From positions 248,001 to 312,000 of the forward strand of contig CALJGI010000002.1 of assembly GCA_938074045.1 (NCBI GenBank): 64,000 nt of DNA. Direction: 5' to 3'. Below the pieces are notes generated by a model that worked only from the letters and a program-made list of their open reading frames with translations, ran no database searches and was not told where the DNA came from. Both the position numbers and the translations under genes were made by a program. This DNA is from an uncultured Halieaceae bacterium. GTDB lineage: Bacteria > Pseudomonadota > Gammaproteobacteria > Pseudomonadales > Halieaceae. Of the stretch, positions 1 to 64,000 are shown one piece after another (within the stretch, counting starts at the first letter, position 1; every line of letters starts with the position of its first letter).

Positions 1-1152
1 GTAGGACCCCGGGTCTGAGATTCTCAGCGTATCCACCGCCGATACTCCCAGGGAGCTGTCCACCAGCGTGTGGTTGATGTCGAAGAGATAGAGGTCGAGG
101 TCATTCGCAAAGGGATCTTCCGCCACGGCGAGCGTAATCAACTGGCCCGGCAACAAGTCCACCTGGTAGTAGTCATCGGTATCACCCAGGGAGAATGAGC
201 GTCCGGCAGCTCCGGTGCCGGGTTCATTCAGGTAGCCACCCAGAATGACGGGATTATCGATGCGCTGCGGATTCAGAATACTGCTGTTTGGCTGGAAACC
301 GGCGTTGCGATCATTGACATCGCCATCCACCTTGCTGAACTCTGCAACCCTGATACTGCCGTTAATCTGGAAACCACCCGGCACGCCATCGATGACGCGG
401 ACAGCCAGATCCCGGATCAGTGGGGTGCCGACCCCAGTAATAATGGCACCACTCAGATCATCGATGAAATCTATATCACGCCTATAATCAAGGGGGTTAT
501 GCAGCTGCGTCCAGGCCAATAGATCGGTGTAGTCAATCTGGTCATCCCCATTGATATCGGGTACCACTCGCGGTGCAATTGCATCCAATTTTTGTCGCAG
601 CTCGGCCTCATCCAGCGTTTCCAGCAGCGGTTCCAGATAGCGGTATGTGGCCTCGGTCAGGGTAGTGACGCGAGCCTGATTGCCTCGAATCTGGGCGCCT
701 GTTACCAGCGCATGCCAGGTACCTGCTACCGGCGTGCCGACCGTATCCTTCTGATTATCGAGATTCCCATCCTCATCCAGTCCCCCGGATGCGGTTAGGA
801 GATAAAATTCTTCGTCCTGCAGCTGGGGGCCTGCGAGAATACCCTGACCCAACCAAAGCAACTGTTCAAATCCACCCAACTGGTCCCAGCCAGGCAAGCC
901 AAGTTGATCGATGGCGAAGTCAGGCGTTGTTGTGACCTGGTCCAGCAGTACTCGCGCAGGCTCCTGCAGACTGACCAGGCTGATCCTGGCACCGCTCACA
1001 GAACTATTCAGCTGCACATGGACACAAGCTGTTAATACAAAAGTCGCCAGGAAAAAACAGGCGCGAGCCAGCGCTCGAGTTCGCCGCAAACCACGACAGA
1101 CTTTCAATGCGCATCGCAGCCGTGAGATAGCGGAAGTATTGATGGTGAGCAC
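1..1152 (-). CDS. Lipoprotein of subtilisin (S8) protease type, N-terminal part, cut by window edge
   Basis: An open frame runs on the minus strand from about 1152 past position 1, so the C-terminal part is missing. The best start is GTG at 1150-1152, with AAGGA eight bases upstream; TTG at 1153-1155 is the alternative. The N-terminus is basic, followed by a hydrophobic stretch and the lipobox LTAC, so it is predicted to be lipid-anchored. Next come a region with LLTASGG and TWHALVTG, then a segment with DGDVNDRNAGF and a beta-rich stretch (FSLGDTDDYYQVDL, then DLDLYLFD) that matches the pre-peptidase C-terminal-like domain. I recall this order as the prodomain side of S8 peptidases with an anchored N-terminus. 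The catalytic domain would lie left of the window, so protease activity is inferred. Confidence 0.7.
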   Translation of the reverse strand, partial: MLTINTSAISRLRCALKVCRGLRRTRALARACFFLATFVLTACVHVQLNSSVSGARISLVSLQEPARVLLDQVTTTPDFAIDQLGLPGWDQLGGFEQLLWLGQGILAGPQLQDEEFYLLTASGGLDEDGNLDNQKDTVGTPVAGTWHALVTGAQIRGNQARVTTLTEATYRYLEPLLETLDEAELRQKLDAIAPRVVPDINGDDQIDYTDLLAWTQLHNPLDYRRDIDFIDDLSGAIITGVGTPLIRDLAVRVIDGVPGGFQINGSIRVAEFSKVDGDVNDRNAGFQPNSSILNPQRIDNPVILGGYLNEPGTGAAGRSFSLGDTDDYYQVDLLPGQLITLAVAEDPFANDLDLYLFDINHTLVDSSLGVSAVDTLRISDPGSY

Positions 1153-1192
1153 CAATTCAGTCCTTAAACAAAGTTCTGACTCGCATTGCGGC

Positions 1193-1963
1193 TCAGATCG
1201 AAATCGGTGGCGTTATTGTTGAGCCATTGTCGATCAGCATCTGTGCACCATTCACAAAACGCGATTCATCAGATGCCAGATAAAGCACCATATTGGCTAT
1301 GTCTTCAGGTTCGCACATGCTGGTCACTCCCGCCAGAGCGTCCAGATCTTCTTGCGTGGCTTCGTCTTTGCCAGAAAACACCCTTGCCGTCATCGGCGTG
1401 CGCACGCCGTCTGGATGAATGGAATTGCAGCGCACCCCATTGCCCTGATCACGACAGTACATGGCGACGCTACGCGTCATCGACGTCACGGCACCTTTGC
1501 TGGCGCTGTATGCAAGCGCAAAGCCGATACCGGATATTGCCGCCACAGACGACATATTGATAATCGATCCGCCGCCACTCGCAGCCATTGCCGGGACACT
1601 GTGCTTGCAGCCAAGAAAGACACCCTCGCTATTGACCTTGTTAACCAACCGGAATCGCTCCAGCTCAATATCAGGTAAGCTGTCAACGAACATTATTCCG
1701 GCGTTATTTACCAGCACATCCAGACGACCGTATTTCTCGACCGCAACCGCCACAACGGATTTCCAATCCTCCTCGGAGGTAACATCGTGGCGCAGAAACA
1801 GCGCATTGCCACCAATTTTCTCAGCCACATCGCGACCAGCCAACTCATCTACGTCGGTAAGAATCACCTTCGCACCCTGGGCGGCCAGCAGCATGGCATC
1901 AGCCTTTCCCATACCGTTGGCTGCACCCGTGATGATGGCCACTTTATTTCCTACCCTGTCCAT
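1193..1963 (-). CDS. Short-chain dehydrogenase/reductase (SDR)
   Basis: A 256-residue classical SDR, cytoplasmic and NAD(P)-dependent. The Rossmann cofactor motif TGAANGMG is at residues 12-19, NNAG at 86-89, and the catalytic Ser139, Tyr152 and Lys156 (YSASK) are all present. An Asp after the second beta strand (LTDVDE) suggests a preference for NAD(H). An AGGAGG ribosome-binding site sits just before the ATG. Sequence style resembles hydroxysteroid or cyclopentanol dehydrogenases, but substrate cannot be read from the sequence. It lies 40 bases upstream of the lipoprotein gene on the same strand and close to the acyl-CoA dehydrogenase cluster, which would suit a beta-oxidation-like or steroid role. 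Confidence 0.9.
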   Translation of the reverse strand: MDRVGNKVAIITGAANGMGKADAMLLAAQGAKVILTDVDELAGRDVAEKIGGNALFLRHDVTSEEDWKSVVAVAVEKYGRLDVLVNNAGIMFVDSLPDIELERFRLVNKVNSEGVFLGCKHSVPAMAASGGGSIINMSSVAAISGIGFALAYSASKGAVTSMTRSVAMYCRDQGNGVRCNSIHPDGVRTPMTARVFSGKDEATQEDLDALAGVTSMCEPEDIANMVLYLASDESRFVNGAQMLIDNGSTITPPISI

Positions 1964-2098
1964 AAAACCTCCTGCTATTCAGCGGCAGTCATCCCGACCA
2001 CCGATTTATGCTGAAACCGGAATAACCCTCTGAGCATGTGACAAATGTAATGCCCGGAGTTAGTCTACCATTCCGCGACTACCCTGGATTCAACCAAC

Positions 2099-2824
2099 AT
2101 GACAGATTCGAACAACACATCCCGCTTTGCACGCATCACCTGGTGGCTTGCCATCATACTGCTGCTGGCACTGCCAATATCTGTGCTGGGCATCAGACTG
2201 GATATTTTGCCCATTTTTGCAGGGCTCGCCACCTTCGCAATCTCCTGTCTCGGCGCGATTGCCCTGCTGATAGTGCTGCTTGTCACCGCCCTGTTGCCCG
2301 CCCGTGCCGGCAATCGAACACGCGACCTGTCAACCGGCCTGGTGGCATTGGTCCCCGCTCTGGTGAGCATCGTCGTGTTCGGCGGCGGAGAAGACGTACC
2401 GGCAATACACAATATAACCACCGATGTCGCCAATCCTCCCGCGTTTGTCGCCGGTGTTGTTGAACGAGGGGATTCATCCAATCCCCTGGCCCTGACCCCT
2501 GATGTAATCGCTCTGCACACTGAAGCTTACCCCGACCTGCAACCACTGATGACAAGCCTGGCACCCGCTGCCGCCTTCGATCGAGCTCTCGTAACCGCCG
2601 GGGAACTTGGCTGGGAGATATACGCAGAGGACAGTGCGACTGGACGTATCGAGGCAGTAGACACAACCTTCTGGTTTGGTTTCAAGGATGACATCGTGAT
2701 TCGTATTAGACCCACGGCGGCTGGTTCCGTCCTCGATCTGCGCTCGGTATCAAGAGTAGGTCAAAGTGATCTGGGCGCCAACGCCAACCGGATCAGGAAC
2801 TTTATCAACGCCTTCGGCGACTAA
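2099..2824 (+). CDS. DUF1499 family membrane protein
   Basis: A 241-residue protein. The N-terminal ~110 residues hold three hydrophobic segments (about 12-30, 36-66 and 80-97), and the rest is a soluble domain with the DUF1499 pattern: a PDLQP motif, an amphipathic helix, GWEIYAED, IEAVDTTFWFGFKDDIVIRI and a final SRVGQSDLGANANRI. The biochemical role of DUF1499 is unknown to me. The ribosome-binding site is weak. The gene is divergent from the SDR and 30 bases ahead of the Deg-type protease, so the two plus-strand genes may be cotranscribed. Confidence 0.85.
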   Translation: MTDSNNTSRFARITWWLAIILLLALPISVLGIRLDILPIFAGLATFAISCLGAIALLIVLLVTALLPARAGNRTRDLSTGLVALVPALVSIVVFGGGEDVPAIHNITTDVANPPAFVAGVVERGDSSNPLALTPDVIALHTEAYPDLQPLMTSLAPAAAFDRALVTAGELGWEIYAEDSATGRIEAVDTTFWFGFKDDIVIRIRPTAAGSVLDLRSVSRVGQSDLGANANRIRNFINAFGD

Positions 2825-2854
2825 TTACATACAAAGATCGCATAGAGAATAGAC

Positions 2855-3910
2855 ATGAGACCACTGCTCGCGCTGCTGATTGTGTTCGGGTTGCTGTCCC
2901 ACCTGGCAATAGCGGACGGTGCAACTGACTATCTCAGTTTTCGCACCGATGACGAAGCCAACACTACTGAAATTTACAGGGCAGCCAGCCCCTCAGTCGT
3001 TTATGTCACCAACCGTGCACTCCGGCGCAGTTTGTTCAGTCCCAATGTACAGGAGATACCCCGCGGGTCTGGCAGCGGGTTCATGTGGGACAAGCACGGC
3101 TTGATCGTGACCAACTTTCATGTCATCAGCGGTGCTGACCGTTTGATCATCACCTTACAGGACCAATCGGAGTGGGAGGCCACAGTGGTGGGATTGGCCC
3201 CGGAAAAGGATTTGGCGGTGCTCAAGATTGATGCCCCGGCAGAGCAGCTCCATCCCATACCCCTGGGTGACAGTTCGCTGTTGGAGGTAGGCAGAAAAGT
3301 ATTGGCAATTGGTAACCCATTCGGGTTGGACACCACCTTGACCACCGGCGTGGTCTCAGCCCTGGGACGGGAAATTGATTCCGCCAGTAACCGCAAAATT
3401 CGTAACGTTATCCAGACAGACGCAGCCATTAACCCCGGCAATTCCGGTGGCCCACTATTAAATTCGCTGGGCCAGCTAATTGGCGTGAACACTGCCATAT
3501 ACAGCCCCTCCGGGGCGAGCGCAGGGATTGGATTTGCCATCCCGGTAAACACCGTTAGACAGGTGGTTCCACAGTTAATCAGCTACGGCCGTTTGTACCG
3601 ACCGGTTATTGGGGTTGAACTAGCCAGTGATCGTTGGGCGCGGCGCTATCAAATCACGGGAGTACCCATCGTCCGGGCCATCCCTGGACTGCCAGCCGCT
3701 GAGGCCGGCATGCGGGGAGCGTGGCAGAACAACCGGGGAGAGGTAGTACTTGGGGATGTTATAACCGCCATCGATGGCCGACCGGTAAAGAACAATGACG
3801 ACTACCTGACCGCGCTGGAGCAAAAAAAACCGGGAGAGTGGATTGAGGTGGACACACGCCGAAACCGCGAGGATGAGCGCTATCGCATCCGACTGGCCGA
3901 ACCCCAGTAG
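2855..3910 (+). CDS. Periplasmic Deg/HtrA-type serine protease with PDZ domain
   Basis: A 351-residue trypsin-like protease. Residues 1-20 form a Sec signal peptide ending at ALA-like LAIA. The catalytic triad is visible as His89 (VTNFHVISG), Asp119 (EKDLAVLKI) and Ser197 (NPGNSGGPLL). A single PDZ-like region covers about residues 235-345 (PVVRAIPGLPAAEAGM, VITAIDGRPV). This length and single PDZ match DegS-like or short HtrA proteins, but the N-terminus looks cleavable rather than a membrane anchor, so a soluble periplasmic quality-control protease is the more likely reading. It follows the DUF1499 gene by 30 bases. Confidence 0.92.
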   Translation: MRPLLALLIVFGLLSHLAIADGATDYLSFRTDDEANTTEIYRAASPSVVYVTNRALRRSLFSPNVQEIPRGSGSGFMWDKHGLIVTNFHVISGADRLIITLQDQSEWEATVVGLAPEKDLAVLKIDAPAEQLHPIPLGDSSLLEVGRKVLAIGNPFGLDTTLTTGVVSALGREIDSASNRKIRNVIQTDAAINPGNSGGPLLNSLGQLIGVNTAIYSPSGASAGIGFAIPVNTVRQVVPQLISYGRLYRPVIGVELASDRWARRYQITGVPIVRAIPGLPAAEAGMRGAWQNNRGEVVLGDVITAIDGRPVKNNDDYLTALEQKKPGEWIEVDTRRNREDERYRIRLAEPQ

Positions 3911-3990
3911 CTCAGCGCCAGGTCACCAGGGACGAGCGATTCCATGGCTATTACCTGACATGAATGCCGGGTGATCAACTCACGACACCA

Positions 3991-5178
3991 TCAATGCAGT
4001 TCTTCCACATAGCGGGCAATACGCTCACAACCTTTGGCCAGGACATCTCGTGGCTGAGCGAGTCCGATTCTCACGTAGTGGCTTATTGAAGATCCGAACG
4101 CGTGCCCCGGCACCACCGATACCCTGGCAGCGGACAGCAGGCCTTCGGCAAACTGTTTACCATCCATCCTCAACGCAGAAACATCGCACATGATAAACAT
4201 ACCGGCCTGGGGACTATGGCACCGCAACCCTCTGACCTCACCCAGTCGCTGTAACACATAATCCCGACGATCCCGGTACTCTTCTCGCATTTCTGCCACA
4301 TATAGTTGATCATTTTCCAGTGCAAAGGCACTGGCGTCCTGTATAAATTGGGTAATGCCGAACTGGGTAGCATTCAAAAAATGGCCGAGGTGGTAGATCA
4401 GCTCGGCAGGAGCCACCACCCACCCGACTCTCCACCCGCTCATGGCATGGGATTTGGACAAACCGTCGATCATCACCACATTATCGAGACGATCGGCGGC
4501 GGCTCGCAGGGACCTGTGCACACCTTCATAGGTAAACATGGAATACACTTCATCGCACACCAGCCACAGGTCGTGGTCGTAACACCAAGCTGCGAGATCC
4601 CGCAGTGTATCGCGATGAATAATTGCCCCAGTTGGGTTGCCAGGCGTGTTCACAAACACAACCCGCGTTTTGTCGGTGACCGCCGCCTTGATTTGGCTCA
4701 GATCAAGGGCAAATCCCGCTTCACCGTCCAGCGCCACAGGAACCACGGTAGCCCCTATCCGCTGTAAAATCGGTGGATAACCCACATACATGGGTTCGGG
4801 AATGACGATCTCATCTCCCTCATTCAACAGGCAACTCAACACACCATGCACAGCGGCGGTAGCCCCCGCAAATATGGCGACCTCATCGGCGGTGCAGGGA
4901 TGTGGTGAGGTCTGGGTTTCCCAGTCCGCAACCGCGCGCCGGAGTTTCATCTCACCCAAAGATGGTGAGTAATGAGTGCGTCCGACTCTTAGATAACTCA
5001 CGGCGTTATCTATTATTGGTTCCGGGGTACGAAAGTCCGGGTCTCCTACACAGAGCAAAACGACATCAACACCCTCGCGCACCATGTCCAAAGCCCGATC
5101 ATGAACATCCCAGGCGTCGGATCTTTCACTATCCAGCCGCTGTGCTGCGGCGCTTACAACCCCCCTGAAACTGTCCAC
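3991..5178 (-). CDS. PLP-dependent aminotransferase, class I/II
   Basis: A 395-residue fold-type I aminotransferase. The PLP lysine is Lys242 in DGLSKSHAMSGWR, with Asn181 (NTPGNPTG), Asp209 and Tyr212 (CDEVYS) contacting the cofactor. Conserved arginines for the substrate carboxylate are present near residue 250 and at the C-terminus. The start is GTG at 5176-5178, supported by GGAG upstream. It is likely an aspartate/alanine-type or arginine:pyruvate-like aminotransferase, but the amino donor is not determinable. The gene converges with the Deg protease gene and is divergent from the first acyl-CoA dehydrogenase. Confidence 0.92.
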   Translation of the reverse strand: MDSFRGVVSAAAQRLDSERSDAWDVHDRALDMVREGVDVVLLCVGDPDFRTPEPIIDNAVSYLRVGRTHYSPSLGEMKLRRAVADWETQTSPHPCTADEVAIFAGATAAVHGVLSCLLNEGDEIVIPEPMYVGYPPILQRIGATVVPVALDGEAGFALDLSQIKAAVTDKTRVVFVNTPGNPTGAIIHRDTLRDLAAWCYDHDLWLVCDEVYSMFTYEGVHRSLRAAADRLDNVVMIDGLSKSHAMSGWRVGWVVAPAELIYHLGHFLNATQFGITQFIQDASAFALENDQLYVAEMREEYRDRRDYVLQRLGEVRGLRCHSPQAGMFIMCDVSALRMDGKQFAEGLLSAARVSVVPGHAFGSSISHYVRIGLAQPRDVLAKGCERIARYVEELH

Positions 5179-5361
5179 TGCTCCATCTCCACCCTATCTG
5201 AACGTCCGCATAATTAATGCCTATGGACTAGTTTAGCTACTTAGACTGCAAATTGCCTGACCTGATTTGTCAGCCCTGTTGGTACCAATCGTTATTGCAC
5301 TTCGAGAGCTAAACTATACCCTGTGTCCGCAGGTTCAGGATGTCTATCAATGGAGCCACAA

Positions 5362-6564
5362 ATGAACGCAAAGGATGATTTCCGCCTCGAATGCAGAGCG
5401 TGGCTGGAACAGAACTGCCCCGAGAGTCAGCGCCAACCCGTGGTGGCTGCAGAGCAATACTGGGGTGGTAGCAAAGGCGAATTTGCCTCGGATGATGCCC
5501 GGGTCTGGTTCGAACGCATGCGTGACCACGGTTGGACGGCCCCAGAATGGCCCGTAGAGTATGGCGGAGGCGGACTCGACCCCCAGCAAGCCAAAATCCT
5601 GAAACAGGAAATGCAAGCCATCGGCGCACGGCCGCCGGTTTATGGCCTCGGACTCTGGATGTTGGGGCCGGCGTTGTTGGAATATGGCAACGAAGAACAA
5701 AAGCAGCGACATATAGGCGCCATTGTTCGCGGGGAATCCCGCTGGTGTCAGGGTTACAGCGAACCCGGATCCGGCTCAGATCTCGCCAGCTTGCAGTGTG
5801 GCGCCGAAGACAAAGGCGATCACTTTCTCGTCAATGGCAGCAAAATCTGGACCACGGCGGCAGATCGCTGCGACTGGGTTTTCTGCCTGCTGCGAACGGA
5901 CACCAGTGCACCCAAGCATCAGGGCATCAGCTTCGTACTCATCGAGATGGACTCTCCCGGCGTCTCAACCAGCCCGATCGCATTGATCAGCGGCGAGTCC
6001 GAGTTCTGCCAGACCTTTTTCGACAATGTGGTCGTTCCCAAAGAAAATCTGATAGGCGGTCTCAATGAGGGATGGACGGTAGCGAAAGCGCTGCTGAAAC
6101 ACGAACGCAAACTGATGTCAGAGATGGTGACCAACCCGCCCCGCTCGCTCATGCCACCTGCCGATCTGGCGCGCGCCTATTGCGAGCTTTCAGATGATGG
6201 CGCCATAGTGGATTCCCGTGTGCGCAGTCAACTGGTGGACTACGAGATGGATTTGCAGGCGGTGGCGCTGACACAGTTTCGTATTTTCGAAGAAAATCGC
6301 GCCGGTACACCCGGGCAAACACCCCTGGTGATGAAATACGCGGGTACCGAACTGGAAAAAAGAAAGAGTGAGCTCGCCCTCGCCATTTTGGGCCACCACG
6401 GTCTGGGTTGGGATGAGGAAAGTTTCAGCGAAACCGAGCTGGCAACAACCCGTGCCTGGGCCATGTCCAAGGCTATGACCATTGCGGGCGGCACCTCTGA
6501 GGTACAGCTGAACCTGATCGCCAAGAATGTGCTCGGGTTGCCCGCCGATTACCACGGTCGTTGA
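5362..6564 (+). CDS. Acyl-CoA dehydrogenase, large-type subunit of pair 1
   Basis: A 400-residue FAD flavoprotein of the acyl-CoA dehydrogenase family, which introduces an alpha-beta double bond into acyl-CoA esters and passes electrons to ETF. The start at 5362 is chosen because GGAG lies six bases upstream; ATGs further upstream give a poor leader. The family signature WCQGYSEPGSGSD is at about residues 128-140. Near the C-terminus the motif is AGGTSEVQ, with Gly where medium-chain enzymes carry the catalytic Glu. That is normal in several long- and branched-chain subfamilies. The partner gene starts 15 bases downstream, so the two are probably cotranslated as a heteromeric enzyme. Confidence 0.93.
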   Translation: MNAKDDFRLECRAWLEQNCPESQRQPVVAAEQYWGGSKGEFASDDARVWFERMRDHGWTAPEWPVEYGGGGLDPQQAKILKQEMQAIGARPPVYGLGLWMLGPALLEYGNEEQKQRHIGAIVRGESRWCQGYSEPGSGSDLASLQCGAEDKGDHFLVNGSKIWTTAADRCDWVFCLLRTDTSAPKHQGISFVLIEMDSPGVSTSPIALISGESEFCQTFFDNVVVPKENLIGGLNEGWTVAKALLKHERKLMSEMVTNPPRSLMPPADLARAYCELSDDGAIVDSRVRSQLVDYEMDLQAVALTQFRIFEENRAGTPGQTPLVMKYAGTELEKRKSELALAILGHHGLGWDEESFSETELATTRAWAMSKAMTIAGGTSEVQLNLIAKNVLGLPADYHGR

Positions 6565-6579
6565 AAAGAGGAGATTGAT

Positions 6580-7719
6580 GTGGCACTCGTACTAAATGAA
6601 GAACAGCGCTTCCTGCGCGATACCGCCAGGGATTTTCTGGCGGTTAATGCTCCGGTAAACGCGCTGCGGGCGCTGCGGGACAACCGTGACGAAACAGGTT
6701 TCTCGCTACCACTATGGCAACAAATGGCCGAACTGGGATGGCCCGCCATCGCACTACCCGAGGAATATGGCGGCCTGGACTTTGGTTTTCTCGGGCTGGG
6801 TGTAGTTTTTGAAGAGACAGGACGGACCTTGACGGCTTCCCCATTGCTCGCCAGTTCCGTCCTGGGTGCCAGCCTAATAAATGCGGGTGGGACCGATGAG
6901 CAAAAATCGAATTTACTGCCTGAACTCGCAGCAGGCGAGCTGACCCTGGCACTGGCTCTCGAAGAGTCTCATCATCACGATCCCGCGGCGACGATGATGT
7001 CCGCACAACGTGATGGTGAGCACCTGATTCTGGAGGGCAAAAAGGTCATCGTCATGGATGGACACTCCGCCAATTTGCTGGCAGTGGTTACACGAACCAG
7101 CGGTCAACGCGGCGACCAAGCTGGTCTGACGATCGTCCTGGTGTCGCCAAATGCCCATGGCGTAACACGCCGCCGAACCTCATTGATGGACAGTCGCAAT
7201 TATGCAGAAATTGAGTTTGATCAAGTGCGTGTGTCCACTACCGCATGCCTTGGGGAGACTGATCAGGGTTGGGAAATTCTCGAAGCGGCACTTGACCGGG
7301 CTCGCCTGGCTTTAGCCGCCGAAATGTACGGCGGTGCCCTGGAGTGTTTCGACAGAACCCTGGAATATCTCAAGGAGCGCGAGCAATTCGGCGTCAAGAT
7401 AGGCAGTTTTCAGGCCTTGCAACATCGAATTGCCCATCTGCATACGGAGCTGGAATTGAACAGGTCCGTACTTCTACAAGCTCTGTCGGTGGTAGATGAA
7501 AACCCGCAACAGCTGCCTATGATGGCCAGTATGGCCAAGGCGAGAATGAATGAGCTCTATCTGTTAATGACGGATGAGGCCGTGCAAATGCACGGCGGCA
7601 TCGGCGTTACCGACGAATTGGATATTGGCTTGTTCCTGAAGCGGGCGCGTGTCGCGGTTCAACTATTCGGCGATACCGGGTACCACCAGAGGCGTTTCGC
7701 CACATTGAGTGGTTTCTAG
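6580..7719 (+). CDS. Acyl-CoA dehydrogenase, small-type subunit of pair 1
   Basis: A 379-residue acyl-CoA dehydrogenase homologue. It has the C-terminal FAD-contact signature QMHGGIG near residue 335 but lacks the N-terminal WCQ..SEPG.GSD motif of its neighbour, having instead an acidic EESHHHDP stretch. Such asymmetric pairs are known to form alpha2beta2 dehydrogenases sharing FAD sites, for example ChsE4-ChsE5 of cholesterol side-chain oxidation. The start is GTG at 6580, six bases after GAGGAG. An ATG at 6578 overlaps it but is in another frame. The gene ends just before a hairpin that may terminate the operon. Confidence 0.92.
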   Translation: MALVLNEEQRFLRDTARDFLAVNAPVNALRALRDNRDETGFSLPLWQQMAELGWPAIALPEEYGGLDFGFLGLGVVFEETGRTLTASPLLASSVLGASLINAGGTDEQKSNLLPELAAGELTLALALEESHHHDPAATMMSAQRDGEHLILEGKKVIVMDGHSANLLAVVTRTSGQRGDQAGLTIVLVSPNAHGVTRRRTSLMDSRNYAEIEFDQVRVSTTACLGETDQGWEILEAALDRARLALAAEMYGGALECFDRTLEYLKEREQFGVKIGSFQALQHRIAHLHTELELNRSVLLQALSVVDENPQQLPMMASMAKARMNELYLLMTDEAVQMHGGIGVTDELDIGLFLKRARVAVQLFGDTGYHQRRFATLSGF

Positions 7720-7737
7720 GCCGGTAACAACTGCCAC

Positions 7738-7768
7738 AGGGTCGGACACACCGACCCTCGGGGTTTGA
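7738..7768. terminator. Hairpin between convergent genes
   Basis: A perfect 8-bp inverted repeat, AGGGTCGG at 7738-7745 and CCGACCCT at 7751-7758, with a five-base loop ACACA. It lies between the end of the pair 1 dehydrogenase gene and the convergent rubredoxin gene. The T-tract after it on the plus strand is weak, so terminator function is probable but not certain. Confidence 0.5.
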
Positions 7769-7777
7769 TGATCGTAT

Positions 7778-7951
7778 TCAGGCTTCGACCATATCGAAGT
7801 CCATTTTGCCGATACCACAATCCGGGCACTCCCAATCAACCGGAATATCTTCCCAGCGTGTACCTGCCGCTATACCGTCCTCGGGTATCCCCTTTTCCTC
7901 GTCATACACATATCCACAAATGACGCATTCCCACTGTTTGTAATCACTCAT
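7778..7951 (-). CDS. Rubredoxin
   Basis: A 57-residue rubredoxin, translated from ATG at 7949-7951. It has the two iron-binding loops, CVICGY at residues 9-14 and CPDCGI at 42-47, and the usual aromatic and acidic residues ([26 protein letters not shown]). The single Fe(SCys)4 centre carries one electron. It is encoded between two facing pairs of acyl-CoA dehydrogenases, directly downstream of pair 2 on the same strand with a gap of about 100 bases. This position could mean it serves as an auxiliary electron carrier, but rubredoxins also supply alkane hydroxylases and oxidative-stress enzymes, so the link is only inferred. Confidence 0.95.
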
Positions 7952-8048
7952 TTCCTGCTCTCTAATTCCCTTGTTGAATTCCCGTCCATGCGCGGGAGCC
8001 GTATTGTAGACCAGTCAGATAAACCTGTCCCGTGGAGCCCAACACTGG

Positions 8049-9275
8049 CTACGAGGAGGACCCAGTCGGGATATCACAAAATGGAATACCCTTGTCAGCT
8101 CGTGGCTCTTGCGGCAGCCCCAGAACCTGCTCAGCGATAATATTGCGCATGACCTCATCCGTACCCCCGGCCAGCCGGATCCCCGGCGAGAACAAAATGG
8201 CTTTCTGAAAATTAGCCTGCATGGCAGCAAATTGTTCATCGCAGACCGCCGCCTCCGGACCAATTTCCTGGAGCACAAAATTCGCTATCTCCTGATTCAT
8301 AGCCGCTCCAACCAGTTTTCCCAGCGAAGCCTCCGCGCCGGGGATACCGCCCTGTGATATGGCGGTAAGCATCCGGGAATTAGCATTGCGGAGGCCGGCG
8401 TCCTTACAGTACCAATCAGCCAACCGGTCGCGTACAACAGGATCGTCGATGGCGGGGCCATCGGCGAGTTCCGCGCTGAGACAAAATTGTAAAAACTCGC
8501 TGAAACCATTCGGCTGCACACCGCTGATGGCCATCCGTTCATTCATCAGGACGGTAAGCGCAGCCGACCAGCCGCCACCGACTTCGCCCAAACGCCAGGA
8601 ATCCGGGACCACAGCGTCATTAAAATAGACCTCGTTAAAGTGTTGCCCACCATCCATCTGTACTATTGGCCGCACTTCCACCCCCGCCTGTTCCATGTCG
8701 ATATAGAACATCGTCAGACCACGGTATTTGGAAACATCGGGATCGGTGCGACACAAAATAACGCCGTATTGGCTGAATTGCGCACCTGAGGTCCATATTT
8801 TCTGACCATTGATACGCCAGTCGCTATCGTCTGCCTGAACCGCCCGGGTTCGTAAACCCGCCACATCGGAACCCGCACCCGGTTCGCTGAACAATTGGCA
8901 CCACACGTCTTCAGCGCTGGCCATGCGGGGCAGTAGACGCCGTTTTTCCTCCTCTGTGGCCAGGGCCATCAACGCTGGTCCACAGTTACCTTGACCGATG
9001 ACGAAGTAACCATCAGGTTCCGCATAGTTCGCGACCTCTTGTGACCAGATCACCGCTTCAATCTGCGAACGGCCACCCCCGCCATATTCCTTCGGCCAGG
9101 TATGACAGGCATAGCCAGCGTCATAAACCTTCTTGTACCACTCCTTTGCCCGTCGAAAAACGCTACCCAGATCCTGCACACCCTGGTTCGGTTGCCTGGC
9201 AGTGGCATTCACACTCAACCACTCTCGAATCTCCGCACGGAATGCGGCCTGCTCTGCTGTATCGTTGAAGTCCAT
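8049..9275 (-). CDS. Acyl-CoA dehydrogenase, large-type subunit of pair 2
   Basis: A 408-residue acyl-CoA dehydrogenase. The family signature WCQLFSEPGAGSD is present, as is the YGG(G/R) segment CHTWPKEYGGGG, and the C-terminus ends with LAGGTDEVMRNIIAEQVLGLP. As in the pair 1 large subunit, Gly stands at the usual catalytic-Glu position of medium-chain enzymes. A very strong GAGGAGG site lies just upstream of the ATG at 9275 and overlaps the stop region of the small-subunit gene, ten bases away. The two are therefore likely made together. The substrate is unknown; large/small pairs of this kind act on steroid side chains in actinobacteria and some proteobacteria. Confidence 0.93.
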   Translation of the reverse strand: MDFNDTAEQAAFRAEIREWLSVNATARQPNQGVQDLGSVFRRAKEWYKKVYDAGYACHTWPKEYGGGGRSQIEAVIWSQEVANYAEPDGYFVIGQGNCGPALMALATEEEKRRLLPRMASAEDVWCQLFSEPGAGSDVAGLRTRAVQADDSDWRINGQKIWTSGAQFSQYGVILCRTDPDVSKYRGLTMFYIDMEQAGVEVRPIVQMDGGQHFNEVYFNDAVVPDSWRLGEVGGGWSAALTVLMNERMAISGVQPNGFSEFLQFCLSAELADGPAIDDPVVRDRLADWYCKDAGLRNANSRMLTAISQGGIPGAEASLGKLVGAAMNQEIANFVLQEIGPEAAVCDEQFAAMQANFQKAILFSPGIRLAGGTDEVMRNIIAEQVLGLPQEPRADKGIPFCDIPTGSSS

Positions 9276-9285
9276 ATTTTCCTCC

Positions 9286-10392
9286 TCAGGCCGCGTGGTT
9301 CAGCTTGATCTGATCTACCAGTCGATTTTTCCAGTAGCGCTGGCCACCGAGCAGCAGCGACAGATGTTGCGCACGTCTATAATAGAGATGGCAATCAAAC
9401 TCCCAGGTAAAACCCATGCCGCCATGGGCCTGAATATTTTCCTTACTACAGGCAAAGTAGGCATCACCCGCGCTGATTCGTGCAGCGGCCGCTGCCAGAG
9501 TAAGATCCGCAGCATCAGTGGAGAGAGCCCACGCCCCGTAATAGGCATTGGAACGCGCCAATTCAATAGCGACGAACATGTCTGCCAGCTTGTGTTTAAT
9601 CGCCTGAAAGGAGGCCACGGGACGCCCAAATGCGTAGCGATTCGTGGTGTATTCCCGCCCCATATCCAGACAGGCTGACGCGCCTCCCACCTGTTCAAAC
9701 GCCACCAGTACCGCGGCTCGATCGATGCAGTTGCCCAATATATCGGCGCCATCACCAGCACCACCTACCCGCTCACTGGTGGCATCATTCAGCGCGACCA
9801 TAAACAGGGGACGCGTGGGATCGATGGCGGTAGTCGGAGATATAACGACGGCTTCTTGATCGGTAGTGATCAAAAAGAGCCCAATACCCTCCTCATCTTC
9901 CGCGGCTACAATAATAAAGTCTGCTATCCCCGCATCAGCAACCACACAGGACTCCGACCGCAGCGTGCCATCTTTATGCTGCACCGTTGGATAAAGCCGA
10001 CCGGCGCCGCCAGGTGGTACCTGGACTGTCGCCCTGACATCGCCACCAGCAAGCCTGGGCAGCCAGCTTTGCTTCTGTTTCTCGGAGCCCGCCATCAGCA
10101 ATATCTCGGTAGCCAGGTAAAGAGAAGACGACAGCGGTATGGGGGCTAATGCTCGTCCCAGCTCCTCGGCAATGACACACAATTCCAGGTGGCTCAATCC
10201 CAGTCCACCATAGGATTCAGGGATAGTCGTGCCGGTCCACCCAAGCTTGATGACATCCTGCCACAACGCTTCGTCGAGGGCATCACCACCGTCTAAGACT
10301 GTTCTTACCTGCTGGGTGGTGCACTTGACGCTGAGAAATTCCCGGGCCTGCTGCTGGATAAATTTTTGATCCGCTGAAAATTCAAAATTCAT
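9286..10392 (-). CDS. Acyl-CoA dehydrogenase, small-type subunit of pair 2
   Basis: A 368-residue acyl-CoA dehydrogenase homologue and the first gene of the pair 2 transcript. It carries IQAHGGMGFTWEFD near residue 330, which corresponds to the FAD adenine-binding signature, but no N-terminal WC...SEPG.GSD motif. The segment GAGRLYPTV stands in that place. GGAG is located nine bases before the ATG at 10392. The lack of one FAD-binding half in this subunit and of the catalytic Glu in its partner is the pattern of obligate heteromers, so neither subunit is expected to be active alone. Confidence 0.92.
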   Translation of the reverse strand: MNFEFSADQKFIQQQAREFLSVKCTTQQVRTVLDGGDALDEALWQDVIKLGWTGTTIPESYGGLGLSHLELCVIAEELGRALAPIPLSSSLYLATEILLMAGSEKQKQSWLPRLAGGDVRATVQVPPGGAGRLYPTVQHKDGTLRSESCVVADAGIADFIIVAAEDEEGIGLFLITTDQEAVVISPTTAIDPTRPLFMVALNDATSERVGGAGDGADILGNCIDRAAVLVAFEQVGGASACLDMGREYTTNRYAFGRPVASFQAIKHKLADMFVAIELARSNAYYGAWALSTDAADLTLAAAAARISAGDAYFACSKENIQAHGGMGFTWEFDCHLYYRRAQHLSLLLGGQRYWKNRLVDQIKLNHAA

Positions 10393-10532
10393 GGTCTACT
10401 CCACTCTATGACGGTCAGCAGCATAAGACCTGCCGGATGCTGCCTCAATTACAAAAAAGGAAGATCGAACTGACAATAACGGTCAGAGAGATAAATCAGA
10501 AATGGGACGAAACAAAGCAAATAGAGTGCGTC

Positions 10533-10557
10533 GAAGCCGGGCCCAGACCCCGGTTTC
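10533..10557 (-). terminator. GC-rich hairpin at the end of gspN
   Basis: On the minus strand an imperfect 9-bp stem (GAAACCGGG / CCCGGCTTC with one A/C mismatch) encloses a seven-base loop. It begins at the gspN stop codon. Only scattered Ts follow (CTCTATTTGCTTTG), so it may be an intrinsic terminator of modest strength or an mRNA 3'-end stabiliser for the T2SS transcript. It sits inside a 163-base gap between gspN and the pair 2 dehydrogenase gene; I see nothing else there. Confidence 0.4.
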
Positions 10558-11296
10558 AGGACTCGAAGCGAAGCCTGAAGCCCTCTGAATCCTGCACCGC
10601 CACCAGTGACAGAGCGTTCCTCAATATCTGGGGCAATTGCTCATCAATACCGCGCAGGAGTATATCCACCCCATACGCCGTGGGTGTCCAATTGGCTGTG
10701 CCTGCAATTTCAACAGAGCCGGATTTCGTCATGACGTCGGCATCGAGTTTTCCATTATTAATCACCACCCGCGCCTCATAATCACCCAGAGGAAGGGGCG
10801 TATCCAACGCCGTCCAATCGGCCCGGTTCCAGGACACCAGAGCCGTGCCGTCAACCAGATTACCGTTTTCAACCAAAAGACTTTCTGCCAACACCGCCAC
10901 CTCACCTCCCACGGTGACAGGAAACCAGATGCGCGCTAGTCCAGCAGGCAGTTCTATCTGAGACTCCTTAAAGCGCAGGCGTCCGCCAGCGCTCACTGTT
11001 ACCTCGGACACCACCTGCTGTCCCTGCCAATCTGATTCGATCGACAAGCGCGGTGACAGCAACAACAGCGACCAGGGGTGCAATTGCCAATCCACCGTGC
11101 CCAGATGCCATGGTCCCCATGGGCTTTGCACTTGCATACCGAGAACCCGGCCACGCCATATCGTGCCAGAAATTCCATTCCAGGTGAGCTGTGGCCCTGT
11201 CACGACATTGAGAACACGCGCCGGCGTCTGTGCGAGTAGAAACACCATCAACACGGTCATGACGACCGCTGCTGTAACAAGCCATCTTTTTGACAT
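10556..11296 (-). CDS. gspN: Type II secretion protein GspN
   Basis: A 246-residue inner-membrane protein with one N-terminal transmembrane helix (about 6-24) and a beta-rich periplasmic domain (TPARVLNVVTGPQLTWNGISGTIWRG is typical of GspN). GspN is an accessory component of the inner-membrane platform and is absent from some T2SS. The start is ATG at 11296, which overlaps the gspM stop in a TGATG arrangement; a TTG one codon upstream is possible. It is the last gene of the operon. Confidence 0.85.
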   Translation of the reverse strand: MSKRWLVTAAVVMTVLMVFLLAQTPARVLNVVTGPQLTWNGISGTIWRGRVLGMQVQSPWGPWHLGTVDWQLHPWSLLLLSPRLSIESDWQGQQVVSEVTVSAGGRLRFKESQIELPAGLARIWFPVTVGGEVAVLAESLLVENGNLVDGTALVSWNRADWTALDTPLPLGDYEARVVINNGKLDADVMTKSGSVEIAGTANWTPTAYGVDILLRGIDEQLPQILRNALSLVAVQDSEGFRLRFES

Positions 11297-11766
11297 CAAC
11301 CCGCCGCCACTCTTACTGTCGCGCTTACCACGCCGGGGAGCGAAGCCCTGGTGATAGATACTTCCCGGGTCGACAAGCCGTCGTTGACCTCAAGCTGATG
11401 TAACCAGGACAGCACATCATTAAATGAGACATCTTCAAAGCGAACCTGCAACTCACCCCGGCTGTTGGGCTGCAAACGGCTGACCTTCAGCCCCAGACGG
11501 GCTGCCCGACTATTGACCAATTGGGAAATATTGGTTGCACTGCCGGCGATTTTGCCACCTGATTCCCGCACTGCCAGCAAACGACTGGCCAGGGTGTCCA
11601 CCCGCGCAACCGCCGCCGCGATCGCAATGTTCTGCGCCCGCAGCGAGTCAGCTTGTTCTTGTAAGGGCGTCCACACCAACAGATACAGGAGCATTATCAG
11701 GGCGAGGAGTCCGCCGAGCACAACAATGACCTGCTCCCGGTGTTTAAGCTCAAGAAATTTATCCAT
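11296..11766 (-). CDS. gspM: Type II secretion protein GspM
   Basis: A 156-residue bitopic inner-membrane protein. A short basic cytoplasmic stretch precedes one transmembrane helix at about residues 13-31, followed by a coiled-coil (SLRAQNIAIAAAVARVDTLAS) and a ferredoxin-like periplasmic domain. GspM binds GspL and helps place it in the platform. Its start overlaps the end of gspL by eight bases and its stop overlaps gspN, so expression is coupled with both. Confidence 0.9.
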   Translation of the reverse strand: MDKFLELKHREQVIVVLGGLLALIMLLYLLVWTPLQEQADSLRAQNIAIAAAVARVDTLASRLLAVRESGGKIAGSATNISQLVNSRAARLGLKVSRLQPNSRGELQVRFEDVSFNDVLSWLHQLEVNDGLSTREVSITRASLPGVVSATVRVAAG

Positions 11767-12973
11767 TTCCAGCCCCCTTCACCAGTAAACGGGCACGTAC
11801 GCCACTACCCTGAGCGCTGCTGTTTTGCAGCACAGCTTCCAGCCCGTCCTGTTCCAGAGTTCCGCGCAGTCGGTCAACCGATTCATAGTTAGCAGCTCGC
11901 AGATTGACCCGCAGATCGCCATTGCGGTCACTGAAATTAATTGATTCGAGCTGAATATCGCTCTGCCCGGTCAATGCCATTCCCAATTGCTGCATTACTG
12001 CGACAAAACCCGGGCCAGCGGCGCTCCCTGACAGCGCAGCCAGTTGTGCGGTGAGCTGTTTTTCTGGATCCACAACCGCACCTGCGGGATTCACCTGGCG
12101 ATAGCGTGTTTCCATGGACTGTCGAAGTGCCTGATTTTCCCGTTTCAGTTCGGAGATATCAAACAGTGTGCCAGCCAACTGCAAAATTATTGCCGTCAGA
12201 GCCAGGCCAGCTACAAGGCGCCAGCTCTGCCACCATTCGGCCCACGGCAGCATCGGTTTGAAACGGCCCTGCTGCAGGTTCAGCGACTGATCCGGGGATG
12301 CGTCCGCCATCCTTGTGGCCGAGAGAAAATCACCGGATTCCCAGCTTGTACGGGCCCGCAGTTCTTCCGGCAGCAGTTGCAGCGCTGCGGCTTCATCACG
12401 GCTGAACAAACGCACTTCAATAGTGCTCTCATTCTGCTCAGAGCAATACAATTCCAGCATGGTCGTCAGCAAGGTCGTTTCCACAGCGAAGCCCGATAGT
12501 GGGCCTGTGCGCACGATGGCTCGGGAAGTCTCAATCACAATCGTAAGGCCCTGTTCATGCAGAGGCAGCAAAAGGGAATCTGGCAACATCACTTCAGGAG
12601 GAGTGGCGTAGTGCTGGCAACGCTGCAGGCTGTCGCCAATGAGGTCGAGACTGATCAGAGCGACCGCGGTGGTGTTTTCATCGACCGTAGCATGCACAAA
12701 ATGCAGCTTTTCCACGTCACCCGCCAGTTCTTCTTCCAGCATATAGGGCAGGCTGTCTTTCAAATAGCGGCGCTCAGCTGCGCTGGTTTCCAGTCGCCGC
12801 AGCAACACGTCCTCACCCGGCAGCGCCAGAGTCAGACAGGCTCCACTGCCGATCCGGTCGGCCAATGCCTGACTATCGAAACTGCCATCCGGGTGATCGC
12901 GCACCCAGGCAGGCTCCATACTCGTCCAGTGGAGACCGTCCGCTTCAAGTCTCGCAATCAGTTGTTCTGCCAA
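11759..12973 (-). CDS. gspL: Type II secretion protein GspL
   Basis: A 404-residue protein of the GspL family. Residues 1-240 form the actin-like cytoplasmic domain that docks GspE, followed by a transmembrane helix around 252-270 (LVAGLALTAIILQLAGTLF) and a periplasmic ferredoxin-like domain. The start is TTG at 12971-12973, read from a well-placed GGAG six bases away; no in-frame ATG gives as full a domain. It is 49 bases after gspK and overlaps gspM. Confidence 0.92.
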   Translation of the reverse strand: MAEQLIARLEADGLHWTSMEPAWVRDHPDGSFDSQALADRIGSGACLTLALPGEDVLLRRLETSAAERRYLKDSLPYMLEEELAGDVEKLHFVHATVDENTTAVALISLDLIGDSLQRCQHYATPPEVMLPDSLLLPLHEQGLTIVIETSRAIVRTGPLSGFAVETTLLTTMLELYCSEQNESTIEVRLFSRDEAAALQLLPEELRARTSWESGDFLSATRMADASPDQSLNLQQGRFKPMLPWAEWWQSWRLVAGLALTAIILQLAGTLFDISELKRENQALRQSMETRYRQVNPAGAVVDPEKQLTAQLAALSGSAAGPGFVAVMQQLGMALTGQSDIQLESINFSDRNGDLRVNLRAANYESVDRLRGTLEQDGLEAVLQNSSAQGSGVRARLLVKGAGNG

Positions 12974-13022
12974 TTCAGCTCCACTCGCACATGATCAAAA
13001 TACACTCGGTAACAGTCATTTT

Positions 13023-14075
13023 TCACCAGGGTCTTACATATGAGCGACCAACGACGTCTACCCGCAAATCCTTGCGATGCAGCACACTGTACAAGCGGCT
13101 CCGCCTGTCGGCAACTTCAGCTTCCGCCGTAAACAGAAAGTACTCACTATTCTCGGCTAAGGTGCCCCAGAGGTCGGTCATGTCACGCCCTTCAAAGACG
13201 CCCAGTTCCTTGAAACTCTCCAGGCTCTCGAAACCTGACTCCACCTTGATTGCCAGTATATCCTCCAGCTCAGACTCGGTGAGCGGCGCCAGGTTACCGC
13301 GACCGTTCAGGGTCCGCAGTACCTGATCGCTGGCCGTATGAATATTAATACTGGAGGACGCACCTCCCCACACCATAATGTGCGGCGCTACAGCCTCGTA
13401 GATTTCCTGATTGACGTAAGCGACGGCCCGCAGTTCGCTGATGCTGGAAAACTGTCTGTTGGCCGCTCTGGATGGGGGCAACTGATCAAAGTAATAATCG
13501 TCCTCCGCACCAAAATTGTTGGGCAGGGTATCTTCATCCAGCCAGTCCATCACTGCCTCCGTAATCCGCCGCGCGTCATCCTCACCCACTATGGGGTATT
13601 CGAAGGACTGCAGCAGACGGATGAACTGCTCCTGTTCAACGGTATAGATTGATTTTTCACGCTGATCTTCAGGCTGTCTGATAGCCAGGGCATTGATATT
13701 GAGTCGTCCCTGCAGATCCTCCAGATGACCGAGTAACCAACCATCATCCAACTCATAGGGGGGCAGCTCCTGCGCCCAGAATTCACTGTCGTCTTCACGA
13801 AACAATTCTTCTTCACGGTCCTGTTCAAAGTCTTCTCGCAAGGCCTTGCCTGCCAGAATCTCTCCACCACGCAAATAGGCGTAAGCTTGCTCGCTGAGCA
13901 GTGCATTGCCACTGCGCCGCAAAGTCAGCAGAAATTCTGCGGCGATAGAAGTCGCCATCACGGTTGCCAGTGCCACCACCAGCAACGCCACCACCAGTGC
14001 AGCGCCGCGTTCTGAAACTCTCGCGCAACCGGCGGTTGCGCTGGTTCGGAGTGGGCTAATATTGCGGCAGTTCAT
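13023..14075 (-). CDS. gspK: Type II secretion minor pseudopilin GspK
   Basis: A 350-residue pseudopilin. The prepilin cleavage site follows a basic leader (VSERG|AALVVALLVVAL). Unlike the other pseudopilins in this operon it has no Glu at +5 of the mature protein, a known property of GspK, which caps the tip of the pseudopilus with GspI and GspJ. The large globular domain contains acidic stretches (EQDREEELFREDDSEF) and the segment LQGRLNINAL, typical of the family. The start overlaps the gspJ stop by 20 bases. Confidence 0.92.
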   Translation of the reverse strand: MNCRNISPLRTSATAGCARVSERGAALVVALLVVALATVMATSIAAEFLLTLRRSGNALLSEQAYAYLRGGEILAGKALREDFEQDREEELFREDDSEFWAQELPPYELDDGWLLGHLEDLQGRLNINALAIRQPEDQREKSIYTVEQEQFIRLLQSFEYPIVGEDDARRITEAVMDWLDEDTLPNNFGAEDDYYFDQLPPSRAANRQFSSISELRAVAYVNQEIYEAVAPHIMVWGGASSSINIHTASDQVLRTLNGRGNLAPLTESELEDILAIKVESGFESLESFKELGVFEGRDMTDLWGTLAENSEYFLFTAEAEVADRRSRLYSVLHRKDLRVDVVGRSYVRPW

Positions 14076-14685
14076 AAACCCGTCTGACTATTCCACTGCC
14101 CTGCAGTTCCAGCAGGACGGCGATGGCCAGTGGCTGCTGGGTGAGCGAAGCCGTTTCCCTGGCGTTCCAATTATCTACCCAGCCCTCCCGCAAAAGCTGC
14201 TCCGGATTCAAGCCCTGAACATCGGCCAGGAATTCCAGTTCCAGTGCATCGACGCCGGCAACCAGTTTCTGGCGCTGGGGTTCGGAATCAACGCTGCGGT
14301 CCAGCACCAACCAATTCTCCCGCCATAGTGTCCCCTCTTCCACCAGATAGCGCACTCGCTGCAGCTGGCTACGTGCCATACCATTGGTGTTAGCCCACCC
14401 GGTTCGGGTCAGACTGAGGGGATACTCCGCTGCCTGTCCTCCCATGATCGCAGGTTCCCACAATCCAAATTCATCCCGTATGGGGCGCTCTACAAACTGG
14501 CGAACATCCCGCGCTATCAACGTCATCGCACGATCCAACTGATACATGCGCTCGGCCTCGGCCCGACTTGCGGTGGTGCCCTGGATCACACCATTGAGGC
14601 CGCTGTAGGCCATAGCGCCAATTACCGCGGTAATAGCCATGGCCAGAAGCACCTCTACCAGGGTAAAGCCCGGTTCTCGTCCCAC
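14056..14685 (-). CDS. gspJ: Type II secretion minor pseudopilin GspJ
   Basis: A 209-residue minor pseudopilin. The leader is very short (MGREPG) and cleavage is expected at G|FTLVEVLLAMAI, with the +5 Glu present. The C-terminal globular region has LDRAMTLIARDVRQFVERPIRDEFG and GWANTNGMARSQLQRVRYLVE, typical of GspJ. The family forms the tip complex with GspI and GspK. It begins two bases after the gspI stop. Confidence 0.93.
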   Translation of the reverse strand: MGREPGFTLVEVLLAMAITAVIGAMAYSGLNGVIQGTTASRAEAERMYQLDRAMTLIARDVRQFVERPIRDEFGLWEPAIMGGQAAEYPLSLTRTGWANTNGMARSQLQRVRYLVEEGTLWRENWLVLDRSVDSEPQRQKLVAGVDALELEFLADVQGLNPEQLLREGWVDNWNARETASLTQQPLAIAVLLELQGSGIVRRVYELPQY

Positions 14686-14687
14686 CT

Positions 14688-15143
14688 CTATTCACCAGCC
14701 TGCGCGGGGGCAGGTACAGACGGCGCCATATATCCAACCAGCGTGACGAGAGGGGTTTTTTCATCACTCTCTGCGGCGGCCACCGTCACGGTGACGCGAA
14801 ACATTTCTGCCACAGTGGTTTTTTCGATTTGACTCCACCAGTACCAGTCCCGGCTTGCCATTTCTTCTACGCCGCTATCCTTGCTCTCCACCAGGGGTGC
14901 CCCACTGCGCACCAGAATCCTGTTTTCAGCCACTACATTAGACGCCACCCAACTCGCCGCCGCTTTGTCCCGGAGATATCCCACGCCGTCTATCTGCCGG
15001 TATACCGTTACCAGCAAGGCAGGGAGAGCAACCCCGATGACCACCAGAGCGACCATGACTTCCACCAGCGTAAACCCTTTTCCGTGAGCACCCCTACTCA
15101 CCTGACTGGCAGGCCCGAGGGGTGCATACAGTTGCTCACCCAT
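14688..15143 (-). CDS. gspI: Type II secretion minor pseudopilin GspI
   Basis: A 151-residue minor pseudopilin with an unusually long leader of about 22 residues before the site KG|FTLVEVMVALVVIG; the +5 Glu is kept. The rest (ASWVASNVVAENRI, DWYWWSQIEKT) matches the small GspI domain that nucleates the tip complex. The ATG at 15143 lies inside the last codons of gspH (overlap eight bases). The length of the leader suggests that the true start could be downstream, but no better ribosome-binding site was seen. Confidence 0.9.
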   Translation of the reverse strand: MGEQLYAPLGPASQVSRGAHGKGFTLVEVMVALVVIGVALPALLVTVYRQIDGVGYLRDKAAASWVASNVVAENRILVRSGAPLVESKDSGVEEMASRDWYWWSQIEKTTVAEMFRVTVTVAAAESDEKTPLVTLVGYMAPSVPAPAQAGE

Positions 15144-15804
15144 CCTCTGTCACCTCACCACGCCACTCCAATTCCAGTTCGCCCAGTAAATCCCACTGAT
15201 AGCGCCAGAGGCTGTCACCGGTATCTTTTTCCAGAAATTCAACAACAGCAGGCGTGGCTTCCCCACTCGCATAAAAGACCATCAATGGTGCAATCTGTTT
15301 ATTGCCTTTGCGCGGTTTAATACGCGCCAGATCAACAGGAATGTTCCCTACCGACATTTTCAACTCAAGATTTGCCGGTAGCGTCCTAGTCTGGTACAAC
15401 ACCTCGTTCAGCACCTCCCATTCCGGCTCTACCTCTCTATTTCGCTCAGTGCCAGTAACCCCAGGTTCGACCTCCCCAGCAAAGAATTCGTACAAGGGTT
15501 GCTGGGTTCGCCGCCACCAACGATACTGCAGCAACTTGTCACCGCGTTCATCAGACACCATTTCGAGGGTAAGTCCGTGATCCAGACCGGTGAGTTCAGC
15601 TTCGTCGCGGGCCTGATTCGCCAGCGCTCGAAACATGCGGTTGGCAGCATTGACCTCATAGGCTGATGAACCTGAATCTACTGACAATGCAACCAGGGAA
15701 CCTACCAGCGCGATAACCAACAGGACAACGAGAATCTCAACCAGAGAAAATCCGCGATTATTCGTTCCTTTCCCCACCGGTCTGCCAATTTCCGATATCT
15801 TCAT
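15136..15804 (-). CDS. gspH: Type II secretion pseudopilin GspH
   Basis: A minor pseudopilin of about 222 residues if the ATG at 15804 is used; it is preceded by GGGGGAG nine bases upstream. ATG at 15813 and a longer form to 15864 exist but have no spacing for a Shine-Dalgarno. The processing site is RG|FSLVEILVVLLVIAL. The start overlaps the end of gspG by 47 bases, unusual in this otherwise tight operon. A GTG at 15777 would give a shorter leader (VGKGTNNRG) and remains possible. Confidence 0.88.
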   Translation of the reverse strand: MKISEIGRPVGKGTNNRGFSLVEILVVLLVIALVGSLVALSVDSGSSAYEVNAANRMFRALANQARDEAELTGLDHGLTLEMVSDERGDKLLQYRWWRRTQQPLYEFFAGEVEPGVTGTERNREVEPEWEVLNEVLYQTRTLPANLELKMSVGNIPVDLARIKPRKGNKQIAPLMVFYASGEATPAVVEFLEKDTGDSLWRYQWDLLGELELEWRGEVTEDG

Positions 15805-16216
15805 TCTGTTCATCTCCCCCGGTGATGCCATCGGCTCCCAGCGTGTAAAGATCGAAGTCACCATTCTCTCCGGGGCTCAGATAGAGGTAAGGCCGTCCCC
15901 AAGGGTCCATGGGAATCGCATTGAGATACCCTCCCTTGCGGAAGTTACGGGGTTCCGGCTCCAGTGTGCTGGGGGCCACCAGCGCTTCGAGCCCCTGCTC
16001 TGTACTGGGGTAGGAATAGTTATCCAGGCGATATATTTGCAAAGCCGTCTCCACTGATTTGAAATCAGCGAAGGCCTTGGCGACCCGCGCTTCGTCAGCC
16101 CGATTCAAAACGTTGGGAGCAACAATACTGATCAATAACCCCATTATCACCAGCACAACCATGATCTCGATAAGGCTGAAACCCGCCACTTTCCGTCGAC
16201 TCAATTGTTTGCTCAT
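15758..16216 (-). CDS. gspG: Type II secretion major pseudopilin GspG
   Basis: A 152-residue major pseudopilin that polymerises into the periplasmic pseudopilus. Leader cleavage at AG|FSLIEIMVVLVIMGLL, then the conserved helix (LNRADEARVAKAFADFKSVETALQIYRLDN) and the YPSTEQGLEALV segment with calcium-site acidic residues toward the C-terminus (DPWGRPYLYLSPG, DFDLYTLGADG). The ATG at 16216 has GGAG upstream. The gene is 39 bases after gspF. Confidence 0.96.
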   Translation of the reverse strand: MSKQLSRRKVAGFSLIEIMVVLVIMGLLISIVAPNVLNRADEARVAKAFADFKSVETALQIYRLDNYSYPSTEQGLEALVAPSTLEPEPRNFRKGGYLNAIPMDPWGRPYLYLSPGENGDFDLYTLGADGITGGDEQNEDIGNWQTGGERNE

Positions 16217-16255
16217 TCTGAAACTCCGTGTAGCGATCTAGTATTGCCGGTGCAG

Positions 16256-17470
16256 CTAGCGCACCATCGTGTTCAAATCAAAGATGGGCAGCAGAATCGC
16301 CAGTACAATCACCAGCACCATGCCTCCCATCATAACTACCATCAATGGCTCGAAGACTCCCGTCAACGCACCCAGACTCATCTCCAGCTCCCGTTCCTGA
16401 TTAACCGCTGCCCGCACCAACATGGCCTCCAGCTCACCACTGGCCTCACCACTGGCCACCATATGAACCATCATGGGCGGAAAACGCCCACTCTGTTGCA
16501 TGGCGCGATGCAAACTACTGCCCTCGGACACCCGCTCCGCGATGTCCAGACCAGCCTCACGCAACACCAGATTCGTCAGCACCTGACTCGCGATTCGCAC
16601 GGCCTCCAGCAGCGGCACGCCGCTCGCCATCAAAATACTGAGAGTGGAGGCAAATCTGGCAGTGTCTACCGCGGTCAGAAAACCGCCGATGACCGGCGTG
16701 CGCAACAGCATCTTATGCCAAGCGTAGCGGCGTGAAGGTCTTTTCAACATCTGGCGAAACAGCGCTACCCCCGCCACTATCAGAATCAATGCCAGCGCGC
16801 CCTGCTCCCGGATAAATGCGCTGCTGACGATCAGCGCTACCGTCAACGGGGGCAGCTCTGTTTGCGTATGGGCAAATACTTCAACCAACTTGGGAACCAC
16901 AAAAGCCATCAGCGCAACCACCACCCCCACAGCCACACCAACGAGGATAAACGGGTAGATCATAGCCATGCGCAGTTTCTGACGGGTGTACTGGCGCTGC
17001 TCCGTGTAGTCAGCCAATTGCTCCAGTACCGTGCCCAGAAATCCCGCATGCTCACCGGCTTTCACCATTGCACAGTAGAGTTCATCAAAAACCCCCGGAA
17101 ATTCACCCATGGCATAGGCCAGTGTATGCCCTTCGACAACTCTGGAGCGCACCTGTAGCAACAACGATTTGATGCGCGGTTTTCGCGTTTGCTCAGCGGT
17201 TGCGCTCAGACACTCATCAAGAGGCAGATTGGACATCACCAGGGTAGACAGTTGGCGTGTAATCAATGCCAGGTCGGCTGTTTTTATGGAGGGTTGAAAC
17301 AAGCCTCGCCAACCGCGAACCGCGGCTTTTTCAACCGAGGCCGCAACCTCCAGTGGCCGCATCTGCCGCGTGCGCAACTGATTGCGGATCTGTCGTTCGG
17401 AGTCTCCCTCGAGAACCCCCTGAACAAGTTTTCCCTCACTATCGAGTGCTCGGTAGCTGAATGCTGTCAA
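16256..17470 (-). CDS. gspF: Type II secretion inner-membrane platform protein GspF
   Basis: A 404-residue polytopic protein with two repeated cytoplasmic T2SSF domains and three hydrophobic segments (about 170-195, 220-240 and 375-397). It starts with the typical MTAFSYRALDSEGK. The initiator is TTG at 17468-17470, four bases after the gspE stop, with no ATG nearby; translation probably depends on coupling to gspE. It is the platform protein connecting GspE, GspL and GspC. Confidence 0.95.
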   Translation of the reverse strand: MTAFSYRALDSEGKLVQGVLEGDSERQIRNQLRTRQMRPLEVAASVEKAAVRGWRGLFQPSIKTADLALITRQLSTLVMSNLPLDECLSATAEQTRKPRIKSLLLQVRSRVVEGHTLAYAMGEFPGVFDELYCAMVKAGEHAGFLGTVLEQLADYTEQRQYTRQKLRMAMIYPFILVGVAVGVVVALMAFVVPKLVEVFAHTQTELPPLTVALIVSSAFIREQGALALILIVAGVALFRQMLKRPSRRYAWHKMLLRTPVIGGFLTAVDTARFASTLSILMASGVPLLEAVRIASQVLTNLVLREAGLDIAERVSEGSSLHRAMQQSGRFPPMMVHMVASGEASGELEAMLVRAAVNQERELEMSLGALTGVFEPLMVVMMGGMVLVIVLAILLPIFDLNTMVR

Positions 17471-17474
17471 GACA

Positions 17475-18986
17475 CTAGCCGGCAGCGGTTACCCGCATGA
17501 CCTCCTCCAGACTGGTTTCGCCGGCCATGACCCGACGACGGCCGTCTTCCACGATTCCAGGATAGGATTTTCGCGCGAGCCGTGTCATTTCCTGTTCACT
17601 GGCACCAGCGTGAATCATCTCACGTAATTCATCGTTAACTTCTACCAGCTCGTATATGCCGGTACGCCCACGGTAACCGCTGTGATTACAGTAGTTGCAT
17701 CCTTCGCCGCGCTGCAGCATGGGAACCGGGTCACCCGGCGCCAGTCCCAGCAGTTCGCATTCCGCAGGGCTGGCTTCATACGTGTATTTACACTCTTTAC
17801 ATAGTAGCCTCACCAAGCGCTGGGCCATTACGCCTATCAAACTGGATGACAACAAAAAAGGTTCAATACCCATATCCTGTAGTCGCGTAACCGCGCCAAT
17901 AGCGGTGTTGGTGTGCAGTGTCGACAAAACCAGATGTCCGGTGAGGCTGGCCTGCACAGCAATATCCGCCGTTTCCAGATCCCGGATTTCACCCACCATC
18001 ACAACATCAGGATCCTGCCGCAGGATGGCGCGCAGCCCCCGGGCGAAGGTCATATCAACCTTGGTGTTTACCTGAGTCTGACCCACGCCGGGCAGCATGT
18101 ATTCGATAGGGTCTTCGATGGTCAGAATATTGCGACTAGTCTGATTGATATGGGTCAGCCCCGCGTACAGTGTTGTAGTTTTCCCAGAACCGGTTGGACC
18201 GGTAACCAGAATAATCCCGTGTGGCGTATGCAGAGCGCGTTGATAACCCCCCGCAACCTGCTCGTTCATGCGCAGCTGCTTCAGCTGCAACTGACCAGCT
18301 TCTTTATCCAGCAGACGCAGCACCACTCGCTCACCGTGCGCTGAAGGAATCGTGGAAACACGAATATCAACGGCGTGTCCCGCCAGCTTTACCGAAATTC
18401 TCCCGTCCTGTGGCACCCGTTTCTCTGCAATATCAAGTTTTGCCATCACCTTCAGCCGCGAGACCAGCAGTGGAGCCAACATCCGTTTGGGTGACAATAC
18501 TTCGGTCAATACACCATCGATGCGGTAGCGCACCGTCAATCGGTCTTCAAAGGTTTCAACATGGATGTCCGAAGCTTTATCTCGAACCGCCTGAGACAAG
18601 ATAGCGTTGATCAATCGGATAACCGGTGCATCATCTTCGGTATCCATGAGATCGCCCATCTCGGGTATTTCATCGGCGAGTCGGGTGAGATCAATGTCTG
18701 CCCCCAGGTCTTCGGCGACCTGTACCGCTTCGTTGTTGTCTCGCTGGTAATGGCGCGTCAGACGCTGCTGAAATTCCGGATCGCTAACGAGTTCAAGCTT
18801 GAAGGGGCGTCCAAGAAAACGACGCAACTCGGTAACAGCCCGCAACTCCAGTCCGGATCGATGCACACACAAAATTTCTGCGGATTCTGCTTCGGTTTCA
18901 CAGATGACACCGAATTGCTGGGCGAACGAAAAGGGAACGGCTGTGGTAACCGGAGCTACGACAGCATCAACTAAGTCATCAGCCAT
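17475..18986 (-). CDS. gspE: Type II secretion ATPase GspE
   Basis: A 503-residue cytoplasmic AAA-like ATPase that powers pseudopilus growth. An N-terminal GspL-binding domain is followed by the ATPase core: Walker A GPTGSGKTT at residues 263-271, Asp box, Walker B around DPDVVMVGEIRD, and His box TGHLVLSTLHTN. A zinc-binding tetracysteine region (CKECK ... CNYC) is at about residues 395-440, as in the GspE type. The ATG overlaps the gspD stop by eight bases. Confidence 0.97.
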   Translation of the reverse strand: MADDLVDAVVAPVTTAVPFSFAQQFGVICETEAESAEILCVHRSGLELRAVTELRRFLGRPFKLELVSDPEFQQRLTRHYQRDNNEAVQVAEDLGADIDLTRLADEIPEMGDLMDTEDDAPVIRLINAILSQAVRDKASDIHVETFEDRLTVRYRIDGVLTEVLSPKRMLAPLLVSRLKVMAKLDIAEKRVPQDGRISVKLAGHAVDIRVSTIPSAHGERVVLRLLDKEAGQLQLKQLRMNEQVAGGYQRALHTPHGIILVTGPTGSGKTTTLYAGLTHINQTSRNILTIEDPIEYMLPGVGQTQVNTKVDMTFARGLRAILRQDPDVVMVGEIRDLETADIAVQASLTGHLVLSTLHTNTAIGAVTRLQDMGIEPFLLSSSLIGVMAQRLVRLLCKECKYTYEASPAECELLGLAPGDPVPMLQRGEGCNYCNHSGYRGRTGIYELVEVNDELREMIHAGASEQEMTRLARKSYPGIVEDGRRRVMAGETSLEEVMRVTAAG

Positions 18987-21009
18987 CTTCTGCGGCAGCC
19001 CTGATCCGGGCGCGCTCCTGTTTCATAGCCTTTAATGCTTCGATCTGTTCGTTCCATTCCGGCAGCACCGGTAATTCGTCATCATCCAGGTAGGTGATGC
19101 CGTTGGTCCGTTTCTGCATTTGCTGGTCCCGAATATACCGGTACTTCTCCGCGGTAGCACCCTGCAGATCGACGGAATCCCTCATGATGGAGGGACGCAG
19201 GAACACCAACAAATTTCGCTTGGTAATACTGACAGCTGTGTTGCGAAACAGACGGCCCAGAAAGGGAATATCTCCCAGTAGCGGTACTTTTTGTTCCAGT
19301 TCGCTGACGTCGTCCTCAATCAATCCTCCAAGCACAATGATTTCACCATCACCGGCCAGGACCTTGGTATTTATCGTGCGTTCGTTGGTAATAATATCCG
19401 AGGCGGCAGCGCTCTCGGATACACTGGATATCTGTTGCTCAATATCCAACACCACAGAATCGCCTTCATTGACATGCGGTGTCACATACAGAGATACACC
19501 GACATTTTGCCGCTCAATGGTCTGGAAGGGGTTTGACGGCGAGCTGGAGTTATTCCCGGTGCTGGTATAAGAACCCGTAATAAACGGCACGTTCTGACCC
19601 ACCGTAATAAAAGCTTCGTGATTATCCATCGTAAGCAAGCTGGGTGTGGAAAGAATATTGGCCTCGGAATTGGCCTGCAGAGCATTCAACAGCACGTTGA
19701 AGTTAAGCTCATCACCCAATCTTCCCACGCCAAAGGTAGAACCTGGCACCCCGGCCAACGCCGCAGCAAGTGCTGCCGTATCCTGCGTGGATGCATCATC
19801 ACCCGAGCCATCACCCAGGATGGCATCGGCGACACTCCCGAGTGCTCCACCGCTGGAATCACTTACTGTGCTGACGTTGCTACCGTAGACGCCATTATCT
19901 GTTTCAAACATCCACTGAATACCGAGATCCTGACCATCCTGCACCGTCAGCTCAACGATAATGGCCTCCACCAACACCTGGGCACGGCGAATATCCAGCC
20001 GGGTAATCACACCCTCCAGGGCACGCATTTCGCCGGTGTCTGCGGTAATAATCAGCGCGTTGGTACCCTCGTCTGCCTCGATCGTAGCAACAGCACCTGC
20101 GCGACGGTTGTTATCGCCCTCGCTGTCCAGTTTGTTGATATTCTGCATCACCTTGGTCAATACCGAGGCGAGATCTAGCGCATTGGCATATTCCAGGTAT
20201 ATAACCTTAACGTTGCCGCTCTGCTCCAGGGGCGTGTCGAGGTGCCGGATCATAGTCCGCATCCGTTGCCGTTCCAGCTCATCCCCGTTTATCAGTACAC
20301 TATTCGTCCGACTATCCGCCACCAGAAGCACTTCGGGAGCAGCAGCGCCGCTTTTTGTCGCCTCATCCTTGTTCAGCTTGTCCAGCATACTGACGATATC
20401 TTCAGCCACCGCGTGATCAAGGGGAACTACCTCAGTTGTCTGCACCGCCGAGCGATCCATCTGATCAATGATGCTGCGGATACGGGTAATATTGGCCTCA
20501 ACATCTGAGATGATAATCGCGTTACTGGGGGCATAGGCCGCCATATGCGCCTGCTGGGGAACTAATGGTCGCAGCACGGGAATCAGCTTTGCAGCGCTGA
20601 TGTTGTCGAGCTGAATAACCTGCGTAGTGTATTCATCGGTTGTACCGGCCGCATCTTCTGATACCCGAACAGGCGCTGAGCGCGCATCCTTGCTGGGCCG
20701 TACCCTGATAATGTCACCCGTGCGAATGGCGGTGAATCCATGTACATCCAGAATGGACAAGAACAGGTTGTATAGCTCATCGCTGCTGACAGGCTTGTTC
20801 GATATGACCTTGACCTTCCCCTTGACCTTGGGATCAACGACGATGGTTGTATCGGTCGCTTCTGCGACGAACTTGATGAGTTCCTGAATATCGGTGTCTT
20901 TGAGATTGACCGTCCAGTTCTGCGCCAGAACGGGCGCGGCAAGTGACATCAGCGCAAGCAGTGAAAACACCACTGGCTTACAAGTTCTCAATATGTATTT
21001 TCTGTTCAC
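18979..21009 (-). CDS. gspD: Type II secretion outer-membrane secretin GspD
   Basis: A 676-residue secretin. An N-terminal signal peptide (cleavage after APVLA) is followed by the N0 domain (NWTVNLKDTDIQELIKFV), N1-N3 domains (about 90-380) and the C-terminal secretin barrel with VPLLGDIPFLGRLF near residue 590. The end (LPVLPEWNEQIEALKAM) lacks an obvious pilotin-binding S-domain signature. The initiator is GTG at 21007-21009; AGGGA lies somewhat far upstream. It begins 46 bases after gspC. Confidence 0.96.
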   Translation of the reverse strand: MNRKYILRTCKPVVFSLLALMSLAAPVLAQNWTVNLKDTDIQELIKFVAEATDTTIVVDPKVKGKVKVISNKPVSSDELYNLFLSILDVHGFTAIRTGDIIRVRPSKDARSAPVRVSEDAAGTTDEYTTQVIQLDNISAAKLIPVLRPLVPQQAHMAAYAPSNAIIISDVEANITRIRSIIDQMDRSAVQTTEVVPLDHAVAEDIVSMLDKLNKDEATKSGAAAPEVLLVADSRTNSVLINGDELERQRMRTMIRHLDTPLEQSGNVKVIYLEYANALDLASVLTKVMQNINKLDSEGDNNRRAGAVATIEADEGTNALIITADTGEMRALEGVITRLDIRRAQVLVEAIIVELTVQDGQDLGIQWMFETDNGVYGSNVSTVSDSSGGALGSVADAILGDGSGDDASTQDTAALAAALAGVPGSTFGVGRLGDELNFNVLLNALQANSEANILSTPSLLTMDNHEAFITVGQNVPFITGSYTSTGNNSSSPSNPFQTIERQNVGVSLYVTPHVNEGDSVVLDIEQQISSVSESAAASDIITNERTINTKVLAGDGEIIVLGGLIEDDVSELEQKVPLLGDIPFLGRLFRNTAVSITKRNLLVFLRPSIMRDSVDLQGATAEKYRYIRDQQMQKRTNGITYLDDDELPVLPEWNEQIEALKAMKQERARIRAAAEDG

Positions 21010-21055
21010 TATGAGCAGGTTTCCCTGTGCTGCGGTACCAAAAATGGCGTGTCGT

Positions 21056-21970
21056 TCATTGTACGGCGTCTCCGAGGTTTACCACCAGGCTATGCTCCTC
21101 ACCACCTCTCAGGACGGTGAAACTCGCCTCGCTGGCACTGCGCATCAATCGATATAGCTCCATTGCCTTGGCGGGATCATTCAGTTCGATGCCGTTTACC
21201 TGGGTGACCACGTCGTTGGCCTGAAAACCCAGGGCAGAAAACTGGTCGCGATCCCGTCCGGGGCTGACCCGGTAGCCCTGCATCTGACCACCCTGCCGAA
21301 CAGCAGATATTTTTACGACATCAGCCAGTGATTGCGGATTACTGTAGAGTCGCTCCCGATAGTCATTCGCCATGCTAGCGACGTCCGGCTCGTCCTCTAT
21401 CTCCTCCTCGTTCACCGTGGGCGCTTGCAAAACAGCAACAGTATCCGATTTGTCCTCGAATAGACGCAATAGTTCATATTTACCGGCGTTATCCAGAATA
21501 ACCCGATCGGGAAGAATTCGTGACAAGGTGACGCGACCACCCACGGGCAGCTTTTCGCCCAGGCTGTAAACATCCTGTTTGCCCTGGGATTCAATCATGG
21601 CGCGACCGGCTTCACCTTCATCGGAAGCCAGCACGCCGCGTAACAGCAAATTGAGTCGTGTCTCCTTGGCCCCGCGTTCGATGTCCGTCGGCTCATTGCT
21701 GATGACCACCTGCTGGGTTGCCGCGGCATCTGCCTGCTTGCCAAACAAGTGCCAGGCCCGCATGGCCTCTACATCAACGTTGATTGACCGGGCGGATACC
21801 GACAATCCAACATCATTTACGGGCTCAGTCTGAGCTACTGCCGCGGGACTATCCGGATAGACATGCCAGAGCAAACCACTCAGCGTCCACAACACCCATA
21901 ATCCCAGCACAACACATAGCATCAGACGCAGACGGCGCAAGCCCTCCGCCACATAAGCAATGGGTGGCAT
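21056..21970 (-). CDS. gspC: Type II secretion protein GspC
   Basis: A 304-residue inner-membrane protein, first of the operon. One transmembrane helix (about 13-35) is followed by the homology region that contacts GspD (AWHLFGKQADAAAT, LLLRGVLASDEGEAGRAMIE) and a C-terminal PDZ domain (GYRVSPGRDRDQFSALGFQ, NDVVTQVNGIELNDP). The PDZ type, rather than a coiled-coil, is the common form in proteobacteria. A likely promoter lies 70-100 bases upstream. Gene order gspCDEFGHIJKLMN is complete; the prepilin peptidase GspO/PilD must be elsewhere. Confidence 0.95.
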   Translation of the reverse strand: MPPIAYVAEGLRRLRLMLCVVLGLWVLWTLSGLLWHVYPDSPAAVAQTEPVNDVGLSVSARSINVDVEAMRAWHLFGKQADAAATQQVVISNEPTDIERGAKETRLNLLLRGVLASDEGEAGRAMIESQGKQDVYSLGEKLPVGGRVTLSRILPDRVILDNAGKYELLRLFEDKSDTVAVLQAPTVNEEEIEDEPDVASMANDYRERLYSNPQSLADVVKISAVRQGGQMQGYRVSPGRDRDQFSALGFQANDVVTQVNGIELNDPAKAMELYRLMRSASEASFTVLRGGEEHSLVVNLGDAVQ

Positions 21971-22038
21971 CTGAAATCCGTCAATGGTGGAAACAAGCGA
22001 CAGAGCTATTCTCCATGCGTAACTTCAATTGGGGCAAA

Positions 22039-22067
22039 ATTATAGGTTGCCGGCAGGCAATAAGATA
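22039..22067 (-). promoter_or_regulatory. Candidate promoter with dyad ahead of gspC
   Basis: On the minus strand a perfect -10 hexamer, TATAAT, lies at 22044-22039, about 70 bases ahead of the gspC start. No strong -35 is seen at the expected distance (TATCTT with a 17-base spacer). Directly upstream is a short inverted repeat TTGCC-TGCC-GGCAA, which could be an operator half-site pair. The 149-base gap between oadB and gspC contains no gene. Confidence 0.45.
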
Positions 22068-22119
22068 CCTGGGACCGGTTAAGAAGTGTAAAAAGAACGA
22101 TGGAAAGGATTCGCCCGCT

Positions 22120-23424
22120 TTATCCCCCCACAAGGCTGATCATGACCCCGGCTGCCACGGCAGACCCTATCACTCCGGCGACGTTGGGACCCATGGCGTG
22201 CATGAGCAGATAGTTGTGCGGGTCAGCTTCCAGACCCATCTTATTAGACACTCTTGCAGCCATGGGCACAGCTGATACGCCCGCCGATCCAATCAGCGGA
22301 TTGACCGGCTGCTCGCTGAGACGATTCATGGCCTTGGCCATAAGCACACCAGCCGCGGTACCTATCGCAAAGGCCACGACACCAAGGGCCAGAATGCCAA
22401 GCGTTTTCAGATCGAGAAATTTATCCGCTGACAGTTTCGAGCCAACGGATAAGCCGAGAAAAATCGTAGTGATGTTGATCAACGAATGTTGCGCTGTGTC
22501 ACTGAGTCGATCAACCACCCCACATTCCCGCATCAGATTTCCCAGGCAGAACATACCGAGCAGCGGAGCAGCATCTGGCAGCAACAGGGCAACCAGAATC
22601 AGCAGCGCCAATGGGAACAGTATCTTCTCCACCTGACTGACATGCCGCAGCTGAACCATCTTGATCTTGCGCTCCTCTATCGTGGTCAGCGCGTTGACTA
22701 TGGGCGGCTGAATCATGGGTACCAGGGCCATATAGGAGTATGCGGCCACGGCAATAGCTCCAAGCAGATCAGGGGCCAGAATACTGGAAACGTATATGGC
22801 GGTAGGGCCATCGGCACCACCGATAATACCGATGGCCGCGGCATCGGCAAGGCTGAAATCCATCAGCCCGAGTGTCGTAAACCCCACCGCACCGAGTACC
22901 GTGGCAAAAATGCCGAACTGTGCCGCCGCTCCCAGCAGCAGGGTTTTCGGGTTGGCGATCAAGGGGCCGAAATCCGTCATGGCACCCACCCCCATGAAAA
23001 TAATCAGTGGAGCTACCCCACTGCCAATCGCCACGCTGTAAAACTTGTAAAGCATGCCGTCAGTAAAACCTTTGTCCATTGCGTAATCAACCGCGTGGCG
23101 ATGTGTCTCGGCGCTGGCGGCGGCGAAGGCATCAAGCAGATCCGCGCTGTTTTCCCACGCGGCGACGCCAAGAATACCGGCCAGACCCCTCAGTGTCTCA
23201 GCATCACCGCTGAGCAACGCGGACTCAAACCCGCTGAACGCCAGTCCAGCTCCGGGTATGTTGGCCATGATGCCGCCGAATCCGATCGGCACCAGCAACA
23301 GGGGCTCGAAATTTTTGCGGATCGCGAGGTAGAGCAGCAGCATTCCAATAAGAATCATGAAAGTCTGCCCCCACTGTAACTGGGCCAGACCCGACGAAGA
23401 CCAGAGGCTTAAAAAATTATCCAC
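22120..23424 (-). CDS. oadB: Oxaloacetate decarboxylase beta subunit
   Basis: A 434-residue polytopic membrane subunit of the sodium-translocating decarboxylase. It catalyses decarboxylation of carboxybiotin coupled to Na+ export. The sequence shows about nine hydrophobic segments and the family motifs [21 protein letters not shown] and [17 protein letters not shown]; the Asp in GGADGPT corresponds to the Asp needed for Na+ transport. The initiator is GTG at 23422-23424. It follows oadA by 40 bases; a second beta-like possibility (methylmalonyl-CoA or glutaconyl-CoA decarboxylase) is less likely because of the adjacent oadA carboxyltransferase. Confidence 0.94.
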
Positions 23425-23464
23425 TAGCCGAAATATCCTGGGTACTGAGCAACTTTACGGCGAA

Positions 23465-25273
23465 TCATGCTGAGGCGATGCTGAGCAGAGGGTCACCCAC
23501 CTTAACTGCATCTCCAGGTTTTACCTGCACCGATTCAACAGTACCCGCATCCGTAGCACGGACTTCGGTTTCCATCTTCATCGCTTCCAGAATGATCAGC
23601 ACATCCCCCTGCTGAACCGCGTCGCCAGCTTTGACTATTACTTTAAAAATATTTCCCGCCAATGGCGCGGGCACCGGGACTCCCCTGGCAAAACCAGTAG
23701 CTGCAGCCGTGGCGACTGCACTGGCAGCGGGGCTGACAGTACTGATTTCTCCACCTTCACTGACTTCGACAACATAGGATTGTCCATCTACCCTGACGGT
23801 ATATACGCTGTCAGCGCCAGTAGTCGGAATCGAAACTTCCTGATTGGGTGCCTCGGCGCCCAACTCCACAGCCTCAGGAACAGGCTCAAAGGCATCAGGA
23901 TTATCTCTGTTTTTCAGGAATTTCAGACCGACCTGTGGGAAGAGCGCGTAGGTAAGAACGTCATCGATTTCGCCCTCCGCCGGGCTCAGCTTGATGTCCA
24001 TTTCCTGCGCCAGCTCTCGAAGCTCGCTCTGCAACGCCTCCAGTTCGGCGTCGATCAGATCCGCCGGGCGACAGGTTACCGCGCTGCCACCCTCCAGCAC
24101 TCGATTCTGCAGCGCTGAGTCCACCGGAGCGGGCGTGGCACCGTACTCTCCCTTCAGTACGCCGGCCGCTTCCTTGGCAATGCTCTTGTATCGCTCGCCG
24201 GTTAACACGTTGAGTACAGCCTGGGTGCCGACGATCTGTGACGTGGGGGTAACCAGTGGGATATAACCAAGATCCTTTCTGACCCGCGGAATCTCCTCCA
24301 ACACTTCGTCCATACGATCACTCGCACCCTGCTCACGGAGCTGATTCTCCATATTGGTTAACATGCCGCCAGGGACCTGAGCCACCAGAATGCGGGCATC
24401 CACACCACGCAGAGAGCCCTCGAAACGGGCATATTTCTTGCGCACCTCTCTAAAATAACCGGCTATTTCCTCGAGCAATCGAATATCGAGCCCAGTATCC
24501 CGACCAGTACCCTCCAGCATGGCGACCACCGACTCAGTGGGAGAATGACCGTAAGTCATCGACATTGACGAAATCGATGTGTCCACATTGTCGATCCCCG
24601 CTTCCACACATTTTAGAATCGTCGAGGTAGATAACCCGGTAGTCGCGTGACATTGCATATGAATAGGTATATTGCAGGCGGCCTTGAGTTGGGACACCAG
24701 TTCAAAACCCTCATAGGGTCGCAGCAGACCCGCCATGTCCTTGATGGCAATAGAATCCGCCCCCATGTCTTCCAGCGCCCTGCCCATGTCCACCCATGTA
24801 TCTATGTTGTGAACCGGACTGACCGTGTAGGAGATGGTGCCCTGTGCGTGCTTACCGATCTCGTTTACGGCCTTCAGCGCTGTTTCCAGGTTACGCGTAT
24901 CGTTCATGGCATCGAACACCCGAAACACATCGACGCCATTCTTGGCAGCCCGCTCTACAAATTTCATCACCACGTCATCGGCGTAGTGCCGATATCCCAA
25001 TATGTTCTGTCCGCGAAAGAGCATTTGCTGGGGCGTGTTGGGCATCGCCTTTTTTAGCTCCCGAATCCGCTCCCAAGGGTCTTCACCCAGATAGCGAATA
25101 CAAGCATCAAAGGTTGCGCCACCCCATGACTCGAGGGACCAGAACCCGACGCCATCAAGCTTCTCTGCAATTGGCAACATGTCGTCGAGGCGCATACGCG
25201 TGGCGAACAAGGATTGGTGTGCGTCGCGCAATACTACGTCAGTAATTCCCAGTGGGGTTGCTGCTTCATTCAT
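23465..25273 (-). CDS. oadA: Oxaloacetate decarboxylase alpha subunit
   Basis: A 602-residue biotin enzyme subunit. The N-terminal carboxyltransferase domain has the HMGL-like opening ([18 protein letters not shown]) with metal-binding residues, a conserved PYC/OAD-associated middle, an Ala/Pro-rich linker and a C-terminal biotinyl domain with biotinylated Lys near residue 566 (EAMKMETEV). It transfers the carboxyl of oxaloacetate to biotin, giving pyruvate. It is the cytoplasmic partner of OadB, held to the membrane by OadG. Confidence 0.96.
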
Positions 25274-25309
25274 ATTCCAATTGACCCTGGACCAAATTCT
25301 GTGAATGCA

Positions 25310-25549
25310 TCAGCGGCGATGCCGTCGATGCTGTTGTATCGCCGCACCGATCACGGCTACCAGCCGACGTTGATCAAGCGCAGGAGCCATAGCTCTGTCG
25401 GGTTCTGGCGCGGCATCAACAAGATCTAGCTTCTCGACCAGCAAGGAAAGCAAGCGGGTAGCGCCCACCAGCAGCACCAGAAATACAAACACTGTCCCCA
25501 TGCCAAAGACCATTAATTCCAGCCCTTGCCCAAATAAATTTTCCTGCAT
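25310..25549 (-). CDS. oadG: Oxaloacetate decarboxylase gamma subunit
   Basis: A 79-residue small subunit with one transmembrane helix at about residues 10-32 (ELMVFGMGTVFVFLVLLVG) and a charged tail with Asp/Glu, Pro and His residues (DQRRL ... RHRR) that in this family binds Zn2+ and joins alpha to beta. It is the first gene of oadGAB, 36 bases upstream of oadA. Short proteins of this type are easily missed; its position makes the identity firm. Confidence 0.93.
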   Translation of the reverse strand: MQENLFGQGLELMVFGMGTVFVFLVLLVGATRLLSLLVEKLDLVDAAPEPDRAMAPALDQRRLVAVIGAAIQQHRRHRR

Positions 25550-25655
25550 ACGGCGATTCCTGAAAAGCGGCCCGAACTCTACCCGCGTACTTACTTTAGA
25601 TCAAGCAGTCCATCACGTCACTGGGTTCCAGAAATAATGCCGGCAACGGCACCCC

Positions 25656-27218
25656 TCAGGCCCTTGTATCCAGCATCATGACTTCAATAAGATGGGGACC
25701 GGTGGTAGTCACAGCTTTACTATACTGCTCGATAAACTGATCAGCTGTTTCTGCCCGGGTGGCGTGTATACCCATACCGCCTGCCAACTGTAAAAAGTCG
25801 AGCTCTGGATTCCCAAGATGCAGCATCTGGGCCGCATTAGGACCCGGAATACCACCCCGCGCACCGGTGCGAGCGAACTCAATTTCAAGTATCGCGTAGC
25901 GCTGGTTGGCAAATATGATGACCGTGACGTCCAACGCCTCACGCGCAATAGTCCACAGACCCTGGACTGTATACATGGCGCTGCCGTCGCCCGACAGGCA
26001 AACCACTTTGCGCTCTGGGCAAGCCACTGCCGCACCAACCGCCGCCGGTATACCCCAACCGATCGCACCACCAGTTTCCATCATCCAGTCATGTCGCCGC
26101 GCTCTCTCCGCAAACGGGTAACACAGAGCACCCGAGGTAACAGCCTCGTCGACCACTATCGCATCGGCAGGCAAGTAATGCGCGAAAGCCGCCGCAACGG
26201 ATTTTTCGCTCAGGGCCCCAGGTATCAATTCCGGCGGTTCACAGGGCAGGGAACGAGGCACCAATTCCGCGGCGCCAGCGGCGGAGACAAGTTTCTCGAG
26301 CGTGTCGTCTATATCGTCCCAGGGGCCAGTCAACCGATGCACCTGACAGTGTTCTTGTGTCAGCACACTACTAATGCCCGGATACGCGAAAAATGACACC
26401 GGCGGTTTACAGCCCAGCAGGATGATGTGTTCGAGATTTTCAAACACTGAAATGGCCTTTTCTGCAAAGTAGGGAATCCGCTCCAGCGGCGGCATTCCTT
26501 CGCCTCCGGCGACACGGGTCATAAAGCCATCGAGCGCAACGCGCACTCCGCAGGACTGAGCCAGGCGATCCATTTGCGCTGCGCGCTCACGGCTGACATG
26601 GACCCCACCGATCAGCACCATGCATTTGGCCCCCAAACTAAGTGCCGCTATCGCCGCTGCCAAATCTTCTTCATCTGCCAGAGCTGGTTCTGGCAACTCC
26701 GGAATGCCGACTGCTCCTGGTGAATCATTTCCCCAGGACGCATCTGCCGGCAGAATAAGTGTCGCAATCTGTCCACGCCGGGCCTGGGCAACTGCCTCAG
26801 CGGTATCCCCGGGTAGCTCAGCGGCAGACTGAGAAGTCCGCACCCATTGCGAAACAGGTCTGGCCAGGCCTTCGATATCCGCCGTAAGAGGAGCATCGTA
26901 CTTGACATGATAGGTGGCGTGATCGCCCACGATATTGACTATGCCGACATTACCCTTGCGTGCGTTATGCAGATTCGCTATGGCATTACCGAGACCAGGG
27001 CCCAGATGCAGCAAGGTCGAAGCGGGTTTTTCCGCCATCCTGGCGTAGCCGTCAGCGGCGCCACTGACCACACCTTCAAAAAGACACAGCACACAGCGCA
27101 TGCCCGGCACTTCATCCAGCGCTGCAACAAAATGCATTTCAGAGGTTCCGGGATTGGTGAAACAGACCTCTACTCCACCGTCCAACAGGGTTTGCACGAG
27201 GCTTTCCGCTCCGTTCAC
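25656..27218 (-). CDS. Thiamine-diphosphate enzyme, acetolactate synthase large-subunit-like
   Basis: A 520-residue ThDP-dependent enzyme. It has the catalytic Glu48 (CLFEGVVSGAADGYARM) and a GDGS(A)-x-N diphosphate/Mg2+ motif from about residue 404. There is no separate small regulatory subunit nearby, so a biosynthetic IlvBN role is doubtful; relatives include benzoylformate decarboxylase-like and unassigned proteobacterial ThDP enzymes. It probably acts on a 2-oxo acid. Start GTG at 27216-27218 with GGAGAGAAG upstream. It lies between the Oad operon and the peptide ABC operon on the same strand. Confidence 0.85.
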   Translation of the reverse strand: MNGAESLVQTLLDGGVEVCFTNPGTSEMHFVAALDEVPGMRCVLCLFEGVVSGAADGYARMAEKPASTLLHLGPGLGNAIANLHNARKGNVGIVNIVGDHATYHVKYDAPLTADIEGLARPVSQWVRTSQSAAELPGDTAEAVAQARRGQIATLILPADASWGNDSPGAVGIPELPEPALADEEDLAAAIAALSLGAKCMVLIGGVHVSRERAAQMDRLAQSCGVRVALDGFMTRVAGGEGMPPLERIPYFAEKAISVFENLEHIILLGCKPPVSFFAYPGISSVLTQEHCQVHRLTGPWDDIDDTLEKLVSAAGAAELVPRSLPCEPPELIPGALSEKSVAAAFAHYLPADAIVVDEAVTSGALCYPFAERARRHDWMMETGGAIGWGIPAAVGAAVACPERKVVCLSGDGSAMYTVQGLWTIAREALDVTVIIFANQRYAILEIEFARTGARGGIPGPNAAQMLHLGNPELDFLQLAGGMGIHATRAETADQFIEQYSKAVTTTGPHLIEVMMLDTRA

Positions 27219-27274
27219 GATCTTCTCTCCATAACTGCTTCAAATCACGCCTGGACAGCGCAGACAGGAGGAGC

Positions 27275-28909
27275 CTAGTCGATCCGCGGTACAGATTCCA
27301 GCAATGCGCGTGTATACGGGTGCTGCGGATCGGTGAGAACTGACTCCGCACTTCCCTGCTCAACAATGCGACCATCCTGCATCACGGCAAGGCGGTGAGC
27401 GAGGTGGGGTACGATAGACAAATCATGCGTGATAAACAGATATGAAACGCCGAACTCTCGCTGCAGATCCAGCAACAGTTCCAGTACTTCTGCCCGTATT
27501 GACACATCGAGGGCGCTGGTAGGCTCATCACAAATAATCAACTCAGGGTCCACCGCCAATGCCCGGGCAATGGCAATACGCTGTCGCTGGCCACCAGAAA
27601 ATTCGTGGGGATAGCGGTGCCTGAACTCGGGCTCCAGCCTGACTCTCGACAGCAGGGAAGCGACGCGTTCAGACCTTTCCGCGGCGGTCAGCTGTAAGCC
27701 CAGACTGACCATACCCTCCTCCAGAATATGGCCGATAGTCATACGTGGGTTCATGGAGGAAAAGGGACTCTGGAAGATAACCTGGATCTGTTTTCGATAA
27801 GGCAGCATCTCGCGACGCTTCAACGCCTGAATCGCATCTCCCTTGAACCTGATCTCGCCGGCCGTCGCGGGCTCCAGATTAAGTATTGCCCGACCAGTGG
27901 TGGACTTACCACTTCCAGACTCCCCAACGAGGGCCAGTGTTTCCCCGCGACCTATACTAAAGCTGATGCCATCAACGGCTTTGGTGTAACCCTTGATACG
28001 TTGCAGAACACCACGGCGAATGGGGAAATGGACCTCCAGATCCTTCACCTCCAGCAGCGGATCATCAGCCGTTCCGTGCATGTAATGGGTCATATCAGGC
28101 AGTGAATCAATCAACTTCTGGCTGTATGCCTCCTGCGGATTGTGGAAGAACTGATCCACCTCCGCTTCTTCGATGATTTCTCCCTGGTACATCACCCCGA
28201 CGCGGTGAGCAATATTGCGTACCACTCCCATATCATGGGTGATCAATAAAACACCCAGATCGCGTTTTTTTGCCAGTTCCCTGATCAGGTCCAGAACCTG
28301 CAATTGGATGGTCACGTCCAACGCGGTTGTCGGCTCATCCGCCACCAGCACTTCCGGTTCGCAGGCGAGCGCCATGGCAATCATCACACGTTGTTGCTGC
28401 CCGCCCGACAACTGATGCGGGAAAAAATCCAGGCGTTTGTCCGGCTCGGGAAGCCCGACCTCTTCAAACAGTTGTACGACTCTTTTCCTTGCCTCTGCAC
28501 CAGACAAGCTGGTGTGCCGCATCAAGGTTTCTTCAATCTGCGCCCCCACCCTCTGCACAGGATTCAGCGAGGTCAGTGCATCCTGAAAAATCATCGCTAT
28601 CCGCCGTCCCCGATACTCCTGCATTTCCTGCTCGGTCAGTGCAAACAGCGAGCGATCCCCATATTGGACATCGCCCCCGGTTACCTGAAGTGCATCGGGC
28701 AGCAGACGCATGATGGCAAGTGATGTGATGGATTTACCGCTACCGGATTCACCCACCAGTGCGTATACCTCACCCGCCCGCAGGTGGAAACCAACCTCTT
28801 TCAATATAGGTGCCCCACTGCCAGTGAGAGCCACACTCAAGTCGCTCACTGCCAATTTGGTCACCCGCGCTTCGGCATCAACAACGGAAGACATAGCTGA
28901 CTCGCTCAT
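27275..28909 (-). CDS. yejF: Peptide ABC transporter ATP-binding protein, fused double ATPase
   Basis: A 544-residue protein with two ABC ATPase domains, equivalent to fused DppD and DppF. Walker A is GESGSGKS at residues 53-60 and again near 325-335; signature motifs LSGGQQQR and FSGGQRQR and two Walker B/His-loop sets are all present. It energises the importer formed by the two upstream permeases. It starts inside the end of the permease gene (4-base overlap). Confidence 0.95.
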   Translation of the reverse strand: MSESAMSSVVDAEARVTKLAVSDLSVALTGSGAPILKEVGFHLRAGEVYALVGESGSGKSITSLAIMRLLPDALQVTGGDVQYGDRSLFALTEQEMQEYRGRRIAMIFQDALTSLNPVQRVGAQIEETLMRHTSLSGAEARKRVVQLFEEVGLPEPDKRLDFFPHQLSGGQQQRVMIAMALACEPEVLVADEPTTALDVTIQLQVLDLIRELAKKRDLGVLLITHDMGVVRNIAHRVGVMYQGEIIEEAEVDQFFHNPQEAYSQKLIDSLPDMTHYMHGTADDPLLEVKDLEVHFPIRRGVLQRIKGYTKAVDGISFSIGRGETLALVGESGSGKSTTGRAILNLEPATAGEIRFKGDAIQALKRREMLPYRKQIQVIFQSPFSSMNPRMTIGHILEEGMVSLGLQLTAAERSERVASLLSRVRLEPEFRHRYPHEFSGGQRQRIAIARALAVDPELIICDEPTSALDVSIRAEVLELLLDLQREFGVSYLFITHDLSIVPHLAHRLAVMQDGRIVEQGSAESVLTDPQHPYTRALLESVPRID

Positions 28910-30282
28910 GCTGCACCCTCCAGTCCAGTGCGCGGATCAAAGGCATCCCTCACCAGATCGGAAAACAGGTTTGCCGACAGGACCAGTGAAAACATAAAAA
29001 AGAATGCACCACTCAACGTCCACCAGATAGCGGGCTCCCGGGAAAGCTCACTGCGAGCTGTATTGATCATGTTTCCCCAGCTTGCCATGGCAGGGTCGAT
29101 GCCCACCCCGATATAGGACAACACTGCCTCCGCGAGAACCAGCGCACTGAAGTCCAGTACAAAAGTAATAAGGATAATGTGCACAACATTCGGCAAGATA
29201 TGCCGGGTAATTATTCGGAAATGGCTGACACCAAACGCGTGGGCAGCCTGTACGTATTCCAACTGACTGATCTTCAGCGTTTCTGCCCGCATCAAGCGAC
29301 ATAGCGTCGCCCAGCTCGTAACACCAAGGATAAAGCATAACGCTATAAAACGCGCATCAGCTTTTTCCAGACCAATCTCAAAAAATTCAGGATTGAGGTC
29401 GATGTATACCTGAAACAGCAGCACAGATGCGGCTATCAGCAATATCCCTGGAATTGAGCTGAGGGTGGTATACAGGTACTGAACCACATCATCCACCCAA
29501 CCTTTGAAGTAACCAGCGGCAATACCCAGACTAACGGCAATAGGCAGCATGACCAGCGTTGCAAGTGTGCCCAGCAGCACACCGGTGCGCACCCCCTTGA
29601 TGCTCTTGTAAAGCACATCGTTACCGGCCTGATCTGTACCCAGCACATGATAGAGATTCCCGATATGTATAAGCCATGCAGCGAAACATATAATCACAGC
29701 CTGGGTCGTCCAGGCTGCGCGCCAGGGCAAGGTTGAACCGCGCAGGAAAAACCATTGCATTCCTACAAATATCAGGGCCAGCACCCCGCCCTTGGCTAAG
29801 CCAATCAGACTCTGTAACACCAAATCGCTGCCCCTGTCCGCGGGATCAGCAAGATGAGCGCCGGCGTGCTCCAGACGCGGAAAATCACGATAGCTGACCC
29901 CATCGGCATTTTTCATATTTACTTTTTCAAAGGACTGCAAGGCAAACGGTGCCGAGTAGGTGCGTTCATGTTCGGTGGCCATGTCGCCCAGTGCCAGGTC
30001 GAGAACACTGACCACCTGATTGTCGAAATATACCTGATCACTCTTTTGCCCGGGATCTTCTTCGAGGGCAAGCCGAAAATGCAGGGAATCGAGCAGTGCG
30101 ATCATTATGTACGCACCCAACACAACAAAGGTGGCCATTCCCAGTCTGGTGCCAAACACCTGCCGCCAGCGGGCCGCCGTTATGGGATTGCCGCGCATAT
30201 TCCAAAAGAACAGGGTCAGCGACGCCGCCAACAAATAAATCAGGAGATCACTCCACAGTACGACAATTTTCACAGTATCCAC
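28906..30282 (-). CDS. yejE: Peptide ABC transporter permease, YejE type
   Basis: A 458-residue inner-membrane permease, longer than the ~340 residues of E. coli YejE. Two N-terminal transmembrane segments flank a periplasmic loop of about 90 residues with an acidic character, and a further segment precedes the BPD domain (VTSWATLCRLMRAETLKISQ with the EAA-type loop, VLAEAVLSYIGVG). The extra N-terminal region may be a docking surface for the substrate-binding protein. It is downstream of yejB by 16 bases. Confidence 0.92.
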   Translation of the reverse strand: MDTVKIVVLWSDLLIYLLAASLTLFFWNMRGNPITAARWRQVFGTRLGMATFVVLGAYIMIALLDSLHFRLALEEDPGQKSDQVYFDNQVVSVLDLALGDMATEHERTYSAPFALQSFEKVNMKNADGVSYRDFPRLEHAGAHLADPADRGSDLVLQSLIGLAKGGVLALIFVGMQWFFLRGSTLPWRAAWTTQAVIICFAAWLIHIGNLYHVLGTDQAGNDVLYKSIKGVRTGVLLGTLATLVMLPIAVSLGIAAGYFKGWVDDVVQYLYTTLSSIPGILLIAASVLLFQVYIDLNPEFFEIGLEKADARFIALCFILGVTSWATLCRLMRAETLKISQLEYVQAAHAFGVSHFRIITRHILPNVVHIILITFVLDFSALVLAEAVLSYIGVGIDPAMASWGNMINTARSELSREPAIWWTLSGAFFFMFSLVLSANLFSDLVRDAFDPRTGLEGAA

Positions 30283-30298
30283 GCTGCCACCTGCCGTT

Positions 30299-31276
30299 TC
30301 AGTTGAGTCGAACCCGGGGATCAGCCCAGGTGTAGGAAATATCGGTGAGAATCAAACCAATGATGTAGAGCACCGATCCGATGAAAACCATGGATCGCAC
30401 AATCGCAAAATCCTGCGATCTAATAGCATCCAGCATATAACTACCCAATCCGGGGATACCAAAAAAAGATTCCATCAGCAGACTGCCCATAAACAAAGTG
30501 GGTATCAGCACCACCACGCCAGTCAATATGGGTATCAGCGCGTTGGGCAGGATATGCCGAAACAAAATTCTTATCTCACTCAGGCCTTTGGCCCGCGCTG
30601 TGCGAACGTAGTCCTGAGATGCCTCTTCAATAAACAGCGTTCGATACCAGCGAGCCCCTGCCCCGATGCCGGCGACAACCCCGACCACTACCGGCAGAAT
30701 GAGAAACTTCCAGGCATCCGCCGTGGGATTAAATCCGGATATAGGCACCAGGCGCCACAGCTTTGCCACCATGTACTGCCCACCGATAATATAAAACAGG
30801 TAGGAGATCGACATCAGGGAAACAAACACCAGCACTGCCCATCGATCCAATTTGGTACCGCGGAACATTACCACCATCAGGGCAACACAAATATTTACCC
30901 ATATTCCGGTTACAAAGGTGGGGAGGGCCAGCGCTACGCTGGGCCACATGCGCTGAGATACATCCGCGGTAATGTCCCGACCACTCTCAGACCGGCCAAA
31001 ATCAAAGGCAAAAAGACGCATGGATTTGGTATAAAAAATGGTATCTGTATACGCGTAAAACCCGCCGGCCTCGGCGTTGTGAAACAGCGGTTTATCGTAC
31101 CCGTTTTCAATCTTCCAATTCTCGATGGCCGCGGCGGTCACATATTTTTCTCCCAGCTGAGATCGCGCCATGTCATCGGGAGAATTAACGATAAAGAACA
31201 GAATGAAGGTAAGGAGATTCACACCAATCAAAATCGGCACTGCATAAATCAGCCGCCGTACTATGTAGGCAAACAT
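30299..31276 (-). CDS. yejB: Peptide ABC transporter permease, YejB type
   Basis: A 325-residue permease with an N-terminal transmembrane segment (RRLIYAVPILIGVNLLTF), a large periplasmic loop and a BPD-transport domain containing SQDYVRTARAKGLSEIRILFRHILPNALIP, the EAA signature that binds the ATPase. It makes a heterodimer with the YejE-type protein. It is eight bases downstream of the substrate-binding protein. Confidence 0.95.
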   Translation of the reverse strand: MFAYIVRRLIYAVPILIGVNLLTFILFFIVNSPDDMARSQLGEKYVTAAAIENWKIENGYDKPLFHNAEAGGFYAYTDTIFYTKSMRLFAFDFGRSESGRDITADVSQRMWPSVALALPTFVTGIWVNICVALMVVMFRGTKLDRWAVLVFVSLMSISYLFYIIGGQYMVAKLWRLVPISGFNPTADAWKFLILPVVVGVVAGIGAGARWYRTLFIEEASQDYVRTARAKGLSEIRILFRHILPNALIPILTGVVVLIPTLFMGSLLMESFFGIPGLGSYMLDAIRSQDFAIVRSMVFIGSVLYIIGLILTDISYTWADPRVRLN

Positions 31277-31284
31277 ACTGTTGA

Positions 31285-33456
31285 TTAATCCTCTGTTGTC
31301 GCTGCCGGACTGATTGTCATTTTCTGCCGTCGGCGATACGCTCTAACTGCAGGAAACAAAAGAGCAATAAATCCCGCAAAACCGCCGACCACGGGCCAGA
31401 TAACAGGTTCATTCCAGGCCAGTTGCATAGCTGTTCTGTCTTCGGGATCAATACGCAGATACTGAAGCGTTCTCTTACTGATGCCGTGGCGCTTGTGATT
31501 GTAGACCCAGCGATTGTTCAGGTAGAACTCCAGGGGGTGATAGGAGAATAACCACACGTTATCCCGGCGCCACATCTCGATTAGCTCAGCGATGAGTGCA
31601 TCCCGGGCCGGCCCTTCGTCCATGGCCCGCATTTCGCTGAATTTGGCATCAAACTCCGGATTTTCATAGCTGGAATTATTGGCACCATCACAGTTACACA
31701 CCAGAGGACTTTCCGGCCCGAACAGCAGAAACAAAAAGTTTTCCGGGTCTGGGTAATCCGCCAGCCAGCCGTGTGAGTATATCTGCGTATTTCCCGTCAG
31801 CAACTTTTCCCGGGTGCGGTTCCAGTCTGCGGGTCGGTATTCTACCTGCACGCCAAGGTCCGACATCTTGCGTCGAATCCAGTCCATCTGCGCGTTTGAA
31901 ATCGCCTGGCTCTGTACGTCAATGAAAAGCTTGAGCGGTTCACCCGTATCTCTGTTTCTGCCGTTGGGGTATCCAGCCTCACTCAGTAAGGACCTAGCTA
32001 AATCCAGCGATTTACGCTTGGGCTTGTCATCTTCCCAATCGTAAATATAGGTGTTGATACCCTCGCGACCTTCAAGCTGTCCGGGGATTCCAGGTGGTAC
32101 CGGGCTCTGCGCCGCCACCGCATTTCCCTTGTAGAAAATATTGACGTAATCCTCTACGTCAAAGGCCAGCGAGAGCGCCCGGCGCAACTTGCGCCTTTCT
32201 TCGGTGTACCCGCCTACCACCGGATCCCGCATATTGAACCCGTAGTAGTACATGGAAGGTTTCACATCCTTGGCGATGGTCAGTCCATGGGACTGCATAT
32301 CCTTGGACAGCTCCAGGCCCTCTGGACCCACCACAAAGGCCTGGTCAAAAACCCCGCGCGTATTGCTGTGAGTCTCGCCAGAGCGGTCATAATATCCCTG
32401 CAGAAACTTGGTCCATCTGGGCAGCAGCTCCTTCTCCAAACGGAATACTGCACGGTCAATCAGGGGTAGCGGTTGGCCGGCGTCCGCCAGAAAGCCCGCC
32501 TCAAGATCGCCGGGACTGCCACTACTGGGGTATAACTCGGTGCGGTAATTGGGGTTGCGCTCCAGCACAATTTCGCTGTTCGGGTCATTGCGGGTCATCA
32601 TGAACGCTCCCGTGCCGACGGGGTGCCAGTCCAGGGTCAGATTCTTATCCTTGAAACCCGGATTTTTGTAGAAGCGATCTATTTCTGGTGCAATGGGCGC
32701 GAAGAAGTGCATGGCCAACCAGTACACAAACTGGGGGTAGCGATTGTGGATGGTGATGGTGAAGGTGCGATCATCTATAACCTGCAGCCCTGACATTTCG
32801 AACTCATCGAGATTCAGCCAGCCATCACGTTCAATATCTCCAACAACCTTGGAGAACTCCTTCAAGCCGACAATATACTGGCCCATAAAACCCAACAAGG
32901 GAGATTTGTTTTTCGGGTCAGCCAGCCGTTTTACCTGATAGACAAAGTCATTGGCCACCGCCTGGCGACTGCCTGCCTCTGGAAAATCTGCAATGGTCTG
33001 ATAAGCACTGGATTCATTCGCATCAGCGAATACATAGAGCGACTCACCGCCCTCCCCCAGGGCAAATGCGGGGTGGGGTTGATAGCGCAGGTCTTTCTTC
33101 AGCCGGATGGTGTATCGTGTATAGGCTACGTGAGCGTTTTCATCTGTAATAGTCTCACCTGCCTCATCCAGGTAGGTAATTTCCGGCAACGACTCCGCCG
33201 CCAGGGGCTCGAGCTCATAGGGGCGCTTTAAAAAATGATATCCCAGGGGGGATTCGTATATCTGATCTATGATGACACTCTCGTCAGTGGCATAGCTCAG
33301 CGCTGGATCCAGATGCTTGGGCGGCAGTGTGAATGACGAATAGTAAGTCGTCCGATCGTCAGTCTCGGCTGGATGAGGGCTATTAAATGTACTATCGCTG
33401 CAGGCATTCAGCAGCAGCACCGCCAAAATAGCGGTGGTGGCCCGGGCTTTTATCAT
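31285..33456 (-). CDS. Peptide ABC transporter substrate-binding lipoprotein (family 5)
   Basis: An SBP_bac_5 family protein of 723 residues. The start at ATG 33454-33456 is chosen because GGAAGGA lies upstream and the lipobox LLLNAC follows at residues ~14-19; an upstream in-frame ATG at 33651 would add 65 residues without signal character. The mature domain shows LPPKHLDPALSYATDESVI and ALSLAFDVEDYVNIF, typical of extended DppA/YejA proteins. A predicted hydrophobic helix near the C-terminus (PVVGGFAGFIALLFPAV) followed by basic residues is unusual: the protein would have both a lipid anchor and a C-terminal membrane helix. First gene of the operon. Confidence 0.9.
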   Translation of the reverse strand: MIKARATTAILAVLLLNACSDSTFNSPHPAETDDRTTYYSSFTLPPKHLDPALSYATDESVIIDQIYESPLGYHFLKRPYELEPLAAESLPEITYLDEAGETITDENAHVAYTRYTIRLKKDLRYQPHPAFALGEGGESLYVFADANESSAYQTIADFPEAGSRQAVANDFVYQVKRLADPKNKSPLLGFMGQYIVGLKEFSKVVGDIERDGWLNLDEFEMSGLQVIDDRTFTITIHNRYPQFVYWLAMHFFAPIAPEIDRFYKNPGFKDKNLTLDWHPVGTGAFMMTRNDPNSEIVLERNPNYRTELYPSSGSPGDLEAGFLADAGQPLPLIDRAVFRLEKELLPRWTKFLQGYYDRSGETHSNTRGVFDQAFVVGPEGLELSKDMQSHGLTIAKDVKPSMYYYGFNMRDPVVGGYTEERRKLRRALSLAFDVEDYVNIFYKGNAVAAQSPVPPGIPGQLEGREGINTYIYDWEDDKPKRKSLDLARSLLSEAGYPNGRNRDTGEPLKLFIDVQSQAISNAQMDWIRRKMSDLGVQVEYRPADWNRTREKLLTGNTQIYSHGWLADYPDPENFLFLLFGPESPLVCNCDGANNSSYENPEFDAKFSEMRAMDEGPARDALIAELIEMWRRDNVWLFSYHPLEFYLNNRWVYNHKRHGISKRTLQYLRIDPEDRTAMQLAWNEPVIWPVVGGFAGFIALLFPAVRAYRRRQKMTISPAATTED

Positions 33457-33666
33457 TGCTTCCTTCCCTAGGGGGCTATTACCAAGCAACCAACCCCGTG
33501 CTCCGCATGTCACGCTCGCGTGCCGGTACGTTGAGTCGATGCACAATCCTACTACAACGAGTGAACAAATTATTACCTCATATCGCGAAATTGGCTCGAT
33601 ACATCGCTTCTGACGCATAATCACGGCCTGCGACGCACATTTTTCTATCATTCATCGGGAATTTCC

Positions 33667-35202
33667 ATGCCAGGTCAACAGGACGTGCTCGGCCATCCGC
33701 CAGGTTTGTTTGTATGCTTCGCGACCGAAATGTGGGAGCGTTTCTCATTCTATGGCATGAAGTTCCTGTTGCTGCTGTATCTAACCAAATATCACCTGTT
33801 CAGCGACGTCCAGGGTCTGAGCGTGCTCGGCAGTTATGCAGCACTTGTGTATGCCACCCCAATTATCGGTGGGCTAATCGCTGATCGCTATCTGGGCATG
33901 CGCAAGGCGGTCGTCGCTGGCGGCTTGTTGCTGGTCTGCGGACACCTGGGTATGGCCTGGGAGGGACATGCCGCCTACCGGACCGATGCCGAGCACATCG
34001 TGCGGGATGAGACAGCGCTACAGGTGTTCTACTTGTCTCTCGCCCTGATAGTTGTAGGGGTGGGCTTTTTAAAGCCCAATATAAGTACCATCGTGGGAAA
34101 GCTGTATGCCCCGGCAGATCACCGTCGTGACGCCGGTTTTACAATTTTTTACATGGGCATCAATATCGGTGCCTTTCTCGCTACAATTCTATGTGGATAT
34201 CTGGGCGAAACCTACGGTTGGAAATACGGATTTGGCGTTGCCGGCCTGGGGATGCTCCTCGGTCTGATTACCTTTCTACGGGGGCAACGCCATCTGCATG
34301 GGCTGGCCGAGCCGCCGCACCCGGAGCTTCTTGATAAAGCTGTGCTCGGGTCAATGCGCCTGGAGTCAGTCATTTATCTCTGCGCTTTACTCGGCGTGGG
34401 CGTGACCTGGCAACTGGTGCAGCTGCACACAGCCGTGGGGATAGGACTGAATCTGCTCTCTATAGTTGTACTGCTGGGGCTGGCATGGTTTATCACCTAT
34501 CGATGCGATGCGGATGAGCGTGGGAAAATGACGGTTCTCGTTATTCTTATTGTCTCTTCTGTGGTTTTCTGGTCGTTATTTGAGCAGTCAGCCGCATCCA
34601 TGACTCTGTTTGCCGACCGTATCGTTGACCGCCATTTCCTCGGATTGCACTGGACAGCCTCCCAGTTCGGTTCCCTCAATTCCATGTTTATCTTTCTCTG
34701 CGCACCAGGCTTTGCCTGGTTGTGGAGTACCCTGGGACGTCGTGGCCGCGAACCTTCCGTTCCGGTCAAATTTGCGCTCGGCACTATGCTGGCTGGCCTG
34801 GGCTTTGGCGCGCTGGTGCTGGGAAGTCACTATCCCGTTGCCTCAGGACAAGTGGCGGCCATCTGGCTGGTGCTGGCGTATCTGCTGCACACAACCGGGG
34901 AGCTCTGTCTCTCACCCGTTGGTTTGTCCGCCGTTACCCGCCTGGCGGTACCGCGGGTGGTAGGGGTAATGATGGGAACCTGGTTCCTCGCCAGCGCTTA
35001 TTCCGAGCTTGTTGCCGTGCAACTGGCAAAGCTGGCGGCGATCCCCGCACAGAGTGGTGTTGGGCAGAATATTGCCAATGCCGCGGCGGCCTATGCCGAC
35101 CTGTTCACTTTTCTGCTCTCGGTGGGATGCGGATTTGGCTTGTTTCTACTGCTTGTTACGCCACTGCTGAACCGGATTGCAAGAGGTTCCGCCAAAGACT
35201 GA
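33667..35202 (+). CDS. Proton-dependent oligopeptide transporter (POT/PTR family)
   Basis: A 511-residue major facilitator of the POT family with about 14 hydrophobic segments. The family signature is clear (FTIFYMGINIGAFLATILCG, with ERFSFYGMKFLLLLYLTKY near the N-terminus, the ExxERFxYYG-like motif used in proton coupling). It takes up di- and tripeptides with protons. The gene is divergent from the ABC importer with a 210-base gap that contains no gene. CGGGAA before the ATG is a reasonable ribosome-binding site. Confidence 0.95.
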   Translation: MPGQQDVLGHPPGLFVCFATEMWERFSFYGMKFLLLLYLTKYHLFSDVQGLSVLGSYAALVYATPIIGGLIADRYLGMRKAVVAGGLLLVCGHLGMAWEGHAAYRTDAEHIVRDETALQVFYLSLALIVVGVGFLKPNISTIVGKLYAPADHRRDAGFTIFYMGINIGAFLATILCGYLGETYGWKYGFGVAGLGMLLGLITFLRGQRHLHGLAEPPHPELLDKAVLGSMRLESVIYLCALLGVGVTWQLVQLHTAVGIGLNLLSIVVLLGLAWFITYRCDADERGKMTVLVILIVSSVVFWSLFEQSAASMTLFADRIVDRHFLGLHWTASQFGSLNSMFIFLCAPGFAWLWSTLGRRGREPSVPVKFALGTMLAGLGFGALVLGSHYPVASGQVAAIWLVLAYLLHTTGELCLSPVGLSAVTRLAVPRVVGVMMGTWFLASAYSELVAVQLAKLAAIPAQSGVGQNIANAAAAYADLFTFLLSVGCGFGLFLLLVTPLLNRIARGSAKD

Positions 35203-35216
35203 CATCGAGTCTCCGC

Positions 35217-35239
35217 CTGAGTCCGAGACGCAGACTCAG
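35217..35239. terminator. Possible bidirectional hairpin between convergent genes
   Basis: A 7-bp stem CTGAGTC (35217-35223) and GACTCAG (35233-35239) around a nine-base loop. It overlaps the stop codon of the minus-strand acetyltransferase and lies 15 bases after the peptide transporter. There is no clear T-tract on either side, so confidence is low. Confidence 0.3.
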
Positions 35240-35754
35240 CTCGGCTCAAACAAGCGAGCCCCTTCTTCGTCACCGGGGAAGTTGATGATCCGGACGAACT
35301 GGTAACCCAGCTTCTCAAGCACTCGGATGGATGCCGGATTCTCCAGCGCGGTGATAGCTACGACGCGCCCCAGTTCAAGAGCTTCTCGCGCATAGGCCAA
35401 CACAGCAGTAGCAGCCTCTGTGGCGTAACCCAGCCCCGATGCCTCGGGCAGAAAAGCATACCCCACATCAACATCGGCCAGAAAATCCCGCCGGATCAAA
35501 CCACACATGCCAACCGGATGCCCACAGACCTCCTCCTCAACCAGCCACATACCAAAACCATCCAGTTTATAGGGCGGCGCAATCTTCTCCACAATGTAAC
35601 CTTCTGCGTCTTCCACCGAGCGCAAATTGCGATCACCGATGTATCGCACATAGCCAGAACTATTCATGAGTTCGAGTAGAAAGGCGGCATCTGCAGCAAC
35701 CATTTCCCGCATTCTCAACCGCTCACTGGCGATAGCAAAAGGTTGTTCTGACAT
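35236..35754 (-). CDS. GNAT-family N-acetyltransferase (RimJ/RimL type)
   Basis: A 172-residue acetyltransferase. ATG at 35752-35754 (SEQPFAIASERLRMREM) is preferred to an upstream ATG at 35925 that overlaps the next gene's control region. The acetyl-CoA-binding region is LPEASGLGYATEAATAVLAY, then VVAITALENPASIRVLEKLGYQ. Such proteins acetylate protein N-termini, antibiotics or small amines; the substrate is not readable. It is divergent from the WS/DGAT gene. Confidence 0.88.
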   Translation of the reverse strand: MSEQPFAIASERLRMREMVAADAAFLLELMNSSGYVRYIGDRNLRSVEDAEGYIVEKIAPPYKLDGFGMWLVEEEVCGHPVGMCGLIRRDFLADVDVGYAFLPEASGLGYATEAATAVLAYAREALELGRVVAITALENPASIRVLEKLGYQFVRIINFPGDEEGARLFEPS

Positions 35755-35916
35755 TATAGAGTCCCGTTCAGTACCCGGAAGCTCGAGTTGACGCATCGTC
35801 TCAGCTGCTGGGACACCGGGGCGGGCGCCAATGCGCCGAGGCAGTTGACTGCATAGTGATAGGCGGTATTCTGCATAGAACACAGCATATCCCACGAGCC
35901 GACCAAGGAACCAGAC

Positions 35917-37335
35917 ATGGAACAATTAAGTGGCCAGGACGCGATGTTCCTCCACGCCGAACTGGATGGTATGCCTCAGCACATTGGTGGCGTCAGCATT
36001 TACAACCAGGATACCGCCCCCGGCGGTGTGGTGCGTTTCAAGCAAATTCTCTCTTTGCTGGAGGAGCGGTTACACTTATCCCCTATCTTTCGTCGCAAAC
36101 TGGCGACGGTTCCCCTCGACCTTGGTCAACCCTATTGGGTTGAAGATCCCAACTTTGATCTCGAATATCATGTACGCCATATTGCATTGCCAAAGCCTGG
36201 GGACTGGCGGCAACTTTGCATTCTGGTATCACGCTTGCATGCGCACCCGATTACCCGGGACCGGCCCATGTGGGAGATGTACGTCATTGAAGGCCTCTCC
36301 GGTATTGATCACCTGCCCCCCAACTGTTTTGCCATATTGCTCAAGGTTCATCATGCCGCGATGGACGGCGCAACGGGGGCCCAGTTCATGAATATCATTC
36401 ACGACCTGACACCAGAGGTACAGAAGGTGCCACCGCCGGGCCCCTGGATAGTGGAAAAACCCTCCCGCACCCGAATGCTGGGCCGCGCCTATGTCGATGC
36501 ATGGAAGAAACCCGCACAGATTGTGCGCTTCGCCCGGCAGATGATTCCTGCGTACAAACGCATACAGGAGGGGAAGAAGCAGCAGGCCTTCCGCTCGCTG
36601 GAGGACAAGCAGAAAACACGATTCCAATCTCGCATTTCTCGCCATCGTGTTGTCGATTCGGTCAAATTTGATTTCGAAACAGTACGTGCCATCAAAAACA
36701 CCAGCCCGGGAGCCACGATAAATGATGTCATGCTGACCGTCGTTTCGGGTGGTATGCGCCGATATCTTGACAGCAAAGACGAACTGCCAGAACAAACCCT
36801 GGTAACCGGATGCCCCATCGACGTGAGCTCGAACGCCGAACGCAATGCGGGTGGCAATATGGTTGGGTTTATGACGGTCTCATTGTGCTCAAATATCTCT
36901 GACCCCGCCGCACGCCTGGCGGCGATACATGAAGAGTCCGTCGGTTCGAAATCCTACGCTGAGGCACTGGGGCCAAGGGTCGCAATGGACCTTACTGAAG
37001 TGCTTCCCGGCAACGTATTGTCCGTTGCGCTGCGCGCTTCGAGTGCCACGGGTCTCACCGAATCAGGCGTGGTGTTCAACACCATAGTCACCAATGTGCC
37101 AGGACCACCATTCCAAATGTATTTGGCTGGCGCTGAGCTAATCGACTCATTGAGTTTTGGTCCGCTGATGCCCGGCGTGGGCCTGTTCCACATCGTGTAC
37201 AGCGCTGTGCAGAACAAAAAAGGATCAATTACCTTGTCGTTTACCAGCTGCCGGGAGCAAATGCCTGACCCAGCTTTCTACGCCGATTGCCTGCGCAAGT
37301 CCTTCGCAGAACTCACGGAAGCGACGCTGAACTGA
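35917..37335 (+). CDS. Wax ester synthase / diacylglycerol acyltransferase (WS/DGAT)
   Basis: A 472-residue WS/DGAT family protein. The acyltransferase motif HHAAMDG is at about residue 147-153, with downstream family blocks TINDVMLTVVSGGMRRYL and TNVPGPPFQMYLAGAEL. The enzyme makes storage wax esters or triacylglycerols from acyl-CoA. AAGGA is positioned just upstream of the ATG. The SixA-like phosphatase begins two bases after its stop, so the two are cotranscribed. Some proteobacterial members may have other substrates. Confidence 0.95.
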   Translation: MEQLSGQDAMFLHAELDGMPQHIGGVSIYNQDTAPGGVVRFKQILSLLEERLHLSPIFRRKLATVPLDLGQPYWVEDPNFDLEYHVRHIALPKPGDWRQLCILVSRLHAHPITRDRPMWEMYVIEGLSGIDHLPPNCFAILLKVHHAAMDGATGAQFMNIIHDLTPEVQKVPPPGPWIVEKPSRTRMLGRAYVDAWKKPAQIVRFARQMIPAYKRIQEGKKQQAFRSLEDKQKTRFQSRISRHRVVDSVKFDFETVRAIKNTSPGATINDVMLTVVSGGMRRYLDSKDELPEQTLVTGCPIDVSSNAERNAGGNMVGFMTVSLCSNISDPAARLAAIHEESVGSKSYAEALGPRVAMDLTEVLPGNVLSVALRASSATGLTESGVVFNTIVTNVPGPPFQMYLAGAELIDSLSFGPLMPGVGLFHIVYSAVQNKKGSITLSFTSCREQMPDPAFYADCLRKSFAELTEATLN

Positions 37336-37337
37336 CC

Positions 37338-37841
37338 ATGCCAAAGACTCTGTATCTGGTGCGCCACGCAAAGTCGGCCTGGCCTAAGGATTTCAACAGC
37401 GACTTCCATCGGCCACTCAACGCGCGGGGAAACCGCGACGCGCCAAGGGTGGCGCGGCACCTTGCCACTCTGGGCTGCAGTCCGGATATTATCATTTCCA
37501 GCGCTGCTGCACGGGCCCGGACGACGGCAGAAATCATGGCCAGTGTATTGGGTTATGCGGAGCAGATCAGATTACTGGACGAACTTTATTTTGAGGGCAT
37601 TAACGGCATTATCAACGCCTTGGCAGACCTCCCTGACGACGTGGAACAGGCACTGCTGGTATCCCACAATCCAACCATTTCAGACTATGGTTCACAAATG
37701 ACCTCTCGCCCTGTGAGCATGCCAACCTGCGCAGTCGCTGTTATCGAAGGCGACTGGCCGAACTGGCCGTCTTTTGCCGCCGCTGGTGGGAGCTTGAAAG
37801 ATTTGATATTGCCGCGGGAGCTGCCTGACCAGGAAAGCTAG
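37338..37841 (+). CDS. SixA-like histidine phosphatase
   Basis: A 167-residue histidine phosphatase superfamily protein. The start at 37338 (MPKTLYLVRHAKSAW) gives the RHA active-site motif with His10 near the N-terminus, plus a second His in LLVSHNPTI. It resembles SixA, which dephosphorylates phosphohistidine in phosphotransfer proteins. It is directly coupled to the acyltransferase gene (two-base gap). Its stop codon overlaps the end of a decayed gene on the other strand. Confidence 0.9.
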   Translation: MPKTLYLVRHAKSAWPKDFNSDFHRPLNARGNRDAPRVARHLATLGCSPDIIISSAAARARTTAEIMASVLGYAEQIRLLDELYFEGINGIINALADLPDDVEQALLVSHNPTISDYGSQMTSRPVSMPTCAVAVIEGDWPNWPSFAAAGGSLKDLILPRELPDQES

Positions 37842-38314
37842 TCATCCAACTGCAAGGCATTCAGCAGAGATTGTAGGCCCTTTCCGTACTGACGCCACAC
37901 GCCAACCGAATCCTGGTTCACTGGCCGACCAACCTGATAGGCGCTGGCGGTATTTACCTTGTCCAGGTGTTAATGAGGATAAAGCCGATCGTCAGCGGAG
38001 GGTGTGCCCGCCGCACGCAGACTGTCCACCCCGGCGCGAATGTCTCCACTATCGTCTCATAGTAGTCCCAGGTTGGCCCGGGATTCTGCGTGATTGGGCA
38101 CTCGATCCAGCGCGCTTCGATATGCGGAACTTGTCTCAGCCTCGAGCCCTGCGCTGCGCAGGGCATTCACCAGCAAGCCTATGGCAGCCAAATCATCTGG
38201 CTTTAATTCCAGGGCTTTGCGAGTACCTGGCGATATAATTTTTAGGGTTCCGAGTCTACCCGCCCGGTGATCAGCGTATGACCTGGCCAGTGTAGACCGA
38301 GCTATTTCATTCAT
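37838..38314 (-). pseudogene. Decayed TPR-sulfotransferase gene
   Basis: A 159-codon minus-strand frame, MNEIARST ... LQLDD, interrupted by in-frame TAG at 38059-38057 and TAA at 37972-37970. The first third resembles TPR units (DDLAAIGLLVNALRSAGLEA, then AYRSALDRVPNHAESRANLG). The end (VNTASAYQVGRPVNQDS, then VWRQYGKGL) resembles the C-terminus of TPR-containing sulfotransferases. The central sulfotransferase core is absent. The simplest reading is a gene that suffered an internal deletion and nonsense mutations. This explains the otherwise gene-poor 0.5 kb. The family assignment is from memory of the C-terminal pattern and is tentative. Confidence 0.5.
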
Positions 38315-38370
38315 CACATGATCATAAGGAGCACAGAGTCCCACATCGCTTCAGGCATTGCTGCGGCCAC

Positions 38371-38955
38371 TCACAGCTCAGCGGCAAGTGACTCCAACAG
38401 CGTAGTCTGCGCCGCGGAAATCTCACTGGACACTACATCAGCTCCCATCATTTCTCCATAAACGGGTGCAAATGTAAAAAAGCCAAAAATCATGCTGTGG
38501 AATGCCGTAAACACCAATTGCTGGTGTCGCCGTTCTTCTTCGGGCAAATCGCCCAGTGATTCCTGTGTCATGGCAAAAAGCGGGCGATAAACCTTGTCCA
38601 TCAGTACCGTGACAGATTCCCCACCCGCCAGCACCGCGTATTGAATCAACCGGGCAAGATTAGGATGCTGACACAGCTGTAACATAACTTCGCGAATAAG
38701 TGTCTGTGTCTCTGCGGCGTCTGTGGGGAATATACCCCTATGGGAAAACAGTTCAAACAAGGGTGCCAGACGGCGTTCAAAGACAGCCTCATAAAGCGCA
38801 CGTTTGTTGCGGAAATGACTGTACAGGCTCGGTGTTCTGATGCCCACTTCGGCGGCGATATCATTTAATGAGGCCGCCTCATATCCGCGCTCGGCAAAAT
38901 GCTTTTCGGCGACTTCTATTAGTTGATCGGAGGTGTTGGTGCGCTGACGCGGCAT
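38371..38955 (-). CDS. TetR/AcrR family transcriptional regulator
   Basis: A 194-residue regulator. The N-terminal helix-turn-helix covers about residues 7-50 (ERGYEAASLNDIAAEVGIRTPSLYSHFRNK), matching TetR_N. The C-terminal half is a hydrophobic ligand-binding domain. Genes it controls are not obvious; the neighbours on the same strand are the decayed gene and dgkA. It may sense a fatty acyl or lipophilic ligand, a common theme in the family, but this is inference. Confidence 0.93.
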   Translation of the reverse strand: MPRQRTNTSDQLIEVAEKHFAERGYEAASLNDIAAEVGIRTPSLYSHFRNKRALYEAVFERRLAPLFELFSHRGIFPTDAAETQTLIREVMLQLCQHPNLARLIQYAVLAGGESVTVLMDKVYRPLFAMTQESLGDLPEEERRHQQLVFTAFHSMIFGFFTFAPVYGEMMGADVVSSEISAAQTTLLESLAAEL

Positions 38956-39043
38956 TAAAGGCTATCCAGGGGGCAACTCGCCGAATTATCGCACAGGGAC
39001 GGGGATCGAACAAAGGCCTAACAGGGATTAGGAAACTAACGGG

Positions 39044-39388
39044 TCATTGATTCAGCAAGATCAGAGCCGCCACCACCGCGGCGGCAATCGCACAGACAAG
39101 CACGCCGGCAGCGGCAACGTCCTTGGCGCGACGAACCAGAGGATGCTCCTCGGGTTGTACCAGATCACACAAATACTCTATCGCCGTATTCATCGCCTCC
39201 GCGCACCAGACCAGCGCCATGCAGATGACCACCGCTACCCACTCCATAGAAGTCAGGCCCATCCAGAAGCCCGCCACAACCACAACAATAGTGGCGACCA
39301 AATGAATCCTCGCGTTCGCCTGCTCCGCGACCAGCGTTCGCACTCCGGCAAAGGCACATAGAAAGCTGTGAATCCTTGCCCGTATCAT
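39044..39388 (-). CDS. dgkA: Diacylglycerol kinase (DgkA-like)
   Basis: A 114-residue integral-membrane kinase with three hydrophobic segments. The catalytic signature EAMNTAIE is at about residues 64-71 with Glu64 preceding; other conserved points are RTLVAEQANARIH near the N-terminus and AKDVAAAGV. It recycles diacylglycerol released by membrane glycan synthesis. The ATG overlaps the stop codon of the EF-P-like gene (TGATG), so the two are translationally coupled. Confidence 0.93.
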   Translation of the reverse strand: MIRARIHSFLCAFAGVRTLVAEQANARIHLVATIVVVVAGFWMGLTSMEWVAVVICMALVWCAEAMNTAIEYLCDLVQPEEHPLVRRAKDVAAAGVLVCAIAAAVVAALILLNQ

Positions 39389-39957
39389 CAGGCGCGCGCC
39401 ATGTAGCGACGGTCCTGAGTATTGATTCTGACCCTCTCGCCGCTCTCAAGGTATTCCGGAACCTGAACGATCAATCCCGTGGCGAAGGTCGCTGGCTTGG
39501 TGCGTGCGCTGGCGGAAGCGCCCTTTATGCCCGGCGCAGTCTCAGTAATAGCCATAACAATCGATTGCGGCAGCTCTATGGCAACAGCCGCTCCATCTAT
39601 TAGCATGGCGGTAATTCCCGTGAGTCCCTCCTCCAGAAAATCAATCTGGGCACCCAGATTTTCAGCATCCAGCCGATATTGCTCGTAGCTTTCCTCATCC
39701 ATAAACACACAAACTTCGTCACCCTCGCGATAGGAAAACTGTACCGCTCGTCTAAGCAGATCAATATGACCAAGCTGATCATCACCTTTGAAGCTGTCCT
39801 CAAACTTTTGCCCGGTGGTCGCATGATTGAAACGAATTTTGTACAGGGTGTTGGCTCCCCGCGAAGATGGGGATTTGACATCTATCTGTCCCACCACGTA
39901 AGGCTCGCCGCGGAATTCAACAACCTGACCACGTTTGAGTTCACTTACTTTGGCCAT
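39388..39957 (-). CDS. yeiP: Elongation factor P-like protein (YeiP/EfpL)
   Basis: A 189-residue EF-P paralogue. The loop at the position of the modified lysine reads KSPSSRGANTLYK, the arginine-containing (unmodified) pattern of YeiP/EfpL. The three-domain OB/KOW order is kept (KRGQVVEFRGEPYVV; GDEVCVFMDEESYEQY; C-terminal GERVRINTQDRRYMAR). These proteins relieve ribosome stalling at specific motifs. Divergent from glpE with a ~100-base gap. Confidence 0.95.
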   Translation of the reverse strand: MAKVSELKRGQVVEFRGEPYVVGQIDVKSPSSRGANTLYKIRFNHATTGQKFEDSFKGDDQLGHIDLLRRAVQFSYREGDEVCVFMDEESYEQYRLDAENLGAQIDFLEEGLTGITAMLIDGAAVAIELPQSIVMAITETAPGIKGASASARTKPATFATGLIVQVPEYLESGERVRINTQDRRYMARA

Positions 39958-40000
39958 GTACCCCCCAGTATTCGATATCGATGGTAGCTAGACGCTCATA

Positions 40001-40031
40001 TTGCAGCGGCGATCAAAATCGGGGCTATAAT
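40001..40031 (+). promoter_or_regulatory. Candidate promoter for glpE
   Basis: TTGCAG at 40001-40006 and TATAAT at 40026-40031 (spacer 19 bases, one to two longer than ideal). The ATG within the -10 box (40030) is in frame with GlpE but makes a poor protein start. The transcript would begin near 40038, with the likely start codon at 40063. Confidence 0.45.
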
Positions 40032-40062
40032 GACGCTACCACCCGTAAACAGCAAGATACCC

Positions 40063-40365
40063 ATGACCCCATTCACCGTCATAGCGCCCGCCGCCGCCGA
40101 GCAACTGATAGCCGAGGAAAACGCCGCTCTTGTTGATATCAGAGATCCGGATGCCTACAGTGCCAGTCACATAGAAGGGGCCATTCATCTCGACAATGCG
40201 GCACTCGCTGCATTCATTGAAGATACCGATAAAGACCGACCGCTGATTGTCTACTGTTACCATGGAATATCCAGCCAATCCGCGGCGGCATATCTGGCGG
40301 AGCGCGGCTTCCACGAGGTATACAGCGTGGAAGGCGGTTACGAATCCTGGCGCCTGCTAAAGTAG
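40063..40365 (+). CDS. glpE: GlpE-type thiosulfate sulfurtransferase (single-domain rhodanese)
   Basis: A 100-residue single-domain rhodanese. With ATG at 40063 the active cysteine is Cys65 in CYHGISS, matching the GlpE pattern and numbering. Upstream ATG 40030 overlaps a candidate promoter -10 box and is disfavoured. It transfers sulfane sulfur from thiosulfate to cyanide or a thiol acceptor, probably in the cytoplasm. It converges with sppA. Confidence 0.93.
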   Translation: MTPFTVIAPAAAEQLIAEENAALVDIRDPDAYSASHIEGAIHLDNAALAAFIEDTDKDRPLIVYCYHGISSQSAAAYLAERGFHEVYSVEGGYESWRLLK

Positions 40366-40400
40366 TACAACCTGTCAGGCAGGGGAATCAGTAACTCAAA

Positions 40401-42246
40401 TCAGGGCGGTGTACACACCACACATCGCGCGTACAAACCGGCTGGATCATTGAATTGTCGCAATAACATGCCCGCGGCCATTACCGGTTCCATCAGCTCT
40501 TTGTAACCAGACAACAAGCTCGTCTCCACGGACGGCAGAAAGCCACGCTGTGCCAATTCGCCCGCCAGTCCCTGGAGAAACTGCTCACGCGGTGATAGCG
40601 GTTGGCGGATAAATCGATAGGCATCTCGCGGCACGCCGGCCAGGTCTGCTGCAGCGGCGATGGCGGCATCAAATCCTCCAAGATGGTCCACCAATCCCAG
40701 TTCCAGTGCTTTCTCTCCCGACCAGACCCGGCCTTCGGCGGCAGCAGCAACCTCCGCCTCTGACATATCGCGACCAGCCATCACATAACTTACAAAGTTG
40801 GAATAAAGATGATCGACATGACGCTGCAGAATGTTTGTAACCGGGGGTGCAAGACTGCGATCCACCCGCAATGCACCGGCCAGCGGTGTGGTGGCCACTC
40901 CGTCTGTGTGAATTCCAACCGCCGCGAGTGATCGTTCGACCGTGGGAATCGATGACCACACACCGATAGACCCTGTCAGAGTCGTCGGCATCGCCCAGAT
41001 CTGATCCGCGTCCATGGCAATCCAATACCCACCGGATGCTGCGACCGCTCCCATTGATGCCACCACGGGTATCCCTTCCGCCCGCGTATTGAGAATTTCC
41101 TGCCGCACAACTTCCGATGCGAAGGCGCTACCGCCACCACTGTCTATGCGCAGCACCAGAGCGGCAATATTTTCGTCTGCACGGGCGTCTCTGATCAGTC
41201 CCGCCAGGGTATCGCCACCGATCATCCCCGCGGGCTGCTCGCCGTCCACGATTACACCACTAGCAACGATTACCCCAACCTCATCACCCCCTGATGCGGC
41301 ATAGCCGGAGAATCCGTTGCGTCCGAGATAGCGGTCAAATTCAATCGCGCGAAAGCCGCTCTCCCGGTCGCTCGCCCCCACGATATCGATGAGATGTTCC
41401 ATCATGCCAGTGCGTGTCAGCAGCTTATCCACAAGCCCGGTGGCAAGAGCCATCTGGGCATAGTCTCCGTTGGTTTCTCTACTGAGCTCGTCATAACTGG
41501 TGATGTAGTCATCAATCGCGCCGGGATTCAGGGAGCGATTCTGTTCAACGGCTCCTGTATATTGCTGCCAAAGGGCATTGAGCCAAGCCAGATTGATCGC
41601 GCGATTACTGTCTGACATGTCATTGCGCAGAAATGGCTCCATGGCATCTTTATTCTCACCGGCGACAAAAACATTGACGTCGACTTTTACCTTTTCCAAC
41701 GCGTCTTTGAAGTAACTACGATAGCTGGAATAGCCCTCCAGAAATAATCCACCATGAGAGTTTAGATAAACTTCATCGGCATAACTGGCGAGAAGGTACT
41801 GATCCTGACTCATATAGTCACCGATTGAGAGAACCGGTTTTCCAGACAGTTTGAAGGCTTCGATAGCCTCACCGATTTCAAGTGACTTGGTGATGCCTAC
41901 GTAACGTAAACGATCGAGTTGCATCACCACGGCAGAGATAGCCGGATCCTCTGCTGCTGCAGCAAGAGCGTCGAGAATATCGGTGAACAGCACTTCCTGC
42001 TCAGCCACGCTATTGCCCCCCAACAGCAATTCGACGGGGTCGCGAAATGTACGCTCCTCCACCACAACGCCAACCGGGTTAATTAAAAGAGCGGTATTGT
42101 CCTCAACCGGATCCGGGCTGCCGCCACTGAGTGCAATCACGACCAACAGGACAACCAGCAGAAAAAGCAGATTGGACAAGCTCACCCGCAGCCAGGTCAG
42201 GCCGCGCCAGAATCCAGAAAACAGCCTTCCCAAAACGCCTTGCGAT

Positions 42247-42254
<8 letters not shown>
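40401..42254 (-). CDS. sppA: Signal peptide peptidase SppA, 67K type
   Basis: A 617-residue serine protease of the long SppA type with two S49 domains. The N-terminal membrane anchor is at about residues 22-42. The catalytic serine is in VAASGGYWIAM, with the conserved SGGGSAFASEVVRQ downstream block, and the lysine partner lies in the first domain. It degrades cleaved signal peptides in the inner membrane. Start ATG at 42252-42254 with GGAGAG upstream; it overlaps the DUF2069 gene by eight bases. Confidence 0.95.
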
Positions 42255-43639
<1,385 letters not shown>

Positions 43640-43760
43640 GTTATAACCAGAGGATGGGTGCCGAGGAGCGGAGTATATCCCCGGGCCAGTCATCGGCAAA
43701 GCAGGCCCGGCTGACAATTTCGTGCGATAATTGCATTCGCAAAAATGGAGGCCCCGGATA

Positions 43761-45002
43761 TTGAAGATGGATATCAGCGCAAACCTGAATGAAGCCCGCA
43801 GCTTTTTAAGCTATCTTTGGCGGCGCTATAATGAAGATGGCTGCATTCACAGGGCCGCCGCCCTCACCTACATGAGCCTGTTTGCACTGGTCCCGCTCAT
43901 GACTGTTATTTACGCCGTTGCCGCCATGGTGCCCGCGTTCAATGCGGTGGGTGACCAGATTCAAAGCTACCTGTTTAACAACCTTGTACCAACCCGAGGC
44001 GCTGAAATTCAGGCGTATATGGTCAAATTCTCTGAGCAGGCCAAAAACCTGACCGGCGCTGGCATCAGTTTTCTGATAGTCACCGCCATTTTGATGTTGC
44101 GCAGCATCGAGAACACCTTTAACACTATATGGCGCACCGAGCGCGCCCGCAGCGGGGCGGCCGCTTTTATGCTGTACTGGGCTGTCCTCAGTCTCGCGCC
44201 ACTGTCAGTCGGCGTCGCGCTAGGCATCACCACCTATCTGGCATCCCTCACCGTTTTCTTCGATGGCATAGATGTACTGGGTGCCGGTTCTGCGCTATTG
44301 TCCATGGTACCCACCGCACTGGGTATCGCGGTCAGTACGCTGGTCTATATCACCGTTCCAAACTGCCGGGTACCGTTTTTTCACGCTTTGATCGGCAGTG
44401 TTGTCGTTATCGGGTTATTCCAGATCGCACAGGCACTCTTTACGCTTGTCGTGGTCGGTTCCAGCTACGCGTTTATTTATGGTGCCTTTGCAGCTCTACC
44501 CCTGTTTTTGCTGTGGCTGAATCTCACTTGGCAGATTGTTCTTTTCGGCGGCATTCTGGTGCACGCTCTGTCAGCATATCAACGCGAAAAGGCCGGTAGT
44601 CAGCCGCTTATTGTCGAAGCGCTGGCATTGCTTCATCTGTTCTGGGAGAGGCAAAAGAAGGGCAAAGGCGTTCGTGAACAAAATTTATTGCACGACACCG
44701 TACCAGGTCTGGGTGGCGTTCTTCATGCCGGCCATTGGGATACGCTGCGCGAACGGCTGCTCGGGGCCAGAATCATCATGCGCGCCGAGGGAGGCGAATT
44801 GTTCCTGGCCCGTGATCTTGACAACCTGACTCTCTGGCAACTACAGCGGCACCTGGAAACACAGACCTCCCAACTTCCCGCACCCTCGGAGGTAAGAGCG
44901 GAGTGGCTGGAGGCAGCACTGATCCTGCTTAACAAAGAGCAATCACAAAAGCGCGATTTGCTCAATCTAAGCCTGCCACAATTATTTGAAGGTTCTTCAT
45001 GA
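43761..45002 (+). CDS. yihY: YihY/BrkB-family inner-membrane protein
   Basis: A 413-residue membrane protein of the YihY family, formerly called ribonuclease BN. TTG at 43761 is the best start because TGGAGG lies nine bases upstream; ATG at 43767 is two codons inside. The N-terminal 280 residues carry about six transmembrane segments with the family motif ALTYMSLFALVPLMTVIYA, and the C-terminal ~130 residues are soluble and winged-helix-like. The function is unclear. Gene order with the downstream thioredoxin and upstream arsC/wrbA is common in Pseudomonas-type genomes. Confidence 0.9.
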   Translation: MKMDISANLNEARSFLSYLWRRYNEDGCIHRAAALTYMSLFALVPLMTVIYAVAAMVPAFNAVGDQIQSYLFNNLVPTRGAEIQAYMVKFSEQAKNLTGAGISFLIVTAILMLRSIENTFNTIWRTERARSGAAAFMLYWAVLSLAPLSVGVALGITTYLASLTVFFDGIDVLGAGSALLSMVPTALGIAVSTLVYITVPNCRVPFFHALIGSVVVIGLFQIAQALFTLVVVGSSYAFIYGAFAALPLFLLWLNLTWQIVLFGGILVHALSAYQREKAGSQPLIVEALALLHLFWERQKKGKGVREQNLLHDTVPGLGGVLHAGHWDTLRERLLGARIIMRAEGGELFLARDLDNLTLWQLQRHLETQTSQLPAPSEVRAEWLEAALILLNKEQSQKRDLLNLSLPQLFEGSS

Positions 45003-45451
45003 TCAATGTATTTCGGCCGATGGGATGGCTGATCATTACTCTATTGCTGATGTCCTGCAGCGCCGACCACCCGGACGCTACCAAAGTGTTACCGTCACAA
45101 GGCAGCTCCCAGGGCGAAACCAGGGTCATCAACTACTGGGCGATCTGGTGCGCACCTTGCCGGGAGGAGATTCCCGAACTCAATGCGCTGGCACGGGAAA
45201 ACGTTGGGAAAATTGCTGTACAGGCGGTTAATTTCGACAATGTTTCGGGCGACGAACTGAGGCAGCAAGCTGCCAAGCTCGGCATTCAATTCGAGCTGCT
45301 TGAGACCGACCCCGGACCGGCCTTGGGGATAGCTCGCCCCACCGTACTGCCGACAACACTGATTGTATCTGCCGAGAATGAGCTCATGCACAGATTGATA
45401 GGCCCTCAAACGCAGGAGACATTGTCTGCCTATCTGGAGACGGGTTCATGA
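44999..45451 (+). CDS. TlpA-like thioredoxin lipoprotein
   Basis: A 150-residue periplasmic thioredoxin-fold protein. A signal segment with lipobox LLMSC (Cys20) suggests lipid anchoring. The redox motif is WCAPC at residues 50-54 and the cis-Pro region is VLPTT. It would reduce disulfides in the periplasm, possibly during cytochrome c or cysteine-protein maintenance. Start ATG at 44999 overlaps the end of the YihY gene by four bases, and its stop overlaps the nitroreductase start. Confidence 0.9.
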
Positions 45452-46128
45452 GCAAGATGGACGCATATACCTTTATCGACCTGGAAAATTACGTCCGCCA
45501 TAACGAATCCGAGATGGCGGATCGGGCCAAGGCCTTTTATCAACAGGTGAAAACACGAAGAACGATTCGTGATTTCAGTCCGGAAAGAGTACCACGACAG
45601 ATTATCGAGGATTGTATCAGGGCTGCCGGCACAGCTCCCAGTGGCGCAAACAGGCAACCCTGGCATTTTGCCGTAATCCAGAGTCCTGAGCTGAAGCAAA
45701 AGATTCGCAGCGGTGCGGAGGCAGAGGAACGCGAGTTCTACGAGCGCCGTGCACCCCAGGACTGGCTGGATGCTCTAGCCCCCCTGGGCACCGATGAAAA
45801 CAAGCCTTTTCTGGAGTTGGCGCCCTACCTCATTGTTATCTTCGGTCAAAAATTTGAACTTGATGAGCACGGAACCAAGCATAAAAATTACTATGTCCCT
45901 GAGTCGGTGGGAATAGCAACGGGAATTCTGATTACAGCCTTACACAATGCAGGACTGGTCACTCTCACGCACACTCCCTCGCCCATGCGTTTTCTCAACG
46001 AGTTGTGCGGCCGACCCGTCACGGAAAAACCGGAAATGATACTGGTCGTTGGTTACCCGACAAAAGACGCACAGGTACCGGATATCTCGCGCAAGGATCT
46101 GGGGGAAATCGCGAGCTTCCACGCCTAG
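45448..46128 (+). CDS. Nitroreductase family protein
   Basis: A 226-residue FMN-dependent nitroreductase. The FMN site is [15 protein letters not shown] with the [13 protein letters not shown] motif, and the C-terminal [19 protein letters not shown] block is typical. The group includes BluB-like and iodotyrosine-deiodinase-like proteins; the [15 protein letters not shown] pattern fits the latter best, but substrate is uncertain. It overlaps the upstream thioredoxin by four bases and converges with dcd. Confidence 0.92.
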
Positions 46129-46136
46129 CACTCTGG

Positions 46137-46703
46137 TCAAGCCCGGGGCAGAGTCACCCCGGTCTGACCCTGGTACTTACCTCCCCTGTCCCGGTACGAG
46201 ACTTCACACACTTCGTCAGATTCGAAAAACAACATCTGGGCGACACCCTCATTGGCATATATCTTGGCCGGCAGGGTTGTTGTGTTGGAGAATTCCAGGG
46301 TTACGTGCCCTTCCCATTCTGGCTCCAGGGGTGTCACATTGACGATAATTCCACACCGCGCATAAGTGGATTTCCCCAGACAGATGGTCAGAACATTGCG
46401 TGGAATACGAAAATATTCCACGGTGTGAGCGAGTGCAAAACTGTTGGGAGGGATAATACAAACATCGCCCTGCACATTCACGAAACTGTTCTCGTCAAAA
46501 TTTTTGGGGTCCACTGTAGCCGAATGAATATTGGTGAACACCTTGAAGCTGTCGGCACAGCGAACGTCATAACCATAGCTGGATGTGCCGTAGGAAATCA
46601 CACGTCCCGCCCCTTCATCCCGGATCTGGTCTGCAACAAAAGGCTCTATCATGCCTTCCTTTTCCGCCATACGCCGGATCCATTTGTCAGCCTTGATGCT
46701 CAT
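46137..46703 (-). CDS. dcd: dCTP deaminase
   Basis: A 188-residue homotrimeric dCTP deaminase, producing dUTP for thymidylate synthesis. Seen are [48 protein letters not shown] (with the catalytic Glu in GHVTLEFSN) and the C-terminal [16 protein letters not shown]. The gene is 37 bases downstream of apbC on the same strand and probably cotranscribed. Confidence 0.97.
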
Positions 46704-46740
46704 TCACACTCCCACCTTCGGTTGTATTCGAGTCAATCGA

Positions 46741-47547
46741 TCAATCATCACTTATGTTGATTTCTGGCATGCTCACCGCAGGGTTGGCATCCAGCAGGGT
46801 CGCTACCCGCCGCGCAATAGCTCTGAACTGAGCGGTCACAGGGCTGTCGGGTTCCGCCGCAACTGTGGGTGTACCACCATCTACCTGCTCGCGAATGGAT
46901 CGAGCCAGCGGCAGTGAACCCAATAACTCAACCCCGTATTCTGCGGCTATGCGCTCTCCTCCATCCTGACCAAATAGATGTTCCTCATGCCCACATTGGG
47001 AGCAATGATGTACCGCCATATTCTCAACAATCCCCAATATGGGCACATTAACTTTGCCGAACATTTCAATGGCCTTGCGGGCATCAATGAGGGCGATATC
47101 CTGGGGGGTCGTCACAATAACAGCGCCCGCAACAGCAGCCTTTTGTGTCAGGGTGAGCTGTATATCACCGGTGCCGGGTGGTAAATCGATCACCAGATAG
47201 TCAAGATTGTCCCAGCGCGTCTGTTCGAGCAGTTGTTGCAGCGCCCCTCCCGCCATGGGTCCTCTCCAGGCCATTGGCGTGCGGTCCGTCACCAGGTACC
47301 CCAATGACATTGTCTGCAGACCGTGTGCCCTCACCGGTGCCAGAAACTGTTCATCGACCTGTTCTGGTCGGGTACCCTCTGCCACACCAAGCATAAGTGG
47401 CTGGCTGGGGCCATAAATATCGGCATCAAGCAGACCTACCCGCGCACCCTCTGCCTGTAATGCCAGCGCCAGGTTCACTGAAGTGGTGGATTTGCCCACA
47501 CCCCCCTTGCCGGAAGCGACCGCGATAATGTGCCTGATTTCACTCAT
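46741..47547 (-). CDS. apbC: Mrp/ApbC iron-sulfur cluster carrier ATPase
   Basis: A 268-residue deviant Walker P-loop protein. The P-loop GKGGVGKST is at residues 13-21, and CSQC is the cluster-binding CXXC near residue 184. The N-terminal DUF59 domain of longer Mrp proteins is missing; the E. coli 369-residue form has it, so this is the short version. It transfers [4Fe-4S] clusters to targets. It is divergent from metG, a frequent gene order in gammaproteobacteria. Confidence 0.95.
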   Translation of the reverse strand: MSEIRHIIAVASGKGGVGKSTTSVNLALALQAEGARVGLLDADIYGPSQPLMLGVAEGTRPEQVDEQFLAPVRAHGLQTMSLGYLVTDRTPMAWRGPMAGGALQQLLEQTRWDNLDYLVIDLPPGTGDIQLTLTQKAAVAGAVIVTTPQDIALIDARKAIEMFGKVNVPILGIVENMAVHHCSQCGHEEHLFGQDGGERIAAEYGVELLGSLPLARSIREQVDGGTPTVAAEPDSPVTAQFRAIARRVATLLDANPAVSMPEINISDD

Positions 47548-47612
47548 GGGTATTCTCGATATATGAAGGCGGCACAGTATAAGGATTCACGTCCTGCGCG
47601 GCCACACCCGCC

Positions 47613-47641
47613 GTGAAATATGCTGACAAAACCGCTATAGT
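47613..47641 (+). promoter_or_regulatory. Candidate promoter for metG
   Basis: TATAGT at 47636-47641 with GTGAAA at 47613-47618 (spacer 17 bases) lies about 40 bases ahead of the metG ATG. Matches to consensus are 5 of 6 and 4 of 6. The whole apbC/metG divergent gap is 130 bases. Confidence 0.4.
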
Positions 47642-47677
47642 AGCCGGCCTTTTCGCCAGCCCCGGATTTCAAGCACG

Positions 47678-49705
47678 ATGACCGCGACCAGCAAGCGCAA
47701 GATACTGGTGACCAGTGCCCTGCCCTACGCCAATGGACCCCTCCACCTGGGGCATATGCTGGAGCAGGTGCAGACGGATATCTGGGTACGCTACCAGCGG
47801 CTGCGTGGTAACGATTGCCTGTACGTTTGTGCCGATGACGCGCATGGTACGGCCATTATGCTCAGCGCCGAAGAGCAGGGCATAAGTCCCGAAGATCAGA
47901 TAGCCCTCATGAAGGCTGGGCACGAGGCGGATAGCGAGGGCTTCCTGATCGATTTTGACAATTTCTATTCGACCCATAGCGAGGAGAATCGTCAATTCAG
48001 CGAATCAATCTATTTGCGTCTGCGGGACAACGGCCATATTGCCGAGCGAGAGATTATCCAGGCTTATGATCCAGCCCGGGAAATGTTTCTGGCGGAGCGC
48101 TTTATCAAGGGCACCTGTCCACGTTGCGGAACCGCTGATCAGTATGGTGATAACTGCGAGGCTTGCGGAGCGACCTACACTCCGGCAGAACTGATATCAC
48201 CACGCTCGGTGATTTCCGGTGTCGCTCCCATCGATCGCGCTTCGGTGCACTATTTTTTCACCCTGTCCAACTTCCATGACATGCTCCTGCAATGGACCCG
48301 CAGTGGAACGCTGCAGGAACAGGTGGCCAACAAGCTCGGTGAATGGTTGGAAATGGGGCTCCAGGATTGGGATATCAGCCGTGACGCGCCCTATTTTGGC
48401 TTTGAGATCCCTGATGCCCCGGGTAAGTTTTTCTATGTCTGGCTGGATGCTCCCATTGGCTATATGGCCAGTTTTGCCCAACTATGCGAACGCCGTGGCC
48501 TGGAATTTGACAGTTACTGGTGCAGAGATTCTGAAGCCGAGCTCTACCATTTTATAGGCAAGGACATCATCAATTTTCATGGTCTGTTCTGGCCGGCCAT
48601 GCTGGATTCTGCCGGCTATCGCAAACCGACAGGCATCCACGTGCATGGATTTCTTACGATCAATGGTAAAAAGATGTCGAAATCCCGCGGCACATTTATC
48701 AATGCCAGCACTTATCTCGAGCATCTTGATCCCGAGTATCTGCGCTACTACTTTGCGGCGAAGCTGACCAACACCGTCGACGACATAGACCTGAACCTCG
48801 AAGATTTTGTACAACGAGTCAACAGTGACGTGGTTGGCAAGGTAGTGAACATCGCCAGTCGCTGTGCGGGATTCATTCGCAAGCGCCACAACAACCAACT
48901 GGCCGCCGATTGTACAGAGCCGGAATTGCTGCAACAGTTTGTCGCTGCGGGTGACGCCATTGGCGAACTCTACGAGACCAGGGAATTCGGCCGCGCGGTC
49001 CGGGAAATCATGGCCCTGGCTGATCGCGCCAACCAGTATATTGACGAACACAAACCCTGGGTGCTGGCACGTGAGCCCGGCAATGAACAGGCTGTACAGG
49101 ATTGTTGTTCGGTAGGCATTAACCTTTTCCGCATCCTCGTGACGTACCTCAAGCCGATTCTTCCCGCGCTCGCAGCACGTAGCGAAAACTTTCTCAACCT
49201 CACCCTGGAATGGGAAAATCGCGGTGACACACTGCGTTCTCACACGTTACAGGATTTCACACCACTGATGACCCGGATTGATCCCGACAAGGTCGCGGCC
49301 ATGGTTGAGGCCGCACGCCAGCCCACGCCTGCAGAAAAGGAGCCCGCCGAAAAGAGTGCAGAGGAACAGAATGACGCGGCTTTCATCAGTTTTGAGGATT
49401 TTGCGCGCATTGATCTGCGGGTCGCAGAAATTCTGAGTGCTGAAGCTGTAGAGGGCGCCGACCGATTACTACGGTTGAGACTGTCACTGGGTGACAGTGA
49501 ACGTGAGGTTTTATCCGGCATTAAATCAGCCTACAGCCCCGAGGAACTGGTGGGCAAACTGGCAGTCGTAGTAGCCAACCTGGCACCCAGGAAAATGAAG
49601 TTTGGTGTGTCGGAGGGTATGGTTCTGGCAGCTGGACCTGGCGGCCAAGATATATGGCTGATTGAGGCCGGACAGGGTGCCAAGCCGGGTATGCGGGTCA
49701 AATAA
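47678..49705 (+). CDS. metG: Methionyl-tRNA synthetase
   Basis: A 675-residue class I synthetase. The nucleotide-binding HLGH version of HIGH ([10 protein letters not shown]) lies near the N-terminus, KMSKS is at about residue 331, and a zinc-binding pair CPRCG / CEACG is in the connective region. The C-terminal tRNA-binding domain ([21 protein letters not shown]) gives the long form. It charges tRNA-Met. The rnf operon follows after 142 bases. Confidence 0.98.
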
Positions 49706-49721
49706 GATCTGTGTTAGAGTT

Positions 49722-49746
49722 CCGGGCGCAGTATAATTCGCCCCGG
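49722..49746. promoter_or_regulatory. TATAAT inside a GC-rich dyad ahead of rnfA
   Basis: A near-perfect inverted repeat CCGGGCG / CGCCCCGG (49722-49728 and 49739-49746) encloses TATAAT at 49732-49737. The metG-rnfA gap holds no gene. A -35 box at the right distance is not convincing. It could be an rnf promoter with an overlapping operator, or a metG terminator; there is no T-run after it, which argues against the second. Confidence 0.35.
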
Positions 49747-49847
49747 CACCATGACTCAGCTGTTGCGCCAGTAATAGTGCAGCAATACAATATACCTACC
49801 ACCTATTAGGTAATAGTAGAACCCGTTTCCGAGGCAGAACCGGCCCC

Positions 49848-50426
49848 ATGTTGACAGATTATTCCGTCCTCCTGATCAGCGCGATCCTGGTCAATAATTT
49901 TGTCCTGGTACAATTCCTGGGCCTGTGCCCCTTTATGGGAGTCTCCAACAAACTGGAAACGGCTATGGGTATGTCCATGGCAACCACCTTTGTGTTGACG
50001 CTGGCTTCCGCCTGCAGCCACCTCACCTACAACTACCTGCTGCAACCGCTGGGGCTGGATTACCTGCGCACCATCTCGTTCATTCTAGTGATCGCCGTCG
50101 TGGTGCAGTTCACTGAAATGGTCGTGCGCAAGAGCAGTCCGCTGCTGCACCGGGTGCTAGGGGTCTATCTGCCGCTGATTACGACTAACTGCGCGGTTCT
50201 TGGAGTTGCTCTGCTAAACCTGAATAAGGAACATAACTTTCTGCAATCTCTGGTGTACGGCTTCGGTGCCGCACTCGGGTTTTCGCTGGTATTGGTACTG
50301 TTTGCCGCCATGCGCGAACGACTTGCTGTTGCTGATGTTCCCGAACCCTTCCACGGTGCTGCCATCGGCATGGTAACCGCCGGTCTTATGTCGCTCGCAT
50401 TTATGGGCTTCGCAGGCATTGTTTGA
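49848..50426 (+). CDS. rnfA: Rnf electron transport complex subunit A
   Basis: A 192-residue integral-membrane subunit with six hydrophobic segments. It includes the RnfA pattern [27 protein letters not shown] and the THY-like [13 protein letters not shown]; the cysteines at these sites hold an iron-sulfur cluster between RnfA and RnfE. The complex couples ferredoxin:NAD+ electron transfer with ion translocation. It is the first gene of rnfABCDGE. Confidence 0.97.
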
Positions 50427-50428
50427 TC

Positions 50429-51031
50429 ATGTATGAGCTGATTGCACAATACCCCTTCATGGCAGCAATTCTGGCGCTGGTTGGTCTGGGGATGGCATTC
50501 GGATCCCTGCTGGGATTCGCGGCCATCCGTTTTCGCACCGAGGGGGATCCTATTGCCGATCAGATCAATGCGATCCTGCCGCAAACTCAATGTGGCCAAT
50601 GTGGCTTTCCGGGATGTCGTCCGTATGCAGAGGCAATTGCGGACGGCGAGGCTATCAACAAGTGCCCTCCGGGGGGCGAGGCGACCATTAATGATCTGGC
50701 CACTCTTCTCGATGTGGAACCAATGCCTCTGGACGAGGAACACGGTGAGGAAAAACCCCGCGCTGTGGCTTACATTCGTGAAGACGAATGCATTGGTTGC
50801 ACCAAATGCATTCAAGCCTGTCCCGTGGATGCCATACTGGGCGCCGCCAAGCTTATGCATACGGTGATTGCCAGTGAATGCACAGGCTGTGATCTCTGCG
50901 TTGAACCCTGCCCGGTGGACTGCATCGATATGATTACCGAAGAAACCACCCTACAGACATGGAAATGGCCTCTGCCAGCCCGGGTACCCCGCGAACTGGT
51001 CATCGCCACCGACGCTGAGCAAGCGGCATGA
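50429..51031 (+). CDS. rnfB: Rnf electron transport complex subunit B
   Basis: A 200-residue iron-sulfur subunit. One N-terminal membrane helix is followed by the [4Fe-4S] motif [16 protein letters not shown] and two ferredoxin-type motifs, [12 protein letters not shown] and [12 protein letters not shown]. It accepts electrons from ferredoxin. ATG at 50429 is preferred; TTG two codons upstream overlaps the rnfA stop and is possible. Confidence 0.96.
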
Positions 51032-52878
51032 GGAAAGTCTGGGACATACCTGGCGGCGTTCATCCGCCGGAAAACAAGGCCCAGTCCGTAACCCGGCCCA
51101 TCGCCTCCGCGGGAATACCAGACGTGCTCATCTACCCGCTGTCACAACACATCGGAGCCGCCGCGGTACCACTGGTGGAGAAAGGGGATCTGGTGCTCAA
51201 GGGTCAGATGATCGCTGAGGCCATGGGTTTTGTCAGCGCGCCGGTACACGCGGCTACCTCCGGACGCGTGACAGCCATCGAAGAACGAGTCATCGCACAT
51301 CCCTCGGGCATGCACGCACCCTGCATTGTTATTGAACCCGATGGGGAGAATCGCTGGATAGAACACAGCGGGCTTGAGGATTACACCAGTGCCACGCCGG
51401 CGGAGTTGCTCAGCATTATCCACGATGCGGGTGTTGCCGGTATGGGCGGCGCCGGATTTCCATCGGCAGTCAAACTCAGTACCCGACCAGACACCCCAAT
51501 ACACACACTAATCATCAACGGCACAGAGTGCGAACCCTACATTACCTCCGATGACATGTTGATGCGTGAACGGGCAGATGAAATTGTTCGCGGCACAGAA
51601 ATCATCGCTCACATTCTCGGGGTCAGTTCTATTATCATTGGCGTGGAAGACAATAAGCCCGAGGGTATCGCATCTCTGCGAAGCGCCGCTGAACATTCCG
51701 CGGGCATAGAGGTCATCAGCTTTCCCACCAAGTATCCATCCGGTGGTGAAAAGCAGCTGATCCAGATTCTGACCGGCCAAGAGGTACCCAGCGGGGGATT
51801 GCCCTCTGCCCTGGGTATTGTTTGCCAGAATCTGGGTACCACCGTCGCAGTTCATCATGCCGTGGACCGCGGCGAACCGCTGATTTCACGTATAATCACA
51901 GTCACCGGAGACAGCTGCAGGGAACCCGCCAATTATGAGGTACTGCTGGGCACACCAGCATCCCATCTCCTGGAGCTCAGCGGACAGCAACCGGAGCTGT
52001 GTGAGCGCCTCATCATGGGCGGCCCGATGATGGGCTTTGCACTGGAATCCGCGGAAGTCCCAGTGGTCAAAACCACCAACTGTCTGCTGGCGCCCACGCG
52101 CGCGGAATTACCACCCGCTGCGCCCCAACAGGCCTGCATCCGCTGCGGCATTTGTGCCGAGGCCTGCCCGGCCTCGCTGCTGCCGCAACAACTGTTCTGG
52201 TATGCCACCGCCAAGGAATACGAAAAACTCGAGGCACACAATTTGTTTGACTGCATTGAGTGCGGAGCCTGTTCCTTTGTCTGCCCGAGCAATATCCCGC
52301 TGGTTCAATACTACCGGGCTTCCAAAGCGGATATTCGGCGCCACCACCTGGATCATGAACGATCCGAGCGATCCCGTGCCCGCTTCGAATCGCGCCAGCA
52401 GCGCATCGAGCAGGAAGAGGCAGAGAAACAAGCCCGCAGGCAGGCGCGCCGCGAAGCGGCGCAGGCCAGAGCGAAGGAAGCGGGTACAAAGCAACCATCA
52501 CGCTCCGACGCTGCACCCGATGCCGCCGATGTGATCAGAGCTGCTATTGAACGCAGTCAGGCAAAAAAACAGGCCGCCGCCGCACAGAGTCAAGCCCAGG
52601 CAGACATGGGCATAGAGCCAGATTCGGCTCAGGATGCGATCGACCGCGCCATGGCCAAACGGGCAGCGGCGGCGGCTGCACCTAAACTCTCCCCCGTCGA
52701 GCAACTACAGAATAATCTCGCCTCTGTACAAAGCCGGATAAGCAAAACCGGGGAGAAGCTCGAGCAGGCGCGCACGACCGGAGAAGACACCGTTTCTATT
52801 CTGGAATCCAGCGTGGCAAAACTCGAAGCGAAACGAGATCAGATTTTAGCTGAAATAGAAGAGCTCGGGGATTCATGA
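51028..52878 (+). CDS. rnfC: Rnf electron transport complex subunit C
   Basis: A 616-residue peripheral subunit that binds NADH and FMN. The FMN/NAD-binding core resembles NuoF ([19 protein letters not shown]), and two [4Fe-4S] motifs, [12 protein letters not shown] and [12 protein letters not shown], lie at about residues 370 and 408. Beyond residue 435 is a long Ala-, Gln-, Arg- and Glu-rich tail, likely coiled-coil, of about 180 residues, which is longer than in enterobacterial RsxC cores but is a known variable region. The start overlaps the rnfB stop by four bases. Confidence 0.96.
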
Positions 52879-53906
52879 TGCTACTCTCTACCCCGACATC
52901 TCCCCATGCACACACCCCTCTCGACACCTCAGGGCTTATGCGGCTTGTTATTCTGGCAACGCTGCCGGGCGTAGCAGCGCTGACCTGGTTTTTCGGCTGG
53001 GGTACCATCGTCAATATAGCGTTCGCCAGCCTCATTGCTCTAGCCTGCGAAGCCTTTGCGCTTTACCTGCGTGGACGCAGGGTGATGTTCTATCTGCGCG
53101 ACTGCAGTGCACTGGTCACAGCCATACTACTGGGTATTGCTCTGCCGCCAGGCTCGCCCTGGTGGATTATCGCCGTGGGCATCGTCTTCGCTATTCTGAT
53201 CGCCAAACAACTGTACGGTGGCATGGGGTACAACCCGTTTAACCCGGCTATGGCCGGCTATGTTGTGTTATTGATTTCATTCCCTCTGGAAATGACCCGC
53301 TGGTTGAGTCCACTGGGCACATTTGAGGGCAGTGTGCCCGGGCTGATGGAGGCACTACAACTCTGCTTCGGGGGCGGTTTCGATGCCCATACCATGGCTA
53401 CAACGCTGGATGTGTTCAAACAGGGTGCAGGCCTGATGGTTGCCGATGTCTGGCAACAGAATCCCCAGTTTGGGCGTTGGGGGGGATTGGGCTGGGAGTG
53501 GGTTAATATCGGATTCCTTGCGGGTGGGTGCTACCTGCTGCACAGGGGAGTATTCACCTGGCATGCACCCATGAGCATGCTTATCGCGCTGACAGCAATG
53601 GCAGCGGTGTTCTACGATGGGGGCAGTTCTGCCAGCGGCGGCTCACCATTAATGCATTTGTTGAGCGGCGCCACCATGCTTGGTGCCTTCTTTATCATCA
53701 CTGATCCCGTGTCTTCCGCCGTTTCCACCCGGGGCCGCCTGATCTACGGTGCGCTTGCGGGGGTTCTTGTCTATGTAATCCGGCGCTGGGGTAACTACCC
53801 CGATGCCGTGGCATTCGCCGTCCTCATCGTCAATTTTGCCGCCCCGTTTATTGATCATTACACCATGCCGCGGACTTACGGGCACAACCGCGGTGGGAGC
53901 GACTAA
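52875..53906 (+). CDS. rnfD: Rnf electron transport complex subunit D
   Basis: A 343-residue membrane subunit of the NqrB/RnfD family. The covalent-FMN motif SGAT (LLSGATMLGAFFI) is present and about ten hydrophobic segments are seen (for example LALPPGSPWWII and GYNPFNPAMAGYVV). It forms the membrane channel together with RnfG and RnfE. It overlaps rnfC by four bases and ends two bases before the rnfG ATG. Confidence 0.96.
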   Translation: MMLLSTPTSPHAHTPLDTSGLMRLVILATLPGVAALTWFFGWGTIVNIAFASLIALACEAFALYLRGRRVMFYLRDCSALVTAILLGIALPPGSPWWIIAVGIVFAILIAKQLYGGMGYNPFNPAMAGYVVLLISFPLEMTRWLSPLGTFEGSVPGLMEALQLCFGGGFDAHTMATTLDVFKQGAGLMVADVWQQNPQFGRWGGLGWEWVNIGFLAGGCYLLHRGVFTWHAPMSMLIALTAMAAVFYDGGSSASGGSPLMHLLSGATMLGAFFIITDPVSSAVSTRGRLIYGALAGVLVYVIRRWGNYPDAVAFAVLIVNFAAPFIDHYTMPRTYGHNRGGSD

Positions 53907-53907
53907 C

Positions 53908-54576
53908 ATGTTAGCAGGCTCCATCAAAAGTAACGCGATTCTGCTGGGAGCGTTTGCCCTCGCTACGACCATGTTGATAGCGGGCACCCATCTCGGCACC
54001 AAAGATCGTATTTACGAGCAACAGCGCGCGGCGGAACAACGCGCCCTGCTGGAGATAGTACCCCAGACGCTACACAACAATTCCATGTTGGATGATCAGG
54101 TCCAGATTAATGACCCGGCAGCCATGTTAAGGCTGCGGGAAGATGGCAAGGCCTATCGCGCAAGACAGGACGGCGCGCCCGTCGCCGCCATCATCCCCGC
54201 GATCGCCCCAGATGGTTACTCCGGTGAAATAGAGCTCCTGATTGGCATCAACACAGATGGAACAGTGTCCGGTGTGAGGGTGCTCAGCCATCGCGAAACC
54301 CCTGGTCTCGGCGACAAAGTCGATATCAAGAAATCAGACTGGATTACCGGGTTTAATGGCCGTTCACTGCTGAATCCACTACCAGAGCAGTGGAAGGTAA
54401 TCAAAGATGGGGGTGTATTCGATCAGTTTACCGGCGCTACCATTACACCCCGCGCGGTGACGCTCACTGTGTTCAGAGCATTGCAGTATTACCAACAATC
54501 TGCGGAAGCCATCTGGGCAGCGACGGCTGAGCAGAACACTGAGGAGGGCTCCAGCAATGGCGACGCCCAGCTATAA
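53908..54576 (+). CDS. rnfG: Rnf electron transport complex subunit G
   Basis: A 222-residue periplasmic subunit anchored by an N-terminal helix (about 9-29). The covalent FMN-binding motif [10 protein letters not shown] (Thr of GAT) lies near the C-terminus, as in NqrC. The chosen ATG at 53908 is two bases after the rnfD stop, with GGGAG upstream. It overlaps the rnfE start by 20 bases. Confidence 0.95.
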
Positions 54577-55270
54577 AGATATTACGGTTAATGGGTTTTG
54601 GAAGAACAATCCAGCCATTGTGCAACTATTGGGTCTGTGCCCGCTGCTGGCCGTAACGGCTTCTGTGGTCAACGCGCTGGGGCTGGGGCTGGCTACCATC
54701 CTGGTGCTACTTTGCTCTAACACCGCTGTCTCCCTCATTCGCAATCTGGTCTCAGATGCTGTCCGCCTGCCTGCCTTTGTCATGATAATTGCCGCCGCGG
54801 TTACCGTGACCGAACTCCTCATGCAGGCTTATACCTATGAGCTCTATCAGATACTCGGCATATTTCTCCCACTGATCACCACCAACTGTGTCATTCTGGG
54901 ACGCGCCGACGCCTTTGCGAGTAAAAATCCCCTCCTGCCAAGCATGACAGACGGGCTCATGATGGGCCTCGGGTTTACCGCGGTTCTGCTACTGCTGGGG
55001 GCGATGCGCGAATTGTTGGGTACCGGGGCCATTTTTGCGGACATGGACCTTCTGTTTGGCCCTTCTGCAGCGACCTGGAAAATCGTACTGGTAGAGGGAT
55101 ATCACGACTTTCTTCTGGCAATTCTGCCGCCCGGAGCCTTCATTTTCTGCGGCTTGATCATCGCCCTGAAGAATCGTATTGACAGCGGTATCAAAGCCAG
55201 ACGGGACGCGTTGCGTGAAAAACCGATCAAGGGTGCCAAGCGAGTGCGTGTGACCGGGACTATATCCTGA
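54557..55270 (+). CDS. rnfE: Rnf electron transport complex subunit E
   Basis: A 237-residue integral-membrane subunit, the second half of the RnfA/RnfE pair. Key blocks are [25 protein letters not shown] and [22 protein letters not shown]; the two cysteines hold the membrane iron-sulfur cluster. The long tail is basic (KAKRVRV-like). It ends ten bases before the convergent DUF1214 gene. The nth endonuclease gene often found after rnfE is absent. Confidence 0.96.
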
Positions 55271-55279
55271 ACCCGCCGA

Positions 55280-56398
55280 TCAACCTGCCCTGATATCCTC
55301 TAACTTTACTACGCTGGCATCAGGTGTGGCGACCTCTCCCGTCGCCAGCATAAATCTCCAGAACACTATTCCCAGCGCCTGTCCTTCCGTATCCAGCCAA
55401 TTGGGTACCCCGGGATCGCTGTGCGCGATAACCATGCGAAAGCTGCCGTCGGGCTCGAGCGCAGTCTGTGCCCGATTCAATGACACCGTTCTGTTTGCAT
55501 AGTCGAAGGTCTGTTGAAAGCGATTCCACAAACACACATTGGCAAACAGGCATTCAGGCCAGCGCCCTGTTATGAGCAGTGCATCGTCTTCACCGAGAAA
55601 ATAGGGTGCCATGGAATAGTGTGCATCAAAAGCCGCAAGACCAAAATCACCCGGCACTACCGGAGGTGGAAATTCATTGGGTAGCAGTGAAACAAAGGGG
55701 GGCTGTGCGGCTTCAGCCATAGGAGGTTGATCCAGCGTGCGACTGCGCAAAAACCCGGCAACCCGGCGCATTCCCGCCGCAACGGATGCATCATCTGGGG
55801 GACGCGGGGCTGAGTCCACATTCAGCGCCCGAATCTGCAATTTCGGCTCGAGGTGAGGATCAGCGGCAGCACAATGCTCAAACTCAAAGTAATGCCGGGT
55901 TGTCACCCGTGTAACGCCCGCTGGAATCGGCAGCCAGTTGCCCGATCGGGACTGCCCACCGAGATGCACTTCAAACGCACCATCCGCGTCAATGTCCATC
56001 TCTGTATTGTTGAGTACCCCATCGGTTTTACTGGCCATCCGCCCTTGCGCTGTGCCCACTTCCAGCGTCAATGAGAAATAGCATGCGCCATTCATGGAAC
56101 CCTGCACCACATATTCATACTGCTCTCCCAGTGGTGCGTCGAAGTAGATGGCATCACCGTTGTCGCCTGTAAATTTGCGGCTGGGACTCACAATACGGCG
56201 AAATTCCGGGTGTGATGACTGACTTTCATAATGCCCCGTAAGCCCGCCTTCCAGCATGTGCATCAAGGCACGGTGAGCCCCAACAATATCTTCCGCATTG
56301 TGCAGATTCCACTCCGGCCCCGCCCAGCGGTCATCAATCTCCTGTAACAGCTGGATTAATTCCCGCAACGCCTTACGACTCTCAGTCTGGTGACTCAC
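55280..56398 (-). CDS. DUF1214 domain-containing protein
   Basis: A 372-residue protein. The middle and C-terminal part match DUF1214 (EYVVQGSMNGACYFSLTLEVGTAQG, GGQSRSGNWLPIPAGVTRVTTRHYF) with the family's repeated aromatic and Asp pattern. Some such proteins are found in proteobacterial lipid or steroid gene sets. No signal peptide or membrane helix is evident, so it may be cytoplasmic. Enzymatic function is unknown to me. Confidence 0.8.
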   Translation of the reverse strand: MSHQTESRKALRELIQLLQEIDDRWAGPEWNLHNAEDIVGAHRALMHMLEGGLTGHYESQSSHPEFRRIVSPSRKFTGDNGDAIYFDAPLGEQYEYVVQGSMNGACYFSLTLEVGTAQGRMASKTDGVLNNTEMDIDADGAFEVHLGGQSRSGNWLPIPAGVTRVTTRHYFEFEHCAAADPHLEPKLQIRALNVDSAPRPPDDASVAAGMRRVAGFLRSRTLDQPPMAEAAQPPFVSLLPNEFPPPVVPGDFGLAAFDAHYSMAPYFLGEDDALLITGRWPECLFANVCLWNRFQQTFDYANRTVSLNRAQTALEPDGSFRMVIAHSDPGVPNWLDTEGQALGIVFWRFMLATGEVATPDASVVKLEDIRAG

Positions 56399-56432
56399 GC
56401 ATCAACTCCTTTTAAATAATCGAATGACATGG

Positions 56433-56936
56433 TCAAGCGTCACCCGAGGCTACCATCAATAAATCATCATCACTCAATCGAAACTTGGTCCACTCATCCT
56501 GAGGCACTGCCCCCATGCGATGATAGAAACCTATAGCCGGCTCATTCCAATCCAGAACCGACCACTCAAATCGACCACAGTTTTCCTTTACAGCGGTGCG
56601 GGCAAGATATTGCAACAGTGCTTTGCCCATGCCACTCCCGCGGTGGGCTGGCGACACATATAGATCTTCGAGGTAAAGTCCTTTCTTGGCCTGCCAGGTA
56701 GAGTAGTTGTAAAAGTAGATCGCGAATCCAATCGCCTCATCCCGGTATTCGCCGATCAGGGCATGGGCAATAGATCCCGAATCAAACAGCGAACTCGCGA
56801 TACTGCTCTCCGTGGCCAATACCTCATGCTCGGCCTTTTCATAGATAGCCAACTCGCGAATAAAATGGAGGATCAGACCACTGTCATCGCGCCCGGCGGC
56901 TCTGATTGTGATATCAGAAGCCTCGACATCAGCCAT
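56433..56936 (-). CDS. GNAT-family N-acetyltransferase (spermidine/diamine acetyltransferase-like)
   Basis: A 167-residue acetyltransferase. The acetyl-CoA loop is SPAHRGSGMGKALLQYLARTA; LYLEDLYVSP and RFEWSVLDWNEPAIGFYHRMGA follow the SSAT/GNAT layout that acetylates spermidine or related amines. ATG at 56936 is chosen; GTG at 56945 is alternative, three codons longer. It overlaps the end of the small unknown gene. Confidence 0.9.
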   Translation of the reverse strand: MADVEASDITIRAAGRDDSGLILHFIRELAIYEKAEHEVLATESSIASSLFDSGSIAHALIGEYRDEAIGFAIYFYNYSTWQAKKGLYLEDLYVSPAHRGSGMGKALLQYLARTAVKENCGRFEWSVLDWNEPAIGFYHRMGAVPQDEWTKFRLSDDDLLMVASGDA

Positions 56937-57366
56937 TCTCGCCACCGCCTCCTCCGCTGGACTGCTGAGTTACATCATCCACACTGAGGGTACCGAGAAT
57001 CTCATCAACGATAGCATCGTCCAAGCCGGCATTCTCAGGTTCACAGCTATAACTGACGAACAACGCCACGGTCCCATAACCAAGATACCACTCCCGCACC
57101 GCGGCATCGGGTTCCAAATACTGCAGATACCAGCCACTGCCATCGGCCACCCGCACGGCTTTCAGTGACTGTTCCTGATCCTGAGCAGAAATTGCCAGCT
57201 CCTGCAGTTCACGATCAGAGAACTTACCCTCTTCCCGCAGGAGGGTGCTGATTTCTATACAGCCCACACCATCACGATCACCCACCAGAATGCTGTCTTC
57301 TTCCTGCTCACCCCACCATTCAGGCGGCAAACACAGGGACCACCATTCAGTCTCTAGCACATTCAA
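56929..57366 (-). CDS. Small protein of unknown function
   Basis: A 145-residue acidic protein that I do not recognise. It is Trp-rich at the N-terminus (EWWSLCLPPEWWGEQE), has several mixed beta-like segments, and ends with an Asp/Ser/Gly-rich tail (DDVTQQSSGGGGGENG). No signal peptide. It overlaps the downstream acetyltransferase by eight bases and begins 29 bases after rimI, so it looks like part of the same transcript; the coupling makes it likely to be a real gene. Confidence 0.65.
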   Translation of the reverse strand: MNVLETEWWSLCLPPEWWGEQEEDSILVGDRDGVGCIEISTLLREEGKFSDRELQELAISAQDQEQSLKAVRVADGSGWYLQYLEPDAAVREWYLGYGTVALFVSYSCEPENAGLDDAIVDEILGTLSVDDVTQQSSGGGGGENG

Positions 57367-57395
57367 TGCATACCACCTCTGTATTTATACTCAAA

Positions 57396-57851
57396 CTAAC
57401 CTGTACCCAAGCCAGGTTCCAACCAGGGCAAAGTTAACAACAATGCATCTTCGCGCCCCACTTCTGCGGGGTAATAGCCGCGTCTTCGCCCGGTTTGCTC
57501 GAATCCAAAACCAGCGTAGAGCGCCTGAGCAGCAATATTCGAAACTCTGACCTCCAGATGAACAGAGGTAGTGCCGCCGTCAGCGAGCTCGCGCAAACTA
57601 GAACGCAGCAATCTGCTGGCCAGTTGGCGACGGCGCAAGCGAACCGAAACACCAAAGTTCAATAGCTCAGCCTCACTCAGGACTCTGGTGAACAGCGCGA
57701 ACGCGACCGGCACGCCACCGACTTTCAAACCATAGGCGACGCCTCCAGGTCCTGTCATGCTGGCAAGCACCTGCGACTCAGTCCAGCCATTACCTTCGTG
57801 GGCATCATCCAGGCTGCAAATATCCGGAATGTCGGCTTCATTCAGACGCAC
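57396..57851 (-). CDS. rimI: Ribosomal protein S18 alanine N-acetyltransferase RimI
   Basis: A GNAT protein of about 151 residues if the GTG at 57851 is used, with GGAGG eleven bases upstream. A longer frame to 57932 would overlap the neighbour. Seen are VRLRRRQLASRLLRSSL (acetyl-CoA loop, somewhat degenerate), LEVRVSNIAAQALYAGFGFEQTGRRRGYYP, and GREDALLLTL, all RimI-like. It acetylates the N-terminal Ala of S18. It follows the holD-like gene, the gene order of E. coli holD-rimI, which supports the name. Confidence 0.85.
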   Translation of the reverse strand: MRLNEADIPDICSLDDAHEGNGWTESQVLASMTGPGGVAYGLKVGGVPVAFALFTRVLSEAELLNFGVSVRLRRRQLASRLLRSSLRELADGGTTSVHLEVRVSNIAAQALYAGFGFEQTGRRRGYYPAEVGREDALLLTLPWLEPGLGTG

Positions 57852-57873
57852 AAATTCCGCGTCCTCCGCTACA

Positions 57874-58575
57874 CTAGGCGCGGACAAGATCGCACAGATC
57901 CAACCAGACCTGCCGTTTTCTCGTGGGCTCAACCAGCATCTGTGTGGTGCTCAGTGTGGAGACCACCGTGAATTCCGTTTCCTGAAGCTCCCAACCCTTC
58001 AAGCGCTCTCCCATGGCTACCAGAAACAATCCTGTCTCCCCGGCCAACTCGCGACTCAACCTGGATAACACAAAATCAGCAAAACTACCGAGCACCACAT
58101 TGGAACCAGAGCCGGGCGGTGGCCAGCGCAAAATTTCATGTGATGCGCTCTGAGATTCAGCTAATCCCAGTGCAGAGGCCAGCGAACGAATCAGTTGCAT
58201 CTGCGCCATGCTGGCCTCAGATGACAACTCATCTATCCAGCAGACGTTCCCCGTTCTCAGTAACAGTACTGCTGCCAGTTCTCCCTGATATTTTAAATCC
58301 GGTACTGGATGCAAAGAGGCTGCAACGGGCTCGGGGCTGGGCGGGATAGGGGTGGGTCGCGACTGCACAGAAAGCGCCTCTCGCAAATCAGCAACTTCTG
58401 GCACTGCGGCGGGCTCCTCGAATGCTGCTGACCGACCGCGATCTGGCTGTGACTCGATAGCCGCTACCGGCCGCAATCTTCTCGCGGACGGTTTTGCCCC
58501 AGGCAGCGGGCGACATGGGAGAAACTGTGGTATTCCCAGTGCCTGGAGATAGGCTGATCGACGAGCTTCATTCAC
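57874..58575 (-). CDS. holD: Probable DNA polymerase III psi subunit (HolD-like)
   Basis: A divergent protein of about 233 residues (GTG near 58575; GTG 58587 or ATG 58662 are also possible, none with a strong ribosome-binding site). The N-terminal block RRSAYLQALGIPQFLPCRP follows the E. coli HolD pattern (RR...LQ.LGI.Q...RP). The middle is Pro-rich and low in complexity. The end (RKRQVWLDLCDLVRA) resembles the HolD C-terminal (R..LW...C). Together with the rimI neighbour this argues for psi, part of the clamp-loader. Similarity is short, so this is a proposal. Confidence 0.6.
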   Translation of the reverse strand: MNEARRSAYLQALGIPQFLPCRPLPGAKPSARRLRPVAAIESQPDRGRSAAFEEPAAVPEVADLREALSVQSRPTPIPPSPEPVAASLHPVPDLKYQGELAAVLLLRTGNVCWIDELSSEASMAQMQLIRSLASALGLAESQSASHEILRWPPPGSGSNVVLGSFADFVLSRLSRELAGETGLFLVAMGERLKGWELQETEFTVVSTLSTTQMLVEPTRKRQVWLDLCDLVRA

Positions 58576-58700
58576 CTTCCAAGGCACCTGAGGCCGAGGC
58601 ACATACACGCAACCAATTCTGCGACAGACATTTGACTCTCGGACATAAGAAGTATTTTCCATCGATGGCGACCGTGGTCCGTCGCCGGTTTACGTTAATG

Positions 58701-59627
58701 CTAAATCCAGCACCAGCCATGGCGCTTGAAAAACGTCCAGCCGGAGCGCACAAACATGGAGATATGGTGCCACCCTTTACGCGCCGAGTATCCACCGTGA
58801 TGCACTATCTGCATGGCCGGAAGGTAGACCAACCTACCCACATCCGCCAGCCTCAATGACAGATCAAAATCTTCAAAGTACATGAAGTATTGATCCGAAA
58901 ATCCATCCACTGCGAGCAGCGCCTCGGTTCGGGTTACCATACAACAACCGCTTGCCAGCGGAACATCCGACTCTGTACCCGTCTGCGTCTGATCTCTCAT
59001 CTCATAACTATGCAGATAGGCGCTGAATTGCTGCTTCAGAAAATCCGGAGCAAACGCCCGCAACAACAGCACCAGTACCGATGGATACCGTTTGCACAAA
59101 TATTGTGGCTGCCCCAATGCATTCACAGCCTGGGGATTGATAACAACGACATCTGGATGTCGGAGCATATATTCCAGAGCCACTACCAACGCGTCGGTGG
59201 ACATTTCCACGTCGGGATTCAGAACCAGGTGATAATCACTGTCTGCGCGAGCCAATGCCAGATTATGTGCTGCCCCAAAGCCAATATTCTCTCCGGATTG
59301 CCACATATCGACCCGATCAAAGCGCCGTTGGGCGTCGTCGTAGATCAAGTGATGCAGTCGTTGCTGATAGACGGCATCGGTTGTATTGTCCACCACCATG
59401 AACTGAATGGACAGCTGCACACCTGCTTCCCGCACGCTTTCGCAGGCAGCATGAAAGGCATCGATAGTCTTACACAACAGATCGAATGAACTGTTGTAGG
59501 TAACTACCGACACGGACATCCGTATCGCCGCGCCGCTTTCCGGCACTGGCTGTTCTATATGTTGAACCATCGAACCGGGCACACCCCGCATGGCTGCTTG
59601 CATTATCTTCAGCCCGGATATTACCAT
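58701..59627 (-). CDS. Glycosyltransferase family 2 (rhamnosyltransferase-like)
   Basis: A 308-residue GT-A fold enzyme. ATG at 59625-59627 follows GAGGG by six bases. Motifs: SVSVVTYNSS opening, ENIGFGAAHNLAL, LVLNPDVEMS (the DxD-type metal/sugar-nucleotide site here as NPD), and YFMYFEDFDLSLRL with the ED catalytic pair. It probably adds a sugar during O-antigen or capsule synthesis, cytoplasmic face. Divergent from the double glycosyltransferase with only 38 bases between starts. Confidence 0.93.
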   Translation of the reverse strand: MVISGLKIMQAAMRGVPGSMVQHIEQPVPESGAAIRMSVSVVTYNSSFDLLCKTIDAFHAACESVREAGVQLSIQFMVVDNTTDAVYQQRLHHLIYDDAQRRFDRVDMWQSGENIGFGAAHNLALARADSDYHLVLNPDVEMSTDALVVALEYMLRHPDVVVINPQAVNALGQPQYLCKRYPSVLVLLLRAFAPDFLKQQFSAYLHSYEMRDQTQTGTESDVPLASGCCMVTRTEALLAVDGFSDQYFMYFEDFDLSLRLADVGRLVYLPAMQIVHHGGYSARKGWHHISMFVRSGWTFFKRHGWCWI

Positions 59628-59665
59628 CTGCGACCCTCTATGCGAACATCGGGCAACACAACAAC

Positions 59666-61576
59666 TTGAAACCAAACCTGTCACTCATTCTCGTCATCTA
59701 TGACATGCCTGACCAGGCTGAGAGGACGCTACACTCACTTTCACTGTCCTACCAGCAGAATGTGGACGCGGCTGACTATGAAGTCATCGTGGTTGAGCAT
59801 GCCTCGAATCGCAATCTGGGCGAGCAGCGGGCGACCCGTTTCCCCGGTAACTTCCGCTATTTTCTCCGCGACGAATCCCTGCCATCACCTGTACCCGGGG
59901 TGCGATTTGGCGTGGAAGAAGCGGAATCGGACCTGCTGGCGATTATGGTTGATGGCGCCCGCATGGCGAGTCCTGGTCTGATAGCACAGATACTATCAGC
60001 AGCAGGTAAAGACCCCCTGACGGTGGTAACAGTGCCCGGTTACCATATTGGGCACATGCTGCAACAGGAAGCGGTTAAACACGGCTACACGGTGGCGGAA
60101 GAAGAAAAACTGCTCCGACAAATAAAATGGCCAGAGGATGGCTATCGCCTGTTCGATATAAGTGTATTCAGTGGTTCCTGCAAAGCAGGCTTCCTGCGTC
60201 CCAATGCAGAGAGCAACTGCCTGTGCTTGCACCGAGACCTTTGGGACGAAACCGGCGGTATGGATCCACGCTTCACGGAGACCGGGGGTGGACAGGCCAA
60301 TCCCGACCTGTACAAACGCGTATGCGAACATCCGGGCATACGTCTGCTTGTGCTTCCCGGTGAGGGTACCTTTCATCAGTTTCACGGCGGAGTAACCACC
60401 GGTCGGCCACCGGTGGAGCGTGAAATGCATATGCAAAATCACTTTGAGCAGTACAAGCAGTTGCGGGGTGAGTACTATCGCCAGCCGCAGACGGTGGCGG
60501 AACTTTACGGACATGTGCCGCAGCCAGCACTGAAATTCTTGCACCAGTCAATATTGAACACCGGCTTCAAGGAATCAACAGCGACGTCAATGCAGCGGCA
60601 AAATGCGCTACCACAACTTTCAGTCATCGTCATCGGTTATCGAATGGCTCAGCAGTTGGTCAATACTTTGCGCTCCCTGAGTCCCGATTATCAACAGGAT
60701 ATAGCTGCCCGGGACTATGAGGTTATTGTAGTGGAAAACGCCTCGGAGGAGGTGCTGGATGCCGCCAGCGTGGCCGCGCTGCCAGCCAATTTTTCCTACC
60801 ATTTGCGGCAGGAGTCAGGCAAATCCCCAGTACCGGCGATCAATTATGCCTTTGACCTGTGCCGCGGAGATTTTATCGGTTTGATCATGGACGGCGCGAG
60901 AATGGTGACTCCTGGAACGCTGGCCACTGCGCTTCAGGCATGGACACTGGATCAACAAGCCCTGGTCGCCGTTCCCGGATACCATCTGGGTACTGCAGAA
61001 CAGCACGAAATCGAGATAGCAGGGGAAGCACTGGCTGCGGAACGGCAAATGCTGGCGTCAATTGATTGGGTCAATAACGGCTACGATCTGTTCACCATCT
61101 CCACTTTCAGCGGTGCCAACCGACACGGCTACCTGCACCCCATCATGGAATGCAATTGTGTCTTTGCCTCCGCACAAAACTTCAAGCGCATTGGCTATGC
61201 CAATCCTGACTTCACCATGCCCGGTGGCGGCAGTATCAATCTGCACATGTATCGCAGCCTCGGCATGCTGCCGGAGACAAAGGTCTACGTCTTGCCGGGC
61301 GAGGGTTCTTTTCATCAGTACCACGGCGGCGTGACCACTTCCACCTACGCCGAAAGAGAGGCTGAAATACATCGACACCGCGTGCAATTGCACAGCTATT
61401 GGCCAGGAGGCTTTCATAGCCTGCGCCGGGAGCCTACACTACTCGGCAAGGTGCCAACCCAGGCGCAACCATTTCTTCGGGAATCCCTGACGCGCAGCGC
61501 CAATCGAACCCGGAAATTGACCGAACAGGGCCTGCCACTGTGGGTCGATGATATTGCTGCAGCAAGCCAGGACTGA
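59666..61576 (+). CDS. Double-domain glycosyltransferase-like protein (internal duplication)
   Basis: A 636-residue protein made of two related halves, about residues 1-310 and 315-636. Each half opens with a GT-A-like beta strand (LSLILVIYDM; LSVIVIGYRM), then YEVIVVE(H/N)AS, a motif DGARM (residues ~94 and ~411) in place of a classical DxD, and GEG(T/S)FHQ(F/Y)HGGVTT near the end. The start is TTG at 59666-59668; there is no clear Shine-Dalgarno or ATG. GT2-like fold is likely, but sugar transfer by this family with DGAR is not established here. The next gene begins after four bases. Confidence 0.8.
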   Translation: MKPNLSLILVIYDMPDQAERTLHSLSLSYQQNVDAADYEVIVVEHASNRNLGEQRATRFPGNFRYFLRDESLPSPVPGVRFGVEEAESDLLAIMVDGARMASPGLIAQILSAAGKDPLTVVTVPGYHIGHMLQQEAVKHGYTVAEEEKLLRQIKWPEDGYRLFDISVFSGSCKAGFLRPNAESNCLCLHRDLWDETGGMDPRFTETGGGQANPDLYKRVCEHPGIRLLVLPGEGTFHQFHGGVTTGRPPVEREMHMQNHFEQYKQLRGEYYRQPQTVAELYGHVPQPALKFLHQSILNTGFKESTATSMQRQNALPQLSVIVIGYRMAQQLVNTLRSLSPDYQQDIAARDYEVIVVENASEEVLDAASVAALPANFSYHLRQESGKSPVPAINYAFDLCRGDFIGLIMDGARMVTPGTLATALQAWTLDQQALVAVPGYHLGTAEQHEIEIAGEALAAERQMLASIDWVNNGYDLFTISTFSGANRHGYLHPIMECNCVFASAQNFKRIGYANPDFTMPGGGSINLHMYRSLGMLPETKVYVLPGEGSFHQYHGGVTTSTYAEREAEIHRHRVQLHSYWPGGFHSLRREPTLLGKVPTQAQPFLRESLTRSANRTRKLTEQGLPLWVDDIAAASQD

Positions 61577-61579
61577 CGA

Positions 61580-62365
61580 ATGAACATATATTTTCCACCC
61601 TCGATCCAGAAGTTCGAACCCAAGCGAATGGTATTCAGCACCTGGGTCGATCACATGGCTTTCGGGTATGACCTGGTGGAATGCATACGACCAAAGGTCG
61701 TGGTCGAACTTGGCACCTACAACGGTTTATCGTTTTTCACGTTTTGCCAGTCAATGAAAGAAAATGACGTAGAGGGCATGTGCTATGCCGTAGACACCTG
61801 GGAGGGTGATTCACATACAGGTGGCTACGACACATCAATCATTGATGATGTTCGCGCACATGCGCGGGAACACTACCGCGGCATCACCTATTTGCTGCAA
61901 ATGTATTTCAATGATGCGGTGCAGCACTTTGAGGATGAGACTATTGATCTGCTGCACATTGATGGTCTGCATACATATGAGGCGGTGAAAGAAGACTTCG
62001 AGACCTGGTTTCCGAAGGTGAGTCCCGGTGGCATTGTGCTATTCCACGATATAGAAGCCCGCATGAAAGACTATGGTGTCTGGAAATTCTGGGGAGAATT
62101 GCAGGCAAGCCATGAAACCTTCACGTTCCTGCACGGCTTCGGATTGGGCGTTTTGCGCAAGGCCGGCGGTCAGCGAGAAACCCTGCAGCTACTGGAGTTG
62201 CTGTTTCACAGTCGGCCCGGGGAGCAGCAAAAACTGCGTCAGCTCTACGTGCATGCCAGCCACTACATGGACACCAGACGAAAGGCCCGACGACTGGACG
62301 CCCAGCTAAACAACCAAGCCCAACCAAAAGGTGGTCAGGGCAAATTGCCAGCGGCCAAAACCTGA
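61580..62365 (+). CDS. Class I SAM-dependent methyltransferase
   Basis: A 261-residue protein with a Rossmann-like methyltransferase pattern: VVVELGTYNGLSFF (SAM-binding loop, residues ~40-53), then CYAVDTWEGD and DLLHIDGLHTYEAV, features of the cephalosporin hydroxylase/Methyltransf_24 group that acts on sugars and phenols. It begins four bases after the double glycosyltransferase and is likely cotranscribed, so a sugar O-methylation role is reasonable but not proven. Confidence 0.88.
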   Translation: MNIYFPPSIQKFEPKRMVFSTWVDHMAFGYDLVECIRPKVVVELGTYNGLSFFTFCQSMKENDVEGMCYAVDTWEGDSHTGGYDTSIIDDVRAHAREHYRGITYLLQMYFNDAVQHFEDETIDLLHIDGLHTYEAVKEDFETWFPKVSPGGIVLFHDIEARMKDYGVWKFWGELQASHETFTFLHGFGLGVLRKAGGQRETLQLLELLFHSRPGEQQKLRQLYVHASHYMDTRRKARRLDAQLNNQAQPKGGQGKLPAAKT

Positions 62366-62394
62366 TATTCCAGTCCTGATAGAACTACCCTGAT

Positions 62395-63129
62395 TCAGAC
62401 GTTTCCCTGTGGCAGATGCTGCCACAGCGTATCGTGTGAATCGCCTCCCAAACCGAGCGTATTAGTGTAGTAGTACAATGCCACCGATTTGCGCGTGACG
62501 CCTTCGGGACAAAGCAGCGGATGCGGATGACCGTGAAATGATGTGGATGTAGTACTGAAAATGACGCATCGCCCAGCGGCAGGGGCAATTTTTTGTCGAC
62601 AGCTTGCCATATCCTCTGACCAGAGTTCCAGGTCACCACCCCAGGCTTGATCCCAGTCTTCATTAAAGTAAATCAACAGATTCAAGCGCCGATCCAGACC
62701 AAAAGCGGGATGGCGGTTAAAATCGGCGTGCACCTGCAAAAATCCGCCACTCTCGGTCTGGTGAATACCGCCGCCCAACAAGTGGGGGTCGGGCAGAATG
62801 TTTTCTATTCCACTCATTCCCTCCAGCAGGGTGACAAAGCGACCGGCATTGAGCTCCCAGTACAATCGCCTGAAGGCAATATCCACGCCCATCTCCCGGG
62901 ATACCCATCGCTTGCGGAACTGGGCCGCCGTGCCATCCGCCGCATCCGCCGACCGGTCCTCCTGTCCCGGCTTGACCCGTGACTGCGGAAACAGGTCGGC
63001 CAATACAGTCACCAACTCCGGCGCAAGAAAGTTATCGATCACGATATGGGGAAAGGGATCAGCGCTGCGATAGGATTCCGCGCCGCCGACCATTTGTCGC
63101 TCCAGGCTTTGGTAATCTAACAGGTTCAT
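62395..63129 (-). CDS. 2-oxoglutarate/Fe(II)-dependent oxygenase, copy 1
   Basis: A 244-residue oxygenase of the prolyl-hydroxylase-like group. The iron ligands are His134, Asp136 (VHADF) and His199 (SFHGHP), with the 2-oxoglutarate-binding Arg213 (TRKS). It is a paralogue of the upstream neighbour, sharing LPDP.L.GGGIHQ and AGRCVIF. It could hydroxylate a peptide, amino acid or sugar. It overlaps the upstream copy by four bases and is cotranslated. Confidence 0.92.
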   Translation of the reverse strand: MNLLDYQSLERQMVGGAESYRSADPFPHIVIDNFLAPELVTVLADLFPQSRVKPGQEDRSADAADGTAAQFRKRWVSREMGVDIAFRRLYWELNAGRFVTLLEGMSGIENILPDPHLLGGGIHQTESGGFLQVHADFNRHPAFGLDRRLNLLIYFNEDWDQAWGGDLELWSEDMASCRQKIAPAAGRCVIFSTTSTSFHGHPHPLLCPEGVTRKSVALYYYTNTLGLGGDSHDTLWQHLPQGNV

Positions 63130-63944
63130 TCAAGATCCGGCCGTAACCCCTCCGGCAGTTTCTGCCATTCGGTCGCGCGGGTGGGCTCGACATCGGCGTC
63201 TTCACGTCCACGCGTGTAGTAATAAAGCGCTATGGATTTCCGGGTGTGCCCCGCGGGGCAGGACACGACTTCTGGATGACCGTGAAAGGATTTGTCCGAC
63301 GTGTTAAAAATTACACAGCGTCCGGCCAACGGTCGGATGCGACGACCGCAGGATTGCATGTCCGGATCCCACAACTCGAGATGTCCGCCCCATTCGTCCT
63401 GCCAGTCCGGATTCAGATAAACCAGCACGTTGACACGACGGTCCAACTGGTAGTGTCGATGCCGCGTAAAATCAGCGTGTACCCCAAGGACGCCACCAGG
63501 CAGTACCTGGTGAATGCCACCCCCTTGTAGTTTGGGATCCGGCAGCAGACCCGTGATACCGGTCAGGCGTTCCAGAAAGCGGATAAAGCTTCCGGAATTC
63601 ATTTCCAGAATCAACTCGCGCAAGGAGGGTCCCATCTCAGTCACCGAACACAGGCCCAGTTTGTTGTGCTGCCAATGCTCACCCGAGGAAGAGCGCGGAC
63701 TCAACTGCCGCCAACTCACCGATGCCTCCGGCGATGGAAATTCTTCGATCAAATGCTGTACGGCATCTGCCTCGATAAACCGCTCCAGCAGAATATTTGG
63801 ATAGGGCTGGGCTGCGCCGTATTGGTCCTTGAGCTGATCCGCCTGCCCTATCAACCTTTCTATATCCAGAATGGGAAGAGCGCGCAGCGATTCCACTGCG
63901 GAAGGGACCTGACTTGGGTTTTCAGAGTTGGGCACTAAGGACAA
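63126..63944 (-). CDS. 2-oxoglutarate/Fe(II)-dependent oxygenase, copy 2
   Basis: A 272-residue paralogue of the neighbouring oxygenase. Iron ligands are His156, Asp158 and His221, the 2-oxoglutarate arginine is Arg235, and the shared core is DRRVN.L.YLN.DW...WGGHLELW. Its N-terminal 40 residues differ. The two genes are in tandem with a four-base ATGA overlap and may form a heterodimer or act on successive positions. The right edge of the window is 56 bases upstream of its start. Confidence 0.92.
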   Translation of the reverse strand: MSLVPNSENPSQVPSAVESLRALPILDIERLIGQADQLKDQYGAAQPYPNILLERFIEADAVQHLIEEFPSPEASVSWRQLSPRSSSGEHWQHNKLGLCSVTEMGPSLRELILEMNSGSFIRFLERLTGITGLLPDPKLQGGGIHQVLPGGVLGVHADFTRHRHYQLDRRVNVLVYLNPDWQDEWGGHLELWDPDMQSCGRRIRPLAGRCVIFNTSDKSFHGHPEVVSCPAGHTRKSIALYYYTRGREDADVEPTRATEWQKLPEGLRPDLE

Positions 63945-64000
63945 ACCGTGACGTTGTTTTGATGAGGACAGCAGGGCGCAGTATATCGCTATTGACCGGT

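Follow-up and report, generated by a model that had tools for sequence, protein, structure and literature searches.

INTRODUCTION

Proteins of the GT-A fold that lack the DxD motif are known both as enzymes and as proteins without catalysis. In PMC7185993, GT14 and bacterial GT6 are given as GT-A enzymes that have no DxD and are metal-independent, GT14 using basic side chains together with a Glu base, and COSMC as a GT-A protein that lost both motifs and turned into a non-catalytic chaperone. The stem of human fukutin-related protein (FKRP; PF22921; PDB 6kaj) has a GT-A-like fold without the catalytic motif; according to PMC6965139, it resembles ppGalNAcT-10 but is devoid of the catalytic motif of this enzyme, it binds a phosphate of the acceptor, and the authors infer that it has no transferase activity. 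E. coli K4 chondroitin polymerase (K4CP; PDB 2z86, 2z87) carries two GT-A domains per chain, likewise the arrangement of the protein considered here.

The present work concerns a gene in a stretch of 64,000 nucleotides (the window) from an uncultured marine Halieaceae bacterium (contig CALJGI010000002.1, positions 248,001 to 312,000), whose product carries DGAR at the DxD position of both of its halves. Sequence comparison places it in a genuine GT2-like family, whose active site is unusual and for which we found no description among the models and the literature searched. Because the usual metal-binding motif is missing and sugar-modifying enzymes adjoin the gene, the protein probably builds, in an unusual way, a surface coat of decorated sugars.

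RESULTS

Two GT2-like halves with a predicted GT-A fold

The gene and its two halves are located as follows; the domain types are described below.

59666..61573, forward strand: two-domain DGAR protein, 636 amino acids, open frame 59666-61576, a type I and type II fusion as judged from tree and gene order
59666..60598, forward strand: first half, type I DGAR domain with predicted GT-A fold (tree, model, VIA match)
60599..61573, forward strand: second half, type II DGAR domain with predicted GT-A fold (tree, model, VIA match)

The frame begins with TTG and is open for 54 codons further 5', so that the start is uncertain. Aligned with each other, the halves are 39% identical over 305 amino acids with a single gap (E 2e-72), far beyond chance, and both contain DGAR and GEGxFHQxHGGVTT. 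The tandem of GT2-like halves with repeated motifs that the first-pass annotation had described is thus confirmed. The segment YEVIVVE, which it had placed in both halves, is exact in each and continues as VEHAS in the first and VENAS in the second.

Structure prediction of each half, a check proposed at the same stage, gave a GT-A fold in both cases (AlphaFold; pLDDT 92.9 and pTM 0.90 for the first half, pLDDT 94.0 and pTM 0.93 for the second), and both halves are confidently predicted to be GT-A folds. The best VIA match of either half is 2z86_D (Z 21.9, rmsd 2.9 and 226 aligned for the first; Z 20.5, rmsd 5.4 and 250 aligned for the second), and further fold matches are TarS, TarP, AvpGT, WrtF, a Leptospira glycosyltransferase and ppGalNAc transferases. 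In a viral fold library, the best 50 of 907 matches are 9-16% identical and mostly named as GT2-type enzymes. The sixth fold match of the second-half model is a Catovirus CTV1 protein (A0A1V0S9B9, BFVD; 14% identity) named as a glycosyltransferase and methyltransferase domain protein, a domain pairing similar to that seen with DGAR.

Among named glycosyltransferase families, none exceeded its cut-off except the broad PF00535 (Glycos_transf_2; whole protein E 4.2e-11, 43.5 bits, cut-off 23.3) and, with the whole protein, PF13641 (28.9 bits, cut-off 27). PF00535 was detected in 64/67 family copies at E<=0.01; the second half alone reached 23.1 bits, just below the cut-off, and for the first half cut at residue 311 no Pfam match was listed. 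The nearest NCBIfam models at E<=0.01 are EpsD (56/67 copies), MftF (32/67) and PglI (17/67). However, the window protein scores 38.2 bits against a cut-off of 370 for EpsD (NF041875), short of the equivalog threshold, and 20.6 against 500 for PglI (NF050050), and MftF (TIGR03965) is absent from its match list. With NCBIfam matches this far below cut-off, we found no GT2 subfamily already described as having DGAR. Likewise, no paper in the searched literature combined DGAR with 'glycosyltransferase', and the family is absent from the titles and abstract openings of the searched literature on metal-independent GT2, gene clusters for sulfated polysaccharides, clusters with TylF, and capped O-chains.

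The catalytic aspartates are absent and a set of polar residues is invariant

The family was sampled in 58 genomes, that of the host included (19 with a match), by a contig-level search (16 loci) and in flanking stretches. This gave 70 domain copies above 200 bits, the next-best protein scoring 24 bits. L034, which is almost the same as L035, and the degenerate L031:7441-8373 were left out of alignments A1 and A2; A4 holds 33 of the 70 copies and the second half of the window protein, and A5 and A6 hold 44 chosen copies. The motifs of the two halves are:

59951..59962, forward strand: DGAR of the first half, DxD position (D96, G97 and A98 invariant in A2)
60284..60292, forward strand: GGG of the first half, in the place of the canonical GT2 xED region (invariant in A2)
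60359..60391, forward strand: GEGTFHQFHGG of the first half, probable C-His region (E233, H237, Q238 and H240 invariant in A2)
60890..60901, forward strand: DGAR of the second half, DxD position (D97, G98 and A99 invariant; position 100 R in 51 and H in 16 of 67)
61223..61231, forward strand: GGG of the second half, in the place of the canonical GT2 xED region (invariant in A1)
61298..61330, forward strand: GEGSFHQYHGG of the second half, probable C-His region (E234, H238, Q239 and H241 invariant in A1)

In the numbering of the second half, D97-G98-A99, E183, GGG 208-210, E234, H238, Q239 and H241 are kept in 67/67 family copies, and position 100 is basic in every one of them (51 Arg, 16 His). 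A second, more diverse set, with partly overlapping rows, shows the same residues in 44/44 copies, the only departure being a single Ser at 208. Family-wide, the conserved polar or charged positions number seven: D97, position 100, E183, E234, H238, Q239 and H241. The metal-binding Asp of DxD is Ala in 67/67 copies, and no copy has an acidic residue at positions 98 to 100. The catalytic Asp of xED is absent in either register, position 211 being mostly L, F, S, Q, M or A and position 213 N in 63/67; a profile comparison with the canonical GT2 neighbour had a probability of 15% and stopped before the xED region, which left the register unfixed. H238 and H241 are invariant, their equivalence to the C-terminal metal His being judged by sequence position only. 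An N follows VE in 66/67 copies (VEN), the first half of the window protein alone having H.

As a control, the host genome yielded 11 GT2 matches in 10 proteins, and the eight non-DGAR proteins all keep the third-position Asp of DxD, as judged by eye from the sequences. The replacement of DxD by DGAR in both halves, as annotated at first pass, therefore holds. In the alignment with K4CP, DGAR lies over DSDD (weak domain score, 8.5 bits).

Three kinds of DGAR domain and the origin of the fusion

The DGAR domain is rare and patchy. It was found in at least 10/398 genomes of the phylum, in at least 7/274 genomes at class level and in at least 2/289 genomes of the class of G430 (same phylum), the searched-from genome being counted in each case. 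It also occurs in records titled SAR324, Deltaproteobacteria, Acidimicrobiia and Chloroflexi, and in three alphaproteobacterial plasmid records. A phage origin was considered and rejected, no phage record having matched. Near-identical DGAR pairs lie on a 'Chloroflexi' MAG contig and on a gammaproteobacterial MAG contig (L034/L035); the 'Chloroflexi' pair may be a binning error.

The tree and the motifs suggest three kinds of DGAR domain. Type I is marked by VEN (the window copy excepted), DGAR and, in most copies, GGGxxNLDxYKR. In type II, DGAR is combined in most copies with GGGxxNLHx[Y/F]R. VDNGS is usual in type III, where 16/22 copies have DGAH and the other six, among them the host's own paralogue L023:4052-5161, have DGAR. 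The first half of the window protein clusters among the type I copies on an unstarred branch (UFB/SH-aLRT 89/92) and the second falls in a starred type II group (100/98) with L025, L027 and L040. In both L030 and L056, the order of genes is a canonical GT2 (reverse), a sulfotransferase-like gene, type I and type II, all separate. The window has this same order minus the sulfotransferase, with types I and II fused. Because types I and II are separate neighbouring genes in the same order in other genomes, tree and gene order identify the window gene as a fusion of two pre-existing adjacent paralogues. The duplication proposed at first pass was rejected as a recent internal event, since the halves belong to different subfamilies of the tree, the old subfamilies I and II, which elsewhere are separate adjacent genes. 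L026 is a second fusion, whose halves are placed elsewhere in the tree, so fusion probably arose more than once.

Five DGAR copies are present in the cluster of L030 and three in that of L024, and most family copies are of single-domain length. L031:7441-8373, which adjoins an intact copy, is a natural pseudo-domain in which DGA and most motifs are gone; it is the only one of the 70 copies without DGA.

The first half deviates from other type I copies

At 7/72 columns kept by the other 23 type I copies, the first half of the window protein has a different residue; among the others, the number of such columns ranges from 0 to 5. For the second half it is 2/89, which is ordinary for type II (range 1 to 8). 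Three of the seven changes affect residues that are near-invariant family-wide (VEN to VEH, AxN to GxR), and the DGAR, GGG and HQxH segments are intact. These changes hint at a donor site that is altered or lost, and even in a family of active enzymes the first half may have no activity.

Methyltransferase and sulfotransferase genes accompany the DGAR domain

The DGAR gene is surrounded in the window by the following genes.

58704..59684, reverse strand: canonical GT2, rhamnosyltransferase-like, divergent neighbour (PF00535, E 2.9e-8)
61580..62362, forward strand: class I SAM methyltransferase, Methyltransf_24, TylF-like (PF13578, E 5e-29; PF05711, E 8.8e-6)
62398..63129, reverse strand: 2OG-Fe(II) oxygenase a (PF13640, E 1.2e-18)
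63129..63944, reverse strand: 2OG-Fe(II) oxygenase b, paralogue of a, 44% identical (PF13640, E 9.9e-21)

Homologues of the canonical GT2 are found in DGAR loci L030, L056, L057 and L059, and homologues of the methyltransferase lie beside the DGAR domain or are fused with it in other genomes. Past the window, the same contig encodes a sulfatase, a PhyH-type oxygenase and a polysaccharide-export ABC transporter, the Wzm/Wzt-type transporter genes being ∼5 kb downstream of the DGAR gene.

The pairing with a methyltransferase, already pointed out in the first-pass annotation, recurs in 15/19 DGAR genomes (own included) against 0/39 others (p 1.3e-10), in this and the following tests with related genomes counted as independent. 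The methyltransferase is within 165 bp of the DGAR match in 14/15 cases, the remaining one being on a separate short contig (adjacency distances were taken by hand, match to match, from coordinates). A small sulfotransferase-like gene is a partner as strong as the methyltransferase: at E<=1e-50 it is present in 17/19 DGAR genomes versus 2/39 others (p 1.3e-10), within 190 bp of the DGAR match in 14/17 and within 5 kb in the other three. Two members of the family of this gene (query L041) score 25.3 and 26.7 bits with PF13469, just under the cut-off of 27. The host genome is one of the two DGAR genomes without such a gene at E<=1e-50; at E<=1e-20, its only match is one domain of a 1255-codon frame located elsewhere. 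As to the 2OG oxygenases, close homologues (E<=1e-60) occur in 6/19 DGAR genomes versus 0/39 (p 7e-4), all within 1 kb, so that the co-occurrence suggested at first pass holds only for an occasional partner. The limits of 1e-50 for the sulfotransferase and 1e-60 for the oxygenase were chosen after the tables were known; with the 1e-20 limit of the searches, 23 genomes have the sulfotransferase (18 with DGAR) and 10 have the oxygenase (seven with DGAR).

Ten long DGAR proteins were scanned for extra domains. Methyltransf_24 is fused with the DGAR domain in L028 and L077 and also in L083, where the order is reversed. Other fusion partners are TylF (L081), RMNT/CmcI (L086, on a plasmid of Rhodobacter sp. 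CZR27), Sulfotransfer_3 (L078) and TPR (L079). In L085, L036 and L026, the domain scan found GT2 only. L076 shows the same methyltransferase fusion (phmmer), and in both L076 and L077 the domain that carries the methyltransferase is of type II. The L075-L077 cluster comprises a sulfotransferase-like gene, type I, type II, a 2OG oxygenase, a sulfatase and wzm/wzt homologues.

The host has a third DGAR domain (L023:4052-5161; G000:C2), single-domain and ∼32 kb past the right end of the window, which adjoins a divergent 1255-codon frame joining sulfotransferase, GT2 and GT1-type domains. A set of MBOAT acyltransferase, methyltransferase, SDR ketoreductase and AMP-ligase genes (L022:1260-5872; G000:C2) recurs in two DGAR loci, L027 and L028, the latter having no SDR; its products may provide the glycan with an acyl group. 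On plasmid pBSY17_1 of Sphingobium sp. RAC03 (L084, 8714-13185), a DGAR gene is located between an acyl carrier protein gene and PhyH dioxygenase and fatty acyl-AMP ligase genes.

Resemblance to the FKRP stem

The FKRP stem is the closest solved sequence over the DGAR stretch and the sole solved chain with DGAR in the printed alignment. Whole-domain profile A1 reached it at E 0.18, truncated profile A4 at E 0.42 and the more diverse 44-row whole-domain profile at E 0.012. With a 76-column profile around DGAR, FKRP was the first match (E 4.4e-4, an optimistic value as the region was picked after the first FKRP matches; the next match had 0.31), with DGAR over DGAR, and the placing of DGAR in FKRP at the DxD position follows from this alignment alone. 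A canonical GT2 profile, a weak control of five sequences, did not retrieve FKRP at E<=10. In the reverse search, FKRP_N (PF22921) reached 1/67 copies at E 0.1, as a dozen unrelated families likewise reach single copies, and 0/44 copies of the diverse set. Over the cut-off, PF22921 was found in none of 396 genomes; its sub-cut-off matches are in nine genomes, none of them among the DGAR genomes of the phylum search.

DISCUSSION

The explanation that we prefer, and hold to be about equally likely to be right or wrong, is that the protein is a GT2-like DGA[R/H] type I-II fusion, a metal-independent GT2 variant taking part in decorated surface-glycan assembly. Each domain would bind a nucleotide sugar via the kept [E/D]NxS and the first Asp, the basic residue of DGA[R/H] would supply the charge otherwise provided by the metal, in the manner of the basic side chains of GT14, and a kept Glu (E183 or E234) or His would activate the acceptor; the roles given to E183, E234, H238 and R100 are guesses made from their positions. 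The two domains would each contribute one of two successive sugars to a polysaccharide of the cell surface. The neighbouring enzyme would O-methylate these sugars, which in many relatives would also be sulfated, and the polymer would leave via the nearby ABC exporter. From the methyl- and sulfotransferase links, the fusions and the wzm/wzt homologues, we infer that the locus assembles a methylated, often sulfated surface glycan. The three to five copies of some clusters are what would be expected of enzymes making different linkages.

The loss of DxD and xED also marks the non-catalytic COSMC (PMC7185993), and the FKRP stem, the solved sequence nearest to the DGAR stretch, too is without the catalytic motif (PMC6965139); these points argue against a transferase. 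The DGAR domains might then be GT-A-derived modules that hold the acceptor glycan for paired or fused methyl-, sulfo- and other transferases, as the FKRP stem would, a possible role that we nevertheless consider unlikely. Such docking would fit the loss of both catalytic Asp, the fusion to four modifying domain families (Methyltransf_24, TylF, CmcI and sulfotransferase) and the DGAR of FKRP in the same alignment place (E 4.4e-4 focused, 0.012 with the 44-row profile), where the five-row canonical GT2 profile, a weak control, misses FKRP at E<=10. It would also fit what PMC6965139 reports, that the FKRP stem is inferred to lack glycosyltransferase activity and binds a phosphate of the acceptor. 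However, the seven conserved polar or charged positions are more in keeping with catalysis, some clusters have three to five copies and most copies are of single-domain length. Moreover, the focused region was picked after the FKRP match, the whole-domain A1 and truncated A4 profiles giving 0.18 and 0.42, FKRP_N finds 1/67 copies at E 0.1 and 0/44 in reverse, and the nine genomes with sub-cut-off PF22921 matches are not among the DGAR genomes. Catalysis is ranked above docking on the strength of the polar residues that never vary and of the clusters with several copies. That the DGAR domains are bacterial non-transferring glycan-docking GT-A domains, kin to the FKRP stem, which pass the nascent surface glycan on to the methyl- and sulfotransferases paired with or fused to them, strikes us as rather doubtful; if true, FKRP would be the animal example of a bacterial design. 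The DGAR match offers a possible bacterial model for the FKRP stem.

A division of labour between the halves, compatible with the preferred explanation and akin to the pairing of one active with one acceptor-binding site considered at first pass, can be put forward only tentatively. The second half would be the active transferase, and the first would have degenerated to a structural or acceptor-binding partner after loss of the sulfotransferase neighbour. The first half has the most changes of the 24 type I copies (7/72, against 2/89 for the second half in its own type), in L030 and L056, where the genes are ordered alike, type I is directly preceded by a sulfotransferase-like gene, and the only such match of the host (E<=1e-20) is the domain in the 1255-codon frame elsewhere. 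On the other hand, the first half has lost none of D, R, E, GGG and GEG.FHQ.HGG, and the type I copies of L031 and L032 also differ, at five and four positions. An ordinary K4CP-like bifunctional GT2 polymerase, still using metal via other ligands, appears quite improbable: K4CP, also a two-domain GT-A protein, is the best structural and sequence match and the conserved His pair could bind metal, but both DxD motifs are replaced where K4CP has DSDD in one domain, and no copy offers an acidic residue at positions 98 to 100.

As a GT-A family without either catalytic Asp yet with an invariant polar set, the DGAR proteins would represent either a further metal-free route inside GT2, as in the metal-independent transferase that we favour, or glycan-docking pseudoenzymes. 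The repeated methyl- and sulfotransferase fusions hint at where mostly marine bacteria may place methyl and sulfate on surface glycans.

Compared with known systems, the FKRP stem shares with the DGAR domains DGAR and a Pro four residues past the Arg in the same alignment place, but the match is short and the stem is joined to a nucleotidyltransferase-fold catalytic domain, unlike DGAR. GT14 and bacterial GT6, other families likened here by description, have lost DxD and are metal-free, as proposed for DGAR. K4CP is the best solved fold match of both halves, and by sequence, too, the family profile matches it best (E 8.7e-8). The Asp motifs that such a polymerase has at the DxD and xED places are nonetheless absent from both halves: in the printed alignments, K4CP has DSDD and GGE where the DGAR proteins have DGAR and GGG.
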